Below, one piece after another: positions 1-64,000 of a stretch of DNA of 64,000 bases; the stretch's first letter is position 1, and the number at the start of each line of letters is the position of its first letter. A program made the translations under genes and the position numbers. Source of the DNA: Sulfuricystis multivorans (GTDB lineage Bacteria; Pseudomonadota; Gammaproteobacteria; Burkholderiales; Rhodocyclaceae); the NCBI RefSeq assembly GCF_003966565.1, contig NZ_AP018718.1:248001-312000 (forward strand), in the 5' to 3' direction. The notes beneath the pieces are model-generated. The model worked only from the letters and a program-made list of their open reading frames with translations. It searched no databases and was not told the DNA's origin.

Positions 1-376
1 GTGGGGGATTGTCCGGATCGTAGCGCACCACCGGGCGTCGGTCGAAGCCTTCACGGCGCTCCTTGCCGCTGCGTCTTTCTTCGAGCATCCGGAAGTTGCA
101 ACGGCAATCGAACTTGCAGGTACATTCCGCGAGCGGCAGGTGGGGCGCCTCGTCGAGCTTGAAGCGTCTGTCGGCAAGCTCTTTGGCAGCTAGACATACT
201 TGGCTGCGGGTGGGGACGATCAGCTGTTTTCCCCAATATTTCTTGGGCGGCGGGGCGGCCTGCGCTTCGAGTCGCGCTTTTTCGCGGGCAAGGTGTGCGC
301 GATGCAGATACAAAACGATGCTTCCCGCCAAGATAAGCACGACGAGAATCACGAGTAACCAGCCGCCAGGACTCAT
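1..376 (-). CDS. Membrane-anchored Cys-rich hypothetical protein (3' part outside window)
   Basis: The minus strand is open from an ATG at 374-376 to the window edge, giving the first 125 residues of a protein of unknown function. Residues 5-24 form one hydrophobic segment (GGWLLVILVVLILAGSIVLY), a likely N-terminal membrane anchor, followed by a charged and Ala/Pro-rich linker. Residues 85-93 read CTCKFDCRC, a C-x-C-x3-C-x-C cluster with a further Cys at 61. A basic stretch RRSGKERREGFDRR follows at 101-114. The spaced cysteines could bind a metal, but this is inference and I recognise no family. It lies 84 bp downstream of the DMT exporter on the same strand. Codon use looks like that of the neighbouring genes. 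Confidence 0.7.
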   Translation of the reverse strand, partial: MSPGGWLLVILVVLILAGSIVLYLHRAHLAREKARLEAQAAPPPKKYWGKQLIVPTRSQVCLAAKELADRRFKLDEAPHLPLAECTCKFDCRCNFRMLEERRSGKERREGFDRRPVVRYDPDNPP

Positions 377-460
377 TGCCCGACTCGTGCGAGAACGAAG
401 GGAGAAAACGGAAGAAATCGCATGGTTCGAAAATCATACCCGAAGCGGGAGCACGGGAAC

Positions 461-1369
461 TTATGGGGCTTGCCGAGCAGGTGGGCGGAAAAACAGGAAA
501 CGTGGCGAAAAGCCGGTGACCAATGCTGTGCCAGCAATGACCAACCCCGCTCCGGCCCATGTGTGCCAGCCGATTGTTTCGGCAAGGAACAGCCAGCCCC
601 AAAGCACTCCGAACAGCGGGATGAGAAAGGTCACGGTCAGTGCCGATGCGGCACCGATTTCGGCGATCAGCCGGAAATAAAGCAGGTAGGCGATTCCGCT
701 GCACACCACGCCGAGTACCAAGACGGCGAGCAGGACGTCGCTGCCGGGCAGGACCGGTGGCGGGAAGAAGAACGTCGGAGGCAGCAGCCACAGCGCGGCG
801 GCCCACATGCTGCCGTGGGCATTGGCCAGCGGTTCGATGCCCCGGGCCTGTTTGGCATACAACGAGGCGATGCCGTAACACAGCGCTGCGGCGAGCGCGG
901 CCATCATCGCCAGGCCCGCACCCGGTACCAGCATCGCCGGGTCGAGTCCGACCAGCAGGGCGACGCCGGTCATGCCGAAACCAAGGCCGAGTGTGCCTTT
1001 CGGCGTCAGGCGATGGCGCAGCAAGATCACGCCGATGAGGGTGCTCCAGATCGGTGCAGTGGCGTTGAGAATCGCCATCAACGCAGCCGGTAGTCGCAAG
1101 GCCGCATAGCCGAATAGCAAAAAGGGCAGTGCGGAATTGACGAGGCCGAGAATCAGGTAATGCCGCCAGTGTTCACCAGCCGCCAGCGTGGTTCTCGACA
1201 AATGTGCGACACCCGCGAGGAATGCTGCGGCCAACAGAACACGAAATTCCATCAACGCCGCGGGCCCGAGCGCAGGCACGGCGATGCGCATGAAGATGAA
1301 GGAGCCGCCCCAGATCGCAGAGAGGAGCAGCAAGCGGAGAAGGCTAGCGACAGTCATGAAGGCTGCCAT
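461..1369 (-). CDS. EamA/DMT-family transporter
   Basis: A 302-residue, almost wholly hydrophobic protein with the two-fold EamA repeat of the drug/metabolite transporter superfamily. About ten membrane helices are expected. The first repeat begins with the typical LLLLSAIWGGSFIFMRIA (residues 12-29). The second ends in the family-like LIPLFGVLWGWLFLAETI. Members export or import small metabolites across the inner membrane, and the substrate cannot be read from sequence. It is transcribed divergently from the HIT gene across a roughly 200-bp gap. A second DMT protein sits at 21293-22207 in the leucine operon. Confidence 0.85.
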   Translation of the reverse strand: MAAFMTVASLLRLLLLSAIWGGSFIFMRIAVPALGPAALMEFRVLLAAAFLAGVAHLSRTTLAAGEHWRHYLILGLVNSALPFLLFGYAALRLPAALMAILNATAPIWSTLIGVILLRHRLTPKGTLGLGFGMTGVALLVGLDPAMLVPGAGLAMMAALAAALCYGIASLYAKQARGIEPLANAHGSMWAAALWLLPPTFFFPPPVLPGSDVLLAVLVLGVVCSGIAYLLYFRLIAEIGAASALTVTFLIPLFGVLWGWLFLAETIGWHTWAGAGLVIAGTALVTGFSPRFLFFRPPARQAP

Positions 1370-1482
1370 TGTAGTCAGCCCGCCGCGGCAAAAGGTTATG
1401 CTATTCTCAAAAAATGGTTAGCGTGAAATACACTCAGCCTTGCCTGCGACGGCCATCGTGATGCGATCGGCAGCCAAACTTT

Positions 1483-1498
1483 CGCGGCGCAAGCCGCG
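1483..1498. other. Small GC-rich hairpin in divergent intergenic region
   Basis: CGCGGC-GCAA-GCCGCG forms a 6-bp stem with a GNRA-type tetraloop. It lies in the 204-bp gap between the divergent DMT and HIT genes. No T-run follows on either strand, so it is not a convincing terminator. A second block with CCCC and GGGG arms follows near 1509-1526. No clear promoter is visible in this gap. Confidence 0.3.
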
Positions 1499-1579
1499 CT
1501 CGAAGTCTCCCCGTCCGCGAGGGGGGCTTAAGGGTGGGCGGGTGTTTGCGCAAGGGGTTTTCATCCTCCGCGGGTGACC

Positions 1580-2017
1580 ATGTCCGTCATGCGCGTTAGC
1601 TGCGAGCTGTGCCAATTACCCGGCGGCGAGATTCTCTGGCGGGATGAGTTCTGCCGCGTCATCCGTGTCGGCGGTGCGGAGGGCGAGGCATTTCCCGGCT
1701 TCTGCCGCGTCGTCTGGCAGGCGCATGTCGTCGAGATGAGCGATCTGACAGCGGCTGAGCGAGGCCATCTACTCGCCGTGGTGTGTGGCGTCGAAATGGC
1801 CCTACGCGAGGTGCTGCGGCCTGACAAGATCAATCTCGCCAGCCTCGGCAACGTCGTGCCGCATCTGCACTGGCACGTCATCCCGCGTTGGCGCGACGAT
1901 AGCCATTTCCCGGCGCCGATCTGGGCAGCGGCTCGCCGCCCGATTCCCCGGCGGGCGCAACCTTCCACCGAGGCATTGCACGGTGCCCTGCTTCGGGCGC
2001 TGGAGTATTCGGCATGA
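1580..2017 (+). CDS. HIT-family protein (nucleotide hydrolase/transferase)
   Basis: A 145-residue member of the histidine triad superfamily. The triad is visible as HLHWH at residues 95-99 within PHLHWHVIPR, preceded by the usual LASLGN. Family members hydrolyse or transfer nucleoside phosphates in the cytoplasm; the specific substrate is unknown. I chose the ATG at 1580. A GTG at 1574 and an ATG at 1589 are alternatives, and none has a strong ribosome binding site. Its stop overlaps the start of the next gene in an ATGA junction, so the two are probably translationally coupled. Confidence 0.85.
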   Translation: MSVMRVSCELCQLPGGEILWRDEFCRVIRVGGAEGEAFPGFCRVVWQAHVVEMSDLTAAERGHLLAVVCGVEMALREVLRPDKINLASLGNVVPHLHWHVIPRWRDDSHFPAPIWAAARRPIPRRAQPSTEALHGALLRALEYSA

Positions 2018-3678
2018 CCCCCGCGATGCCTTCAGTCCTCGATCTGCCGCCGACCAGCACGGCGACCACACCGCATTTCAGCACGCTGCCAGCCTGCCGC
2101 GAGTGGATCGGCCGCCTGCCGATGGCGAATCCATCGCTGGTGCAAAAGATGCTGCTCGACGAGCTGCGGCTTTTGAACGGCTATACGCTGACAGCGCCGC
2201 TGCGCTTGGAACTGCTCGAAACTCTGCAAACGCCGTTGCATTTCGTGCAGGAGGAGAGCGCAAGCCTTTTCGTGGGCAAATCACTCCCCTTGGCACCGAT
2301 CGAGCAGACGGCGCTCGAAACGTCCGATGCCCTTTGGCAGACGGCGCTGATCGGTTATCTGCGCTGTCTGGAGGCCGTGCTGCACGGCGATACGGCTTTT
2401 CTGTCCAGGGCTGCGCTCGTCTGTGAGCGCGCCCTGGCGATCCTGATCGCCGATTTCGCCGACCTGACGCGCGGCGGCTGGCAGGCAGATGCTCCGCTGT
2501 GGCGCTTCGCCCATTTTCTTTATTCGAGTGCCGAGACGCTGGGCGTGGCGCACGTGCCCGTTACCGATCCCTTCCGCAGCGAGGCAGGCGCGCGCCCCGT
2601 TTCTCCGGCGATGGTCTATGCCGAGCTGGCGTTGCTGGCAACCGCCGGGTTGCACGAGCTGCCCCCGCGCCAGCAACGCTGGGTGATGCGTTGGGCTCAC
2701 CAGTGGTCGGCAAAGTTGAAAGTGTCGGCGGACGTTCCGCCGCTAGATGCGGCATTGCCGCTGTGCGTCGATCTCGCCGGCGAGATGCCGCCCGGCTATT
2801 TGCCGCATAGCGGCCCCGGGGCGCGCTGGCTGGAGACCAGCGCGCTACGCCTGAGCATGCAAAAACGTATCGCGCTGCTGGCGAAAAACGATCCGGAGGT
2901 AACCCCGGCCAGTCTCGGGCTGGGCGAGGATTGCACGATGCCTGCCACGCTCGAAGTGCTGCAGCGCGTTTATCCGCGTTGGGTCAAGGGAGGTGTGCAG
3001 CGACGCTACATGCGCCATCCGCTGAGCGGTCATTGCCGGTTCGTGGCCGGGGTCGACGCGATCCATTATTACCTCTCGGGCCGCAAGCCATTCAGGCCAC
3101 CGGGCAGCCTTCCAGAGGAGACGCTGCGACGGCAGCGCGAAACCATAGCGATGTTGGAAGGTGAGACGGTCGAGTTCGCGGAGGAGACCAGCCGGGAATT
3201 GGGTTTCCAGACCGAAAGCTGGACGGTCGCCGAGGACTGGGGGCTGTCGGATCGTTCCGACGGTGGGCTTTGTCTTACGCGGCCGATCGAGCTCGACGGT
3301 GGGCGGCTCGCCCTCGATCAGCTGGTCGCGGTGCAGCCCGTTGGCAGTGGTCATTTCCTGCTCGGGGTGGTGCGCTGGACGCAGCGACGCGGCAATGAAC
3401 TCGTCACTGGCATTCAGCTCATGCCCGGCCGGGCTGAGCCGGTTGCCGTCCGGCGCACCGGAGTGATGGCGACACCGGATCCTTATCGGCCGGGATTCCT
3501 GCTGCCGGCCGTAAGCGCAGTGCAGCAGCCCCTCTCACTGATCTTGCCGCCCGGCAGTTACAAAGCTGGCCGCATCTTCGAAGTCTGGAGGGCGCACGTC
3601 ACGCGCCGCTTCCGGCTCGACGCACTACTCGAGCGGGGCGCGGATTTCGAACGTGCTGGTTGTGTCGAGCTAGTCTGA
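2014..3678 (+). CDS. Conserved hypothetical protein, possible PilZ-like C-terminus
   Basis: A 554-residue soluble protein overlapping the HIT gene by 4 bp. The N-terminal 270 residues are helix-rich and Leu/Ala-rich without a motif I recognise. The region from about 320 is beta-rich. Segments such as LGVVRWTQRRGNELVTGIQL resemble the second half of PilZ-type c-di-GMP-binding barrels, but the canonical RxxxR plus DxSxxG signature is not clearly present. The convergent neighbour is a GGDEF-EAL protein, which makes a c-di-GMP link plausible but unproven. There is no signal peptide and there are no membrane helices. Confidence 0.6.
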   Translation: MTPAMPSVLDLPPTSTATTPHFSTLPACREWIGRLPMANPSLVQKMLLDELRLLNGYTLTAPLRLELLETLQTPLHFVQEESASLFVGKSLPLAPIEQTALETSDALWQTALIGYLRCLEAVLHGDTAFLSRAALVCERALAILIADFADLTRGGWQADAPLWRFAHFLYSSAETLGVAHVPVTDPFRSEAGARPVSPAMVYAELALLATAGLHELPPRQQRWVMRWAHQWSAKLKVSADVPPLDAALPLCVDLAGEMPPGYLPHSGPGARWLETSALRLSMQKRIALLAKNDPEVTPASLGLGEDCTMPATLEVLQRVYPRWVKGGVQRRYMRHPLSGHCRFVAGVDAIHYYLSGRKPFRPPGSLPEETLRRQRETIAMLEGETVEFAEETSRELGFQTESWTVAEDWGLSDRSDGGLCLTRPIELDGGRLALDQLVAVQPVGSGHFLLGVVRWTQRRGNELVTGIQLMPGRAEPVAVRRTGVMATPDPYRPGFLLPAVSAVQQPLSLILPPGSYKAGRIFEVWRAHVTRRFRLDALLERGADFERAGCVELV

Positions 3679-3738
3679 AGAGACTGCACTGGCGGGATGC
3701 AGAGACGCCCCGCTGGGCTCGGCTCTCCTGGAGAGTCG

Positions 3739-3762
3739 AAAGTCGGCGTTGGCGGGACGGCA
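3739..3762 (+). repeat. 24-bp dispersed repeat, copy 1 (intergenic)
   Basis: This is one of the two intergenic copies, lying between the convergent unknown gene (ends 3678) and the GGDEF-EAL gene (ends 3775). Relative to the consensus it has T for C at position 11; the centre is GCGG. It is a gapless match with G before the AAA. Confidence 0.85.
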
Positions 3763-3774
3763 CCCCTTCACGTT

Positions 3775-6513
3775 TCAGAGCTGCGGTTTTTTCAGCAGAG
3801 CGACGAACTCTTCGGCCGGGAGCGGCTGGCTGTAGAGGAAGCCCTGGGCCAGTTCGCATTCGCGTTCCCGCAGCAGACTGGCCTGACCGAGCGCCTCGAC
3901 ACCTTCGGCGACCACCGACAGGCCGAGACTGTGCGCCATTGCCAGGATCGCCTCGACCAGCGCGCGCTGACCGGGATCGCTTTCCATGCCCTTGACGAAG
4001 CTCTTGTCGATCTTGACGTGGCGCACCGGGAAGCGTTTCAGATAAGCGAGCGAAGAATAGCCGGTGCCGAAGTCATCGATCGCCAGATGTAAGCCGACTT
4101 CGCCCGCCTCGGCGAACCATTGTTGGATCGCCGGCATGTCGGCGAGCAGCGTGCGTTCGGTGATTTCGAGGACGATCTGCTGCGGCGAGATGCCATATTT
4201 GGCGAGCGCGGCGAGGATGCGCTTGACCGAGAGCGCCTCGGGCAATTGGCGCAGCGAGACGTTGATCGCCAACATCAGGTGGTGGCCGGCGGCTTTCCAG
4301 GTGGAGAGTTGTTGGCAGGCTTCTTCGAATGCCCAGGCGCCGATCTCGCGGATCAAGCCGGTTTCCTCGGCCAGCGGCACGAATTTGGCTGGTTCGAGCA
4401 AACCGCGCTGCGGATGCTGCCAGCGCAGCAATGCCTCGGCGCCGACGATGTGGTTACTCGTCAGGTCGACGAGTGGCAAAAACTGGAGGCGTAGCTCCCG
4501 CCGCGAGAGCGCACCGCGTAGGTCGTTTTCGAGGCTGCGCCGGTCGATGGCCGCGGTGGTCAGTGCCGGTTCGAAGAATTGCGCGTTGTTGCGCCCCAGC
4601 GCCTTGGCGCGATACATCGCCAGGTCGGCATTGCGGAACAGGGCGTCGATGTCGCGCCCGTCGTCCGGGAACAGCGTGATGCCGATCGAGGCGCCGATGT
4701 GGATCTCGTTGCCCTCGATGTCGAACGGCTCGTTCATCTGCGCGATGATCTTTTCGGCGACGTTGCCGGCCGGCGCGGATTCCGAGATGTCGGTGAGCAC
4801 GACGACGAATTCGTCGCCGCCGAGACGGGAAATGGTGTCGGTTTCGCGCACGCACAGGCGCATCCGTTCTGCCACCAGCTGCAACAAGCGGTCGCCGATC
4901 GCATGGCCGAGCGTGTCATTGACCTGCTTGAAGAAATCGAGGTCGATGAACATCACCGCGACGCGCGAGCCTTCGCGGCGGGCCTGCTTCAGGGCCTGGC
5001 CGAGGCGTTCGGCGAGCAGGTTGCGATTCGGCAGGCCGGTGAGCGGGTCATAGTTGGCGCGGAAGGCGATCTCGTCTTCGTCGTGTTTTTTCTGCGTGAT
5101 GTCGATCGCCAGCGCGACGTAGCCGGCCGTGCCGCCTCCGGCGTCGGGCACCGCCGAGATGATCTGCCAGACCGGGAAGACCTCGCCGTTCTTGCGCCGG
5201 TTCCACACCTCGCCTTCCCAGCGCCCCTGGCCGCGCAGCCGTTCCCACATGGTGGCGAAGAACTGCTCGTCGTGGCGGTCGGACTTGATCAGGCGCGGGG
5301 TCTGGCCGATGGCCTCGGCGGCGCTGTAGCCGGTCATCCGGGTGAAGGCCTGATTGACGCGTCGGATCACGCCGTCGGCATCGGTGATCATGATCGCCTC
5401 GTTGGTGGCTTCGAATACCGCGGCCGCTTCGCGCAGGCGGCGTTCGGCTTCGACTCGTTCCGTGACATCGTGAATGATCGCGTAGATGAGCAGGCGATCG
5501 TCACGATGCATGGGGCTGGCAGAAACCTCGACGCTGCGCAGCGACCCATCTTTCAGCCGGTGGCGCTGGACCGTCTGTTCGTGTCCATTGGCCAGTGAGC
5601 GGGCCAGCTCGGTGGTGGTTTCTTCCAGTGTGCTCTGGTTGATGTCGCTGATCGCCAGGGTAATCAGTTCGTCATGGGGATAGCCGTAGAAGCTGCAAGC
5701 GGCAGGGTTGGCATCGACGATGCGGCCATCACGGGGATCGATCAACAGCATCGCCGCCAGGGCGCTCTGGAAGAACTGCTGGAAATGTGCTTCACCTTCC
5801 TTGGATGTCTGGATCAGCCGCGCGAGTCGCTGCTCCATTTGGCGCTGGGTCGTGATGTCGGCATTGATACCGATCATGCGTTGCGGCCGACCTTGGGCAT
5901 CGCGCATCAGATGCGCCACGGTATGCACCCAGCGATGTTCACCTGCTTTGGTGCGCAGGCGGTAATCGACCTGGAGGAAGTCGCCGCTTTTGCCGAGCAC
6001 GGTTTCGAAAGCCCGCCGCACCTGTGGCTGATCTTCCGGATGGATCAGCGCGCGCCAGCTGGCCAGGGTGGTCGGCAGCGCCTCGGCCCCATAGCCGAGA
6101 TTACGCCACCAGTCAGGTGAGAAGCGCACCTCGCCGCTGGCCGGATCCAGAGTCCATAGACCTTGGCCGGTGCCTTCGAGCAGGGTTTCCCAGCGCTCTG
6201 GGGCCTCGGCGACCGGGACGGGTGGCATCTGGGGTTCGACTGTACCCACTGCCCGAGAGATCTGCGGTGGGCGGAAGACGAGAAACGCCACGAGTCCGAC
6301 CACCACCAGCAGGACCAGCAGGGCGATCAAGGCGAGCGCCTGACTCCAGACGAGCTGCGCTTCGAGCACCGCTGCCAACCGTTCGAGCATCACGGTCGCG
6401 TTCGTTCCGGCCGCGCCGAGACTGGCAGCAGCCGGGCCCGTGCTGGCGAGTCCCAGTGACACGGTCAGCAGACCGAACAGGCAAGACAGGACGTAGCGGA
6501 TCAACGGGCGCAT
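3775..6513 (-). CDS. Membrane-anchored PAS-PAS-PAS-GGDEF-EAL signalling protein
   Basis: A 912-residue protein predicted to make and/or break c-di-GMP at the inner membrane. The N-terminus has a signal-like hydrophobic stretch and a second strong helix at about 55-80, so only a short periplasmic loop is exposed. Three PAS/PAC modules follow, at roughly 103-225, 240-350 and 357-475. The diguanylate cyclase motif is intact, RLGGDEF near residue 563. The phosphodiesterase signature is EALLRW near 691, with DDFGTG near 810. Both catalytic signatures are complete, so the protein could be bifunctional. An AT-rich promoter region lies upstream at 6570-6630. Confidence 0.93.
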   Translation of the reverse strand: MRPLIRYVLSCLFGLLTVSLGLASTGPAAASLGAAGTNATVMLERLAAVLEAQLVWSQALALIALLVLLVVVGLVAFLVFRPPQISRAVGTVEPQMPPVPVAEAPERWETLLEGTGQGLWTLDPASGEVRFSPDWWRNLGYGAEALPTTLASWRALIHPEDQPQVRRAFETVLGKSGDFLQVDYRLRTKAGEHRWVHTVAHLMRDAQGRPQRMIGINADITTQRQMEQRLARLIQTSKEGEAHFQQFFQSALAAMLLIDPRDGRIVDANPAACSFYGYPHDELITLAISDINQSTLEETTTELARSLANGHEQTVQRHRLKDGSLRSVEVSASPMHRDDRLLIYAIIHDVTERVEAERRLREAAAVFEATNEAIMITDADGVIRRVNQAFTRMTGYSAAEAIGQTPRLIKSDRHDEQFFATMWERLRGQGRWEGEVWNRRKNGEVFPVWQIISAVPDAGGGTAGYVALAIDITQKKHDEDEIAFRANYDPLTGLPNRNLLAERLGQALKQARREGSRVAVMFIDLDFFKQVNDTLGHAIGDRLLQLVAERMRLCVRETDTISRLGGDEFVVVLTDISESAPAGNVAEKIIAQMNEPFDIEGNEIHIGASIGITLFPDDGRDIDALFRNADLAMYRAKALGRNNAQFFEPALTTAAIDRRSLENDLRGALSRRELRLQFLPLVDLTSNHIVGAEALLRWQHPQRGLLEPAKFVPLAEETGLIREIGAWAFEEACQQLSTWKAAGHHLMLAINVSLRQLPEALSVKRILAALAKYGISPQQIVLEITERTLLADMPAIQQWFAEAGEVGLHLAIDDFGTGYSSLAYLKRFPVRHVKIDKSFVKGMESDPGQRALVEAILAMAHSLGLSVVAEGVEALGQASLLRERECELAQGFLYSQPLPAEEFVALLKKPQL

Positions 6514-6600
6514 TTGAATGCGGATGACTTGAAAGGCGTCTCAAACCCAAACTCCTAGCAGGATTCGGGCCTGATCTCCTAACTTATTACCAAAGTTCGA

Positions 6601-6629
6601 AATTTGCGGCTCTGAAAATTTTCCGTCAA
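6601..6629 (-). promoter_or_regulatory. Putative sigma70 promoter for GGDEF-EAL gene
   Basis: On the minus strand TTGACG (6629-6624) and CAAATT (6606-6601) are separated by 17 bp. They lie in the only AT-rich patch of the area, about 90 bp upstream of the GGDEF-EAL start. The -10 box is weak, so this is a candidate only. The spacer contains the self-complementary GAAAATTTTC. Confidence 0.35.
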
Positions 6630-6633
6630 CAGA

Positions 6634-6653
6634 CTGTAAGGAATTCCTTACAG
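6634..6653. promoter_or_regulatory. Perfect 20-bp palindrome (operator or terminator)
   Basis: CTGTAAGGAA is followed immediately by its exact reverse complement. The site overlaps the stop codon of the upstream kinase-fusion gene (TAA at 6648-6650) and sits just upstream of the putative promoter of the GGDEF-EAL gene. It could be a dimeric repressor site. It could also be the stem of a terminator for the kinase gene (8-bp stem, AATT loop), although no uninterrupted U-tract follows. Confidence 0.5.
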
Positions 6654-8030
6654 CCGTTCATCGTCACCAGGGGGCTCGAACCAACGCAGCTGCTGCTGCA
6701 TGACCTCGACGGTCGCCTCGGAGGCATCATTGCGGCGTGCGGCGATGCGCCGGGCGAGCTCGTCGGGGGAGGCTTGGGGCGCGATCAATTCGAATGGCAC
6801 CGCCAAGCGCTTGGCCAGGCTGCGAAAACGGTCGCGCTCGGCGCGGCGCAGGAAGGCGGCATCGACGATCACCGACCAACCGGCGGAAAGCAGTGATTCC
6901 GTAAGCTCGGCAAGCCGCGCATAGGTGCGCGCATTCGCTCGACGCGTGTAGATCGTGCCGCCGCTTGCCGCATCCGGCGCCAGACCAAACAGGCGCTTGC
7001 GCTCGACATCGGAACGGATACGCACCGTGGTGAGAAACTCGGCGCTGGCAAGACGGCACGATGTCAGATACGTCTTGCCGCAGCCCGACGGCCCGCAGGT
7101 GATCGAAAGCAAAGGTGCGAAAGGCGCGATGAGTCGCAAGGCGAGGGTCAGATAGCCGTCCGCCTCGGCCGGATCGCCTCGCAGCGCGGCCACCTTGGCG
7201 CGCACCATCGCCCGATAGACGAGGTAGAAGCGCAGCACCGCGAGCGCGTCGAAGTCGCCGCTCCAGACCAGCCATTCGTTGAGCAGCCAGGTGGCCAGCC
7301 CCGGCTGCTCGTGGTCGAGCAGGTCCAGCAGCGTGAAGGCGATCTCGCTGGCGACGTCGATCGCGCGAAGGGAAGTGCTGAATTCGATGCCGTCGAAGGC
7401 GACGATACGGCCGTCTACCAGCACCAGGTTGCCCAGATGAAGATCGCCGTGGCCTTCGCGGATGAAGCCCGACGCATGGCGACGGGTGAAATCGCCATGG
7501 CGACGCTGCCATTCCGCTTCGGTCCACTGGCGTAGCCGGGCCAGCGATGCCTCTTCGGCCGGCAGGAGGTGCTCCAGCTCATCGAAGTTTTCCAGTGCGT
7601 CACTGCGGATGCGTTCCGGCGTGCCGAACTCTGCTGCGGCCAATGCCGCGCCATTCTGGAAATCGGCCAGTTCGCGCGCGAAGCGCGAGAGGTGATCCTG
7701 GGTCAATCCACCGCGGCGGCAGACCTCGTCGAGTCGGAGCGTTTCATCGAATCGCCGCATCTTCACCGCCGGCTCGCCGGCGAGCTCGACGACATCCAGA
7801 TAAAGGCCGGGCGCGAAGCGCCGGTTCAAGCGCAGCTCCTCGTGGCAATAAAAGCGCCGTTTGTCGACCGTGCCGTAATCGAGGAAGGGCAGCGTCACCG
7901 GCTTCTTGACCTTGTAGGCGAACTCGCCGGCGAGCAGCACCCAGGAGATGTGCGTTTCCCTGATTTCGACCGAGGCGGAATCGGGCAGCGCCTGAAGGCA
8001 AGCGAGGGGCAGTTCCGGCATAATGTCCAT
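6648..8030 (-). CDS. Aminoglycoside-phosphotransferase-like / P-loop kinase fusion
   Basis: A 460-residue two-domain protein. Residues about 1-310 resemble aminoglycoside/choline-kinase-type phosphotransferases. They include the Brenner-type catalytic loop REGHGDLHLGNLV and the metal-binding segment IVAFDGIEF. Residues about 315-460 are a P-loop kinase with Walker A GPSGCGKT. Such fusions are widespread in proteobacteria, but the substrate is not established. The start (8030, or 8021 at a second Met) nearly abuts the divergent oxyR start, so each gene's control region lies inside the other. Just after Walker A the sequence CRLASAEFLTT is encoded by dispersed-repeat copy 7035-7058. Confidence 0.85.
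   Translation of the reverse strand: MDIMPELPLACLQALPDSASVEIRETHISWVLLAGEFAYKVKKPVTLPFLDYGTVDKRRFYCHEELRLNRRFAPGLYLDVVELAGEPAVKMRRFDETLRLDEVCRRGGLTQDHLSRFARELADFQNGAALAAAEFGTPERIRSDALENFDELEHLLPAEEASLARLRQWTEAEWQRRHGDFTRRHASGFIREGHGDLHLGNLVLVDGRIVAFDGIEFSTSLRAIDVASEIAFTLLDLLDHEQPGLATWLLNEWLVWSGDFDALAVLRFYLVYRAMVRAKVAALRGDPAEADGYLTLALRLIAPFAPLLSITCGPSGCGKTYLTSCRLASAEFLTTVRIRSDVERKRLFGLAPDAASGGTIYTRRANARTYARLAELTESLLSAGWSVIVDAAFLRRAERDRFRSLAKRLAVPFELIAPQASPDELARRIAARRNDASEATVEVMQQQLRWFEPPGDDERL
7035..7058 (+). repeat. 24-bp dispersed repeat, copy 2 (inside kinase fusion gene)
   Basis: Variable base 4 is C and the centre reads GCAA. It is antisense to the host gene, where it encodes part of CRLASAEF shortly after the Walker A motif. 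Confidence 0.85.
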
Positions 8031-8031
8031 T

Positions 8032-8940
8032 ATGACGTTAACCGAACTGCGTTACATCATCGCACTGGCGCGCGAAAAACACTTCGGCCGGGCGGCCGAG
8101 AAATGCTTCGTTTCCCAGCCGACGCTGTCGGTCGCCGTCAAGAAGCTCGAGGACGAGCTCGGCGTGATCCTCTTCGAACGCGGCCAGCACGAGATCAGCG
8201 TGACCCCGGCCGGTGAGCCGATCATTCGCCAGGCCGAAAAGGTGCTCGCGGAGGCCGCGCGCATCAAGGAGCTCGCCGCTACGGCGGGCGATCCGCTCAC
8301 GGGGCCCCTGCGCATCGGCGCGATCTACACGATCGGGCCCTATCTGCTGCCCCGGCTGGTGCCGTCGCTACGCAGCCGTGCGCCGCAGATGCCGCTGATC
8401 CTCCAGGAAAACTTCACCGCGCAGCTGATCGAGGCGCTGAAGAACAGCGAGCTCGACGTCGCGATCGTCGCGTTGCCGATCGAGGAGCCGGGGCTGGTGG
8501 CCCAGGCGGTATATGACGAAGTGTTTCGCGTGCTGGTGCCTGCCCAGCATCCGTGGGCCAAGGAAAAGGCGATCGCCCCGCGGCGCCTGCTCGACGAGCC
8601 CCTGTTGATGCTCGGGCGCGGCAACTGCTTCCGCGATCAGGTGCTCGATCTGTGTAGCCAGGCCGGCGCGGGCGGGCCGCAGGTGCTCGAAGGCTCTTCG
8701 CTGGAAACGATCCGGCTGATGGTCGCCTCGAACGTCGGCATCACCGTGATGCCGGCCTCGGCGGTCGATGAGCTGCCGAAAAACGATCCGCTGCTGCGCG
8801 TGCGCCCCTTCGTCGAACCCCAACCCTCAAGGCGCGTCGGCCTGATCTGGCGCGCCAGCTTCCCACGCCATCAGGCGATCGACATCCTGCGTGGCGCGCT
8901 GCTCGATCATCTGCCGCCCGGATGCACGCCGGCACCCTGA
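8032..8940 (+). CDS. oxyR: Hydrogen-peroxide-inducible genes activator OxyR
   Basis: A 302-residue LysR-type regulator that senses peroxide through a disulfide and activates antioxidant genes. The N-terminal helix-turn-helix reads HFGRAAEKCFVSQPTLS. The redox cysteines fall exactly at Cys199 and Cys208 (GNCFRDQVLDLC) when the ATG at 8032 is used, matching E. coli numbering. This supports 8032 over the in-frame ATG at 8023. dps, a classic OxyR target, lies 3 kb downstream. The esterase-like gene overlaps its 3' end by 19 bp, so they are probably co-transcribed. Confidence 0.95.
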   Translation: MTLTELRYIIALAREKHFGRAAEKCFVSQPTLSVAVKKLEDELGVILFERGQHEISVTPAGEPIIRQAEKVLAEAARIKELAATAGDPLTGPLRIGAIYTIGPYLLPRLVPSLRSRAPQMPLILQENFTAQLIEALKNSELDVAIVALPIEEPGLVAQAVYDEVFRVLVPAQHPWAKEKAIAPRRLLDEPLLMLGRGNCFRDQVLDLCSQAGAGGPQVLEGSSLETIRLMVASNVGITVMPASAVDELPKNDPLLRVRPFVEPQPSRRVGLIWRASFPRHQAIDILRGALLDHLPPGCTPAP

Positions 8941-10226
8941 CGCGCTTCTTCTTCCTGATGTTCGCGGTCGTGTCGGCACAGGCCGCCGACTGGCGCGCCG
9001 CGCTGATGCCCTGGCGCGGTATCGAAGCAGATTTCGCTCCGCTCTTGGCCGATGTCGCTTCGGCCCGCACGGTGCTGATCGGCGAGGCCACGCACGGAAC
9101 GCATGAATTTCTCGTCGAGCGCGCCCGCATCTCGCTGGCGCTGATCGAGCGCGCCGGCTTCGAAGCGGTGTTGATCGAAGCGCCCTGGGCGCCGTTGCTC
9201 GCCGTCGACGATTACGTGCGGGGTGCGCCGCTTTCCGCGCGGCAAGCGGTAGCAAAGGTCGAGGGCTTTCCGCGTTGGGTGGTGCACAATCCTCCGTTCA
9301 TCGACTTCATCGAAAGCTTGCGGCGTTCTTTTCGGCAGGTGCGGCTGCTCGGTTTCGACCTCTATAGCCTGCCCGAATCTGCCGAGGCGTTGATCGCCGC
9401 TTGGCAAGAACGAAGCCAGCCTGTAGAGGCGCAACGCGCCGCAGCGGATCTGCACTGTTTCTTCGACTATCGGGAGGAGCCGATGCTGTATGGGCTGATG
9501 GTCCAGACGCGCGCTGCCGAGCCCTGCGGTGCGGGTGCGCGCCGGCAAGCGGCGTTGTGGTCGATCGAGCTGGCCGAGAGCCAGAGCGAGGAATCCTTCC
9601 GGCTGCGATGGCATGCACAGACCGTGGTCGCAGCCGAAGACTATTACCGGGCGATCTATCGCGCCGGCGATTCCTCATGGAATCGCCGCGAACGGCATCT
9701 GCTCGCCATCATCGAAGGCATTCGCGAGCGAATCCTCGCGCAGGGCGGCCAGGGCAAGCTGGTCGTCTGGGCACACAACACGCATGTCGGCGATGCACGG
9801 GCCACCGCACAAGCGCATGCCGGCGAGCTGTCGCTCGGGCAGCTGCTGCGAGAGCGACATGGCGTTGACCAGGTTTTCCTGCTCGGCATGACCACCCGAC
9901 TCGGCACGGTGCGCGCGGCCGATCGCTGGGGCGGTAAAGACCGCATCAAACGCCTGCGGCCGGCGCGGCCGGGCAGTGTCAGCGCTGTTCTGGGACAGGC
10001 GAAAATGCCGGCGTTTTATTTGCGCTTGCGCGATGATCCGGCGGTGCATCAGACTTTCTCGCGTCCCATGCCCGATCGGGCGATCGGGGTCGTCTATACG
10101 CCGGCGACGGAACGGCGCGATCATTATTTCGAGGTGCGACTGAGCGAACAGTTCGACGCCGTGCTTCATCTCGATGCGACCCACGCCCTCGAACCCTTAC
10201 CGCAACTTGCCAGCGAGGAAAAATGA
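8922..10226 (+). CDS. Secreted erythromycin-esterase-like protein
   Basis: A 434-residue protein with an N-terminal signal-like segment ending near AQAA at about residue 22. The erythromycin esterase/succinoglycan-biosynthesis family motifs are visible: GEATHGTHEF from residue 54, FDLYSLPESAEA, and WAHNTHVGDA. The catalytic-type His/Glu residues in these motifs are retained. Most members of this family have no proven macrolide substrate, so antibiotic resistance should not be assumed. It overlaps oxyR by 19 bp and the caspase gene by 4 bp (ATGA), suggesting an oxyR-led operon. Confidence 0.85.
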   Translation: MHAGTLTRFFFLMFAVVSAQAADWRAALMPWRGIEADFAPLLADVASARTVLIGEATHGTHEFLVERARISLALIERAGFEAVLIEAPWAPLLAVDDYVRGAPLSARQAVAKVEGFPRWVVHNPPFIDFIESLRRSFRQVRLLGFDLYSLPESAEALIAAWQERSQPVEAQRAAADLHCFFDYREEPMLYGLMVQTRAAEPCGAGARRQAALWSIELAESQSEESFRLRWHAQTVVAAEDYYRAIYRAGDSSWNRRERHLLAIIEGIRERILAQGGQGKLVVWAHNTHVGDARATAQAHAGELSLGQLLRERHGVDQVFLLGMTTRLGTVRAADRWGGKDRIKRLRPARPGSVSAVLGQAKMPAFYLRLRDDPAVHQTFSRPMPDRAIGVVYTPATERRDHYFEVRLSEQFDAVLHLDATHALEPLPQLASEEK

Positions 10227-11905
10227 ACGAGCGTCGTCGTTTCTTGCAATCCATGGCCGCGCTACCACTTCTTGTGGGCTTGCCTTCGGCGCATGCAGCG
10301 AAGGCGAGGACGGCGCTGGTGATTGGTAACGCTGCCTATCGGAATGCCCCGCTCGTCAATCCACGCCATGACGCGCAAGCGATGCATGGGCTGTTGCAAT
10401 CTGCCGGCTTTACCGCCGAGTTGCTACTCGACGCATCGCGGCAGGCGATGCTCGCCGCGATCGAACGCTTCGGCCGCGCTGCGCTTGCCGGCGGTGAATT
10501 GGCGCTATTTTATTTCGCCGGCCATGGCGCACAGCTCGACTGGCGCAATTACCTGCTGCCCGTCGATGCGCAGATCGCCTCGAGCGAGGCGCTCAAGAAT
10601 CAATGCATCGACCTGGGCGTCGTGCTCGACTGGCTGGCCAGCGCGCGCAAGGCGCATCCCACGCAATCGTTTTTGATCTTCCTCGACGCCTGTCGAGACG
10701 ATCCCTTTGGCGGTTCCTTTCGTCCCAGCGCCAAGGGTTTGAGCCAATTCGATGCGCCGAGCGGCAGTCTGCTTGCCTATGCGACTGCCCCGGGCGCTAC
10801 CGCTGCCGACGGCGAAGGCAACAACGGTCTTTACACCGGTCATCTGATTCGTGAATTGGGCCAAACCGATGTGCCGCTCGAGGCCGCGCTCAAGCGGGTT
10901 CGTCTCAACGTGCGGTTGTCTTCGAACGGTGCGCAGATTCCATGGGAATCGACCTCTCTCGAAAAAGAGGTCTTCATCATGCGCGACGGCAGCAGATTGA
11001 GCGAAGAGGACATCGAAAGGCGCCTTGCCGCCGAGCTCGAGCAATGGCAGCGCATCAAGACCTCGAAACGTCCGGAAGATTGGATCGACTTCTTGCGCGC
11101 CTGGCCAGGCGGTCGTTTCGCCGAAATTGCCCAGACGCGACTCGATCGACTGCTCGCCGAGAAAGCGACTGCTGCAACGGCATCTTCATCCATTGCACCC
11201 TCGGCCCAGACGCCACCAAGCGCTACTTCGGCAAACGACTCGACCGTCATTCCAGAGTCTTCCGACGATGGCCAAAAAGTCGGCATTCGAATTCCGCCAC
11301 AGGTGCTGGCGGTGATGCGACAGGACAACCCTTACTCGGCAGGCCGCTATCCCCTCGGCCGCAGATTCAGCGTCGACGACGTCGCTGTTTTCCGCGACAG
11401 CGACATCCTCACGGGCATCGAGGAGGGCCGCCGTCGATTGCGCGTCACCCGGGTCGATGAGGAAAACGATCGCGTCGAAATCAATGGTGGCCGTTTGCTG
11501 CTCGACAGTCTCGGCAACGTGGTCGAAAACCAGCGCTTCGTGGCACTGGCACCGATCGCCATCTATCCCGCCGAGTTACAGGTCGGCAAACGCTGGACGT
11601 TGGCCTATTTGACCCAGGGCAAGGGCCAGAACAAGGATATGGAATTCTCCAATCAGATGTCTGCGCGCATCGACCGGCGCGAATGGGTCGAAACCCCGGC
11701 TGGCCGTTTCAATGCTTTCGTGATCGAAACGCAGGGTTGGTCGCGCACCAGCCGTGGCCAGATCGAATTGAAGTTCACCTACTGGGTGGTGCCAGGATTG
11801 AATTTCCTGGTGCGCGAAGAACGCATTCGGCGCAACCCGCGCCAGTTACTCGAAACACGCCGCAGCGAATTGATCGCGATCCGTCAGCAGACGACTGGCT
11901 TGTGA
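10223..11905 (+). CDS. Tat-exported caspase-like (C14) peptidase
   Basis: A 560-residue protein starting with a twin-arginine-like signal (NERRRFLQSMAALPLLVGLP). Export to the periplasm is therefore likely. Residues about 28-250 are a caspase/metacaspase fold with His101 in FYFAGHGAQ and Cys157 in FLDACRDDPF, so the catalytic dyad is intact. A linker rich in Ala/Thr/Ser follows (about 310-345). A C-terminal domain of about 200 residues (VPGLNFLVREERIRR near the end) is of unknown function. The ATGA overlap with the esterase-like gene indicates coupling. The substrate is unknown. Confidence 0.85.
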   Translation: MNERRRFLQSMAALPLLVGLPSAHAAKARTALVIGNAAYRNAPLVNPRHDAQAMHGLLQSAGFTAELLLDASRQAMLAAIERFGRAALAGGELALFYFAGHGAQLDWRNYLLPVDAQIASSEALKNQCIDLGVVLDWLASARKAHPTQSFLIFLDACRDDPFGGSFRPSAKGLSQFDAPSGSLLAYATAPGATAADGEGNNGLYTGHLIRELGQTDVPLEAALKRVRLNVRLSSNGAQIPWESTSLEKEVFIMRDGSRLSEEDIERRLAAELEQWQRIKTSKRPEDWIDFLRAWPGGRFAEIAQTRLDRLLAEKATAATASSSIAPSAQTPPSATSANDSTVIPESSDDGQKVGIRIPPQVLAVMRQDNPYSAGRYPLGRRFSVDDVAVFRDSDILTGIEEGRRRLRVTRVDEENDRVEINGGRLLLDSLGNVVENQRFVALAPIAIYPAELQVGKRWTLAYLTQGKGQNKDMEFSNQMSARIDRREWVETPAGRFNAFVIETQGWSRTSRGQIELKFTYWVVPGLNFLVREERIRRNPRQLLETRRSELIAIRQQTTGL

Positions 11906-11941
11906 TGTTTTTTGGCTATCGGAGCGATTGAAAGAAATCCT
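11905..11941 (+). promoter_or_regulatory. Weak candidate OxyR site upstream of dps
   Basis: The pattern is ATGT-N7-CTAT-N7-ATTG-N7-TCCT, matching 10 of 16 bases of the four-part OxyR consensus (ATAG/CTAT repeats at 11-bp steps). The central two elements match best. It lies about 60-100 bp upstream of dps and starts at the caspase gene's stop codon. Confidence 0.3.
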
Positions 11942-11970
11942 TGGGCATCGTGCGCCTGCCTGACCATAAT
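11941..11970 (+). promoter_or_regulatory. Putative dps promoter
   Basis: TTGGGC and CATAAT are separated by 18 bp, about 30 bp upstream of the dps ATG. Both hexamers deviate from consensus, consistent with an activator-dependent promoter. This is inferred from sequence only. Confidence 0.35.
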
Positions 11971-12001
11971 GTCACTACTGACCGTTACCAAGGAGGATGA
12001 C

Positions 12002-12490
12002 ATGAAAAACCGCAAACCCGTGACCATCGACATCGGCATTTCGGACAAGGATCGCAAAGCGATCGCCGAGGGGTTGTCGCGTCTGCTCGCCGACAGCTAC
12101 ACGCTGTATCTGATGACGCACAATTTCCACTGGAACGTCACCGGGCCGATGTTCAACACCCTGCACCTGATGTTCATGCAGCAATACACCGAGCAGTGGA
12201 ACGCGCTCGACATGATCGCCGAACGCATCCGCGCGCTCGGCCATCCCGCGCCGGGTACCTACAAGGAGTTCGCCAAGCTGGCGTCGATCGAGGAGGTGAC
12301 GGGCGTACCGAAGGCGATGGAGATGGTGCGACTGCTCGTCGCTGCTCAGGAAGCCACCGCGCGCACCGCGCGCAGCCTCGTCCCGCTGCTCGAAAAGGCC
12401 AACGACCAGCCGACGCTGGATCTCATCACCCAGCGGCTGGAAGTGCATGAGAAGACAGCCTGGATGCTGAGGAGCCTGCTCGAAGAGTGA
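12002..12490 (+). CDS. dps: Dps ferritin-like DNA-protection protein
   Basis: A 162-residue Dps/bacterioferritin-comigratory family protein, which forms a dodecamer that oxidises and stores iron and shields DNA during oxidative stress. Inter-subunit ferroxidase-centre residues are visible: His40/His43 region in [11 protein letters not shown] and Asp70/Glu74 in [15 protein letters not shown]. The ATG at 12002 is fixed by a strong AAGGAGG 7 bases upstream. A longer reading frame back to 11912 has no such signal. Proximity to oxyR suggests peroxide control. Confidence 0.93.
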
Positions 12491-12837
12491 CATGCTTTAC
12501 CACCTATCAGCTGTCGATCGAAATCCGCCGCCCAGTGCGGGTGGCGATCGGCCGGTTCGGGAACTTCGACTTCCCGGCCGGCCGTTACGTTTATACCGGT
12601 TCGGCGCGGCGCAACCTCGAAGCGCGCATCGCCCGCCACTTGCGACGGCAGAAGAGTTTGCGCTGGCACATCGACTGGCTGCTTGCCGCGCCCGGTGTGT
12701 CGATCACCGCGGTGCAACGCTTTGATGAGGAGGAATGCGTGCTCAATCAGGCGAGCGCCGGTGTCATCGTCGTGCCCGGCTTTGGCGCGTCGGATTGCCG
12801 CGCCGGCTGCGGCAGCCATCTCAAGTTTCTGGGCTGA
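12487..12837 (+). CDS. DUF123 GIY-YIG-type protein
   Basis: A 116-residue member of the DUF123 group, which is related to GIY-YIG nucleases. Hallmarks are [32 protein letters not shown], given here in sense as several short motifs ([35 protein letters not shown]). The cellular role is unknown. The GTG start at 12487 overlaps the dps stop, so it is probably co-translated. Its 3' end overlaps the convergent hydrolase gene by 17 bp. Confidence 0.8.
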
Positions 12838-13654
12838 AGCGGGCGACGAGCCAGTCGATGAGCTCCTGTGCCGGCCTGTGCCAATCGGCTTCGAGCATCA
12901 GGCCGTGGCCCATGCCGCGGTAGATGACCGGTTCGACGCCATAGCTCTTGGCGGTCAGCGCCACCAATGACGCCGGAATTATGGCGTCCTGCGCGGCACC
13001 GACGATGCGCAGGCTGTCGCGACCGCCGGCCAGGTGTTCCAGCACCTGCTGCGGGTGTGGCAGGTTGAACAGCATCATGTCCCAGATCGCGCGGTGCGAT
13101 TCGGGCTGGGCAAGGCGGTAGTAGCGCGCCAGATCTGCGCGCGAGACGGCTTGCGCGAACAGCGCGTTCTTCACGGTGTCGAGGGCGACGTGGCGGCCAG
13201 CGAGCAGGCGGTTGAGATCGATGAGCAGCCCCGGCTGGCTGAGGAACATGCCGAAAGCCGCGGCACTGAGCCCCTGCGGCGGCACCGAGCACATCAGCAC
13301 CGCCGCGGGGGCCGTGTGCCGTTCGAGATATTTCTGCACGACGAAGCCGCCCATCGAATGACCGATCAGCACCGGCGGCGCGCGTAAGGAGGCGACCGCC
13401 TCGGCGACGTCATTGACGTAATCGTCGATCGAGTAGCTGTCGAGCTGTTCGCGGCGCCGGCTTTTGCCATGGCCCGAGAAGCTCAGCGCGTGATTCTCGA
13501 AACCGGCGGCGGCGAAGAAGGGCTGGTAATGCTCCCAGCACCAGGCAGCGGTGTAGGCGCCATGCAGGAAAAGCAGCGGTGGGACGCCGTGCCGAGGGCT
13601 CTGCGGCGGGTAGGAGAGGACTTCGAGGGTGTCGTGCGGATGTCGATTTGGCAT
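12821..13654 (-). CDS. Alpha/beta hydrolase
   Basis: A 277-residue alpha/beta hydrolase. An oxyanion-type HG follows a hydrophobic strand (LLFLHGAYTAAWCW, residues 27-40). The nucleophile elbow is GHSMGG with Ser100, and a late MGHGLMLE supplies the likely catalytic His. There is no signal peptide, so it is cytoplasmic. The substrate cannot be assigned; the family includes esterases and lipases. It converges on the DUF123 gene, with a 17-bp overlap. Confidence 0.85.
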   Translation of the reverse strand: MPNRHPHDTLEVLSYPPQSPRHGVPPLLFLHGAYTAAWCWEHYQPFFAAAGFENHALSFSGHGKSRRREQLDSYSIDDYVNDVAEAVASLRAPPVLIGHSMGGFVVQKYLERHTAPAAVLMCSVPPQGLSAAAFGMFLSQPGLLIDLNRLLAGRHVALDTVKNALFAQAVSRADLARYYRLAQPESHRAIWDMMLFNLPHPQQVLEHLAGGRDSLRIVGAAQDAIIPASLVALTAKSYGVEPVIYRGMGHGLMLEADWHRPAQELIDWLVARFSPET

Positions 13655-13684
13655 CGCCGCATTTTAGGCTCCAAGCACTCGGGA

Positions 13685-13708
13685 TGCCGTCCCGCCAGCG
13701 CCGAATTT
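13685..13708 (-). repeat. 24-bp dispersed repeat, copy 3 (at a stop codon)
   Basis: This copy lies in the 53-bp gap between the HD-GYP-like and hydrolase genes and begins on the last base of the TGA stop of the former (13710-13708). Base 4 is T and the centre is GCGG. With copy 1 it is one of two copies not coding for protein. Confidence 0.85.
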
Positions 13709-14727
13709 CAGGCCATTTCCGCCAGCGCCCAGATCGCGCGCCAGTAGGCAGGGGGGATCGTGATGCCCTTCAGCGTCGTGAAGTCGCGGATCGCAGTGTG
13801 CGCACGGCGTGTGTCGCGTCGCACCGGGTCACGCAGCAGCCGGCCGTGCACGCCGAGGATCGCGACGACCCGGCGCGGCAGCGCCATGCCGGAAGGCATG
13901 TCGACGACCAGCGCGGTTTCACGGTTGGCCAGTCGGACGGCGGTGCCGGGCGGACAGATGCCCGTGAGCCGGCGCAGCGCTTCGATGAGGCGTGCGTCGA
14001 ACTGCTGCCGGAGGCGCGAGAGCAGCCAGTGCAGCGCGGCACGCGGCGTCTTGGCGCTGCGCAGCAAGCGTTGCGGCGCGACGAGCGCATACCAGACGTC
14101 GACCAGCTTGAGGATGCGCGCTTCGAGGCAGATCTCGTCGCCGGCGAGCGCCGCGGGATAGCCGCTGCCGTCGAGCGCCTCGTGATGCTGGAGGACGGCT
14201 TCGATCCAGGCGAGATCGGCGCCCGGCGACTCGCGCAGCAGTTCGGCGGCGAGCTGCGGATGGCGCGTGAGCGTGATGCGTTGGGCATCGCTAGGAATCG
14301 CGTGAGGGGCGACGAGATCGTCCTGCAAATCGAGGCTGGGCAGGTTCATGAACAGCGCGGCCTTGGCCACCGTATGCTGTCTGCGCGCATCGAGCCGGGT
14401 CGCCCGGCCCAAGTGGATGCCGAGTACCGCGGCGCTGAAGGCGTGGCGCAGCGACGGGCTGGCAAAGGGCAGGTACGGCGCCATGCCGAGGCAGACGGCC
14501 GGGGCGCGCTCGACGAGGCCGACGAGCTCAGCCGCCAACGTCGAGAAACGGATCACGTCCTCGACCCGGCAGGCCCAATGTTCGATCACCTCGACATAAG
14601 CCGTGGCGATGGCGGCGAGCCGTTCGCAAGGCGCGGCGCGCTCGGACGCGATCGGCGTCGGACGGGCGAGCGTGTTGGCGTAGGCGGTGCCGAAAGATTC
14701 GGCAAAGGCGAGGGCGGATGCAGACAT
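13708..14727 (-). CDS. Degenerate HD-GYP-like protein
   Basis: A 339-residue protein related to HD-GYP c-di-GMP phosphodiesterases. The second half of the signature is kept (HHEALDGSGYP, residues 181-191, and RHPQLAAELL near 155). The metal-binding HD itself is replaced: the stretch where LLHDIGK is expected reads FMNLPSLD (126-133). Loss of this His-Asp pair suggests an inactive or sensory domain; this is inference. There is no membrane segment. The dispersed-repeat copy follows directly at its stop codon. Confidence 0.75.
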   Translation of the reverse strand: MSASALAFAESFGTAYANTLARPTPIASERAAPCERLAAIATAYVEVIEHWACRVEDVIRFSTLAAELVGLVERAPAVCLGMAPYLPFASPSLRHAFSAAVLGIHLGRATRLDARRQHTVAKAALFMNLPSLDLQDDLVAPHAIPSDAQRITLTRHPQLAAELLRESPGADLAWIEAVLQHHEALDGSGYPAALAGDEICLEARILKLVDVWYALVAPQRLLRSAKTPRAALHWLLSRLRQQFDARLIEALRRLTGICPPGTAVRLANRETALVVDMPSGMALPRRVVAILGVHGRLLRDPVRRDTRRAHTAIRDFTTLKGITIPPAYWRAIWALAEMA

Positions 14728-14822
14728 GACCGAGCATCTGCAACAATCTTGCCAGGGGCCGACGGGATGTTTTTTCGAGCGAGACCGGCAGCATCGGCGG
14801 GCTCGTCGGCAAGATCTGCCGG

Positions 14823-15287
14823 CTATTTGCTCGAACGTGCCGTGTCAATAGCGCCGACTTTCTGCAGCGCTTCTTCGGGTGTGAGAATGGAAAACAGCCC
14901 ACGAAGCCGCTGCCGCCGCTTGAGCTTCAGCAGCAGCTTGTCGGCGGTGACGAGCCACTGCGCCTGGCCGTCGCGAGCGAGTTCGAGGAATTTCTGGTCG
15001 TCTTGGTCACGGCAGCGCGGCAAAGGTGCGGCTTTCTGCGGCACCGCGTCGACGCTTTCGGCTTGGGCAAGATAGGCCGTATAGGCGGCCTCCTGTGCAG
15101 CGGTGGCGAGCGCAAACAGCGGATAGCCGAGCACGCGCTTGAATTCGGCCAGACAGGGGGCGTTGGTCAGCGCAACCCAGCGACCAGATACGACTTCGCC
15201 CCACAAGGTGGCGAGGCGGCTGTCGGCAAAGACGAAAATGGAAATCAGCACGTTCGTGTCGAATACTACGCGAATGGCTGTGCTCAT
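14823..15287 (-). CDS. PIN-domain protein, orphan toxin-like
   Basis: A 154-residue PIN-fold ribonuclease-like protein of the type annotated as a putative toxin. Acidic active-site residues are visible: Asp10 in VFDTNVLIS, Glu48 in CLAEFKRVL, Asp94/96/97 in RDQDDQKFLELA and Asp116 in TADK. No small antitoxin gene is visible on either side: phaC lies upstream on the same strand and the gap is only about 110 bp. Its extreme C-terminus (KVGAIDTA, 143-150) is encoded by a diverged dispersed-repeat copy. Confidence 0.82.
   Translation of the reverse strand: MSTAIRVVFDTNVLISIFVFADSRLATLWGEVVSGRWVALTNAPCLAEFKRVLGYPLFALATAAQEAAYTAYLAQAESVDAVPQKAAPLPRCRDQDDQKFLELARDGQAQWLVTADKLLLKLKRRQRLRGLFSILTPEEALQKVGAIDTARSSK
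14838..14861 (-). repeat. 24-bp dispersed repeat, copy 4 (diverged, in PIN gene)
   Basis: The left part of the element (AAAGTCGGCGCT) and the right part (ACGGCA) are intact. The middle reads ATTGAC instead of the GGCGGG found in the commonest copies. It is the most diverged copy together with 34368. It encodes KVGAIDTA in sense, four residues before the protein end. Confidence 0.65.
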
Positions 15288-15399
15288 ACGCTAGGGCACC
15301 TCGACAAACCTGCTGCACGACCCGATTGCTGCGTTGGGCGGTGCTCGCTCCCTCGCCTAACTCGTATGTCTCGGTCGCTGCGCTCAGTCCGCCTTGCAC
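15288..15399. other. Intergenic region, repeat-like but single copy here
   Basis: The 112-bp gap between phaC and the PIN gene contains GC-rich stretches such as TTGCTGCGTTGGGCGGTGCT and GGTCGCTGCGCTCAGTCCGC. These look like the clustered, structured intergenic repeats seen in many betaproteobacteria. Only one copy occurs in the window, so repetition cannot be shown. I see no clean terminator with a T-run. Confidence 0.25.
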
Positions 15400-17244
15400 T
15401 CAGGCCGCTCGCGACGGTTTTTCGCGGTGCCCGCCTTGCTGGTCGAGGCGGAACTTGACGTAGGAGCCCGGCGCATCCTCGATCACGCCGAGCTTGCCTT
15501 TCGCCGGATCACGCGCTGGCACCTGCTCGTCGTTCAGCGACGTGACCCAGGTTTGCCAGTCGGTCCACCACGAGCCGGGATGCTGCTTTGCACCTTCGAA
15601 CCATTGCTCGGACGTCTCCGGCAGCGTCTTGGCCGGGTTGGTCCAGTAGCCATACTTGTTGGCGGCAGGCGGGTTGACGATGCCGGCGATGTGACCGGAA
15701 CCGCCGAGCACGAAGCGCACCGGGCCGGAAAAGAGCTTGGCGCCGAGATAGGTGCTCTGCCAGGGGGCGATGTGGTCCTCGATGGTCGAGATGAAATAGG
15801 CGGGGTTCTTGATCTTGCGCAAATCGATCGGCACATCGTCGAGCACGATCCCGCCCGGCTCCTTGAGCAGGTTCTTCATGTACATGTTGCGTAGATAAAA
15901 GCTGTGCATCGCCGCCGGCATGCGCGTGGAATCGGAGTTCCAGTAGAGCAGATCGAACGGGAACGGGTCCTTGCCGAGCAGATAGTTGTTGACGACGAAA
16001 GACCAGATCAGGTCGTTGGCGCGCAGCATGTTGAAGGTGGTGGCCATCTCGCTGCCTTCGAGATAACCGCGGCTCTTCATCTTTTCTTCGAGCTTGGCCA
16101 CCTGTTGCTCGTCGATGAACACACCCAGCTCGCCGGGGATCGAGAAGTCGAGCATCGTCGTGAAGAAGGTCGTCGAGGCCAGCCGCTTGTCCTTCTTGGC
16201 GGCAAGGTAAGCCGCCGTGGTGCCGAGCAGCGTGCCGCCGAGACAGTAGCCGACGGCATTGAGCTCTTTCTCGCCGGTCTGCTCGCAGACCTTGTCGATC
16301 GCCGTCACCGCGGCCTCGAGGAGGTAATCCTCGAAACTCTTCTCAGCGAGCCGCGCATCCGGATTGACCCAGGAGATGCAGAACACCGTGTGACCTTGGT
16401 CGAGAGCCCACTTGATGAAGGAGTTCTTCTCGCGCAGATCGAGGATGTAATACTTGTTGATCCACGGCGGCACGATCAACAGCGGGCGCTTGTATTGCGT
16501 CTTGGTGGTCGGATTGAATTGCAGCAGTTGCATCAGGTCGTTCTGGAACACCACCTTGCCCGGCGTCGTGGCGATGTTCTTGCCGAGTTCGAAGGCCGTG
16601 GTATCGGTCATCTTGACGCGCAGCTGGCCGTCGCCCGCCTCGATGTCGCGCAACAGATTGTTCAAGCCCTTGATCAGGTTCTGGCCATGTGTGCGCACCG
16701 TTTCGCGGAACACTTCCGGATTGGTATGCACGAAGTTGGTCGGCGAGAGGGCATCGACGAACTGGCGCGTGAAGAAGTTCACCTTCTCCTGGGTGTGAGG
16801 ATCGAGGCCCTGCACGCAGCAGACGGTATCGTGGATGTGGCGCGCGGTGATCAGATATGACTGCTTGATGAAGTCGAACAGGAAGTGCTCCTCCCACTGC
16901 TCGTCCTTGAAGCGCTTGTCGCCTTTCGGCGGCGTGGCGACCGGCGGCGTGTGCATGCCCATGAAGCGCAGCATCGAATGCTGCCAGAGCGAGAAGTAAT
17001 CCCAGACCAGATTCATCTGCGCCTGTGCCAGGCGATAGGGATTGGCGAGCAGCTTGGCCATCAGCTCCATGAACGCCTGTGCGACACCGAGCTCGTCCTG
17101 CGGCGGCACGATGCCTTTCTTGAGCTGGCGTTTGACATGCTGGTTGAGCAGTTTCGCGGCGCGTTCGGCGACCTCGGCGTAGGTCTTGGCGATTTCCTGC
17201 GGATCGGGCAGGGCGGGCTTTTCGGTTTCCTGGGTCGTGCTCAT
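15400..17244 (-). CDS. phaC: Class I polyhydroxyalkanoate synthase
   Basis: A 614-residue class I PHA synthase, which polymerises short-chain (R)-hydroxyacyl-CoA into storage granules. The catalytic triad is visible as Cys334 in the lipase-like box GYCLGG, Asp490 in EDHIAPW and His518 in GSGHIAG. The spacing matches the family. The ATG at 17244 has AGGAG 8 bases upstream, while a GTG at 17253 overlaps that signal and is unlikely. Its substrate could come from the acetyl-CoA acetyltransferase at 20102. No phaA/phaB or phasin gene is adjacent. Confidence 0.95.
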   Translation of the reverse strand: MSTTQETEKPALPDPQEIAKTYAEVAERAAKLLNQHVKRQLKKGIVPPQDELGVAQAFMELMAKLLANPYRLAQAQMNLVWDYFSLWQHSMLRFMGMHTPPVATPPKGDKRFKDEQWEEHFLFDFIKQSYLITARHIHDTVCCVQGLDPHTQEKVNFFTRQFVDALSPTNFVHTNPEVFRETVRTHGQNLIKGLNNLLRDIEAGDGQLRVKMTDTTAFELGKNIATTPGKVVFQNDLMQLLQFNPTTKTQYKRPLLIVPPWINKYYILDLREKNSFIKWALDQGHTVFCISWVNPDARLAEKSFEDYLLEAAVTAIDKVCEQTGEKELNAVGYCLGGTLLGTTAAYLAAKKDKRLASTTFFTTMLDFSIPGELGVFIDEQQVAKLEEKMKSRGYLEGSEMATTFNMLRANDLIWSFVVNNYLLGKDPFPFDLLYWNSDSTRMPAAMHSFYLRNMYMKNLLKEPGGIVLDDVPIDLRKIKNPAYFISTIEDHIAPWQSTYLGAKLFSGPVRFVLGGSGHIAGIVNPPAANKYGYWTNPAKTLPETSEQWFEGAKQHPGSWWTDWQTWVTSLNDEQVPARDPAKGKLGVIEDAPGSYVKFRLDQQGGHREKPSRAA

Positions 17245-17249
17245 GTCTC

Positions 17250-18272
17250 TCACTCCTTGTTGTGGGCCGTGGTAAAGCGAATGATGCGGCCGTCGTCCTG
17301 ACGTTGCAGTCGGTTCTGGTGTTCCAGGTGATTCAGGTGGGCGATCGCCTCGCCCATCGCGAACATCGTCTGGTGCGGATCGCAGATCGGCCGGCCGAAC
17401 AACACTTCGAGCAGCTCGCCCGCGGCTCGTGGCGCCTTGGCGCAGGCCGTGAGCAGATCGGCGCAGCGCGCCGCGTGATGCTCACCGAGCTCGGTGACGC
17501 GGGCATGCAGACCGCGAAAAGGCAGGCCATGTGAGGGCAGCACCAATGTATCTTCGGGCAGGGAAGTCAAATGCTCGAGCGAAGCCAGATACAGCCCGAG
17601 CGTGTCGAGTTCCGGAGCGGCGGCATAGCTGCTTACGTTGGTGGAGATGCGCGGCAGCAGCATGTCGCCGGAGATCATCACGTTCAGATCGGCGCAGTAG
17701 AGGCTGGCATGCTCCGGCGCATGGCCATGACCGACGATCACCTGCCAGCCGTGCGCACCGATTTGCAGCCGGTCCTCGTCGAACAGTGGCTGGAATGTGG
17801 CGGGAATCGCCGGCACGCCGCGCCGGTAGGCGTTGCCGCGCGCGTCCAGCGCGGCACAGCGATCATCATCGAGGCCGTGGCGCCGGAACAGTTGCACCAT
17901 CGAGGCGACATCGAAAGGCGGAATGCCGGCGGCGATCGCCTGGGCGGTCAGATATTCGCCCTGCGTCATCAAAAGCGGCGCGCCGGTTTCGGCCGCGAGC
18001 CAAGCGGCCAGCCCGAGGTGATCGGGATGGAAGTGGGTGACGATCTGGCGTCTCAGGTGCCGTCCCGGAAGCAGAGCCTTCCAGGCAGTCTTGACACCGT
18101 CCATCGCGATGCCGGTGTCGACCGCGGTGAAACCGTCACCATCTTCGATCAACCAGAGATTGATATGGTCGAGGGCAAATGGCAGCGGCATGCGCAGCCA
18201 ATGCACGCCGGGTGCGACCTCGAGGGCCGTACCGGCATCCGGTGGCTTGAGATGGGGGTGATCGATCGTCAT
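17250..18272 (-). CDS. MBL-fold metallo-hydrolase
   Basis: A 340-residue metallo-beta-lactamase-fold hydrolase. The zinc motif is THFHPDHLG, with further ligands in GHGHAPEHASLY and ISGDMLLPR. Such proteins include lactonases, thioesterases and sulfur dioxygenases; the substrate here is unknown. I prefer the ATG at 18272 (MTIDHP). A GTG at 18296 gives a longer form with no better ribosome binding site. The stop lies 6 bp from the phaC start on the same strand, so they may form one unit. It diverges from the MerR gene. Confidence 0.82.
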   Translation of the reverse strand: MTIDHPHLKPPDAGTALEVAPGVHWLRMPLPFALDHINLWLIEDGDGFTAVDTGIAMDGVKTAWKALLPGRHLRRQIVTHFHPDHLGLAAWLAAETGAPLLMTQGEYLTAQAIAAGIPPFDVASMVQLFRRHGLDDDRCAALDARGNAYRRGVPAIPATFQPLFDEDRLQIGAHGWQVIVGHGHAPEHASLYCADLNVMISGDMLLPRISTNVSSYAAAPELDTLGLYLASLEHLTSLPEDTLVLPSHGLPFRGLHARVTELGEHHAARCADLLTACAKAPRAAGELLEVLFGRPICDPHQTMFAMGEAIAHLNHLEHQNRLQRQDDGRIIRFTTAHNKE

Positions 18273-18318
18273 GGGAAAGCGTTGCCCAGTGGCCACAAAT
18301 CTGTTTTACTGCGGCGGT

Positions 18319-18345
18319 TCGTTTCGGATAGTGTAGCCGAAACGA
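18319..18345. promoter_or_regulatory. 9-bp inverted repeat between divergent MBL and liuR genes
   Basis: TCGTTTCGG is followed after 9 bases by its exact reverse complement CCGAAACGA. It lies in the short gap between the divergent MBL and MerR-family genes, just upstream of the latter. It differs from the LiuR-type palindrome at 18780, so it may be a separate operator or a leader hairpin. Confidence 0.45.
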
Positions 18346-18370
18346 GAAAATGTTTGTGCGCCGCAACAAT

Positions 18371-18778
18371 ATGACTTCGACCCACCAGACCACCTTCAGC
18401 ATCGCCGACCTGGCGCGAGAATTCGGCGTGACGCCGCGCACGATCCGCTACTACGAGGATCAGGGTTTGCTCAACCCGGCGCGGGTCGGCGGTCAGCGCA
18501 TCTACAGCAAGCGCGACCGCACCCGGCTGAAGCTCACCTTGCGTGGCAAGCGCCTCGGCCTGCGGCTTGCCGAGATCCGCGAGCTGATCGACATGTACGA
18601 CAGCGCGCCGGAAACCTCGCAGCTTGCCCGGCTGATCGAGGTGCTCGGGCGCCAGCGGGCGAAGCTGACGCAGCAGCGCGAGGACATCGATGCGGTACTC
18701 GGCGAGCTCGACGCGCTCGAAGCGCAATGCCGCGCCCTGCTCGATGCCAGCGCGCCCAGACGCAAAACGACGGATTGA
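18371..18778 (+). CDS. liuR: MerR-family regulator, LiuR-like
   Basis: A 135-residue MerR-type regulator. The winged helix-turn-helix lies at the N-terminus (IADLAREFGVTPRTIRYYEDQGLL), followed by the second recognition region and a dimerising coiled coil (about 80-120). LiuR proteins of this type control leucine/isovalerate catabolism in proteobacteria, and this one directly precedes that operon. I chose the ATG at 18371; an ATG at 18350 is possible. The stop codon overlaps the -35 box of the operon promoter. There is no C-terminal Cys effector site of the metal type, consistent with an acyl-CoA-type effector. Confidence 0.85.
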   Translation: MTSTHQTTFSIADLAREFGVTPRTIRYYEDQGLLNPARVGGQRIYSKRDRTRLKLTLRGKRLGLRLAEIRELIDMYDSAPETSQLARLIEVLGRQRAKLTQQREDIDAVLGELDALEAQCRALLDASAPRRKTTD

Positions 18779-18804
18779 CGTTGACGTAAACGTCAACATA
18801 CAAT
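18775..18804 (+). promoter_or_regulatory. liu operon promoter with LiuR-type palindromic operator
   Basis: TTGACG (18775-18780) and TACAAT (18799-18804) are separated by 18 bp. The spacer carries GTTGACGT-AA-ACGTCAAC (18780-18797), a perfect 8-bp inverted repeat. Placement of the operator between -35 and -10, with a lengthened spacer, is the MerR-family arrangement. The TTGACGT/ACGTCAA core agrees with known LiuR sites. The liuA start is 120 bp downstream. Confidence 0.75.
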
Positions 18805-18923
18805 CGGCCGAACACCTATGAAAGGCCCCATGAGTCTTGTCGTGGGTGGAGCATGGCAAGGCGACGCATTGCGCAGCACAAGCTCATGACCATGCACGGG
18901 AAAACCAGGGCGGAGAGCACGAA

Positions 18924-20090
18924 ATGATCGGATTGAATTTTCAGTTGGGTGAAGACATCGACATGCTGCGCGACACGGTGCATGCCTTCGCCACCAACGA
19001 GATCGCGCCGCGTGCGGCGCAGATCGACCGTGACAACGAGTTTCCCGCCGATTTGTGGCGGAAGTTCGGCGATCTCGGCCTGCTGGGTCTGACGGTGCCG
19101 GAAGAGGACGGCGGCACGGGCATGGGTTATCTCGCCCACATCGTCGCGATGGAAGAAATCTCGCGGGCGTCCGCCTCGGTCGGACTTTCCTATGGCGCCC
19201 ACTCGAACCTGTGCGTCAATCAGCTGCGCCGAAACGGCACGCCGGCGCAAAAAGCCCGCTATCTGCCGAAGCTAATTTCCGGCGCGCATGTCGGCGCGCT
19301 GGCGATGTCCGAGCCGAACGCCGGCTCCGATGTCGTCTCGATGAAGCTCAGGGCCGACAAAAAGGGCGACCGCTATGTGCTCAACGGCAGCAAGATGTGG
19401 ATCACCAACGGCGGCGACGCGGATACGCTGATCGTCTATGCCAAGACCGATGTCAACGCGGGTCCGAAGGGCATCACCGCCTTCATCGTCGAAAAGGGCT
19501 TCAAGGGCTTCTCGCACGGCTCGCATCTCGACAAGCTCGGCATGCGCGGCTCGAACACCTATCCCTTGTTTTTCGACGACTGCGAGGTGCCAGAAGAAAA
19601 CGTGCTCGGTGGCGTCGGCAACGGCGTCAAGGTGCTGATGTCGGGCCTCGACTACGAGCGCGCGGTGCTCGCCGGCGGCCCGCTGGGGATCATGGCCGCC
19701 TGCATGGACGTGGTGCTGCCCTATCTGCACGAGCGCGAGCAGTTCGGCCAGCCGATCGGCGAATTCCAGCTGATGCAGGGCAAGCTCGCCGACATGTACT
19801 CGACCTGGCAGGCCTGCCGCGCCTATGTGTATGCCGTCGGCCGCGCCTGCGATGCGGGCGAGCATGCGCGCTCGCTGCGCAAGGACGCCGCCGGCGCGAT
19901 CCTCTATGCGGCCGAGAAGGCCACCTGGATGGCTGGTGAGGCGATCCAGGCCTTGGGCGGCAATGGCTATATCAACGAGTATCCGACCGGCCGGCTGTGG
20001 CGCGACGCGAAGCTCTACGAGATCGGCGCCGGCACATCGGAGATCCGCCGCATGCTGATCGGTCGCGAACTGTTCAACGAAACCGCGTGA
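18924..20090 (+). CDS. liuA: Isovaleryl-CoA dehydrogenase
   Basis: A 388-residue flavin-dependent acyl-CoA dehydrogenase, converting isovaleryl-CoA to 3-methylcrotonyl-CoA in leucine breakdown. Family signatures are [16 protein letters not shown] (substrate/FAD region), [17 protein letters not shown] and a C-terminal [15 protein letters not shown]-type segment (here [13 protein letters not shown]). Assignment to the isovaleryl type rests on this sequence plus the operon. I chose the ATG at 18924, which has a GGAGAG 7 bases upstream; earlier in-frame ATGs lie in the promoter leader. It leads the operon. Confidence 0.92.
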
Positions 20091-20101
20091 AAGGAAACCT
20101 C

Positions 20102-21292
20102 ATGTCCGAATCGATCGTCATCGTAGGCGCTGCCCGCACGCCGCTGGGCGGCTTCCAGGGTGATTTTTCCAGCCTCTCCGCCGCCAATCTCGGCGCCGTC
20201 GCCATCCGCGCCGCCATCGAGCGTTCCGGCCTGAAAGCGGATGACGTGCAGGAAGTGCTGATGGGCTGCGTGCTGCAGGCCGGCCAGGGTCAGGCGCCGG
20301 CGCGCCAGGCGGCCCTGCAGGCCGGTCTGCCGCTGTCGGCCGGTTGTACCACCGTGCACAAGGTCTGCGGCTCGGCGATGAAGGCGACGATGCTCGCCGC
20401 CGACATCCTCAGGGCCGGCGGACAAGACGTCATCGTCGCCGGCGGCATGGAGTCGATGAGCAATGCGCCGTATCTGCTGCCCAAGGCGCGCGGTGGATAC
20501 CGGCTCGGCCACGGCCAGATCCTCGACCACATGTTCTTCGACGGCCTCGAAGACCACTACTCGCCCGAGAACAAAGGCCGCCTGATGGGCACCTTCGCCG
20601 AGGATTGCGCAGCGCACTACGGTTTCACCCGCCAGGATCAGGACGCCTTCGCGATCGCCTCGACGCAACGTGCGCAAGCCGCCGGACAGGACGGAAGTTT
20701 CGACTGGGAAATCGCCCCGGTCACGGTGGCCGGAAAGAAAGGCGAGACGATCGTCAAGCAGGACGAACAGCCGGCGAAGGCGCAGCTCGACAAGATCCCG
20801 CAGCTCAAGCCAGCGTTCAAGAAAGACGGCACGGTCACGCCCGCCAATTCCTCCTCGATTTCCGACGGCGCCGCGGCGCTGGTGCTGATGCGTGAAGCCG
20901 ATGCGGTCAAGCGCGGCCTCACCCCCATCGCGCGCATCGTCGGTTACGCCACGCATGCGCAGGAGCCGGCGTGGTTCACCACCGCGCCGGTCGGCGCGAT
21001 GCGCAAACTGTTCGAGAAAACCGGCTGGAGTCCCGAGAGCGTCGACCTCTACGAAATCAACGAAGCCTTTGCCGTCGTCACGATGGCGGCGATGAAGGAG
21101 CTTGGTCTGCCGCATGACAAGGTCAATGTACATGGCGGCGCTTGCGCGTTGGGACACCCGATCGGCGCTTCGGGCGCGCGCATCGTCGTCACCCTGCTTG
21201 GCGCATTGCGCAAGTACGGCAAGCGGCGCGGGGTCGCCAGCCTGTGCATCGGTGGCGGCGAAGCCACGGCGATGGCCATCGAGCTCGTCTGA
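20102..21292 (+). CDS. Acetyl-CoA C-acetyltransferase (thiolase)
   Basis: A 396-residue thiolase. The nucleophilic Cys89 sits in [11 protein letters not shown]. The conserved [12 protein letters not shown] segment and Cys382 in CIGGGEATA complete the active site. It would cleave the acetoacetyl-CoA produced from acetoacetate by HMG-CoA lyase, or condense acetyl-CoA for PHA synthesis. An AGGAAACC ribosome binding site precedes the ATG. It is placed second in the liu operon. Confidence 0.92.
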
Positions 21293-22207
21293 GTGATCGC
21301 CACCTACGCGAAACTCGTCGTGACAGCGGTGATCTGGGGCGGCACCTGGGTCGCCGCACGCATCGCAGTGCAAGAGGTGCCGCCGCTCGGCGTGGCCGTC
21401 TGGCGCTTTTTTCTCGCCGCGACGAGCCTGCTCGTCCTAGTGCGCTGGCATCACGGCCGCTTGCCCGTGCTCGATCGTCGCGAACTGCTGCTGGTGATCG
21501 GCTTGGGCGCGAGCGGTATCTTCATCTACAACCTGTTCTTCCTCTATGGCATTCAGCACATCCCTGCGGGGCGCGGCGCGTTGGTCGTCGCCACCACGCC
21601 GGTGATCACGCTACTGGCTGCGGCTTGGCTGCTCAGGGAGGGTATGACGCGGCTCAAGGTGCTGGGCAGTGCACTCGCGCTGCTCGGCTGCCTGACGGTG
21701 ATCGGCCGCGGCGATCCCCTCGCGCCCCTGCGCGGCCAGATCGGCAGCGGCGACCTGCTGATCCTCGGCTGCGCGTTGATGTGGTCGATCTACACGCTGA
21801 TCGGCCGGCTCGGTACCGAGTCGCTGGCGCGGCGCAATCTCGGCGCACTGGTGATGACCGCCTATGCGAGCTGCGCCGGCTTTCTGATGCTGCTGGTCAC
21901 CGCTCTGATCATTGCCCCGGCGCAGTTGGTCCCGCATTATTCGTTGCCGGCCTGGAGCGCGATCGTCTTCCTCGGCCTGCTTGGCACCACGCTGGGCTTC
22001 ACCTGGTTCGCGGCGGCAGTGCAGAGAATCGGCGCCCAACGCGCTTCGATCTTCATCAACCTCGTGCCGGTCGCCGCCGTGCTGCAAGGGGCGCTGCTGC
22101 TGCACGAGCGGCTCGATCCATCCGTGCTCGCCGGCGGCCTGCTGGTGATCGCGGGCGTGATGCTGATCCAGCGGCCGGTACGGAATGCGAAGGAGGCAGC
22201 AGCATGA
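21293..22207 (+). CDS. EamA/DMT-family transporter within liu operon
   Basis: A 304-residue hydrophobic protein with two EamA repeats ([17 protein letters not shown] near the start; [20 protein letters not shown] near the end). It begins at GTG 21293 immediately after the thiolase stop and overlaps the next gene by 4 bp (ATGA), so it is an integral operon member. A role in moving leucine, a branched-chain acid or another metabolite is possible but inferred only from context. It is a paralogue of the protein at 461-1369. Confidence 0.85.
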
Positions 22208-23343
22208 TCCTGAACGACGACCAGACAATGATTCGCGACACGTTGCGCGTCTTCGCGCGCGAGCGGCTCGCGCCCAATGCGGCACAGTGGGATAGGGAAC
22301 ACACCTTCCCGGCCGCGGCCTTGCAGGAACTCGCTGCACTCGGCTGTTGGGGCATGGTGGTAGCGGAGGAATGGGGCGGCGCCGGGCTCGACTACGTCTC
22401 GCTGGCCGTCGCCATCGAGGAAATCGCCGCCGGTGACGGTGCGACCTCGACGATCATTTCCGTGCAGAACTCGCTGGTCTGCGGCATCCTGAACCTTTAC
22501 GGCAGTAAGGCGCAGAAGGAACGCTGGCTCAAAGGCGCGGCCAGCGGCGAACTGCTGGGCTGCTTCTGCCTCACCGAGCCGCATGTCGGTTCCGACGCCG
22601 CGGCGATCAGAACCCGTGCCGTGAAGGATGGCGATCACTGGGTGATAAACGGCGTCAAGCAGTTCATCACCTCGGGCAAGCACGCGAAGATCGCGATCGT
22701 CTTCGCCGTCACCGATCCCGCGGCGGGCAGGAAAGGCATCTCCTGCTTCTGCGTGCCGACCGACACGCCGGGCTACACCGTGGCCCGCATCGAGGAGAAG
22801 CTCGGTCAGCATGCATCCGACACCGCCCAGATCGTCTTCGAGGACTGCCGCATTCCCGCCGAATGCCTGATCGGCGCCGAGGGGGAGGGCTACAAGATCG
22901 CGCTCTCCAATCTCGAAGCCGGCCGCATCGGCATCGCCGCGCAGGCGGTGGGCATGGCGCGCAGCGCCTTTGAAGCCGCGGTAGCCTACGCCAAGGAGCG
23001 CGAAGCCTTCGGCAAGCCGATCGTCGAGCACCAGGCGGTGGCGTTCCGGCTCGCCGACATGGCGACAAGAATCGAAGTCGCGCGCCAGATGGTCTGGCAT
23101 GCCGCCAGCCTGCGCGATGCCGGCTTGCCCTGTCTCAAGGAGGCGAGCATGGCGAAACTCTTCGCCTCGGAGATGGCCGAGCGCGTCTGCTCCGACGCGA
23201 TCCAGATCCACGGCGGCTATGGCTATGTCGCCGACTTCCCGGTCGAGCGCATCTACCGGGATGTCAGGGTCTGCCAGATTTATGAAGGCGCATCCGACAT
23301 CCAGCGGCTGGTGATCGCACGGGCGGTGAGGGGAGGGCCTTGA
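22204..23343 (+). CDS. Second acyl-CoA dehydrogenase
   Basis: A 379-residue acyl-CoA dehydrogenase. Signatures include [39 protein letters not shown], and [34 protein letters not shown]. Glu of YEGAS is at the position used as catalytic base by many family members. It is the second such enzyme in the operon, and its substrate (short branched or straight acyl-CoA) cannot be fixed from sequence. It starts in an ATGA overlap with the transporter and ends in a TGATG junction with the carboxylase beta subunit. Confidence 0.88.
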
Positions 23344-24959
23344 TGTCCGTCATCAAATCCAGGCTCGATACGCGTTCTCAGGAATTCAAGGCCAATGCTG
23401 CTGCGATGCAGGCATTGGTGGAAGATCTGCGCGAAAAATCGGCGCTGGTGGGACGGCACGGTGCGGGTGGTTCCGAGGAGGCGCGCGCCAGACACCTCGC
23501 ACGCGGCAAGCTCTTGGTGCGCGACCGCATCGACGGCCTGCTCGACCCCGGTGCGCCATTTCTGGAGATCGCGCCACTCGCGGCCTGGGGCATGTATGGC
23601 GATGAGGTACCCAGCGCTGGTCTCGTCGCCGGCATCGGCCGCGTCTGTGGCGTCGAGTGCATGATCGTCGCCAACGATGCGACGGTGAAGGGCGGCACCT
23701 ACTATCCGCTCACCGTCAAGAAGCACCTGCGGGCGCAGGAGATCGCGCGCGAGAACCGCCTGCCGTGCCTCTATCTCGTCGATTCGGGCGGCGCCTTCCT
23801 GCCGATGCAGGACGAAGTGTTTCCGGACAAGGAGCACTTCGGCCGCATCTTCTACAACCAGGCGAACATGTCGGCGCTGGGCATTCCGCAGATCGCCGTG
23901 GTGATGGGCTCCTGCACCGCCGGCGGCGCCTATGTGCCGGCGATGTCGGACGAGTCGGTGATCGTCAGGAACCAGGGCACGATCTTCCTCGGCGGACCGC
24001 CGCTGGTGAAGGCCGCCACCGGCGAAGTGGTGAGCGCCGAGGATCTCGGCGGCGGCGATGTGCATACGCGCATCTCGGGCGTTTGCGACCATTTGGCCGA
24101 GAACGACCAGCACGCATTGTCGATCGCGCGGCGCATCGTCGCCAACCTCAATTGGCGCAAAGAGGTATCCCTGGAATGCGCCACCCCGGAAGAGCCGCTC
24201 TACGATCCCGCCGAGCTCTACGGCGTGATTCCGACCGACAGCCGCAAACCCTATGACGTGCGCGAGGTGATCGCCCGGCTCGTCGATGGCTCGCGCTTCG
24301 ACGAATTCAAGGCGAGATACGGCACCACGCTGGTCACCGGCTTCGCGCACCTTCATGGCTATCCGGTCGGCATCGTCGCCAACAACGGCATCCTGTTCTC
24401 CGAATCGGCATTGAAGGGCGCGCATTTCATCGAGCTGTGTGCGCAGCGCGGGCTGCCGCTCATCTTCCTGCAGAACATCACCGGCTTCATGGTCGGCCGG
24501 AAGTATGAGAACGGCGGTATCGCCAAGGATGGCGCGAAGATGGTCACGGCCGTGTCGACCGCGCAGGTGCCGAAATTCACCGTGATCATCGGCGGCTCCT
24601 TCGGCGCCGGCAACTACGGCATGTGCGGTCGTGCCTTTGGCCCGCGCCTGTTGTGGAGCTGGCCGAACAGCCGCATCTCGGTGATGGGCGGCGAGCAGGC
24701 CGCGGCCGTATTGGCGACCGTCAAGCGCGACGGCATCGAAGCCAAGGGGGGCCGCTGGAGCAAGGAAGAGGAGGAAGCCTTCAAGGCGCCGATCCGCCAG
24801 CAGTATGAAACCCAGGGCCATCCCTACTACGCCACGGCGCGGCTGTGGGACGATGGCATCCTCGATCCGCAACAGACGCGGCGTGCGCTCGGCCTGGGTA
24901 TCTCGGCATCGCTCAACGCGCCGATCGAACCGACACGCTTCGGTGTGTTCCGGATGTGA
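23343..24959 (+). CDS. liuB: Methylcrotonyl-CoA carboxylase beta (carboxyltransferase) subunit
   Basis: A 538-residue biotin-dependent carboxyltransferase. It transfers carboxyl from biotin to 3-methylcrotonyl-CoA, giving 3-methylglutaconyl-CoA. Acyl-CoA carboxylase signatures include [37 protein letters not shown] and [19 protein letters not shown]. The ATG at 23343 overlaps the previous stop. Residues SALVGRH in [13 protein letters not shown], where related enzymes have a shorter Ala/Gln/Gly-rich linker, are encoded by repeat copy 23435. Confidence 0.93.
23435..23458 (+). repeat. 24-bp dispersed repeat, copy 5 (in liuB)
   Basis: Sense copy in the N-terminal linker of the carboxyltransferase, read in the second frame as KSALVGRH. 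Base 4 is A and the centre is GTGG. Confidence 0.85.
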
Positions 24960-24970
24960 CAGGAGAAGCC

Positions 24971-25756
24971 ATGCAGCAGAACATCCTCACCGAAATCGAT
25001 GCCGGCGTCGGCATCGTCACGCTCAATCGCCCCGAGCGCCACAACGCCTTCGACGAGGCGATGATCGACGAGCTGTCGGAAGCGCTGCTGTCGATGGCCA
25101 GCGATCCCGCCGTGCGGGTGGTGGTCATTTCGAGCATTGGCAAGAGCTTCTGCGCGGGTGCGGATCTCGGCTGGATGCAGCGTGCCGCGAACTACGATTT
25201 CGAGCAAAACCGGCGCGATGCCGGGATGCTTGCCGAGATGCTGCGCCGCATCGCCGAATGCCCGAAGCCGGTGATCGCGCGCGTGCAGGGCCCCGCCTAT
25301 GGCGGCGGAGTGGGTGTCATCGCCGCCTGCGACATCGCGGTGGCCACCTTCGAAGCGCGCTTTGCACTCACCGAGGTCAAGCTCGGCCTGATTCCCGCCG
25401 TGATCGGCCCGTATGTGGTCAATGCGATCGGCGAGCGCTATGCGCGCCGCTACATGCTGACCGCGGAAGTCTTTTCTGCCGCCGAAGCCTATCGGCTGGG
25501 GCTGATTCACGAGATGGTCGCCGATGAGGCGGCGCTCGACGCGGCGGTCGGCGAATGGGTCGAGGCGATCCTGAAAAACGGCCCGCAAGCGCTTGGCGAA
25601 GCAAAGGCGCTGATTCGCGCGATCGCCGGTCAACCTTATTCGGCGGCGCTGATCGCGGACACCGTCGAGCGCATCGCCCGCGTGCGCGTCTCGCCCGAAG
25701 GGCAGGAAGGCATCGCCGCATTTCTCGAAAAGCGCTCGCCGAACTGGGTGGCGTGA
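24971..25756 (+). CDS. liuC: Methylglutaconyl-CoA hydratase (enoyl-CoA hydratase family)
   Basis: A 261-residue crotonase-fold protein, which in this context hydrates 3-methylglutaconyl-CoA to HMG-CoA. The CoA oxyanion-hole motifs are FCAGADLGWM and GPAYGGGVGVIAACD, and LTEVKLGLIPAVIGPYV is the usual helix segment. Specificity is inferred from the neighbours. An AGGAGA ribosome binding site precedes the ATG by 5 bases. The stop overlaps the start of the alpha subunit gene (ATGA-type). Confidence 0.92.
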   Translation: MQQNILTEIDAGVGIVTLNRPERHNAFDEAMIDELSEALLSMASDPAVRVVVISSIGKSFCAGADLGWMQRAANYDFEQNRRDAGMLAEMLRRIAECPKPVIARVQGPAYGGGVGVIAACDIAVATFEARFALTEVKLGLIPAVIGPYVVNAIGERYARRYMLTAEVFSAAEAYRLGLIHEMVADEAALDAAVGEWVEAILKNGPQALGEAKALIRAIAGQPYSAALIADTVERIARVRVSPEGQEGIAAFLEKRSPNWVA

Positions 25757-27756
25757 TGTTCGCAAAAATCCTGATCGCCAACCGCGGCGAGATCGCCTGC
25801 CGCATCATCGACACGGCGCGGCGCTTGGGGCTGCGTACCGTCGCCGTGTATTCCGAGGCCGATCGGGCAGCCCGCCATGTGCGGCTGGCCGACGAGGCGA
25901 TCTCGATCGGTCCGGCGCCGGCGCGCGAGTCTTATCTCGCGATCGACAAGATCATTGCCGCTTGCCTTGCCACCGGCGCCGAGGCCGTGCATCCGGGCTA
26001 TGGCTTCTTGTCCGAGAACGAAGCCTTCGCAAAGGCGTGCGCGGAAAACGATATCGTCTTCATCGGCCCGCCGCCGGCGGCGATCCGGGCGATGGGCATG
26101 AAGTCGGAAGCCAAGAAGCTGATGGCGGCGGCGGGCGTGCCACTGACGCCCGGCTATCACGGCGACGCGCAGGATGCCGAGTTCCTGCGTGAGCAAGCCG
26201 ACGCGATCGGCTATCCGGTATTGATCAAGGCCAGCGCCGGCGGTGGCGGCAAGGGCATGCGGGTGGTATGGAAGGGCGAGGAGCTTCGCGACGCGCTTGC
26301 TTCCTGCAAGCGCGAAGCGGCGGCCGCGTTCGGCGACGACCACGTGCTGATCGAGAAGTTTCTCGAGCGGCCGCGTCATATCGAATTCCAGATTTTCGCC
26401 GACACGCATGGCAACTGCGTTCATTTGTTCGAGCGTGACTGTTCGGTGCAGCGCCGCCATCAGAAGGTGCTCGAGGAAGCGCCGGCGCCCGGCATGACGC
26501 CCGATCGGCGCGCGGCGATGGGCGCTGCCGCCGTCGCCGCGGCACGGGCCGTCGGCTATGTCGGCGCCGGCACCGTCGAGTTCATCGTCGAGCCGTCGGG
26601 CGCCTTCTACTTCATGGAAATGAACACGCGCTTGCAGGTCGAGCATCCGGTCACCGAGATGATCACCGGGCTCGATCTGGTCGAATGGCAGATCAAGATC
26701 GCCGCCGGCGAGCCGCTGCCGCTGGCGCAGGAGCAGCTCGTGATCCGCGGTCATGCGCTCGAGGCGCGTATCTATGCCGAGGATGCGGACAAGGGGTTTC
26801 TGCCCTCGACCGGCCGGTTGGTGCATTTCGCGGCGCCGGCCGAGACGCTCAACGTGCGCGTCGATACCGGCGTCGAGCAAGGCGACGAGATTTCGCCGCA
26901 TTACGACCCGATGATCAGTAAGCTGATCGTCTGGGACGAAAACCGCGACCGGGCGCGATCGCGCATGCTGCAGGCGCTGGCCGATTTTCGCATCGTCGGC
27001 GTGACGAGCAACGTCGGTTTTCTGTCGCGGCTGGTGGCCTGTCCGGCGTTTGCCAATGCCGATCTCGACACGGGCCTCATCGAGCGCGAGCACGAATTCC
27101 TGTTTCCCGCCCAAACCGAGCCGCCGCGCGAGGCCTGGCTGCTCGCGGCGCTCGCGGAACTGCTGGGTGACCGCAACTTCGCCCGTGACCATGCCCAGGC
27201 CAGCGCCGATCCGCACTCGCCCTGGCACCTTCGCGACGGCTGGCGCCTCAATGGCATGGCGCGGCGCACGATCCTGCTGCGTGTCGGTGGATGCGAGAAG
27301 CGCATCGTCGCCGCCTTTGACGGCGATGACTTCATGCTCGAGCTCGACGACCGTGCCGTGGCGGCGGCTGGCGAGCTGCGCGACGATGGCACGCTGCGTG
27401 CCGCACTCGACGGTCGCCGCCTGACGGCGACGGTGATCGCCGCCGGCGAGAGACGTCACGTGTTCTTCGATGGCCTGGGCTTCGTCTTCGCCGCGATCGA
27501 TCCGCTGCATCATGCCGGCGAAGGGGGCGGCGCGGAAGGCAGTCTTGCCGCGCCGATGCCGGGCAAGGTGGTCGCACACCTCGTTGCGCCCGGTGCGCGG
27601 GTCGAGAAAGGCACGCCGCTCGTCGTGCTCGAAGCGATGAAGATGGAGCACACGCTCATCGCGCCCACCGCCGGCATCGTCCACGCCTTCCATTACGCGC
27701 CTGGCGAACAGGTGGCGGATGGGGCAGAATTGGTGGCCTTCGAACCCAGCCACTGA
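25756..27756 (+). CDS. liuD: Methylcrotonyl-CoA carboxylase alpha (biotin) subunit
   Basis: A 666-residue protein with biotin carboxylase at the N-terminus (ILIANRGEIACRIIDTARRLG; ATP-grasp loop KASAGGGGKGMRVV; HPVTEMITGLDLV) and a biotinyl domain at the C-terminus. The biotinylated lysine is Lys629 in EAMKMEH. It uses ATP and bicarbonate to carboxylate biotin for the beta subunit. The gene is joined to the enoyl-CoA hydratase by a 1-bp overlap. Confidence 0.95.
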   Translation: MFAKILIANRGEIACRIIDTARRLGLRTVAVYSEADRAARHVRLADEAISIGPAPARESYLAIDKIIAACLATGAEAVHPGYGFLSENEAFAKACAENDIVFIGPPPAAIRAMGMKSEAKKLMAAAGVPLTPGYHGDAQDAEFLREQADAIGYPVLIKASAGGGGKGMRVVWKGEELRDALASCKREAAAAFGDDHVLIEKFLERPRHIEFQIFADTHGNCVHLFERDCSVQRRHQKVLEEAPAPGMTPDRRAAMGAAAVAAARAVGYVGAGTVEFIVEPSGAFYFMEMNTRLQVEHPVTEMITGLDLVEWQIKIAAGEPLPLAQEQLVIRGHALEARIYAEDADKGFLPSTGRLVHFAAPAETLNVRVDTGVEQGDEISPHYDPMISKLIVWDENRDRARSRMLQALADFRIVGVTSNVGFLSRLVACPAFANADLDTGLIEREHEFLFPAQTEPPREAWLLAALAELLGDRNFARDHAQASADPHSPWHLRDGWRLNGMARRTILLRVGGCEKRIVAAFDGDDFMLELDDRAVAAAGELRDDGTLRAALDGRRLTATVIAAGERRHVFFDGLGFVFAAIDPLHHAGEGGGAEGSLAAPMPGKVVAHLVAPGARVEKGTPLVVLEAMKMEHTLIAPTAGIVHAFHYAPGEQVADGAELVAFEPSH

Positions 27757-27764
27757 AAACCCGT

Positions 27765-28673
27765 ATGACCCTGCCCACCACCGCTCGCCTCGTCGAAGTC
27801 GGGCCGCGCGACGGCCTGCAAAACGAACCCCAGTTCGTCCCCACCGCGACCAAGATCGCACTGATCGAACGCCTCATCGACTGTGGTCTCGAGTGCGTCG
27901 AGGCCACCGCCTTCGTTTCGCCCAAGTGGGTGCCGCAGATGGCCGATGCAGCCGAGGTGCTGCGCGGCATCACATACCGGCCTGGCATCTGTCATCCTGT
28001 GCTGGTGCCGAACGAAAAGGGGTTGGAGGCGGCGCTTGCCGCCGGCGCGAAGGAAGTCGCCGTGTTCGCTGCCGCTTCCGAAGCCTTCTCGCAAAAGAAC
28101 ATCAACTGCTCGATCAAGGAATCGCTCGAACGCTTCAGGCCAGTGCTCGCGCGCGCGAAGGATGCCGGGATCAAGGTGCGCGGCTATGTTTCCTGCGCGC
28201 TCGGCTGCCCTTACCAGGGCGAGGTGCAGCCGATCGCCGTCGCCGATCTCGCCTGGGCGCTATTCGAGATGGGCTGCCATGAGATTTCGCTCGGCGACAC
28301 CATCGGCACCGGCACGCCGGAAAAGACCAAGGCGCTGATCGATGCGGTGGCGCGCCGCGTGCCGATCAAGAAGCTCGCCGGCCACTTTCATGACACCTAT
28401 GGCATGGCGATCGCCAACATCTATGCCGCCTTGCAGGAGGGTGTGAACGTCTTCGATGCCTCGGTCGGCGGGCTGGGCGGTTGCCCTTACGCGAAGGGGG
28501 CTTCCGGCAACGTCGCCACCGAGGATGTCGTCTGGCTGCTCAAGGGGCTGGGCATCGATTGTGGTGTCGATCTGGACAAACTGGTCGACACTGCGCAGTG
28601 GATCTCGATGCAGCTGGGCCGCGAACCGGCATCGAAAGTGGCGCGGGCGCTGCTCGCCAAACGTGCCGCATGA
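27765..28673 (+). CDS. liuE: Hydroxymethylglutaryl-CoA lyase
   Basis: A 302-residue TIM-barrel lyase, cleaving HMG-CoA to acetyl-CoA and acetoacetate, the last step of leucine degradation. Signatures are EVGPRDGLQNE (residues 10-20), with ISLGDTIGTGTPEKT, HFHDTYGMA and the catalytic loop GLGGCPYAKGASGNVATED. The last carries the essential Cys. Its product acetoacetate requires a CoA transferase or synthetase, and none is visible in the window. Confidence 0.95.
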   Translation: MTLPTTARLVEVGPRDGLQNEPQFVPTATKIALIERLIDCGLECVEATAFVSPKWVPQMADAAEVLRGITYRPGICHPVLVPNEKGLEAALAAGAKEVAVFAAASEAFSQKNINCSIKESLERFRPVLARAKDAGIKVRGYVSCALGCPYQGEVQPIAVADLAWALFEMGCHEISLGDTIGTGTPEKTKALIDAVARRVPIKKLAGHFHDTYGMAIANIYAALQEGVNVFDASVGGLGGCPYAKGASGNVATEDVVWLLKGLGIDCGVDLDKLVDTAQWISMQLGREPASKVARALLAKRAA

Positions 28674-28831
28674 CGAGCGAAGAGCTCTACCCCTGCATCG
28701 GCGTCTGCCTGCCAGACGAAGATGCAGCCTATTGCATCGGCTGCGGCCGGCCCTGGGGCACGCCCAGCCCGGAAGGTGCCGTCCCGCCAGCGCCGACTTT
28801 TGTCGATGAAGCCGAGCCCGCGCCTACCTGA
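28670..28831 (+). CDS. DUF1289 small cysteine protein
   Basis: A 53-residue protein starting in the ATGA overlap with the HMG-CoA lyase gene. The DUF1289 pattern PCIGVCLPDEDAAYCIGCGRPW is visible in two parts, CIGVC and CIGCGR, so four cysteines could form a small metal site. The function is unknown. The C-terminal AVPPAPTF is encoded by dispersed-repeat copy 28777 in antisense, and the tail after the Cys module looks acquired. Its 3' end overlaps the next gene. Confidence 0.82.
   Translation: MTSEELYPCIGVCLPDEDAAYCIGCGRPWGTPSPEGAVPPAPTFVDEAEPAPT
28777..28800 (-). repeat. 24-bp dispersed repeat, copy 6 (DUF1289 tail, upstream of MBL start)
   Basis: Consensus-perfect copy (GTC form, centre GCGG), identical over all 24 bases to the copy at 28955 but inverted. 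It ends 5 bases before the ATG of the MBL gene, where a ribosome binding site would normally sit, and codes AVPPAPTF in antisense. Confidence 0.9.
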
Positions 28832-29735
28832 GACCGTCCGGGTCATCGAACGCGGCTGGCTCTCCTCCAACAACATCCTGTTGTTCGATGGCGACGAAGC
28901 GACGCTGATCGACAGCGGCTATGCCGGCCATGCGGCGCAGACCGTCGCGCGCGTAAAGTCGGCGCTGGCGGGACGGCATCTCGTTCGCATCCTCAACACC
29001 CACGGCCACTCCGACCACATCGGTGGCAACGCGGCGCTCAAACGCGCATTCGGCTGCGCGATCTTCATTCCCGCCGGTATCGAGCAATACATCCGCGACT
29101 GGGACGAGCACGCCCTGCTGCTCACACCGGCGGCACAGCGCGGCGAACGTTTCGATCATGACAGCGTCGTGCATGCGGGAGAGACGCTGCGCATGGGCGG
29201 GTTGGACTGGCGGGCGTATGCCGCGCCGGGCCACGATCGCGACGCCCTGGTGTTCCATTGTCCCGATGCGCGGCTGCTGATTTCGGGTGATGCGCTCTGG
29301 GAGAATGGCTTCGGCATCATCTTTGGCGAGCTGTTTGGACAGCCCGGCGCGCTCGCCGACACGCGCGCGACGCTCGATTTGATCGCCGGTCTGGAAGTCG
29401 AAATCGTGATTCCCGGTCACGGCCAGCCGTTCGGTGACGTGCCCGCCGCGCTCGAGTGCGCCTACCAGCGCCTCGCCGCTTTCGAGGCCGATCCCGAACG
29501 GATGGCGAAGAATGCCCTCAAGGCCTGCTTCGTCTTCAACCTGCTCGACCTCGGCGGACTGCCGCGCCCACGGCTGGAGAGCTATCTCGCTGGCGTGCCA
29601 CTCTTCCGCGATGTCGGTACGCGCCTGCTAGGCATGGACATTGCCACGCTCGCGGACTGGCTGGTGTCCGAATTGAAGCGCGGTTGCGCGCTGGAGGAGC
29701 ATGACGGCATGTTGCTGCCGACGATGGCGGCGTGA
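28806..29735 (+). CDS. MBL-fold metallo-hydrolase at end of liu cluster
   Basis: A 309-residue metallo-beta-lactamase-fold protein. The zinc motif is NTHGHSDHIGG, with GHDRDALVFH and ISGDALWENGFG. The substrate is unknown; thioesterase or lactonase activity is possible. I chose the ATG at 28806 because the conserved ETVRVIERGWLSSNN region begins shortly after it. The start lies inside the DUF1289 reading frame with no visible Shine-Dalgarno sequence. KSALAGRH in VARVKSALAGRHLVRI is encoded by repeat copy 28955 in sense. It is distantly paralogous to the protein at 17250. Confidence 0.85.
   Translation: MKPSPRLPETVRVIERGWLSSNNILLFDGDEATLIDSGYAGHAAQTVARVKSALAGRHLVRILNTHGHSDHIGGNAALKRAFGCAIFIPAGIEQYIRDWDEHALLLTPAAQRGERFDHDSVVHAGETLRMGGLDWRAYAAPGHDRDALVFHCPDARLLISGDALWENGFGIIFGELFGQPGALADTRATLDLIAGLEVEIVIPGHGQPFGDVPAALECAYQRLAAFEADPERMAKNALKACFVFNLLDLGGLPRPRLESYLAGVPLFRDVGTRLLGMDIATLADWLVSELKRGCALEEHDGMLLPTMAA
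28955..28978 (+). repeat. 24-bp dispersed repeat, copy 7 (in MBL gene)
   Basis: Consensus-perfect copy, identical to and inverted relative to copy 28777 with a 154-bp interval. It is read as KSALAGRH, one strand before the zinc motif. Confidence 0.9.
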
Positions 29736-29753
29736 GCCACCGGAGGCTGCCGC

Positions 29754-29768
29754 CGGCTGTCACAGCCG
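29754..29768. terminator. Palindrome at convergent stop codons
   Basis: CGGCTGT and ACAGCCG flank a single C, between the convergent MBL and ubiC genes and overlapping the ubiC stop. A bidirectional stem without a U-tract, so terminator function is uncertain. Confidence 0.3.
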
Positions 29769-30299
29769 CGCGATGCCGGGCAGGAAAACCTCGGTGACCA
29801 GCAGCGGTCGTCCGAGGCGGCAAAAACGCGAGCGGCGCGCCCAGAGGGTCGGCAGCGGCTCACCGAGTGCCTGCTCGGCATGGCGGTGGAGCGGATGACG
29901 GGCAGTCAGGCGCGCCGCGCTCAACGGGCCGCGGCAGATCGACGGGTCGGCGAACAGGGCGGCGCCGAGCGGCCGCGAACCGATGGCCTGTGCCATGTGC
30001 CAGGCACCATTCAGATCGCGCGGCGCGAGCACGCTGTGCGCGAACACCACCGGCAGGCCGTTGGCGAACAGCAGCACCTCGCGTGTCCAGGCGTAACGCC
30101 CCAGGGGCAGCCCGATCAGCGTGCGCTCGTCGGGAAGGGGAGGCGCGCGTCGTTCGCCGAGCACACGGACTTCGAAGCTTGTGCAGCGTAAGACGATGCG
30201 CGCGGTGAGCGAACCTGGATCGGCGAGCCAGGGACGCAACCAGGCCGGAGCACCCGCCAGGGCAGGGTCGGGTTTCCAGCGGAACTCCTGGCGAGACAT
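29760..30299 (-). CDS. ubiC: Chorismate lyase
   Basis: A 179-residue UbiC-type chorismate-pyruvate lyase, making 4-hydroxybenzoate for ubiquinone. Recognisable segments are PWLADPGSLTARI near the start, LGRYAWTREVLLF and a C-terminal LWARRSRFCRLGRPLLVTEVFLPGI, the product-binding end of the family. I prefer the ATG at 30299 (MSRQEF); an ATG at 30341 adds 14 residues. It diverges from rapZ across a short gap. ubiX is 2 kb downstream of rapZ. Confidence 0.85.
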   Translation of the reverse strand: MSRQEFRWKPDPALAGAPAWLRPWLADPGSLTARIVLRCTSFEVRVLGERRAPPLPDERTLIGLPLGRYAWTREVLLFANGLPVVFAHSVLAPRDLNGAWHMAQAIGSRPLGAALFADPSICRGPLSAARLTARHPLHRHAEQALGEPLPTLWARRSRFCRLGRPLLVTEVFLPGIARL

Positions 30300-30371
30300 T
30301 TCGAGCGCTGCGTGGGGAGGGAAGGGTAGCGATGCTACCATAGGACGCATCAGCTTCTTCTCAGGCTTCCG

Positions 30372-31217
30372 ATGCAACTCGTGCTGATCAGCGGTCTGTC
30401 GGGTTCGGGCAAGACCATCGCGTTGAACGTCCTCGAAGACGCGGGCTATTTCTGCGTCGACAATCTGCCGGCGGCGCTGCTCTCGGGGCTCGCCGGCCAT
30501 CTGCTGCGCGAAGGGCACGCGCGTGTCGCGGTGGCGATCGACATGCGCGGCGGCAGCGGCATCGCGGCCTTGCCCGCACAACTGAAGCAGCTCGCCGCGC
30601 ATCGCATCGACGTGCGCTTCCTGTTTCTCGACGCGCGCGATGACGTGCTGATCCAGCGTTTTTCCGAAACGCGCCGACGCCATCCGCTCGCCAGCGGCGA
30701 CAAGACGCTCGCCGAGGCGATCGCCGAGGAACGCGCCGCGCTGGAAACCCTGAAAAGCCTTGGCCACCGCATCGACACCAGCCATCTGCGGCCGAATGCC
30801 CTGCGCGCGATGGTCAAGGATTTCATCGACCTGCAAGGCGATGGCGCAGGGCTGATCCTGCTGTTCCAGTCCTTCGGCTTCAAGCATGGCCTGCCGCTCG
30901 ATGCCGATCTGGTCTTCGACGTGCGCTGTCTGCCCAATCCGCACTACGACCCGCTGTTACGCCCGCTCACCGGGCGCGATGCGGCGGTGATCGAGTTCCT
31001 CGAAGCGCAGCCCGAAGTGATGCAGATGTTCGCCGACATCCGCCAGTTTCTGGAAACTTGGCTGCCGGCTTACATTCGCGACAACCGCGCTTATCTAACC
31101 GTCGCCTTGGGCTGCACCGGCGGACAGCATCGCTCGGTCTGGTTCGCCGAACGTCTGGCCGCGCATTTCCGCCACAAGGCGCGCGTGCTGGTGCGCCATC
31201 GTTCCCTCATCGAATGA
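30372..31217 (+). CDS. rapZ: RNase adapter protein RapZ
   Basis: A 281-residue RapZ/YvcJ family P-loop protein with Walker A GLSGSGKT at residues 8-15. It ends in the conserved CTGGQHRSVWFAERLAAHFR region, which contains the ligand-binding C-terminal domain. In E. coli it delivers the small RNA GlmZ to RNase E and links glucosamine-6-phosphate synthesis to cell wall status. The role here is inferred from the family. Its stop overlaps the next ATG. Confidence 0.95.
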   Translation: MQLVLISGLSGSGKTIALNVLEDAGYFCVDNLPAALLSGLAGHLLREGHARVAVAIDMRGGSGIAALPAQLKQLAAHRIDVRFLFLDARDDVLIQRFSETRRRHPLASGDKTLAEAIAEERAALETLKSLGHRIDTSHLRPNALRAMVKDFIDLQGDGAGLILLFQSFGFKHGLPLDADLVFDVRCLPNPHYDPLLRPLTGRDAAVIEFLEAQPEVMQMFADIRQFLETWLPAYIRDNRAYLTVALGCTGGQHRSVWFAERLAAHFRHKARVLVRHRSLIE

Positions 31218-31591
31218 AACACTGGCTGGCACTGATGCGCTCCGGTGATTGGCTCACCGTGGCCTTGGGCACGTTGCTCGTCATGTCGGCCTTTGCGCTG
31301 GCATGGACTGGCGGTCGTCCCGAACGCGCCGTGATACGCGTCGAAGGCAAGGTGGTGGCCGAGTTTCCGCTCGACGCGCCGCGGCGCTTCTCGGCACGCG
31401 GCCCGTTGGGCGAAACGGTGATCGAGATCGCGCCCGGCCGCGCGCGCGTGCTCTCCGATCCGGGCCCACGGCAGTATTGCGTGCAGCAGGGCTGGCTCAT
31501 CCGCCCCAATGCGATCGCCATCTGCGCGCCGAACCATGTGAGCCTTTCCCTTTCCGGGCGCGAGCCGAATCATGACAGCCTCAACTATTGA
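31214..31591 (+). CDS. NusG domain II-like membrane protein
   Basis: A 125-residue protein with one N-terminal hydrophobic helix (about 14-31) and a beta-rich remainder matching NusG domain II proteins (VIRVEGKVVAEFPLDAP; GETVIEIAPGRARVLSDPGP; CVQQGWLIRPNAIAICAPN). The function of such lone anchored domains is unknown. It overlaps rapZ and the following Gx-type gene (20 bp), the arrangement usually found for this pair. Confidence 0.75.
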   Translation: MKHWLALMRSGDWLTVALGTLLVMSAFALAWTGGRPERAVIRVEGKVVAEFPLDAPRRFSARGPLGETVIEIAPGRARVLSDPGPRQYCVQQGWLIRPNAIAICAPNHVSLSLSGREPNHDSLNY

Positions 31592-32087
31592 GTTGAAAGT
31601 CACCGAGACCGATCGCCGCATCGCGCGCTATGCGGCGGCGGCGATCGCGCTCGCCGTCGCCGAGGGGGCGTTACCCTCGCCTTTGCCCGGCATCAAGCCG
31701 GGACTCGCCAACATCGTCGTGCTGATCGTGCTCATGCGCCATGGTTGGCGCGAGGCGGCCTGGGTGTCGCTGTTGCGGGTGGTGGCCGGCAGCCTGTTGA
31801 TCGGCCAGTTTCTCGCTCCCGGTTTCTTTCTTGCGCTCGCCGGGGCACTCGCCAGCCTCGCCATGCTCCTCTTGGCCTCGAGGTTGCCGCGGCGCTGGTT
31901 CGGCGCGGTGACGGCGAGCGTGCTGGCCGCCTTCGCGCATGTCGGCGGGCAGCTCCTGCTCGCGCGTCTGTGGCTGGTGCCCCACGACGGCGTGTTCCTG
32001 CTCGCGCCACTTTTTGGCGCATCGGCACTGGTTTTCGGTATCGTGAACGGTCTCATCGCCGCCCGCCTTTTGGAGCAACCCACTTGA
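31572..32087 (+). CDS. Gx-transporter-type membrane protein
   Basis: A 171-residue membrane protein of about five helices belonging to the Gx transporter family, historically annotated as heptaprenyl diphosphate synthase component I. The family feature LPGIKPGLANIVVLIVL is present near residue 37, with LAAFAHVGGQLLLA near 115. The function is uncertain. It overlaps the NusG-II gene by 20 bp and ubiX by 4 bp. Confidence 0.8.
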   Translation: MTASTIELKVTETDRRIARYAAAAIALAVAEGALPSPLPGIKPGLANIVVLIVLMRHGWREAAWVSLLRVVAGSLLIGQFLAPGFFLALAGALASLAMLLLASRLPRRWFGAVTASVLAAFAHVGGQLLLARLWLVPHDGVFLLAPLFGASALVFGIVNGLIAARLLEQPT

Positions 32088-32692
32088 AAACCATCGCCGT
32101 CGCCTGGACTGGGGCTTCCGGCCTGCCTTACGGTCTGCGCCTGGTCGAGTGCCTGATCGAGGCCGGCTGCCGCGTCTGGCTCTTTTACTCGCCAGCGGCG
32201 CAGATCGTCGCCAAACAGGAATGCGATCTCGTGCTGCCTGCGCAGCCGCGCGAAGCGCAACGAGAGCTTGCCCAACGCATCGGCGATGGGAAGGGGCTGC
32301 TCACGGTATTCGGCCGTGAGGACTGGATGGCGCCGCCGGCCTCCGGCTCCAATCCCCCCGATGCTTACGTCATCTGCCCATGCACGATGGGCACACTCGC
32401 CGAAGTCGCCGCCGGCACGGCCAAAGACCTCATCACGCGTGCCGCCGACGTGGTGCTCAAAGAGGGCAGGCCCTTGATCCTGGTGCCGCGCGAGACGCCG
32501 TTATCGATGATCCACCTCGAGAACATGCTGAAACTTTCCCGCGCCGGCGCGGTGATCCTGCCGCCTTCCCCCGGTTTCTATCACCGACCGGCCGACATCC
32601 AGGGGCTCGTCGATTTCGTCGTCGCGCGCATCCTCGATCGCCTCGGCATCGTGCATGCGCTGATGCCGCGCTGGGGAGCGGAACGTGACTGA
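32084..32692 (+). CDS. ubiX: Flavin prenyltransferase UbiX
   Basis: A 202-residue flavoprotein that attaches a dimethylallyl group to FMN for UbiD-type decarboxylases in ubiquinone synthesis. Motifs are AVAWTGASGLPYGLRLVE at the N-terminus, CPCTMGTLAEVAAGTAKDL and PRETPLSMIHLENMLKLSRAGAVILPPSPGFY. The start is a TTG overlapping the stop of the preceding gene. No ubiD is visible in the window. Confidence 0.93.
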   Translation: MKTIAVAWTGASGLPYGLRLVECLIEAGCRVWLFYSPAAQIVAKQECDLVLPAQPREAQRELAQRIGDGKGLLTVFGREDWMAPPASGSNPPDAYVICPCTMGTLAEVAAGTAKDLITRAADVVLKEGRPLILVPRETPLSMIHLENMLKLSRAGAVILPPSPGFYHRPADIQGLVDFVVARILDRLGIVHALMPRWGAERD

Positions 32693-33272
32693 AATGGAGC
32701 TGCCGCTGTTCCTGCTCAACGTCGTGCTGCATTCCGGAGGGCGCATGGAGCTGCGCGTCTTCGAGACGCGTTACATGGACATGGTGAAAGAATGCCTGCG
32801 CCGCAATGCGCCGTTTGGCGTCTGTCTGATCGCGCAGGGCAGCGATCTCGCCGTGCCCGGCCGGTCGACGGCCGAACCGCGCGCGGTGGGGACACTGGCG
32901 ACGATCGCCGACTGGCAGATGCCGCACCTCGGTATCCTGCACATCGTCACCCACGGCGGCCAGCGCTTCCGCATTCTGTCATGGCGACGCGAGAGGAGCG
33001 GACTGGTGCGCGCGCGCGTCGAATTGCTGCCCGAGCCGCCGGTCAGCCCGATTCCCGGCGACTATGCACGCCTGGTGCCGATGCTGCGCCAGCTGATCGA
33101 ATCGCTCGAGGATCAGCCGCCCAAGCCTCACCGCTTTTACGATGCCGCCTGGGTGGCCGACCGCTGGGCCGAGCTTTTGCCGTTGCCGATGGACAAGCGT
33201 CAGGAGATTCTCGAACTCGACGACGGCGTGGCGCGGCTCGACGCGATCTATCGCTTTCTCGAAGAAAGTTAA
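32685..33272 (+). CDS. Lon substrate-binding-domain (LON N-terminal) protein
   Basis: A 195-residue stand-alone LON N-terminal domain (ELPLFLLNVVLHSGGRMELRVFETRYMDMVKECLRRN). Such proteins lack the protease part and are thought to bind peptides or partners; the role is unknown. The GTG at 32685 overlaps ubiX; an ATG at 32694 is an alternative. It meets the convergent gene at 33269 with overlapping stop codons. Confidence 0.85.
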   Translation: MTEMELPLFLLNVVLHSGGRMELRVFETRYMDMVKECLRRNAPFGVCLIAQGSDLAVPGRSTAEPRAVGTLATIADWQMPHLGILHIVTHGGQRFRILSWRRERSGLVRARVELLPEPPVSPIPGDYARLVPMLRQLIESLEDQPPKPHRFYDAAWVADRWAELLPLPMDKRQEILELDDGVARLDAIYRFLEES

Positions 33273-33574
33273 CCGACGACGTTGTCGGCGACATCGACCC
33301 GCACGGCCGGCCGCGCCAGCATGCTGGCCACCGCGTCGGCATACTGCTGCGTCCAGGCGTCCGGCTGGGCGAAGCGCTTCTCGCCGGCGTATTTGGCGAT
33401 GCCGAGGATGCGGTCGAGCGTCAGCACCTTGCCCATCGGGTGAGTCGGCTCGCATTCCAGCGCGAGCCATTGCTCCTCCAGCCAGCGGTTGGCGGCCTCG
33501 CGCGGCAGCGTGGCATGGGTGAAAAGCTCGTATTCGCGGTGGCGATCGAAGACGACGGTGACGATGCTGGGCAT
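33269..33574 (-). CDS. Conserved hypothetical protein
   Basis: A 101-residue protein of unknown function with no signal peptide. It begins SIVTVVFDRHREYELFTHATLPREAA and is mostly alpha/beta. The ATG at 33574 is supported by AGGAAG 7 bases upstream; the longer frame to 33685 lacks this. Its stop overlaps the convergent LON-protein stop, and it diverges from the RND operon. Confidence 0.65.
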   Translation of the reverse strand: MPSIVTVVFDRHREYELFTHATLPREAANRWLEEQWLALECEPTHPMGKVLTLDRILGIAKYAGEKRFAQPDAWTQQYADAVASMLARPAVRVDVADNVVG

Positions 33575-33632
33575 GGCGGCTTCCTTTCGTGGCTGACGGT
33601 GCAATTCTGGGGGGCATGCCCGCGGAAGAATA

Positions 33633-33646
33633 GTCGCCGGGGCGAC
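33633..33646. promoter_or_regulatory. 14-bp palindrome near RND operon start
   Basis: GTCGCC-GG-GGCGAC lies between the divergent hypothetical and RND operon genes, about 65 bp before the adaptor start. It is a possible repressor operator. A CATAAT (-10-like) occurs at about 33675. No TetR-family regulator is adjacent. Confidence 0.3.
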
Positions 33647-33711
33647 AATCGCCGGCTGCATGTTGCAGGGCGGCATAATACGCATCCGCCACCGCTTTCG
33701 TGCTCCACATC

Positions 33712-34737
33712 ATGCTGCCGCAAATCCTGATCATCCCGCTCGTCGTGCTCATCACCGCCTGCGGTCGGGAAAGCCCGCCGACCGTTGCCGTCCCGTCAGC
33801 GCCGATTTTCGCGCTCAGCACCGTGGCCGAGGTGGCGTTCTACCCTGAGCGCAGCGCGCCGGCAAGCGTCGTCGGCAAGCACGAGGCGCGCCTGTCGGCG
33901 GAAGTTGCGGCGCCGATTCAGGCCATCCCCGTGGATGTCGGCCAGACGGTAAAGAAAGGCCAGGTGGTCGTGCGGCTCGATGCGCGCGATGCCCAGCTGG
34001 CACTGGAACGCGCCCAGGCCGCTGTGGCCCAGGCCGAGGCGCGCCACGCCCTGGCGCGGGCCCAATTCGAGCGCGCCCGGGCGTTGCGCGAAAAGAATTT
34101 CATCTCGGCGGAAGCGCTGACGGTGCGCGAGACGGAGCTCGCCGCCGCCGTCGCCGATCTGCGCGCGGCGACGGCCCAGCGCGATACTGCGCGCCGTGCG
34201 CTGGAAAAACACACGCTGCGCGCGCCGTTCGATGCGGTGGTACGCGAGCGGCGTGGCCAGGTCGGGGAACTCGCCGCGCCCGGCACCGTCCTGTTGACAC
34301 TGGTGTCGCACACCGAACTGGAACTGGCCGCGCAGCTGCAGCCGCGTGACGCGCAATCCCTGCAGCGTGCCGTCTCGGCAGCGCCAATTTTCGAGAGCGC
34401 GACGGGCCGCTACGAACTGAAGCCGCTGCGCGTCTCCCCTGCGGTGAACCGCGAATCGCGCAGCATCGAAGCACGTTTGGCCTTCGTCGGGCCAGCGCCG
34501 GCGGCAGGGAGCGAGGGCCGGCTGGTGTGGCGCGAGGCGCAGGCGCATCTGCCGGCCGAGCTGCTGGTGCAACGCGCAGGGCGGCTTGGCGTGTTCGTCG
34601 TCGAAGGGGGCAAGGCGCGTTTCCATGCGCTGCCGCAGGCGCAGGAAGGCCGGCCCGCACCGCTCGATCTGCCTGCGGATGCGCGCATCGTGACGCAGGG
34701 ACGTCATGCCGTGCAGGATGGCCAAGCCCTGCCATGA
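33712..34737 (+). CDS. Efflux RND periplasmic adaptor (lipoprotein)
   Basis: A 341-residue membrane fusion protein. A lipobox LITACG after a hydrophobic N-terminus predicts a lipid anchor in the periplasm. A lipoyl/hairpin/barrel layout follows: AEVAAPIQAIPVDVGQTVKKGQVVVRLDA, an Ala/Gln-rich coiled-coil hairpin (about 95-155), then APFDAVVRERRGQVGELAAPG. It bridges the RND pump at 34734 to an outer-membrane channel, probably the TolC at 42980. Two repeat copies encode AVPSAPIF near the N-terminus and AVSAAPIF in the barrel region. I chose the ATG at 33712 over GTG 33700. Confidence 0.88.
   Translation: MLPQILIIPLVVLITACGRESPPTVAVPSAPIFALSTVAEVAFYPERSAPASVVGKHEARLSAEVAAPIQAIPVDVGQTVKKGQVVVRLDARDAQLALERAQAAVAQAEARHALARAQFERARALREKNFISAEALTVRETELAAAVADLRAATAQRDTARRALEKHTLRAPFDAVVRERRGQVGELAAPGTVLLTLVSHTELELAAQLQPRDAQSLQRAVSAAPIFESATGRYELKPLRVSPAVNRESRSIEARLAFVGPAPAAGSEGRLVWREAQAHLPAELLVQRAGRLGVFVVEGGKARFHALPQAQEGRPAPLDLPADARIVTQGRHAVQDGQALP
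33786..33809 (-). repeat. 24-bp dispersed repeat, copy 8 (first adaptor gene)
   Basis: Antisense copy with base 4 A and centre ACGG, read as AVPSAPIF just after the lipobox. Its ends are exact matches to the consensus. Confidence 0.85.
34368..34391 (-). repeat. 24-bp dispersed repeat, copy 9 (second copy in same adaptor)
   Basis: The least conserved copy after 14838: base 6 is T and the centre is CCGA. It is antisense and in the same frame as copy 33786, read as AVSAAPIF, so this adaptor carries two related eight-residue stretches. Confidence 0.65.
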
Positions 34738-37700
34738 AGCTCTACCGGCGCCTGCTCGAAAACCATCCGCTCGCCAACATCGCCTTCGTGGTGGTGTTGC
34801 TGCTCGGCGCTTACAGTTATCTCACCATGCCGCGCGAGCAGGACCCGGAGATCAACTTCAACTGGGTGATGATCACCACGGTGCTGCCCGGCGCCTCGGC
34901 CGAGGATGTCGAAAAACGGGTGACCAAGCCGCTCGAAGACGCGATCAAGGGGGTGGCGGACGTGCGCTTTTCCTCCTCATCGTCGCGCGAGGGAGTATCG
35001 AACATCCTGGTGCGCTTCCGCGAGATTTCCGAGCGCGTGTTCGACAAGCGCGTCAACGATCTGCGGCGCGAGATCCAGAACAAGGCGAAGAGCGAATTGC
35101 CCAGCGAGGCGAAAGAGCCGCGTGTGCTGGAGATCACCACCTCGAACGGTTTCCCGACCGCGCTGGTGCTCGTCACCGGACAGGCGGCCGACGAGGTGCT
35201 GAGAAACCGCGCGCGATTACTGCGTGACGCCTTCGAGCGCATGCTGGGCATCGACCAGGTGTTCGCCACCGGCCTGCGCGATCCCGAGTTCTTGGTCGAA
35301 TATGACCCGGCCGCGCTGACAAACCGGGGATTGAATGGCAGCGATGTCGCCGATGCAGCGTTCGCCTGGTTTCGCGATACTTTCGCCGGCAAGCTGGAAA
35401 CCGGCCAAGGCGATGCCCGCGCAGCCTGGCTGGTGCGCGTGGTGGGGCAGGATGTCGATCCGGAGCGCATCGCGCAGATCCCGGTCGGTCGCGCCGGCAC
35501 GCCGTTGGCGAGCGTCGCGGAAGTCTCGCGGGCGCGCGCCAAGGCCGGCTCTCTGGCGAGTTACGCGGGCCAGCCGGCGGTAATGCTGGCGATCACCAAG
35601 AAAAGCCGCACCAACACGCTGGAGCTCATCGAGCGCATCAACCGCTTCATCGCCGAAAAGAACCCGCACCTTGCCGGCGAGGGCCTCGAATTGAAGCTGC
35701 TCGATGACCAGACGCCGAAAACCCGTGCCTCGATTGCGATCATGGAGGCGAATGCGCTCGTCGGCCTGTTGGTGGTGCTGGGAATGTGCTGGATATTCCT
35801 TGGCACGCGCATCGCCTTGCTCGTGGCGCTGGGCGTGCCTTTCGCGCTGGCGGGTACCTTCGCCGTGCTCGGCGGCCTCGGCTACACGGTGAACCTCTCG
35901 GTGCTGCTCGGCGTGGTGATTGCGCTGGGCATGCTGGTCGACGATGCGGTGGTCGTCGTCGAGTCAATCTACTACCGGATGCAACGGGGCTTCGATGCGC
36001 TGGCTGCCAGCCTTGCCGCGATGCGCGAGGTGTTCGCGCCGGTCACCGCCTCGGTGCTGACGACGATGGCGGCTTTTCTGCCGCTGATGCTCTTGCCGGG
36101 CATCGTCGGCAAGTTCATGTTCATCATTCCCTTCATCGTCACGCTCGCCCTCGCCATCAGCCTGATCGAAGCCTACTGGATTCTGCCGGTGCATGTGGTG
36201 ACGGCGACACGGCAGGCCCCACCGCCGGCCGACGACTGGCGCGCCCGCTTCAACCATCTGTTGCGCGTGAAATATGCGCGCTGGCTGATTGCCGTGCTGC
36301 GTTGGCCGAGGCTGTCCGTGGCGGTGATGCTGCTGTTGTTGGCCGGTGCAGTCGCCGCGGTGGCGAGCGGACTGGTGCGCGTGCAGTTCTTTGCCTTCGA
36401 TCCGCTGCGGCTGTTCTATGTCAGCGTCGACATGCCGGCCGGCGCGCCGATCGAACAGAGCCTGCGTGAGGCGCAGAAGATCGAGGCACGCGTGAAGCAA
36501 CATCTGCAACCCGGCGAGGCGCGCAATACCGCCGCCTATGCCGGCGTGAAATTTACCGATACCGAACCGCTGTATGGCGAAGCCTACGGGCAGGTGGTGG
36601 TTTCATTGCTCCCCACAGAAGGCGGCCGCAGCGTTCCGGAGATCGTCGCGGCGATGCGCGCAGACATCGAGTCGATGGAGAGTCCCGGCAAGATCAGTTT
36701 CACGATGCTCTCGGGCGGTCCGCCCGTCACCCGACCGATCCGTGTGCGCGTGCGCGGCGACGATCCGCTCGAGCTGCGGGCCGCGGCCGATGCGCTGGCT
36801 GCCATCGTGCGCGCGGTGCCAGGCGCGAAGGACGTGGTCGATGACGACATTCCGGGCCGGCCGCAGCTGGTGCTGGAACTCGACCGCGAGGCCTTGCGCG
36901 CGGCGGGGCTGGATGCCGCCAAGGTGGCGCGGCTGGTGCGTCTCGCCGTCGATGGCGAGATCGTCGCCATCACGCGCGACCGCGGCGAGAAGGTGGAGCT
37001 GCGCGTGCGCGCCCGGCATCGGGGCGACGGCACGCTCGGCGCCGATATCTTCGATCTGCTGAATGACCCGGTGGCGCTGCCCAATGGCCAGACGACCACG
37101 CTCGGTGCCCTGCTGCGCGCCGAGACGAAGATCGGCAAGGGGGTGATCAAGCACTACAACCTGGCGCGCGCGATCACCGTCGAGGCCGATCTCGACAAGA
37201 AGGTCACCGACACGCTGACGGCCAACCGGTTAATCGCCGAGGGTTGGCAAAAGGTTGCCGCGCAGTTTCCGAATACCAGCATCGATTTTTCCGGAGAGAT
37301 GGAGGACATCCGCGAGAGTCTCGCCGCGATGCCCTGGCTGTTCCTGCTCGGCGTCGGGCTGATCTATCTGATCCTCGCCGCGCAGTTCAGGAGCTACTGG
37401 CAGCCGCTGTTGATCCTCGTCACCGTGCCGCTCGCCTTCACCGGCGTCGCCTTCGGCCTGCTGATTTCACGCAACCCGTTGTCGCTGTACACTCTCTATG
37501 GCGTGATCGCGCTGACGGGCATTGCGGTGAATTCCGCGATCGTGCTGATCGATGCCGCCAACGAACGCTTACGCAGTGGCATGAGTGTGCTGCATGCCGC
37601 AGTGTATGCTGCACGCCGGCGCGTGGTGCCGATCCTGATCACCTCGACGACGACGGTCGGCGGACTGTTCTCGCTCGCCTTCGGCCTGGCCGGCAAATCG

Positions 37701-37823
37701 CTGCTCTGGGGGCCGGTGGCGCAGTCGATCGTCTGGGGGCTGACCATCTCCACCATGCTGACCCTGTTCGTGATCCCCTTGTTGTATTGGATGGCCATGC
37801 GCCGTCGGGAAGCTGTGCAATGA
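34734..37823 (+). CDS. RND efflux pump, first
   Basis: A 1029-residue inner-membrane RND transporter that exports substrates by proton motive force. Twelve helices with two large periplasmic domains fit the length. The TM4 motif LGMLVDDAVVVVESIYYR carries the proton-relay Asp pair. N-terminal LLENHPLANIAFVVVLLLGAYSYLTMPREQDPEI is the typical first helix and loop. The substrate is not predictable. It overlaps the preceding adaptor by 4 bp and the following adaptor by 4 bp, so both pumps share one operon. Confidence 0.93.
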   Translation: MKLYRRLLENHPLANIAFVVVLLLGAYSYLTMPREQDPEINFNWVMITTVLPGASAEDVEKRVTKPLEDAIKGVADVRFSSSSSREGVSNILVRFREISERVFDKRVNDLRREIQNKAKSELPSEAKEPRVLEITTSNGFPTALVLVTGQAADEVLRNRARLLRDAFERMLGIDQVFATGLRDPEFLVEYDPAALTNRGLNGSDVADAAFAWFRDTFAGKLETGQGDARAAWLVRVVGQDVDPERIAQIPVGRAGTPLASVAEVSRARAKAGSLASYAGQPAVMLAITKKSRTNTLELIERINRFIAEKNPHLAGEGLELKLLDDQTPKTRASIAIMEANALVGLLVVLGMCWIFLGTRIALLVALGVPFALAGTFAVLGGLGYTVNLSVLLGVVIALGMLVDDAVVVVESIYYRMQRGFDALAASLAAMREVFAPVTASVLTTMAAFLPLMLLPGIVGKFMFIIPFIVTLALAISLIEAYWILPVHVVTATRQAPPPADDWRARFNHLLRVKYARWLIAVLRWPRLSVAVMLLLLAGAVAAVASGLVRVQFFAFDPLRLFYVSVDMPAGAPIEQSLREAQKIEARVKQHLQPGEARNTAAYAGVKFTDTEPLYGEAYGQVVVSLLPTEGGRSVPEIVAAMRADIESMESPGKISFTMLSGGPPVTRPIRVRVRGDDPLELRAAADALAAIVRAVPGAKDVVDDDIPGRPQLVLELDREALRAAGLDAAKVARLVRLAVDGEIVAITRDRGEKVELRVRARHRGDGTLGADIFDLLNDPVALPNGQTTTLGALLRAETKIGKGVIKHYNLARAITVEADLDKKVTDTLTANRLIAEGWQKVAAQFPNTSIDFSGEMEDIRESLAAMPWLFLLGVGLIYLILAAQFRSYWQPLLILVTVPLAFTGVAFGLLISRNPLSLYTLYGVIALTGIAVNSAIVLIDAANERLRSGMSVLHAAVYAARRRVVPILITSTTTVGGLFSLAFGLAGKSLLWGPVAQSIVWGLTISTMLTLFVIPLLYWMAMRRREAVQ

Positions 37824-38836
37824 AATACTGGATCCTGCTGACACTCCCGCTGCTGGTCGCCTGCGGTGAAAAAACGCCGCCGGCAGACAAGATCGATACC
37901 GGCCCGAAACTGGTGAAGGCGCTCAAAATCGGCGCTGACAGGACGGCACGTGAGCATCTCTACAGCGGCGAAGTGCGCGCGCGCATCGAATCCACACCGG
38001 GTTTCCGCGTCGGCGGCAAGATGATCGAACGGCTCGTCGATGTCGGCGCGCGGGTCAAGCCGGGGCAGCCGCTCGCCCGACTCGATGCGAGCGATCTGCG
38101 CTTGGCATATACCCAGGCCGAGGCCAATGCCGCGCTCGCCGCCGATGAATTGAAGCGCGCCGAAGGCCTGCGCCGCCAGAACTTCATCAGCCAGGCGGCG
38201 CTGGAAGCCAAACAAACTGCCGCGACGGCGGCGCGGGCGCAAGCCGATCTGGCCAAAAACCAGGTGGCTTACGCCACCCTCGTCGCCGATACGGCCGGCG
38301 TGATCACCGCGGTTTTGGCCGAGCCGGGCCAGGTGCTCGCCGCCGGCCAGCCGGTGTTGCGCATCGCCCGTGATGGCGAGCGCGAGGTGGCGATTGCGAT
38401 TCCCGAAGCGCAACTTTCCGGTCTCAAGATCGGCGCGGCGGCCACGGTGGAGCTGTGGGCCGGCAAGACCTATCGCGGCAAGTTGCGCGAGCTCGCGCCG
38501 GCGGCCGATCCGGCGAGCCGCACCTATGCGGCGCGCGTGACCATCATCGATGCCGATGACGATGTCGCCTTGGGCCGGACGGCGACGGTGCGCTTCATGA
38601 GCGCCGCGCCGGAGGAAATCGTCGTGCCGCTTACGGCCATCTTGCAACAAGGCGAACGACCGGCCGTCTGGGTGGTCGGTACCGATGGCGTGGTCGGCTT
38701 GCGCCCGATCGAAGTCAGTCGCTATAGCGATCGCGGTGCGGTCGTCACTGCTGGCCTCGAAGTGGGCGAAACCATCGTCGCCGCCGGCGCCTTCAAGCTC
38801 GCGGCCGGCGAAAAAGTGCGGGTGGCAGCTCCATGA
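37820..38836 (+). CDS. Efflux RND periplasmic adaptor, second (lipoprotein)
   Basis: A 338-residue adaptor with lipobox LLVACG. The layout is lipoyl half (RVGGKMIERLVDVGARVKPGQPLARLDASD), coiled-coil hairpin, APL-type strand (TLVADTAGVITAVLAEPGQVLAAGQPV) and membrane-proximal domain. It pairs with the pump at 38833. LKIGADRTA near residue 36 is encoded by repeat copy 37925, again just after the lipoprotein leader. Confidence 0.88.
   Translation: MKYWILLTLPLLVACGEKTPPADKIDTGPKLVKALKIGADRTAREHLYSGEVRARIESTPGFRVGGKMIERLVDVGARVKPGQPLARLDASDLRLAYTQAEANAALAADELKRAEGLRRQNFISQAALEAKQTAATAARAQADLAKNQVAYATLVADTAGVITAVLAEPGQVLAAGQPVLRIARDGEREVAIAIPEAQLSGLKIGAAATVELWAGKTYRGKLRELAPAADPASRTYAARVTIIDADDDVALGRTATVRFMSAAPEEIVVPLTAILQQGERPAVWVVGTDGVVGLRPIEVSRYSDRGAVVTAGLEVGETIVAAGAFKLAAGEKVRVAAP
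37925..37948 (+). repeat. 24-bp dispersed repeat, copy 10 (second adaptor gene)
   Basis: Sense copy, base 4 A, centre ACAG, read KIGADRTA. It occupies the same place after the lipobox as copy 33786 in the other adaptor, but in opposite orientation. Confidence 0.85.
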
Positions 38837-41800
38837 TCGGTCCGAACCTCTCCGAATGGTCGATCAACCATCGCTCGATGGCGCTCTACCTGATCATCGT
38901 CTTGATGGTCGGCGGCGCACTCGCCTTCCTCAAACTCGGTCGCGCCGAGGATCCGGATTTCACTTTCAAGGTGATGGTGGTGAGAACGCTGTGGCCCGGC
39001 GCGACGGCGCGGGAAGTCGAAACCGAGCTCACCGAACGGCTGGAGCGCAAGTTGCAGGAAACGCCGTGGCTCGACATCCTCAAGTCGGCTTCGCGGCCGG
39101 GTGAATCGCTGATCTTCCTGCAGCTCAAGGATTACACGCCGAAGGCCGAGGTGCCGCAGGCCTGGCGGGTGGTCAGAAACAAGCTCGACGACATCCGCCC
39201 GACCTTGCCGGCAGGCGTGCGCGGGCCCTATCCGAACGACGAATTCGGCGACGTCTATGTGAACATCTACGCCCTGACCGGCGACGGCTACGACTTTGCC
39301 GAACTGCGCCGTGTGGCGATGGGCATCCAGAAGGCGCTGCGCAATCTGCCCGACGTCAAGAAAGTGGATTTGTTGGGTGTGCAGGACGAGAAGATCTACC
39401 TCGACATGGCGCCGCGGCGCTTGATGGCGCTGGGACTTTCGCCGGCGATGGTGGCCAATGCCTTGGCGCAGCAAAACGCCGTGCAGCCGGCCGGTTTCAT
39501 CGAGACCGAGTCCGACCGCGTGCGCCTGCGCGTCACCGGCGCCTTTGCTACGGTGGAAGCGATTCGGGACACCGATCTGGTCATCGGCGGGCGCCACCTG
39601 CGCCTGGGCGATCTCGCCGAAGTCTCGCACGGCTATGCCGAGCCGCCCAATCCGCGCATGCGCGTCGATGGCAAGGACGCCGTCGGCATCGCGGTGGTGA
39701 TGGCCAAAGGTGGCGATGTGATCGCGCTCGGCCGTGCTTTACAGGCCGAGATCGCCCGGCAGAGCCGCACGCTACCATTGGGGCTCGAAGTGACGACGGT
39801 CGCCAATCAGCCGGACGTGGTGCGCGTCTCGCTCGATCTTTTCCAGGATTCACTCGTCGAGGCGCTGGTGATCGTGCTCGGGGTGAGCTTCCTTTCGTTG
39901 GGGGTGCGCACCGGCATGGTGGTGGCGCTGTCGATCCCGCTGGTGCTCGCCATCACCTTTTTGCTGATGAAAGCCTTCGGCATCGATCTGCACCGTATTT
40001 CGCTCGGCGCCTTGATCATCGCGCTGGGGCTACTGGTCGATGATGCGATCATCGCCGTCGAAATGATGGTGGTGAAGATCGAAGAGGGGTGGGAGAAAGC
40101 CAAGGCCGCCACGTTCGCCTACACCTCGACGGCGTTTCCGATGCTCACCGGCACCCTGATCACCGCCGCGGCCTTCACGCCGGTGGGCTTCGCCCGCTCG
40201 GCGGCTGGTGAATATGCCTTCGCGATTTTTGGCGTGACGGCCATTGCGCTGCTCGTCTCCTGGATCACGGCGGTCATTTTCACGCCCTACATCGGCTTCA
40301 AGATTCTCGACGAGCAGAAACTGCGCAAATATGGCGAGACGCATCACGGCGATATTTACGATACGCCGTTCTATCGCCGCTTCCGGGCGCTGGTGGCATG
40401 GTGCCTGCGCCGTCGTTTCCTGGTCATCGGGCTGACCTTGTTGGCCTTCGTCGGCGGGCTGTTGCTGTTCAAGTTTAGCGTGCAGCACCAGTTCTTTCCA
40501 CCCTCCAACCGCAGCGAGCTGATCGTCGATCTATGGCTGCCGCAAGGCGCCTCGCTCAAGGCGACCGAACACGAGGTCAAACGGGTCGAGGCCTTACTGG
40601 CGCGGGAGGATTTCAAGGACAAGCTGGTCAATGTCTCGGCCTACATCGGCAACGGCGCACCACGCTTCTATCTGCCGCTCGACCAGCAGCTGTACAACGA
40701 CAATTTCGGCCAGCTGGTCGTCGTCACCAAGGATTTCGCTGCCCGAGAGGCGGTGCGGCGCGCCCTGCTCGCAGAGTTTTCGGCCCCCGATGGCCGCTGG
40801 AGTCATCTGCGCGCGCGTGTGCAGCGGCTGGAAAACGGCCCGCCGGTCGGTTATCCGGTGGTGTTTCGGGTCAGCGGCGAAGACCTCGAAACCCTGCGCA
40901 GCATCGCCCAGGAGGTGGCGAGCGTGATGCGCGCCAACGCCAATCTCACCAATGTGAATCTGGACTGGAACGAAAAGATCAAAAGCGTGCGCGTGGTGAT
41001 CGACCAGGATCGCGCGCGGCAGCTGGGTGTGTCGAGCCAGGAAGTCGCCCAGGCGCTCGAGGCACAACAGCAGGGCATCGTGCTCACTCAATACCGCGAG
41101 GGCGATCAACTGATCGACATCATCTGGCGCGCCGATGCTTCCGAACGCGGCCGGCTCGATCGCCTTGCCGATCTGCCGGTGCCGACGCTTTCCGGCAAGT
41201 GGATTCCGCTCGCCCAGGTGGCGCGCCTGGAACCCGCCCTCGAAGAGGGCATCATCTGGCGGCGCAACCGCCTGCCGACCATCCAGGTGCGCGGCGATCT
41301 CGCCAATGACCAGGTCACCGCGCCGACGGTGTCGCTGCAGATCGACCCGCAACTCGACGAGATTCGCCACCGCCTGCCGCCCGGCTACCACATCGAGGTC
41401 GGCGGCACCATCGAGGAGTCGGCGAAAAACGAAGGCGCGCTGAAAGCCGTCGTGCCCATGATGATCGTCGCCGTGATCACGCTATTGATGGTGCAGCTGC
41501 AGAGCATGAAGCGCACGCTGCTCGCTTTGCTCACTGCCCCATTGGGTTTGATCGGCGTGGCCCTCGCTCTTTTCCTGCTGGCCAAGCCGTTTGGTTTCGT
41601 CGCCAATCTCGGGTTCATCGCGCTCTTCGGCATGATCCTGCGCAACAGCGTGATCCTGCTCGACCAGATCGATCAGGACGAGAAAGCCGGCAAAAGCTCC
41701 TGGGAGGCGATCGTCGGCTCCGCGGTGCGGCGTTTCCGGCCGATCATGCTGACCGCCGCCGCGGCGGTGCTGGCGATGATTCCGCTCTCGAGGCAGATCT

Positions 41801-41916
41801 TCTGGGGGCCGATGGCGGTGGCGATCATGGGCGGGCTGATCGTCGCGACGGTGCTCACGCTGCTCTTCCTGCCGGCACTGTATGCAGCGGTCTATCGGGT
41901 CCGGGAGCCGCAGTAG
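38833..41916 (+). CDS. RND efflux pump, second
   Basis: A 1027-residue RND transporter clearly different from the first. Its TM4 motif is LGLLVDDAIIAVEMMVVKIEEG, and its C-terminal half contains LIVATVLTLLFLPALYAAVYRV. The ATGA overlap with the adaptor ties them together. The pair differs from the first pair in sequence throughout, so this is not a simple recent duplication. The substrate is unknown. Confidence 0.93.
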   Translation: MIGPNLSEWSINHRSMALYLIIVLMVGGALAFLKLGRAEDPDFTFKVMVVRTLWPGATAREVETELTERLERKLQETPWLDILKSASRPGESLIFLQLKDYTPKAEVPQAWRVVRNKLDDIRPTLPAGVRGPYPNDEFGDVYVNIYALTGDGYDFAELRRVAMGIQKALRNLPDVKKVDLLGVQDEKIYLDMAPRRLMALGLSPAMVANALAQQNAVQPAGFIETESDRVRLRVTGAFATVEAIRDTDLVIGGRHLRLGDLAEVSHGYAEPPNPRMRVDGKDAVGIAVVMAKGGDVIALGRALQAEIARQSRTLPLGLEVTTVANQPDVVRVSLDLFQDSLVEALVIVLGVSFLSLGVRTGMVVALSIPLVLAITFLLMKAFGIDLHRISLGALIIALGLLVDDAIIAVEMMVVKIEEGWEKAKAATFAYTSTAFPMLTGTLITAAAFTPVGFARSAAGEYAFAIFGVTAIALLVSWITAVIFTPYIGFKILDEQKLRKYGETHHGDIYDTPFYRRFRALVAWCLRRRFLVIGLTLLAFVGGLLLFKFSVQHQFFPPSNRSELIVDLWLPQGASLKATEHEVKRVEALLAREDFKDKLVNVSAYIGNGAPRFYLPLDQQLYNDNFGQLVVVTKDFAAREAVRRALLAEFSAPDGRWSHLRARVQRLENGPPVGYPVVFRVSGEDLETLRSIAQEVASVMRANANLTNVNLDWNEKIKSVRVVIDQDRARQLGVSSQEVAQALEAQQQGIVLTQYREGDQLIDIIWRADASERGRLDRLADLPVPTLSGKWIPLAQVARLEPALEEGIIWRRNRLPTIQVRGDLANDQVTAPTVSLQIDPQLDEIRHRLPPGYHIEVGGTIEESAKNEGALKAVVPMMIVAVITLLMVQLQSMKRTLLALLTAPLGLIGVALALFLLAKPFGFVANLGFIALFGMILRNSVILLDQIDQDEKAGKSSWEAIVGSAVRRFRPIMLTAAAAVLAMIPLSRQIFWGPMAVAIMGGLIVATVLTLLFLPALYAAVYRVREPQ

Positions 41917-41964
41917 AATTGCGCCATTCCAACCCCATTTGATGTGTCTGAGCGGAGACTTACG

Positions 41965-42624
41965 ATGAATTTCGAATCAGCCCGTCATCACATGATCGAA
42001 CAACAGCTGCGCCCCTGGTGTATCACCGATCCGGAGGTGATCGAGCAGCTCTACGCCGACCGGCGCGAGAATTTCGTGCCCGAAGCTTATCGCGCGTTGG
42101 CGTTCGCCGATGTCGAGATTCCCCTCGGCCACGGCGCGACGATGCTGCCGCCCAAGCTCGAAGGGCGCATCCTCCAGGCGCTTTCCGGCATGCCGCTGCG
42201 GCGCGTTCTCGAAGTCGGCACCGGCTCTGGCCACATGGCGGCTTTGTTGGCGCAGCGTGCGCAGGAGGTGTGGACCATCGAAATCGAGCCGGCGCTCGCT
42301 GATCTGGCACGCGCCAATCTCGCGCGCGCGGAAATCGACAACGTGCATGTCGAAACCGGCGACGGCCTGGCGGGCTTGCGCGACCAAGCGCCGTTCGACG
42401 CGATCGTCCTCTCGGGCGGCGTGCGCGAAATTCCCCGTCCACTGATCGACCAACTCGCCGAGGGTGGCCGCCTGGTCGGCTTCGTGCCGTTGCCGGGTCA
42501 GGAGCCGCTGATGGCGCTCTCCGTCGTCAAACGGTTGTCCGGCGACGCTTTTTCGAGCGAGGCCCTGCTCGAGACCATCGTGCCGATGCTCAAGCAGCCG
42601 CCGGCAAAGAAATTCGTGTTCTGA
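41965..42624 (+). CDS. Protein-L-isoaspartate O-methyltransferase-like
   Basis: A 219-residue SAM-dependent methyltransferase of the PCMT family. It has VLEVGTGSGHMAALLAQ (residues 81-97) for SAM binding and the family opening MIEQQLRPWCITDP. Upstream of a rhodanese and tolC, homologues occur in the same order in many betaproteobacteria. The assignment is by family, and the repair function is not proven. Confidence 0.85.
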   Translation: MNFESARHHMIEQQLRPWCITDPEVIEQLYADRRENFVPEAYRALAFADVEIPLGHGATMLPPKLEGRILQALSGMPLRRVLEVGTGSGHMAALLAQRAQEVWTIEIEPALADLARANLARAEIDNVHVETGDGLAGLRDQAPFDAIVLSGGVREIPRPLIDQLAEGGRLVGFVPLPGQEPLMALSVVKRLSGDAFSSEALLETIVPMLKQPPAKKFVF

Positions 42625-42626
42625 CC

Positions 42627-42950
42627 ATGAAGCAGATGACCGCCGCCCAGCTCAAAGAGTGGCTCGACGATCCAAAGCGCCCCAAGCCCATCCTGCTCGA
42701 CGTGCGCGAGCCGTGGGAATTCGATGTCGTGCATATTCCGGGCGCCAAGCTGATGCCGATGCGTTCGGTGCCGGCGCGCTATCCCGAGCTCGACCGCAAT
42801 GCCGAGATCGTGGTGATCTGCCATCACGGCGCACGCAGCTATCAGGTGGCGATGTTCCTCGAGCACCAAGGCTTTCCCAACATCATCAATCTTTACGGTG
42901 GCATGGCGGCCTGGTCGCGCGATGTCGATCCGTCCGCGCCCACCTACTGA
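42627..42950 (+). CDS. Rhodanese-domain protein
   Basis: A 107-residue single-domain rhodanese with active-site loop CHHGARS (Cys65) and the domain signature LLDVREPWEFDVVHIPGAKLMPM. It probably handles persulfide sulfur in the cytoplasm, as no signal is seen. It begins 2 bp after the PCMT gene and precedes tolC. Confidence 0.9.
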   Translation: MKQMTAAQLKEWLDDPKRPKPILLDVREPWEFDVVHIPGAKLMPMRSVPARYPELDRNAEIVVICHHGARSYQVAMFLEHQGFPNIINLYGGMAAWSRDVDPSAPTY

Positions 42951-42979
42951 ATCTTCATCCAGCATCTTCGGAGCCTGTC

Positions 42980-44305
42980 ATGTCGTCTTCCCTGAAACTC
43001 CTCGTCGCCCTCGCCTTGTCGGGAAGCGCCCTCATTGCCCAGGCGGCCGATCTGCTGGAGGTCTATCGCGATGCTGCCGTCTGGGACGCGCAATACGCGG
43101 CCGCGCGCGCGCAGCGCGATGCAGGGCTGGAAAAGCTGCCGCAGGGCAGGGCCGGCCTGCTGCCGACGATCGGTTTGACCGCCAACACGACCTGGAACGA
43201 AAGCGATACCACCTTGCGCGCGACCGGCACGAACGTTTCGCGCAACTACAACAGCAATGGCTGGAACGTGAGCCTGTCGCAGCCTTTGTTCCGCTGGCAG
43301 AACTGGGTAGGCTACAAGCAGGCCGAGCGGGCCGCGGCGCTGGCCGAGGTGCAGTTCGTCCAGGCGAGCCAAGACCTGATCGTGCGCGTCGCCCAGGCAT
43401 ATTTCGACGTGCTGCTCGCCCAAGAGGCGCTCGCCACGGCGCAGGCGCAGAAGGCGGCGATCGCCGAACAGCTCGAAGCGGCCAAAAAGAGCTTCGAGGT
43501 CGGCTCGGCGACAATCACCGACACCCATGAAGCGCAGGCCCGCTATGATCTGGCGCAGGCAGCGGAAATCGCTGCCGAAAACGATCTGGCCGTCAAACGC
43601 CAAGTGCTGCGCACGCTGACCGGCAAGGAGCCCGACACGCTCAAGGGCTTGCGTCCCGGCGTGCGGATCGACCCGCCCCAGCCGGCCGATCCCGGCCAGT
43701 GGGTGAGCGCGGCCGAAAGCGGCAATCTCGGCGTGCAGCTCGCTCAGAGCAATTTCGAGATCGCCAACCTCGAGCTCGAAAAGCAGCGCGCCGGGCATTA
43801 CCCGACGCTCGATCTGGTGGCAACTCATGGCAAGAGCGGCAGTGGCTTCAGCGCCTCTGCAGGTGGCGGGGTGGATGTCAAGACCAGCACCATCGGAGTG
43901 CAGCTTTCATTGCCGATCTATGCCGGCGGCGCGGTGAGCTCGCGTGAGCGCGAGGCTGCGGCGCTCAACGAAAAGGCGCGTGCCGAGCTCGACAACGCGC
44001 GCCGCCAGGCGGCGCTTGCCGCTCGCCAGGCATATCTCGGCGTGAGCTCCGGTCTCGCCCAGGTCAAGGCCCTCGAAGCTGGTGTTGCTTCCTCGCAGCT
44101 CGCGCTCGAATCGAACAAGCTCGGTTATGAAGTCGGCGTGCGCATCAACATCGACGTCTTGAATGCGCAAAGCCAACTTTATGACACGAAGCAGAAGCTC
44201 GCCAAGGCGCGGCTCGACACGCTGCTCGCCCAGCTGAAACTGAAAGCCGCTGCCGGCACGCTCTCCGAAGCCGATCTCGCGGCGATCAACGCCTTGCTCG
44301 AATGA
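42980..44305 (+). CDS. tolC: TolC-family outer-membrane channel
   Basis: A 441-residue outer-membrane efflux protein. The signal peptide runs to about AQAADLLEVY (residue 22-23). Two outer-membrane efflux repeats follow, with long coiled-coil helices (AYFDVLLAQEALATAQAQKAAIAEQL) and GVQLSLPIYAGGAVSSREREA. It is the likely exit duct for both RND pumps of the operon, and perhaps for type I secretion. It is 30 bp after the rhodanese gene. Confidence 0.93.
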   Translation: MSSSLKLLVALALSGSALIAQAADLLEVYRDAAVWDAQYAAARAQRDAGLEKLPQGRAGLLPTIGLTANTTWNESDTTLRATGTNVSRNYNSNGWNVSLSQPLFRWQNWVGYKQAERAAALAEVQFVQASQDLIVRVAQAYFDVLLAQEALATAQAQKAAIAEQLEAAKKSFEVGSATITDTHEAQARYDLAQAAEIAAENDLAVKRQVLRTLTGKEPDTLKGLRPGVRIDPPQPADPGQWVSAAESGNLGVQLAQSNFEIANLELEKQRAGHYPTLDLVATHGKSGSGFSASAGGGVDVKTSTIGVQLSLPIYAGGAVSSREREAAALNEKARAELDNARRQAALAARQAYLGVSSGLAQVKALEAGVASSQLALESNKLGYEVGVRINIDVLNAQSQLYDTKQKLAKARLDTLLAQLKLKAAAGTLSEADLAAINALLE

Positions 44306-44327
44306 CGCTTTCCCAGGAGGTGTGACG

Positions 44328-44897
44328 ATGCTGAGCCGCAAACTCGAAGTCATCAGCCCCGAAGAATATCTGCGCTTCGAGGCGCAAAGCCCCGTGCGGC
44401 ACGAATACGTCAATGGCCAGATATTTGCGATGACCGGCGCGAGCATTCGCCACAATGTGATCGCACTCAATATCGCCGCATCCTTGCGCAGCCATCTCAA
44501 AGCCTCTCCCTGTCGCGTGATGATCGAAGGCGTCAAGCTCCATGTCGCGCGCGAGAACGCCTACTACTATCCGGACGTGATGGTGAGCTGCGACCCGAAG
44601 CTGGAGAAACTCACTGCCAACGACATGGTGGTCGATCAGCCGACCGTGATCGTCGAAGTGCTGTCCGAATCGACCGCCGGCATCGACCGGCGCGAGAAGA
44701 TGAGCGCTTATCGCAAGCTGGCCAGCCTCAAGGAGTATGTGCTCGTCGAGCAGGATCGCCGCCATGTCGAGGTTTTTCGCCGCGTAGGCGACGTCGGCTG
44801 GGAGCAGATCGTGCTCGACAATGACGACGAGCTCGATCTCGTCAGCCTCGAATTTCGCTTGCCGCTGGCCGAGATCTACGAAGGCACGGGGCTGTAG
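44328..44897 (+). CDS. Uma2-family (DUF820) nuclease-like protein
   Basis: A 189-residue protein of the Uma2/DUF820 family, which has a PD-(D/E)XK nuclease fold. Key acids are visible: Asp83 in YYYPDVMVSCDP and Glu110 in VIVEVLSEST. The function is unknown, and the family expands greatly in some cyanobacteria. The ATG at 44328 has AGGAGG 7-8 bases upstream, which rules out the GTG at 44322. It converges on waaA with a 22-bp overlap. Confidence 0.85.
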   Translation: MLSRKLEVISPEEYLRFEAQSPVRHEYVNGQIFAMTGASIRHNVIALNIAASLRSHLKASPCRVMIEGVKLHVARENAYYYPDVMVSCDPKLEKLTANDMVVDQPTVIVEVLSESTAGIDRREKMSAYRKLASLKEYVLVEQDRRHVEVFRRVGDVGWEQIVLDNDDELDLVSLEFRLPLAEIYEGTGL

Positions 44898-46129
44898 CGG
44901 GCGATCAATTCGAGGGTTTTCGCCGTCGCGCCGCGATGTTGCGCGGTAAAGGCTTTGCCGGCCTCACCCATCCGCTTGCGCAGGTCATCATCGGCGAGCA
45001 ACCCGCATGCCGCTGCGACGAGGGCCTGGGCATCGGCAACCTGCCGCGCCGCACCCGCAGCGAGGGCATTTTCCGCGGCTTCGGCGAAATTGAACGTCGA
45101 AGGGCCGATCAACACCGGCACCCCCAGGCTACACGGCTCGATCAGGTTCTGGCAGCCATAATCGAGCAGGCTGCCGCCGACGAAGGCGACATCGGCTGCC
45201 GCGTAATAGGCGAACAACTCACCCAGGCTATCGCCGAGCCAAACCTGGGTCTCGGCCGCGACCGGCAGGTGGCTCGAGCGGCGCTGCAGCTTGAGCCCCT
45301 GCTGCGCGATCGATCGCGCCACCTCATCGAAGCGCTGCGGATGACGCGGCACGATGACGAGGAGAGCCGTCCGCCCAGCGCCGACTTTCGACCATTCCGC
45401 GACGATCATGGCTTCCTCGCCTTCCCGAGTGCTCGCGCACAGGAACACCGGTCGGCTGCCGATCAGCGCCCGGAAATCGGGCAGATCGCTGGGAGGGGTG
45501 ACATCGAACTTGAGATTGCCGAATACCTCGACGGCCGGCGCGCCCAGTTCGCGCAGTCGCCGGGCGTCGTCTTCTCCCTGTGCGGCTATTGCGGCCAGCC
45601 CTGCGAGCGTCTGGTATGTGAGGCGGGGAAAACGTGCATAGCGCCGCGCTGATTTTTCGGACAGCCGCGCATTGACGAGCAATAGCGGGACGTTCATCTC
45701 GTTGCAAACGGCGATCAGATTCGGCCACAGCTCGGTCTCCAGCACGATGCCGAGCGCTGGCCGAAAGTGGCGCAGAAAACGGCGCAGCGCCCAAGGCAGA
45801 TCGTAGGGCAGATAGACGCGCTCGACCTCACTGCCAAACAGCGCTTGCGAGGTCGCTCGTCCGGTCGGCGTCGTATGAGTGAGCAGGATGCGATGCCCTG
45901 GATAGCGTGCGCGCAGCGCTTTGACGAGCGGCTGCGCGGCGCGCGTTTCGCCCACCGAGACGGCATGAATCCACAAAGTTTCTGCGTGCGGGACGGCCCG
46001 AAAGACGCCGAAGCGTTCGCCCCAATGGCGCAGGTATTCAGGCTGCCGCCGTGCGCGCCAGAGAAGATGCAGCATTGCCCAAGGCAGCAGCAGATGGAGG
46101 GCGAGGGTATAAAGGCTACGAGCCATCAT
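44876..46129 (-). CDS. waaA: 3-deoxy-D-manno-octulosonic acid (Kdo) transferase
   Basis: A 417-residue WaaA/KdtA that adds Kdo to lipid A at the inner membrane. An N-terminal hydrophobic helix (ALHLLLPWAMLHLLW) is followed by a GT-B fold. Hallmarks are HAVSVGETRAAQPLVKALR, ELWPNLIAVCNE and GGSLLDYGCQNLIEPCSLGVPVLIGP. The start ATG overlaps the waaC stop (TGATG). SKVGAGRTALLVIVPRHPQRF carries a copy of the dispersed repeat (45364) just before the conserved PRHP strand. Confidence 0.93.
   Translation of the reverse strand: MMARSLYTLALHLLLPWAMLHLLWRARRQPEYLRHWGERFGVFRAVPHAETLWIHAVSVGETRAAQPLVKALRARYPGHRILLTHTTPTGRATSQALFGSEVERVYLPYDLPWALRRFLRHFRPALGIVLETELWPNLIAVCNEMNVPLLLVNARLSEKSARRYARFPRLTYQTLAGLAAIAAQGEDDARRLRELGAPAVEVFGNLKFDVTPPSDLPDFRALIGSRPVFLCASTREGEEAMIVAEWSKVGAGRTALLVIVPRHPQRFDEVARSIAQQGLKLQRRSSHLPVAAETQVWLGDSLGELFAYYAAADVAFVGGSLLDYGCQNLIEPCSLGVPVLIGPSTFNFAEAAENALAAGAARQVADAQALVAAACGLLADDDLRKRMGEAGKAFTAQHRGATAKTLELIARYSPVPS
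45364..45387 (-). repeat. 24-bp dispersed repeat, copy 11 (in waaA)
   Basis: Sense copy, centre GGCG, and the only one with T in place of the last A. It is read KVGAGRTA, placed before the conserved PRHP strand of WaaA. Confidence 0.8.
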
Positions 46130-47097
46130 CAGACAGCCAGCTCCAACGCGGCTTTCACTACCGCCGCGGCGCTGGGAGCCTGCCCCGGCCCGCCCAGATT
46201 GCGGTGCGGCGCCGTGCCGAGCACGCCGGTGAGCTTCGGGTCGGAAGCGCAATGGATCGCCACGGTCGGACGGCCAAGCGCGGCCGCAAGATGCACAAGT
46301 CCCGTATCGACGCCGACGACCAGCTTCGCTCCCGCCAACAGCCCGGCCAATTCGGTCAAATTCATCGCCGGCGCGGCGATCGCCCGCCCGATGCCGTTGG
46401 CCAGCCGCGCCGCCCGCTCGCGTTCCGCACTGCTGCCGGCCGGCAATACAGAACGCAGGCCGATACTGGCAAGCGCCATCCCCAGCGCACGCCAATCGTC
46501 TTCCGGCCATTCCTTGGCGGCGCGACTGGTGGCGGTGAGCAGCGCCGCATAGTCGCCGCGCGGCAGCCAGGCAGCTTTCCACGACGGTGCGGCGATCCCA
46601 TAGTCGAGCGGCAGATCATCCAGACGGTAGCCCAACGCGCCGGCGGCCAACAGCCGGTTGCGCATCACCGCATGCAGATCGCGCGGTACCTCGACCGCGA
46701 CATCGTAAGCGAGTGCCGCCAGGCCTTCGCGCGGCGCGGCAAAGCCATATTTCTTGCCGCGGACAAGAGAGGTCAGCCAAGCGCTCTTGATCAGCCCTTG
46801 CGTGTCGATCACCGCATCGTAGGCGGCCAACTCGGCGGCTTCCGGACGGCGCACCGCACGCCGGTAAGCCATGATCTCGCGCCAAGTCTGGGAAGAAAGC
46901 GGCGCTTGTCGCCAGCGCCGCACCGCCACCGGAATCACGCCGCTCACCGCCGCATGCAGGCGGGGAATCTCGACGAAACTCTCTTCCACCACCCAATCGA
47001 TCTCGGCCTGCGGCAGCGCGCGCCGAATGTCGCTGACGACCGGCAAGTTGTGGATCACGTCGCCGAGCGACGAGGTCTTGACGAGGAGGAGGCGCAT
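46129..47097 (-). CDS. waaC: Lipopolysaccharide heptosyltransferase I
   Basis: A 322-residue GT9 enzyme, transferring the first heptose to Kdo. Family features are VKTSSLGDVIHNLPVVSDIRR at the N-terminus, GAKLVVGVDTGLVHLAAALGRPTVAIH near residue 250 and a late LGGPGQAPSAAAV. The ADP-heptose site is inferred from the family. It lies 16 bp downstream of the ligase-type gene and is coupled to waaA. Confidence 0.92.
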   Translation of the reverse strand: MRLLLVKTSSLGDVIHNLPVVSDIRRALPQAEIDWVVEESFVEIPRLHAAVSGVIPVAVRRWRQAPLSSQTWREIMAYRRAVRRPEAAELAAYDAVIDTQGLIKSAWLTSLVRGKKYGFAAPREGLAALAYDVAVEVPRDLHAVMRNRLLAAGALGYRLDDLPLDYGIAAPSWKAAWLPRGDYAALLTATSRAAKEWPEDDWRALGMALASIGLRSVLPAGSSAERERAARLANGIGRAIAAPAMNLTELAGLLAGAKLVVGVDTGLVHLAAALGRPTVAIHCASDPKLTGVLGTAPHRNLGGPGQAPSAAAVVKAALELAV

Positions 47098-47113
47098 GGC
47101 GGGTGTTTTACAC

Positions 47114-48358
47114 TCAAGACGGTTGAACTCTGGCTCGATCCCTCAAGGCGAGATATATCGCGAAGAGAAGCACTGCGAGCCAAACATATTCATGATTCCA
47201 AGGAGAGCCGACGAGCCCGTTCAAAACGGGCAAGACGAGCCCGCCAAAAGCGCCCCACCACTTCCAGTCGATTTTCCCGGCGAAGGCGTCCCTTGCCATG
47301 CGTTTTGCGAGCGACAGCAGAAAGAACAGTAAGACGATTAAACCGAGAATACCCTGTTCGACGTAACGAGTCAGGAACATGTTGTGGGCATGAGACAAAT
47401 TCCATGCCTGCTCATCGACTTGCCCGGGAAGGGCCAAAGAGCCTCGCTTTGTCGAAAGCATGTGGTAATTCCTTGGCCCGATCCCCAGCAGCGCATTGTC
47501 ACCATGCTTGATCCAAGCCACGGCAATCTGCCAGCCAGCGACGCGCAGTCGATCGTTGGCCGAAATCTTTCCTTCGAGTATCAGTTCGGCAAGTTCGGTC
47601 GCTTTCGCCTCAAAAGTTGCCCGAATCTCCTTTGGCATCATTGTGGGCATGATGAGGATCATCAGGAAGATCGCCATCATCAGCCCTAAAGCTCGAGTGC
47701 GGAAACGGATGGAGAATCCGATCCAGAGACAAAAAATGATGCCGATCACGACCGCTCGGCTATGAAGAAACAAAACCATCATAAACAAAAACAAGGCCGC
47801 GGTCGCCCAGACGAAACGCGCGTAACCGGTTTGCTCCTGCGCGAAGCCTATTGCCAATAACAAAGAAATTCCCAGATAGACCGCAGCGCGGATTGTTCCC
47901 GGGATGCCGGGCAGCGTGAAGGGGCGATGATCCACAAGGTGCGCTACCAAGCCAAGCATGGCGGCGATCATTGCCCCGATGACAGCTGCCTGCGCGAATC
48001 GCCGCAGCCAAACCTGGTCATAGCCTCCATGGCGGATACCATAAAAGAGCGTGAATAGTGCAGCAGCTTCGGCAACGCCTTGCATGCGACCGGAAGGCGA
48101 GGGCCAGCCGAAAAAAGTACTTAGCGCTGCCGAGACAAGTAAGCCGGCCATTGCCCAATCGATCGAGTCCAGTTCGTTCAGTATCTTGCGACCGGTGATC
48201 AGCAGACGTAGCAAAACCAGAATTGCGAGCAAGGCTGCTAGGCCTGTGGCCGGCTGACGTTCGACATTGGGAGCGAGTAGGCAAAGGGCAATCACCAGCC
48301 CGCCCGCCCCTTTGCCGAGCATGCCATCCAGCCATTGAGGTTGCAAAGAAAGCTTCAT
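47114..48358 (-). CDS. O-antigen ligase family protein
   Basis: A 414-residue polytopic membrane protein with about ten to twelve helices and a large periplasmic loop. It resembles WaaL/O-antigen ligase proteins: the loop segment GDNALLGIGPRNYHMLSTKRG and SHAHNMFLTRYVEQGILGLIV contain the conserved His-rich region. It would join an undecaprenyl-linked glycan to lipid A core, or could be a Wzy-type polymerase. It overlaps the next glycosyltransferase by 4 bp (ATGA). Confidence 0.82.
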   Translation of the reverse strand: MKLSLQPQWLDGMLGKGAGGLVIALCLLAPNVERQPATGLAALLAILVLLRLLITGRKILNELDSIDWAMAGLLVSAALSTFFGWPSPSGRMQGVAEAAALFTLFYGIRHGGYDQVWLRRFAQAAVIGAMIAAMLGLVAHLVDHRPFTLPGIPGTIRAAVYLGISLLLAIGFAQEQTGYARFVWATAALFLFMMVLFLHSRAVVIGIIFCLWIGFSIRFRTRALGLMMAIFLMILIMPTMMPKEIRATFEAKATELAELILEGKISANDRLRVAGWQIAVAWIKHGDNALLGIGPRNYHMLSTKRGSLALPGQVDEQAWNLSHAHNMFLTRYVEQGILGLIVLLFFLLSLAKRMARDAFAGKIDWKWWGAFGGLVLPVLNGLVGSPWNHEYVWLAVLLFAIYLALRDRARVQPS

Positions 48359-49503
48359 GAAAGCCGTTTGGCGGCAACGAATCGATAAACGTCCAAAGTC
48401 TTCTGGATTTGTTGCGCGAAGGTCAGATGTGCGAGCGCATATTCTCTGGCATGCCGTGCCATTTCGGCAGTCTGTTCCGGTTTTGCAAAACAGTCCTGCA
48501 ACGCTCGTGCCAAAGCATCGACGTCACCTGGGGGTACGACCCTGCCGGTTATACCGTCTTGCACCACTTCGGTCAGCCCGCCCGCCGCAGAGCAGACCAC
48601 TGGCGTGCCTACCAACATTGCCTGGGGCATGACCTGGGAGGTAGCCTCGTTTTTCAGCGACGGCAGCACGCAGACATCCATTGCTTTCATGCAGTTTGGT
48701 ATGTCTTCCCGGTGGCCGGCAAAGCGCACACGTTCGGCAAGTCCCAGCTCGGCAGCCCATTGGGGCAAATGCTCACGCAAAGGGCCATCGCCGACGACCA
48801 GCAAACGCAAATCGGGGATGGCAGCGAGGCTGCGAGCGCATGCTTCGAAGAGCACGCGATGCCCTTTCCAGCTACGCAGCACGGCAACGATGCCAACCAC
48901 CGTCGCATCGCCCAAGCCGAATTCATTGCGGACGGACATGCCATCCGCATCCGGGGAAAAGCGCTGTGGGTCTGCTCCTGCCGGAATGGAAAAATGTTTC
49001 GTGCCGTGACAGCCGCAAACCTCGACCAGATGATCGCGTATGTGCCGACCGCTGGAAATCACCGCATCCGGGAGCCAGTCATAGACGAGTCGGGCATTGA
49101 AACCAGGATGGACCAGCGAAGAAAGATGCCTGCTGCGCACTACGGGTATGCCGAAAAAGCGACCGGTGAGACCGCCGCACCAGCTGTCGATAGAGCTATG
49201 GGTATGGATCAGAGAAAATCCTCCATTGCGAACGATCCGGCGCAAACCGAGAATCGTCACTGGATCGACCCGAGTGGCGAAAGGTAGGTAATGGACGCCG
49301 ATGCCAGCTTTGCTGGCCTCTTGCCCGATACGTGACCCCTCGCGACAAGCGATCTCCATCGGCACGCCGAGTTCGCGGAATGCTTTCATCTCGGCGATGA
49401 TGCGAATTTCCTGCCCCCCCCATCCCATCGACCATTCGGTATGGAGAACGCGCAAAGAGCCTCCTGCTTCCTGGGCAAGATTATGCGTCATCGGGATACT
49501 CAT
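48355..49503 (-). CDS. Glycosyltransferase family 4 (type A)
   Basis: A 382-residue GT-B glycosyltransferase. The N-terminal LRVLHTEWSMGWGGQEIRI and the C-terminal donor-site segment LPSLKNEATSQVMPQAMLVG, with its Glu-x7-Glu-type spacing, are visible. The donor and acceptor are unknown. Its N-terminus is closely similar to the protein at 51779 (LRILHTESSMNLGGQELRI), indicating a duplication within the locus. The ATGA overlap with the methyltransferase shows tight coupling. Confidence 0.88.
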   Translation of the reverse strand: MSIPMTHNLAQEAGGSLRVLHTEWSMGWGGQEIRIIAEMKAFRELGVPMEIACREGSRIGQEASKAGIGVHYLPFATRVDPVTILGLRRIVRNGGFSLIHTHSSIDSWCGGLTGRFFGIPVVRSRHLSSLVHPGFNARLVYDWLPDAVISSGRHIRDHLVEVCGCHGTKHFSIPAGADPQRFSPDADGMSVRNEFGLGDATVVGIVAVLRSWKGHRVLFEACARSLAAIPDLRLLVVGDGPLREHLPQWAAELGLAERVRFAGHREDIPNCMKAMDVCVLPSLKNEATSQVMPQAMLVGTPVVCSAAGGLTEVVQDGITGRVVPPGDVDALARALQDCFAKPEQTAEMARHAREYALAHLTFAQQIQKTLDVYRFVAAKRLS

Positions 49504-50129
49504 TTCGCAGGGGTTGCCTCAAGCAAGACTGTGCCGGCGAAATCGATATCCAAATAACGATGCAACAAAATGCCAATATGCAGGCGAAACCAGCGGCGCA
49601 GCAAGGCATCGTTATAGATCCGGAAAATGCTAGGTAGGGCGAATCCAGCCATCATCATCAGACCGCCGAGTTCTTCGTATTTATAGGGTGTTTTATGGGT
49701 GATATCACCCCAGTATCGATGTGGATGGTAGAGATTCGGGGTGCCGATGAGCAAACGGCCATGGGGACGTAACAGACCGTGCAGCTTGTTCAGTAGATTC
49801 AGTCCTTCCGCGGGGGTCAAATGTTCGATGAGCTCGAAGGCATAGATGCAGTCGAACGAGCAGTCGATGTCTTCGATCCGGTAATAATCCTGCTGCGTGG
49901 CGCGGTCGATATCCAAGGAACGATATTCGATATTTTGATACAAGGCTTGCAGGCGTCTGCCGAAGCGCCGATCTCCAGCGCCGACTTCGAGTACGCGCAT
50001 ATCATCTGAAACGATCTCGAATAAGCGATCAGTCTCTTTTTTGACCAAAGGGATATCCCAGATGCTTGGGTATTTCTGTCTTACCCTTTGGCGATGAAGA
50101 TATAGTTCCGACCAGGAATCGAAGCTCAT
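49500..50129 (-). CDS. SAM-dependent methyltransferase
   Basis: A 209-residue class I methyltransferase. SAM motif I reads [12 protein letters not shown], followed by acidic DIDRATQQ and [20 protein letters not shown]. It probably methylates a sugar or lipid-linked intermediate of the surrounding glycan locus. It is similar in size to the methyltransferase at 53898, but the sequences differ. Starts and stops overlap both neighbours. Confidence 0.82.
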
Positions 50130-50698
50130 AACCCACTTCTGTTGCGAAAGCCAGCGATTTTTGCGGGAACGCCATAGGCAATGGCATAGGCTGGAATGTC
50201 ACGAGTGACGACGGCGCCGGCACCGATCACGGCGCCATCGCCGATGCTGACGCCATCAAGGACAACCACTTGGGTAGCGAGCCATACATCGTTGCCGATA
50301 CGGATGCCTCGTCTCTCGCCCCCCTGTTCGCGCATCGGCAGATCGGCTCGGTTGAAGCGATGATTCTCCGGGATGCATACGACATGGGAAGCGATCATGC
50401 AGTCTGTGCCGATTTCAAGATTGCCGTGACCGTAGAGAATGCAAAAAGGACCGATTCCAGTGCGATTGCCTATTTGCACTTTGCCACCGCGCGACTCTAT
50501 GATGGTATAAGGTCCTACCGTTACTTGATCGCCAAGCCAAATACTCCCCTGTCGGCAATTCATCTCGACCAGGCGACCAATTCTGCAGCTTGAACCAATG
50601 GCGACATTCTCACTGCCGCGGATGATGGCCGAGGATGAAATGCGGGCGCCAACCTTCCATGCTCGCCACCAAAACTTGGGATGACTCAAAATCAACAT
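50126..50698 (-). CDS. Hexapeptide-repeat acyltransferase
   Basis: A 190-residue left-handed beta-helix acyltransferase. Hexapeptide turns are visible from about residue 45 ([46 protein letters not shown] earlier). The catalytic His lies in the [11 protein letters not shown] loop, and [33 protein letters not shown] is the typical end. It likely acetylates a sugar in the glycan. It overlaps the methyltransferase gene. Confidence 0.85.
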
Positions 50699-50728
50699 TG
50701 AGAAAAGGTAACGCTCAAAAAGCCAGTA

Positions 50729-51775
50729 TCAGTGAGCTGGGCGATAATTCGCGTCCAATGCGTCAAACAAAATATTATGCCAAATGGGGATCGCGGACTC
50801 GAGGCTGTAAGACTCTTGCACGCGCAATCGGGCAGACTGACCCATGTGCTGGCGTTTATCGACATTGCCGCACAGAGCGACGAGGCATTCAAGCCATTGC
50901 TCAGCGGTGGAAACGCAAAAACCATCGATGCCATCGCGGACGATGTCAAGGTTGGCGCCTACCGCAGAGCAGATCACGGGGACACCGGCAGCCATGTACT
51001 GTATGGCCTTGAAGCCGCATTTGCCGCGCGTCCAGGGATCATCGGGCATTGGCATCAGCCCGATGTCCATGCGCAAGATATCAGCGATTTCTGTAGCCTC
51101 CGTCCAGCGGCGGTTTTCGACCGGCACGCCGGGCATTTCCAAGTCTCGATCCGAGACGACCAGCAGCCGGACGTCGAACATGGAAGCCAGTCTTTTCAAC
51201 ACACTCCCCAAGTCGGAGAGATAAGGATGGTTGACCGAGTGGCCAATCCAACCGACGACGATCGGCTTTGTTTCTTGATGAATTTTGGCCGGATAACGAT
51301 GGCTGTCCAACACGGTGGGAAGATGTACTACGTTTTTGGCATATTGGGCGGCATAATGCTGCAGATAACGATTACCGGCGATGACTGTTTGCGCGCAAGA
51401 CAAAACATGGTTGAGACGATGTTCTACTCGCTGTCGCGTGAAGCGTGAGCGATCGTTCGCTGGCGAAGTGAAAATTGCATCGTCGAAATCGAACAACAAT
51501 GGCCTAGCGTAGGCAAGCCTGTCGATCCACGATACTGGCAACAAGCGTTTTTGAATGAACACGGCACGGGAATCCTGAGCCATTTTTTCTAGCGACGATT
51601 TCTCGTCGAGCGATGCGAATAACCGGCCGAGGCCGGAACGAGGCAGCTTAGGCGGTAGATGCACGGCATAGGAGATACCGAGTGCTTCGAGCGCCGGCAA
51701 GAATTGGAGTAGCCGATAGCGGCTGGAAGCACCTTGAGGCCCAGAGATCGGAAGGAAAAGAACATCCTGCCCCAT
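50729..51775 (-). CDS. Glycosyltransferase-like protein (type B)
   Basis: A 348-residue GT-B-like protein. Its features recur in the protein at 52891: SRYRLLQFLPALEALG, LLFDFDDAIFTSPAN, WIGHSVNHPYLSDL and RGKCGFKAIQYMAAGVPVICS. These similarities indicate paralogues, and the donor is unknown. No signal peptide is seen. The gap to the next gene (type A at 51779) is 3 bp. Confidence 0.8.
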   Translation of the reverse strand: MGQDVLFLPISGPQGASSRYRLLQFLPALEALGISYAVHLPPKLPRSGLGRLFASLDEKSSLEKMAQDSRAVFIQKRLLPVSWIDRLAYARPLLFDFDDAIFTSPANDRSRFTRQRVEHRLNHVLSCAQTVIAGNRYLQHYAAQYAKNVVHLPTVLDSHRYPAKIHQETKPIVVGWIGHSVNHPYLSDLGSVLKRLASMFDVRLLVVSDRDLEMPGVPVENRRWTEATEIADILRMDIGLMPMPDDPWTRGKCGFKAIQYMAAGVPVICSAVGANLDIVRDGIDGFCVSTAEQWLECLVALCGNVDKRQHMGQSARLRVQESYSLESAIPIWHNILFDALDANYRPAH

Positions 51776-51778
51776 GAT

Positions 51779-52894
51779 CTAGCTTGAAATCTTGCCATTT
51801 GCCAAACCCCCATAGATGTCCGCCATGCGCCTGAGCATTACCTCTAGGGAGTACGATTGGGACACCAATGCATAACCACGGGCTATTTGAGCGCTGGCCA
51901 AGGAAGCATCTTTGAGCGCTCCGTGCATGGCGTGGCAGAGGCTATTGGGATCGTTCGGTTGCGCCATGAAAGCAGTCACCCCCTCCTGGGCAACCTCGCT
52001 GATCCCGCCGACACGCGTGGCGACGACGGGCACGCGCGCGGCATGCGCTTGGAGAATCACTTGTGGCACGCCCTCGCTCGATTTCGAGGCGAGCACCAAC
52101 GCATCCAGTTCGGCGAGCAGCTGGGGTATGTCGCGGCGAAAGCCAGCGAATACGATCCTGTCGCGATGGGAAAGCATGGCATGTTGCGCTTCCAATCGAG
52201 GTCGCAGCGGACCATCGCCGGCCAATACGCACCAGACATCGGCACGCTGACTCAACAGGCGCTCGCAGGCATCGAGAAAGGTGTCGGGCCCCTTGTCGCC
52301 GCGCAGGATCGAGATCATACCAATGAGAGGAACATTCTCCGGGATGCCAAGTTCGCGGCGCACCATACCGGTGCGTTTGGCCGAAGAAAACTCGGTGACG
52401 TCGATTCCGGTGGGAACCGATACGATCTTCGCAGCATCGATGCCGGCCTCGATCAAGCCGGCGCGAATCGATTCGCTGGTCGTCACGATCATGTCGCACA
52501 ACGCGCCATAAACCAATTGACCGATGCGATGGCGACGGATGGGGTTTGCGACATGGCGCGAACGCAGCGTGGCGATGCCCAGACAGCGCGCGACCAGAAA
52601 GGCGTTCCAAGCGTCGCGTGAGCCGTGTGCATTGACTACGTCGATCCGTTCGCGTTGCATGAACCGCCATAGTATGGCCATGCTGACTGGGTCGAAACGA
52701 TTATGCAGCGGTAGAGAAAAAGCGCGCAGGCCGCGGCGTTGGGCCTCAGCGAGAATGGCAGAATCATGCCTGGCTGCGAGCCAAGATTCGCAGCCGAGCG
52801 GTTCCATGCGTTCCATTTCGAGCAGAATCCGCAATTCCTGTCCACCCAGGTTCATGGAGGATTCGGTATGCAAGATGCGCAACGGCCGCTTCAT
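51779..52894 (-). CDS. Glycosyltransferase family 4 (type A paralogue)
   Basis: A 371-residue GT4 enzyme. Near the N-terminus it has LRILHTESSMNLGGQELRI, and in the donor domain it has VLASKSSEGVPQVILQAHAARVPVVATRVGG. It resembles the protein at 48355 throughout. It is joined to the next gene by an ATGA overlap at 52891-52894. The linkage made is unknown. Confidence 0.88.
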   Translation of the reverse strand: MKRPLRILHTESSMNLGGQELRILLEMERMEPLGCESWLAARHDSAILAEAQRRGLRAFSLPLHNRFDPVSMAILWRFMQRERIDVVNAHGSRDAWNAFLVARCLGIATLRSRHVANPIRRHRIGQLVYGALCDMIVTTSESIRAGLIEAGIDAAKIVSVPTGIDVTEFSSAKRTGMVRRELGIPENVPLIGMISILRGDKGPDTFLDACERLLSQRADVWCVLAGDGPLRPRLEAQHAMLSHRDRIVFAGFRRDIPQLLAELDALVLASKSSEGVPQVILQAHAARVPVVATRVGGISEVAQEGVTAFMAQPNDPNSLCHAMHGALKDASLASAQIARGYALVSQSYSLEVMLRRMADIYGGLANGKISS

Positions 52895-53895
52895 TGCAGG
52901 CTATCTTCGATCAAGGCAGCGTAGCGGCGCAGATATTCATCAAGCGAGTAATCGCTTTCCGCCGTTTTTCGTGCCGCTCGGCCAAGACGTTCACGCAATC
53001 CTGCATCGGCCAGGAGATCGCGCAGGCAGGTATACCATTCTGCGGCAGTGGCAGCCAGCAGCCCATTTTCACCATGGCGCAGGATGTCATTGTTGATGCC
53101 AACCGGCGATGCGACCGCCGGCAAACCGGCGGCCATGTACTGCAGTAGTTTGTAGCCGCCTTTCCCTCGCGACCAAAGCGTATCGGCGAGTGGCATGATG
53201 CCGATATCGAAACCATGCAAATCAGTGATTTCTTCTTCGGCGCTCCACGGCTTGAAATCGAGGGGCACGCCCGGAATCTCGATACTGGCATCGGCGACGA
53301 TGCGCAACTGCATTTGCGGGAACTCCTGCGCCAGCTGGCTCAGTATGCCACGGAGCGGAACGAGCTGCTGCAGATTTCCTTTGGTCCCAATCCAGCCAAT
53401 GGTGATGCGGTGGGAAGATGTATGGCAAGATTTCGCAGGCATCCGACTGGTGTCGACCGGTGTCGGCATGACAGCTACGCCTTTGTCGTCTGCGGGTCGT
53501 GCTGCCGAGGCGAATTCGGCGAGAAAGCGATTTCCGGCGACGACCTGTTGGCTTGCCGCGGCAATGGCCATGAAGCGGACGAAGAATTTGCCGCGGACGG
53601 TTTCGCTGCGCTCGAGCTCATGAAACATGACGGCATCGTCGACATCGAAAACGATGCGTGGGTTGGCCATCTTGAGGAGGCGGGAATAACTGACCGGAAA
53701 AAGTTTCTTCTGGAGCACGATGCAATCATGGCGGCGTGCTACTGCCAACAAGGCCAGGCGACCAGTCACGGTAGTGGGCACTTTGCTGAGTGTGGTTGCG
53801 TGACCGGCCCGGCGTAGTGCCGCAGCAAGCGGTAGCATGCGCAGGCGAGTGCTGGGTTTGGTGCTGTCGAGAACGACGAAGAGGATGCGCGCCAT
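52891..53895 (-). CDS. Glycosyltransferase-like protein (type B paralogue)
   Basis: A 334-residue GT-B-like protein with SRLRMLPLAAALRRAG-type opening (TRLRMLPLAAALRRAG), IVFDVDDAVMF, IGWIGTKGNLQQLVPL and the C-terminal GFDIGIMPLADTLWSRGKGGYKLLQYMAAGLP. It matches the protein at 50729 in motif order. I chose the ATG at 53895 (MARILFVVLD), 2 bp after the methyltransferase stop at 53898. The reading frame runs further upstream, but that part is in the neighbour. Confidence 0.82.
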   Translation of the reverse strand: MARILFVVLDSTKPSTRLRMLPLAAALRRAGHATTLSKVPTTVTGRLALLAVARRHDCIVLQKKLFPVSYSRLLKMANPRIVFDVDDAVMFHELERSETVRGKFFVRFMAIAAASQQVVAGNRFLAEFASAARPADDKGVAVMPTPVDTSRMPAKSCHTSSHRITIGWIGTKGNLQQLVPLRGILSQLAQEFPQMQLRIVADASIEIPGVPLDFKPWSAEEEITDLHGFDIGIMPLADTLWSRGKGGYKLLQYMAAGLPAVASPVGINNDILRHGENGLLAATAAEWYTCLRDLLADAGLRERLGRAARKTAESDYSLDEYLRRYAALIEDSLQ

Positions 53896-53897
53896 GC

Positions 53898-54620
53898 TCA
53901 AGCTGCTTTTTGGCAAACTGCGTACTGAAGTTCGAAAAGGCCCCATTTGCGGGTGCCGGCAAACGGATCGGCGAAGAGAGAGAGCAGATTCGTCGCGATG
54001 CGCAAGAGTTTGGAGCGGCGTGATAGCTCCCCCCAGAAAACGGGATGGGATCGATGAAAATCGGCATTGGCGAACACGCTGCGGATCAGTGCCTGGAATT
54101 CGTTCGGAAACCATTCGACGACATGCAGGCGATCCATTGGTTTTTCGCTCAGGCGAATGGGGGTCGAGATGACCGCCCAGCCACCAGGTTTGAGCAATCG
54201 ATGGATTTCGGCCAGAAAACGATCGGGATGCTGAACGTGCTCGATGACGTCCGAAGAGATGAGGCCATCGAAACTGGCATCGGCAAAAGGCGTGGCGTAG
54301 CCGCTCGCGGTAAGGAGAATGGCCTGACTGCCCTGTGTGAGATGGCGTTTTCGGCCCAGCACGATGGCTTCGTGGGTGGGATCGATACCCACGACCTGCG
54401 CTCCATATTGGGTGAGCCAGTAAGCAAATGCTCCGTCGCCACAACCGAAATCGATGATTCTTTTTCCGGCTAGGCTCCCGGCATGCGTTTCGAAAAGGTC
54501 GATGCAGTGGCGATAGCGTGAGCGCACATAGGCGCTCATGTGTAATGGGTTACGCGACATCTGGCGCCAGTGGTAATCGCCGCGTTGGCGATACTTGTCA
54601 TAGACGATTTCTTTGCTCAT
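53898..54620 (-). CDS. SAM-dependent methyltransferase
   Basis: A 240-residue class I methyltransferase. Motif I is RIIDFGCGDGAFAYWL, followed by GIDPTHEA, and FDGLISSDVIEHVQHPDRFLAEI contains the post-I motif. It probably methylates a glycan or a lipid-linked intermediate. It overlaps the GT4 gene on its upstream side by 23 bp. Confidence 0.85.
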   Translation of the reverse strand: MSKEIVYDKYRQRGDYHWRQMSRNPLHMSAYVRSRYRHCIDLFETHAGSLAGKRIIDFGCGDGAFAYWLTQYGAQVVGIDPTHEAIVLGRKRHLTQGSQAILLTASGYATPFADASFDGLISSDVIEHVQHPDRFLAEIHRLLKPGGWAVISTPIRLSEKPMDRLHVVEWFPNEFQALIRSVFANADFHRSHPVFWGELSRRSKLLRIATNLLSLFADPFAGTRKWGLFELQYAVCQKAA

Positions 54621-55755
54621 TCGGGGTCATTCCTCCTTGGCCGAGTAACCGACCATAGAGCTTCGTCACCGCGGTGACATGTGCCGCCATCGAGAAGCGC
54701 TCTTCCGCTACCGCTACACAGCGTCGAGCGTATTCGATGCGCTCGCTGGCATCGAGGCGCATCGCCTTGTCCATGGCGCGGACGAGAGCGGCGTGGTCGT
54801 CGGGAGGGACGAGCCAGCCGGTGCTGCCATCATCGATCATGTCCGCTAGGGCGCCCACGCGGGTGGCGATTACGGGAACGCCGGATGCCATCGCTTCCAT
54901 CACGGTGCGTGGAAACGATTCCCGCAAAGAGGGCAGCACGAGACAATCCGCCGCCCACAGCACAGACGCGACGTCCTCGGTGGCGCCATGGAGCCTCACA
55001 GTGGAGCGTAACGCTGAGTCGGCAGCAATAAGAAGCTGCAGCTCGTCAAGCGCATCACTTTCGACCGGGGCACCAACGATGAGGAGTCGCGCGTGGGCTG
55101 CCTGTGCAAGAAGAGCGGCGAACGCTTTGATGGTACGTGCCTGCCCCTTGTTTGTTTCGATACTGCCAATTTGCACAAACAAGAAATTATCCGGCGCCAG
55201 CCCCAAGGCTCGCTTGGCGTCCTCGATCGGCATCTGCCGCCGGAAGTTTGCAAGTTCCACTCCATTGAAAATGCGGACGATCTTGTCTGGGCAAGCGAAA
55301 TAGTCCGCTTGCTCCCTGGTGAGTACGACGATTTTGTCAGCCAGGCGCAGGATCCAAGGGCGCTGCCGTTTCATGCGCTTGTCTTCGATAGGCTCACGAA
55401 TGTGCCAAACGACGGGAATGCCACACCACTTGGCTGCTAGCGCGACATATTTTGCAAACGGCACTGCCGAGTTGACATGGGCAAGGTCGATACGGTTACG
55501 ACGGATCAAGGCAATCGTGTCGCGGATCAGGGGCCAGCGTAACCAACCCCTACGCTTCACTACCTCGCTGGGCATATCCTGAGAACGCAAATCGTCGAGC
55601 AAAGGGCCGTCTTTGCTGAAAACGAAGAAGGGTTCGTAGCCGAATTCGGGCAGGCGTCTGCCCAGTTCGACGAGACTGATGGCAGAGCCGCGCCGACTCG
55701 CATGGTGGGAGGCCATCAGGATTTTGGGAAAAGAAGAGTGCAGCGACACGCTCAT
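54598..55755 (-). CDS. Glycosyltransferase family 4
   Basis: A 385-residue GT4 enzyme with KILMASHHASRRGSAISLVELGRRL near the N-terminus and LPSLRESFPRTVMEAMASGVPVIATRVGALADM at the donor site. It is less similar to types A and B, so it probably makes a different linkage. It overlaps msbA by 4 bp (ATGA) and the downstream methyltransferase by 23 bp. Confidence 0.88.
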   Translation of the reverse strand: MSVSLHSSFPKILMASHHASRRGSAISLVELGRRLPEFGYEPFFVFSKDGPLLDDLRSQDMPSEVVKRRGWLRWPLIRDTIALIRRNRIDLAHVNSAVPFAKYVALAAKWCGIPVVWHIREPIEDKRMKRQRPWILRLADKIVVLTREQADYFACPDKIVRIFNGVELANFRRQMPIEDAKRALGLAPDNFLFVQIGSIETNKGQARTIKAFAALLAQAAHARLLIVGAPVESDALDELQLLIAADSALRSTVRLHGATEDVASVLWAADCLVLPSLRESFPRTVMEAMASGVPVIATRVGALADMIDDGSTGWLVPPDDHAALVRAMDKAMRLDASERIEYARRCVAVAEERFSMAAHVTAVTKLYGRLLGQGGMTPNEQRNRL

Positions 55756-57533
55756 GCCTCGGCCCCGGCTTTTTCCTCGCTGTGAAACTGTATGTCATAG
55801 AGTTTTTTATACTCCCCGCCAAGTGCGATGAGCTCATCATGGGTGCCGGCTTCGACGATGCGACCCTTTGCTATGACGAGGATGCGCTGGGCACGACGCA
55901 CAGTGGACAGGCGGTGTGCAATCACCAGTGTGGTCGATTGTCCCATCAATGCTTCGATGGCGGCTTGCACGTAGCGCTCGGATTCTGAATCGAGTGCCGA
56001 AGTAGCTTCGTCGAGAAGCAGAATGGGCGCTTTTTTCAGGACGGCGCGGGCGATTGCCACCCGCTGCCGCTGACCGCCGGAGAGGCGGACGCCTTTATCG
56101 CCGATCTGGGTATCGAAGCCATTGGGCAAGGCTTCGATGAAACTGGTTGCATGAGCGGCATTGGCGGCCATGCGAATTTCTTCCATAGTGGCGTTGGGGT
56201 TGCCGTAAGCGATATTTGCCGCCACCGTATCGTTGAAAAGAAAGATGTCCTGAGAAACCAGAGCGAAGCGTCGGCGCAATGCAGCGAGCGTCATCTCACG
56301 GCTATCTATGCCGTCGATCAAAATCTGGCCGGAGTAATCGTCGTAAAAACGCACCAGAAGATTGAATAAGGTTGTCTTGCCACTACCCGAAAGGCCCACG
56401 ATGGCAATCATTTCGCCTGGACGGACGGAAAAACTGATCTCGTTGAGGGCGGGTCGGCTGGTATGCGGATAGCTGAAGCTCACCTGGCGAACTTCAAGGG
56501 AACCGGATCCAAGCGGTGGGTCGAGTCTGCCTTGGTCGCGCTCGGCAGGTTCGTCGAGCAAGGAAAAAACACTCTCTGCTGCTGCCAGACCCCGTTGGAG
56601 AGGCATACTGAGACCCGCCAGACGTTTTGCCGGGGCAAGCAGCATCAACATCGCAGTGATGAACGAGACGAAGGCGCCGACACTGGTCAAATCCCGGTGT
56701 GCTTGATGGACGGCAATCCCGACGACGATTGCCAATGCCAACGCCGCAATCAGCTGGATCAGTGGCATCAGTAGCTCTCCAGCTACAGAAATGCGCATGT
56801 TGAGACCACGGAAATACTCGGTGTCGCGCCGGAAACGTTTGTTCTCGATCTCTTGAGCAGAATGAATTTTGATGACCCTATGTCCTTCTGTTGCCTCTTG
56901 CAGCCCTTGGGCCATGTCTCCATACGAGGCGAGCAAGGAACGAGACAAGCGACGCATACGCTGCGAAAAGTAGCGCATCGATACCAGCACCAACGGGATG
57001 ATCAACAAACTGACCAGCGTCAGATTCCAGTTCAGGTAGATCATCCAGGCGAGTAAAGCAACGATCGTCAGCGAGTCACGCACCAAAGTGGTTAGAACGG
57101 TAGTGGCGGCTGCACTCAGGCCATTGACATCGTTGGTGACACGCGCAACGATGCGCGAAGCGGGATTGGCATCGAAGAAAGTCGTCGGCAGGCGTACGAT
57201 GCGGGCGAACATCGCGCTGCGCAAATCGGCCGTGATCCGATGGCTGAGCCAGTGCATGCAATAGCCACCCAAGAAACCGAACAATCCGCGCAGTGCGACG
57301 ACCCCGATGATCGCCAAGGGATATTTCCACCAGGCCTGTGGATCGTTCGCACCCAGATTGCCATCGAGCAGTGGCTTCATCAAGGCCGGGAAAAGTGGTT
57401 CCGTAGCAGCTGTCAGCGCCATGCCGATCACCGCGGCGACGAGCATTCGCCAGTAGGGTCTGACATAGCCGAGCAGGCGCAGATACAGGCCAAGGCTCGA
57501 TGTGCCGGAGAGGGAGTGATCGAAATACTTCAT
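55752..57533 (-). CDS. msbA: Lipid A export permease/ATPase MsbA
   Basis: A 593-residue fused ABC half-transporter. Six helices occupy about residues 25-310, and an ATPase follows. The nucleotide-binding domain has Walker A GLSGSGKT at about 379-386, signature LSGGQ near 482 and Walker B ILLLDEATSALD. It flips lipid A-core across the inner membrane, consistent with its glycan locus. It overlaps the heptosyltransferase gene (57530) by 4 bp. Confidence 0.93.
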   Translation of the reverse strand: MKYFDHSLSGTSSLGLYLRLLGYVRPYWRMLVAAVIGMALTAATEPLFPALMKPLLDGNLGANDPQAWWKYPLAIIGVVALRGLFGFLGGYCMHWLSHRITADLRSAMFARIVRLPTTFFDANPASRIVARVTNDVNGLSAAATTVLTTLVRDSLTIVALLAWMIYLNWNLTLVSLLIIPLVLVSMRYFSQRMRRLSRSLLASYGDMAQGLQEATEGHRVIKIHSAQEIENKRFRRDTEYFRGLNMRISVAGELLMPLIQLIAALALAIVVGIAVHQAHRDLTSVGAFVSFITAMLMLLAPAKRLAGLSMPLQRGLAAAESVFSLLDEPAERDQGRLDPPLGSGSLEVRQVSFSYPHTSRPALNEISFSVRPGEMIAIVGLSGSGKTTLFNLLVRFYDDYSGQILIDGIDSREMTLAALRRRFALVSQDIFLFNDTVAANIAYGNPNATMEEIRMAANAAHATSFIEALPNGFDTQIGDKGVRLSGGQRQRVAIARAVLKKAPILLLDEATSALDSESERYVQAAIEALMGQSTTLVIAHRLSTVRRAQRILVIAKGRIVEAGTHDELIALGGEYKKLYDIQFHSEEKAGAEA

Positions 57534-58648
57534 GCCGTTTTTTCGAGCAAGTCATGGACAGCGGCAAGGACCTCTGCTGCAGAAATGGCTTCGAGACATT
57601 CGGACACTTTGCCACCGCCACAGCCATCGAGTCGGCAGGGGCGACAGGAAAAGGATGCGGTCAATACCCGATGCGGGACTTGCCAAGGTCCCCATTCATT
57701 TTCGTTCGAGGGGCCGAACAGGGCTACGACTGGCGTTCCCACGGCGGCGGCCAAATGCATTGGCGCTGAATCGACACAGACGGACAGGCGGGCTACCTCA
57801 ATCAGGGCGCCCAATTCTTCGAGCGTGAGCTGGCCGGATAGATCCACGGGGAGCTGGCGACATTGGGAGAGGATGTCAGCGACGAATGTCTTTTCGCGTT
57901 CGCTGGGAGCGCTCGTCACGACGGGCTGAAAGCCCTCTTTGGTCAGGGAAGAAATCAATTCGGCGAAACCTGCGGCGCTCCAGTTTTTGAACATCCAACG
58001 GGAAGCTGGATGGATATGGATCAGACGTTCCTTTGCGACACCCTGCGTAGTCAGCAGGGCCATCACGCGCTTGCGTGCTTGCTCACTGGGTTGAAAAATC
58101 AACCGGCGTAATTCTTTCGGTGGTTTCCAGCCCACGGCTCGCAGGGCGTCGAGATGGCATTCGACCGTGTGGCGATTGCCCAACGGAGGGAGTGGGGCAA
58201 GATGGGTGAAGGATCGCCGCCAATAAGCCGGTGGTGGATGCAAGGTTGGCAGGAGGGCGACGCTCAGTCGTGGACGCAGGATGCGCACCAGCCAGGCACC
58301 GCGCCAATGATCGGTGAGATGGATGACCAGATCGTAGCCGCGTTGACGCAACCGACGCAACAGGCCCAATTCGGCCTTGGTCTGGCCCAGCAAACCGAGC
58401 TTTTTCCATTGCCGATCGATGGTGTGAATATGGGAGATATCGCTGTGGCCAGCCAGCATGGGCAGGGTGTCGGCATAGACAAGCGCATCTACCTCACAAT
58501 GCGGAGCAATCTCCTTCAGTGTGCTGAATATGGGGCTGGCAAGCAGCACATCACCATGATGGCGCAATTTGATCACCAGCACCCGACGCAGCTCGGACAA
58601 TGGAATTGGCTGCACGTGGGGCACCGATGCGGCAGGAAAGTGATCCAT
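57530..58648 (-). CDS. Lipopolysaccharide heptosyltransferase (GT9, WaaQ-like)
   Basis: A 372-residue GT9 enzyme. N-terminal RRVLVIKLRHHGDVLLASPIFSTL and C-terminal RLSVCVDSAPMHLAAAVGTPVVALFGPSNENEWGPW are heptosyltransferase signatures. It resembles heptosyltransferase III (WaaQ) more than WaaC. It leads the minus-strand run through msbA, and the 238 bp upstream hold no gene I can support, so the promoter is probably there. Confidence 0.88.
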   Translation of the reverse strand: MDHFPAASVPHVQPIPLSELRRVLVIKLRHHGDVLLASPIFSTLKEIAPHCEVDALVYADTLPMLAGHSDISHIHTIDRQWKKLGLLGQTKAELGLLRRLRQRGYDLVIHLTDHWRGAWLVRILRPRLSVALLPTLHPPPAYWRRSFTHLAPLPPLGNRHTVECHLDALRAVGWKPPKELRRLIFQPSEQARKRVMALLTTQGVAKERLIHIHPASRWMFKNWSAAGFAELISSLTKEGFQPVVTSAPSEREKTFVADILSQCRQLPVDLSGQLTLEELGALIEVARLSVCVDSAPMHLAAAVGTPVVALFGPSNENEWGPWQVPHRVLTASFSCRPCRLDGCGGGKVSECLEAISAAEVLAAVHDLLEKTA

Positions 58649-58886
58649 CGGTCAGGTATGGCAGTTTTGAACCCAGATTATCCATTGAGAGCGGGCTGAT
58701 GCGCCATGAGCATTCGATACGGTCATTTCATCGCCCTACACGGCGGCTTTCGGTCTGCGGGCGGCATCTTCGCGCCCCCGCGTATCGCCAGACACTGTTA
58801 TTGGCTCATCGCGGGGACGCAAACCTGCTCGCCCTCGCCTTCGAAACCCGCTCGTGTTCCAATGGACAATCTGGGTTGAACGTTGA
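58649..58886. other. 238-bp intergenic region upstream of glycan operon
   Basis: No open frame here resembles a protein, and no strong palindrome is visible. A weak TAATCT-type -10 faces the heptosyltransferase gene on the minus strand at about 58675, without a clear -35. I see nothing else. Confidence 0.3.
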
Positions 58887-59999
58887 TTATACGAGGGCCT
58901 TGGTGATGCCCAGCGAAGCGTATAAGGCAATGAGCCTCTCCGTCATGGCAGCGAAGTCATTGGCAGCTACGGCCTCGCGTGCCGACGTCGGGGTATTTGG
59001 CTCGGCGGCGCGCGCGAGCATGTGTTCTAGTACGGGTGCCCAAACATTCCCTGGTGACGAAGCAGGCACGAGTGCACCATTAATGCCGGAGGTAAGCAAC
59101 TCGGCCGCGCCGCAATTTTCCGTCGTGACCACCGGCAGCCCGCAGGCCAGAGCTTCCAGCGCGGCGTTCGGCAGCGGGTCGTAAATCGTCGGTAGGCAGA
59201 AAAGATCGGCCGCGCCGTAAAACGGGCGCACATCGCTTTGCGCACCCAGGAAACGCACCCTGTCGGCGACGCCGCAGCGCATGGCCAGTCGTTGGTAGCG
59301 CGCTTCATGCTTGTCGCGGCCGACGATCCAGGCTTCGGCGCTGCGGGTATCCATCTGCGCGAGCGCCTCGATCAGGGTCGCCACCCCTTTTCGTTCATAG
59401 CCCGAGCCGACGAAGAGGATCACGGCTGCCGTCTTTCCAGCGCCGACTTTCGCGCGCACGGCGGTGCGATGTTCCTTGCGTAGCCCCGGATGGAAATGCC
59501 GGGTGTCGACGCCGTTGTAGATGACATGGAGTTTGTCTGCCGCTTCTGGAAAGCGCTGCGCGATGTCGTCTTTCACCATGCGCGAGTTGCAGATCACGGC
59601 GCGCAAGTCGGGATGGCGCAACAGCGCCGCCTCGGCAGCCAGCGTATAGCGATGCCAGGGCGCAAGCCGCCAGGGTTTTCCGGATAGCTCGAGCCAGGTG
59701 GCATGCACGCCGTCACCGGCGCGGTAGATGTGGCAGCCGGGGATGCGTTCATGTGATTGCACCAGGTCGTATTTTCCGGCGCTGATGATCTTTTGCACGC
59801 AGCGCGCGAAACTCCAATCGCGCCAGGTGCGGCCGAGATAGAAGGGATCACAGAGAACGCCCGCGGTGTCGCCTCGCCATTCGCGCGCGATGACCTCGAC
59901 CGCCACGCCTTGCGCGCGCAGCGCGTCGAGCGCGCTCGCGACGAAACGCTCGGCGCCGCCGAAGGGGGTGTATTTCTGCCGCACGATCGCGAGCTTCAT
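58887..59999 (-). CDS. Glycosyltransferase family 4 (lipopolysaccharide core type)
   Basis: A 370-residue GT4 enzyme with IVRQKYTPFGGAERFVASALDALRAQG at the N-terminus, like core glucosyltransferases WaaG. The donor region has FLPTIYDPLPNAALEALACGLPVVTTENCG in short form. I chose the ATG at 59999 (MKLAIVRQ). RAKVGAGKTAAVILFVGSGYERKG includes the dispersed repeat at 59427, just before the strand leading to the glycine-rich loop. A remnant ORF overlaps its start. Confidence 0.87.
   Translation of the reverse strand: MKLAIVRQKYTPFGGAERFVASALDALRAQGVAVEVIAREWRGDTAGVLCDPFYLGRTWRDWSFARCVQKIISAGKYDLVQSHERIPGCHIYRAGDGVHATWLELSGKPWRLAPWHRYTLAAEAALLRHPDLRAVICNSRMVKDDIAQRFPEAADKLHVIYNGVDTRHFHPGLRKEHRTAVRAKVGAGKTAAVILFVGSGYERKGVATLIEALAQMDTRSAEAWIVGRDKHEARYQRLAMRCGVADRVRFLGAQSDVRPFYGAADLFCLPTIYDPLPNAALEALACGLPVVTTENCGAAELLTSGINGALVPASSPGNVWAPVLEHMLARAAEPNTPTSAREAVAANDFAAMTERLIALYASLGITKALV
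59427..59450 (-). repeat. 24-bp dispersed repeat, copy 12 (in glycosyltransferase)
   Basis: Sense copy, centre GAAA, flanked by G before AAA. It is read KVGAGKTA just before a core strand, an almost identical setting to copy 45364 in waaA. Confidence 0.85.
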
Positions 60000-60097
60000 G
60001 CAAGCGCCCCATCGATGCATGACGTTTTAGAGAATTCTCGGCGCAGCTTGATGACGAGCGCCCGGCGCAAGGCTGCCGGCTCGAAGGGTTTGGGCAT
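59996..60097 (-). pseudogene. Heptosyltransferase N-terminal remnant (33-codon ORF)
   Basis: A 33-codon frame, starting MPKPFEPAALRRALVIKLRR, ends in a TGA that overlaps the downstream glycosyltransferase ATG. LRRALVIKLRR resembles LRRVLVIKLRH at the start of the heptosyltransferase at 57530, after which homology stops. It may be a decayed heptosyltransferase, or a small leader peptide. The frame is too short to be sure. Confidence 0.4.
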
Positions 60098-60102
60098 GTG
60101 CG

Positions 60103-60116
60103 CATTCTATAGAATG
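60103..60116. promoter_or_regulatory. 14-bp perfect palindrome between divergent genes
   Basis: CATTCTATAGAATG is self-complementary and lies 6 bases before the glycosyltransferase ATG at 60122, next to the remnant ORF. It also contains a -10-like TATAGA, so it could be overlapping divergent promoters or an operator. Confidence 0.4.
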
Positions 60117-60121
60117 TCGCC

Positions 60122-60865
60122 ATGACCCCTATTTCCGCTGTGGTGATTACCCGCGATGCCGCTTCGCAACTGGCGAAGTGCCTCGATTCGCTCGCCTTTT
60201 GCGATGAAATCCTCGTCGTCGATTCCGGCAGCACGGACGGCACGATCGAACTTGCCCGGCGCCGCGGTGCCCGCGTGATCGAAACGCATTGGCGCGGTTT
60301 TGGAGCGCAAAAGCAATTCGCCGTCGAGCAGGCGGCCCACGACTGGGTGCTGTGCGTCGATGCCGACGAGTGGGTCAGCGGCATCCTCAAGGACAGCATC
60401 TGTGCCGCGCTGGGTGCGCCGAGTTTTCCCGCTTACCGTTTCGCCCGCTGCAATCGCTTCATGGGCCGCTATCTGCGTCACGGCGAAGGTTATCCCGACT
60501 TGAGCTTGCGGCTCTTCGATCGGCGCCATGCCCACTGGTCGAGTGATGCGGTGCATGAACGCGTGGTGGCGGACGGCCCGGTCGGCGTGCTTGCCGGCGA
60601 TCTGATGCACGATTCGGCCGAATCGCTGGAGCGCTATCTGGAAAAACAGAACCGCTATTCGAGCCTCGCCGCGCAGGCCCAGCTTGCGGCGGGAAAGAAG
60701 AGCTCGCTGCTTCGCCTGGTCGGCTCGCCGCTCATCCGTTTCATCAAATTTTATGTTCTGCGGCTAGGCTTTCTCGACGGCCTGCCGGGACTGGTGCATA
60801 TCTCGATTGGCTGTTTCGCAAGCTTTGCCAAGCACGCCAAGATGCTCGCTGCCGCGCGTCGCTGA
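60122..60865 (+). CDS. Glycosyltransferase family 2 (core-type)
   Basis: A 247-residue GT2 enzyme of the WaaE/KdtX type. It has DSGSTDGTIELARRRGARVIE (residues 37-57) and the metal-binding DADEW, with acceptor-side SSDAVHERVV. A C-terminal hydrophobic part (residues about 195-240) suggests membrane association. It would add a sugar, often glucose, to inner core, inferred from homologues. It is the only glycan gene here on the plus strand. Confidence 0.88.
   Translation: MTPISAVVITRDAASQLAKCLDSLAFCDEILVVDSGSTDGTIELARRRGARVIETHWRGFGAQKQFAVEQAAHDWVLCVDADEWVSGILKDSICAALGAPSFPAYRFARCNRFMGRYLRHGEGYPDLSLRLFDRRHAHWSSDAVHERVVADGPVGVLAGDLMHDSAESLERYLEKQNRYSSLAAQAQLAAGKKSSLLRLVGSPLIRFIKFYVLRLGFLDGLPGLVHISIGCFASFAKHAKMLAAARR

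Positions 60866-64000
<3,135 letters not shown>

Follow-up and report, generated by a model that had tools for sequence, protein, structure and literature searches.

The locus

The window, i.e. the whole 64,000-nucleotide stretch of Sulfuricystis multivorans DNA that was analysed, contains two neighbouring minus-strand genes, encoding a kinase-like protein and a PAS-GGDEF-EAL protein, with the following features at and around their boundary.

6648-8030, minus strand: upstream kinase-like gene, 460 aa, with an AAA_33 domain at residues 309-454 and its stop codon in the palindrome
6634-6653, unstranded: perfect 20-bp palindrome CTGTAAGGAATTCCTTACAG, proposed enhancer (upstream activating sequence)
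6635-6652, inside the palindrome: conserved 18-bp core, TGTAAGG-N4-CCTTACA
6573-6634, minus strand: AT-rich spacer from the core to the promoter block, of near-constant length in five genomes
6612-6628, minus strand: possible weak second activator box TGACGGAAAATTTTCAG, suggestive only
6557-6572, minus strand: conserved sigma-54-like -24/-12 block AGGCCCGAATCCTGCT, with GG at 6570-6571 and GC at 6558-6559
3775-6513, minus strand: PAS-GGDEF-EAL protein gene, 912 aa, with intact GGDEF and EALLRW motifs, the proposed target

No Pfam family was found for the N-terminal part of the 460-aa kinase-like protein. A LysR-type gene, which we take to resemble OxyR, lies at 8023-8940.

The first-pass annotation had described a perfect 20-bp palindrome in an AT-rich island of GC-rich DNA, covering the TAA of the kinase-fusion gene, and all of this holds: CTGTAAGGAATTCCTTACAG is perfectly symmetric over 6634-6653, the GC content is 0.38-0.42 in 60-base windows over 6570-6659 compared with about 0.62-0.75 in the coding DNA on both sides, and the minus-strand TAA of the ORF at 6648-8030 occupies 6648-6650, inside the palindrome. 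It is the longest spacer-less palindrome in the window, and the 20-mer has a single copy in the 2.81-Mb genome, even when 3 mismatches are allowed. The accompanying claim that such symmetry is rarely accidental is weaker than stated, as about 0.13 palindromes of at least 20 bp are expected per 64 kb (mean of 60 second-order Markov sequences as long as the window), hence symmetry alone is modest evidence, although the chance of such a palindrome inside the 135-bp gap, obtained from base composition, is only about 1.3e-4. Concerning the putative -35 placed next to the palindrome, TTGACG is present at 6624-6629, but no sigma-70-type promoter reached the threshold in a scan of 6450-6750. Elsewhere in the window, at 63228-63253, there are two overlapping palindromes, GATCGGCACGGTGCCGATC (with a 1-base centre) and CGGTGCCGATCGGCACCG.

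Conservation across genomes

The 18-bp core was found in 5 of 19 genomes of the genus, and the same five were the only carriers among 395 sampled genomes of the family. They comprise the own genome (G000) as well as G017, G003, G013 and G018, and each holds the core once, at the 3' end of the kinase-like gene; the many copies in unrelated gaps that the first-pass annotation had named as contrary evidence are thus not seen. The core is identical in the five species save for a T/A change at the centre in one of them, and its surroundings diverge. The outermost C-G pair belongs to the own genome only, the other four carriers keeping just the inner 18 bp, and of 61 genomes one has the 20-base form. 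In four carriers (G000, G017, G013 and G018) the GGDEF-EAL gene directly follows the kinase-like gene and the core, while in G003 the contig ends within the start of that gene, the remainder being on another contig.

The carriers fall into two groups of the kinase tree (G000, G003 and G017; G013 and G018), both within an eight-species clade with support 0.97, whose other members G002, G004 and G012 (the latter 76% complete) lack the core. Between the two groups of species, whose kinase proteins show about 74% identity to the own one, the flanks of the core are scrambled. A scan of public genomes with TGTAAGGAATNCCTTACA returned 20 loci, three of which are the kinase/GGDEF-EAL locus and contain the two genes as well as the promoter block. 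No relative of the kinase gene is seen at the remaining 17, and none of these has a sigma-54-like block scoring at least 9 within 120 bp (three reach 8); one of them, L052, gives a weak GGDEF/EAL-type match (155 aa at 28%).

The GGDEF-EAL protein has relatives (E up to 1e-200) in 11 of the 19 genus genomes, i.e. the five carriers and six others. Upstream of the gene in these six non-carriers, neither a palindrome with arms of at least 7 nor TGTAAG/CTTACA was found in the 250 bp before the first possible start, where the true gene starts are uncertain and the N-terminal parts differ; one of them, G009, shows a sigma-54-like 9/12 match at -17. The element therefore goes with the carriers' version of the GGDEF-EAL gene.

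There is no family of similar sites in the carriers, since matches to the 14-base pattern of the core with up to 3 mismatches number 21, 14, 15, 15 and 6 in the five genomes (palindrome included), fewer in every case than for the reversed control (47, 43, 40, 29 and 35). One other 2-mismatch site, at C1:1569311 of the own genome with a counterpart in G017, lies at the start of a coding frame, presumably that of a thiol peroxidase, and one further 2-mismatch site lies at C1:25233. The relaxed pattern TGTAA-N8-TTACA with up to 1 mismatch likewise gave 5, 8 and 7 sites in three genomes compared with 15, 11 and 9 for the control. Six of the loci other than the palindrome were read: at L226 a sigma-54-like match of 9/12 lies at a distance of 21 bases, within an open frame of 777 aa, and the others have no such match scoring at least 9 within 200 bases. 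Around position 1501 of L225 and L227 (G000:C1:1729200 and G017:C1:1720802) an AT-rich island at a gene boundary, near-identical in the two species, contains TGTAATCCAGAAATTACA between TTGAACCT...AGGTTCAA, with no sigma-54-like site within 200 bases. The palindrome sequence was not found in the literature searched, in any spelling tried.

A sigma-54-like block at near-constant distance

Alignment of the five gaps reveals only one other strongly conserved block, which reads GGCCCGAATCCTGCT in four genomes and GGTCCGATTCCTGCT in G003. Its GG-N10-GC is invariant in all five carriers, as in a sigma-54 promoter, for which we used the consensus TGGCACG-N4-TTGCW. Over the 12 informative positions the block scores 9 in G000, 10 in G017, 8 in G003, 9 in G013 and 9 in G018; scores of at least 9 with both GG and GC are expected 0.05 times per 134 window positions, and of at least 8, 0.2 times. 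The block differs from the consensus at two of its well-kept positions (C instead of A and C instead of T), and even the letters of its internal spacer are conserved, which goes beyond the needs of sigma-54 alone. When up to 2 mismatches are allowed, the promoter 15-mer has 10, 11, 13, 15 and 13 matches in G000, G017, G003, G013 and G018, respectively, compared with 0, 0, 4, 3 and 6 for the reversed control, and the string evidently occurs without function as well, because both matches with 1 mismatch in the own genome fall within long open frames.

In the same genome order, the centre of the core lies 72, 73, 75, 72 and 73 bp before the GG, and the promoter block 45, 45, 45, 35 and 46 from the start codon. 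The spacer between core and GG measures 63-66 bp in the five genomes and is AT-rich throughout (GC 0.32-0.45), while its sequence is scrambled between the two carrier groups. From the position of the block, transcription is predicted to start near 6546, which would centre the palindrome at about -98. Enhancer dyads usually lie about 80-150 bp upstream of the transcription start, a range that includes this predicted position. A search for an IHF site in the spacer with the IHF consensus gave at best 6-7 of 9 positions, which is not convincing.

Sigma-54 machinery and candidate activators

All five carriers encode the sigma-54 factor (PF04552; rpoN in the own genome) together with strong PF00158 activators. 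The own genome has nine full-length activators of this type and one split match, all with a receiver domain except L125, which has a PAS domain instead; five weaker PF00158 matches were taken as other AAA proteins. Among these activators are PrsR (TIGR02915, 755.7 bits, cut-off 502.6) and NtrC (TIGR01818, 705.3, cut-off 558.6). Close relatives of NtrC and of the L121 and L122 activators occur in all five carriers (that of L122 cut at a contig end in G003), and PrsR and the L128 activator in four, neither being found in G013, which is 94% complete. As relatives of several activators are thus present in four or five of the carriers, presence singles none out. A TyrR-type activator was not found, NF008085 staying below its cut-off in all eight activators scanned (six of them own) by an NCBIfam search that covered the activators other than L124, L127, L128 and L129, and HTH_50 was below its cut-off in the two of ten own activators where it was listed. 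A second weak match to the sigma-54 DNA-binding domain (37-39 bits), in a 405-aa frame, was observed in two of the five genomes, at G000:C3:97034-97486 and G018:C262:9114-9566.

Comparison with known activator sites

No known activator matches the palindrome site, and three systems come close in different respects. According to PMC4374768 and PMC4894688, the TyrR box is TGTAAA-N6-TTTACA, and the GcsR site is the 18-bp TGTAACG-N4-CGTTCCG, whose activity depends on RpoN. The palindrome core is likewise an 18-bp dyad, sharing 10 of the 12 letters of the TyrR box, and like the GcsR site it consists of two 7-bp arms around N4. It differs from both in that letters 6-7 of its arm are GG, and not A or CG as in the sequences given there; moreover it is a single site, whereas three are described for the GcsR promoter, and no TyrR-type activator was found in the own genome.

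The third system is that of the PEP-CTERM promoters. As described by Haft et al. 2006 (PMC1569441), proteobacterial PEP-CTERM genes are preceded by a 17-nt motif 1 ending in TTTACA and then by a sigma-54 motif 2, with a spacer averaging 62.8 nt (SD 10.6), and PMC9850573 reports the mapping of such a promoter. The architecture proposed here, with an activator box, a spacer and a -24/-12 block, and the right half (C)TTACA, are like those described there (PMC1569441). In contrast, the left half of the palindrome is TGTAAG and not TGTCG, its length is 18 and not 17 bp, and what it is proposed to control is a c-di-GMP enzyme instead of a PEP-CTERM protein.

PEP-CTERM proteins gave 40 matches in the five carriers, 34 of them over the cut-off, with a model that also matches in 7 of 14 control genomes (in 2 of them over the cut-off). 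For 30 of the 40 matches a locus was available and scanned. A sigma-54-like site was seen at 21 of these 30 PEP-CTERM loci, and upstream of it TGTCG-N7-TTACA is exact in 18 of the 21 regions, has 1 mismatch in two more and is absent in one; since the sites were picked by eye and nine loci (L198, L204, L212, L216, L218, L220, L221, L223 and L224) were left out for want of a good site or of upstream sequence, 18/21 is no rate for all PEP-CTERM loci. Ten of the 18 exact boxes lie 62-65 bp from position -26, the remainder at 40, 52, 52, 74, 74, 86, 95 and 119 bp. Across these 21 regions (L195-L222, in G000, G003, G013, G017 and G018) the box positions differ by roughly a helical turn (11.2 bp), as would suit an activator that has to bind from one face of the DNA; the phasing has R 0.89 at 11.2 bp, which none of 2000 flat controls attained (0.003 when only distinct values are used, 0.0085 when each cluster counts once), in a post hoc test that takes a flat spread over 35-125 bp as its null and in which orthologous promoters are not independent.

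These boxes make PrsR the leading candidate for the activator by distance and half-site. The proposal, which we hold tentatively and consider on the doubtful side, is that a symmetric PrsR-box variant makes the c-di-GMP gene a member of the PEP-CTERM/exopolysaccharide regulon, the variant having two TGTAAR halves around N6 instead of TGTCGR-N5-YTTACA, one Fis-type activator taking both spacings (N5 and N6). In its favour, PrsR is encoded in the own genome and in four of the five carriers overall, the palindrome stands at the modal distance of the PrsR boxes (62, 63, 65, 62 and 63 bp to position -26) and in the same helical phase, its right half CTTACA recurs in 3 of the 18 boxes, and the possible weak second box that follows the palindrome (TGACGGAAAATTTTCAG in the own genome) has 2 mismatches to the PrsR-type box in G017 and G003 and more in the other three carriers. 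On the other hand, the palindrome lacks the TGTCG left half, which all 18 exact boxes have by design of the search and which is also seen in one of the two boxes with 1 mismatch, and its own left half TGTAAG is seen in none of the 18. The palindrome has 4 mismatches in 10 positions to the 17-bp box and is one base longer, so by the definition used here it does not qualify as a PrsR box, although it may serve the same protein. PrsR was also not found in G013, where all four regions examined nevertheless carry PrsR-type boxes.

Weighing the explanations

We regard as probable that the palindrome is an upstream activating sequence, or enhancer, for a sigma-54 promoter of the PAS-GGDEF-EAL gene. 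The PrsR proposal is a narrower form of this explanation, its likelihood lying within that of the enhancer and not adding to it. The first-pass annotation had suggested that the site, which precedes the GGDEF-EAL gene, suits a dimeric regulator, and the comparison, with the same core in five species at the distance of an enhancer from a conserved sigma-54-like promoter, supports this. Some points speak against the enhancer. Activators of this kind often use several sites, and here there is no second strong site, nor did the core search in the five genomes yield a regulon. The G003 promoter block scores only 8/12, a level expected 0.2 times per gap, and the outer arms in G013 and G018 pair by changed letters, as those of a hairpin would.

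This last observation leads to an action in RNA, by which a stop-codon hairpin would end, protect or process the transcript of the kinase gene, or block read-through into the GGDEF-EAL gene. The element sits at a gene end, the strand of the own genome folds to -19.2 kcal/mol (z -3.0, with 1 of 200 shuffles as good), different letters extend the arms by 3 more pairs in G013 and 7 in G018, and G000 and G017 show G-U pairs; the folds in G013 and G018 reach -16.5 and -22.2 kcal/mol, but those in G017 and G003 only -10.3 and -9.7 kcal/mol. The first-pass annotation had considered a terminator stem equally suitable. Like an intrinsic terminator, the palindrome has a stem and a loop of 4 nt where a gene ends, but no U-tract follows it in any of the five genomes, which makes a classical terminator unlikely, and no terminator was detected in a scan of 6450-6750; a search of 6300-6900 against Rfam, with E values up to 5 allowed, gave no match. 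Further, the letters of the core do not drift, which pairing alone would not demand, a ribosome terminating at the stop codon within the stem would cover it, and a hairpin leaves the constant distance to the promoter block unexplained. On balance, we consider a role in RNA unlikely as the main explanation, while a double use as DNA enhancer and RNA stem is possible. The longer arms in G013 and G018 suggest selection on pairing or on a longer dyad. At the stop of the kinase gene in G018 (L019/L073) the arms measure 14 bp, seven pairs beyond the conserved arm, and the 3' arm outside the gene mirrors the last codons, which may point to selection on pairing or to template-switch repair.

Many families of regulators are compatible with a perfect conserved dyad close to a promoter, and the palindrome might therefore be the operator of another dimeric regulator, not of the enhancer-binding type, that controls the GGDEF-EAL gene or a promoter in the gap. 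One site per genome would fit such a local regulator. The scan for sigma-70-type promoters yielded none nearby, however, the LysR-type gene at 8023-8940 is no particular fit as the regulator, and the dyad stands 63-66 bp upstream of the sigma-54-like block, the usual place of an enhancer, all of which makes this reading rather improbable. A chance palindrome without function is disfavoured and would be very surprising: the expectation of about 0.13 per 64 kb leaves some room for it, but not the value of about 1.3e-4 in the gap or the retention of the core across two species groups whose flanks are scrambled and whose kinases share about 74% identity with the own one.

Proposed mechanism and implications

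In the enhancer model, which we infer from sequence comparison, a dimeric NtrC-family enhancer-binding protein would bind TGTAAGG-N4-CCTTACA, centred about 98 bp before the transcription start. The bound activator would loop over the AT-rich spacer, and its ATP hydrolysis would open the sigma-54 RNA polymerase waiting at the -24/-12 block at 6557-6572, such that the PAS-GGDEF-EAL gene would be made only once that activator is switched on. Both the use of the block by sigma-54 and the occupation of the palindrome by such a protein are putative, and the identity of the latter is a matter of candidates, with PrsR in front.

A palindrome that is only mildly improbable by itself thus becomes convincing through its conservation and spacing. 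The analysis provides a concrete, testable promoter, with an activator site, a spacer and a -24/-12 block, for the GGDEF-EAL enzyme of a genus of the Rhodocyclaceae type that has received little study, and it possibly ties c-di-GMP turnover to the PEP-CTERM/exopolysaccharide programme.
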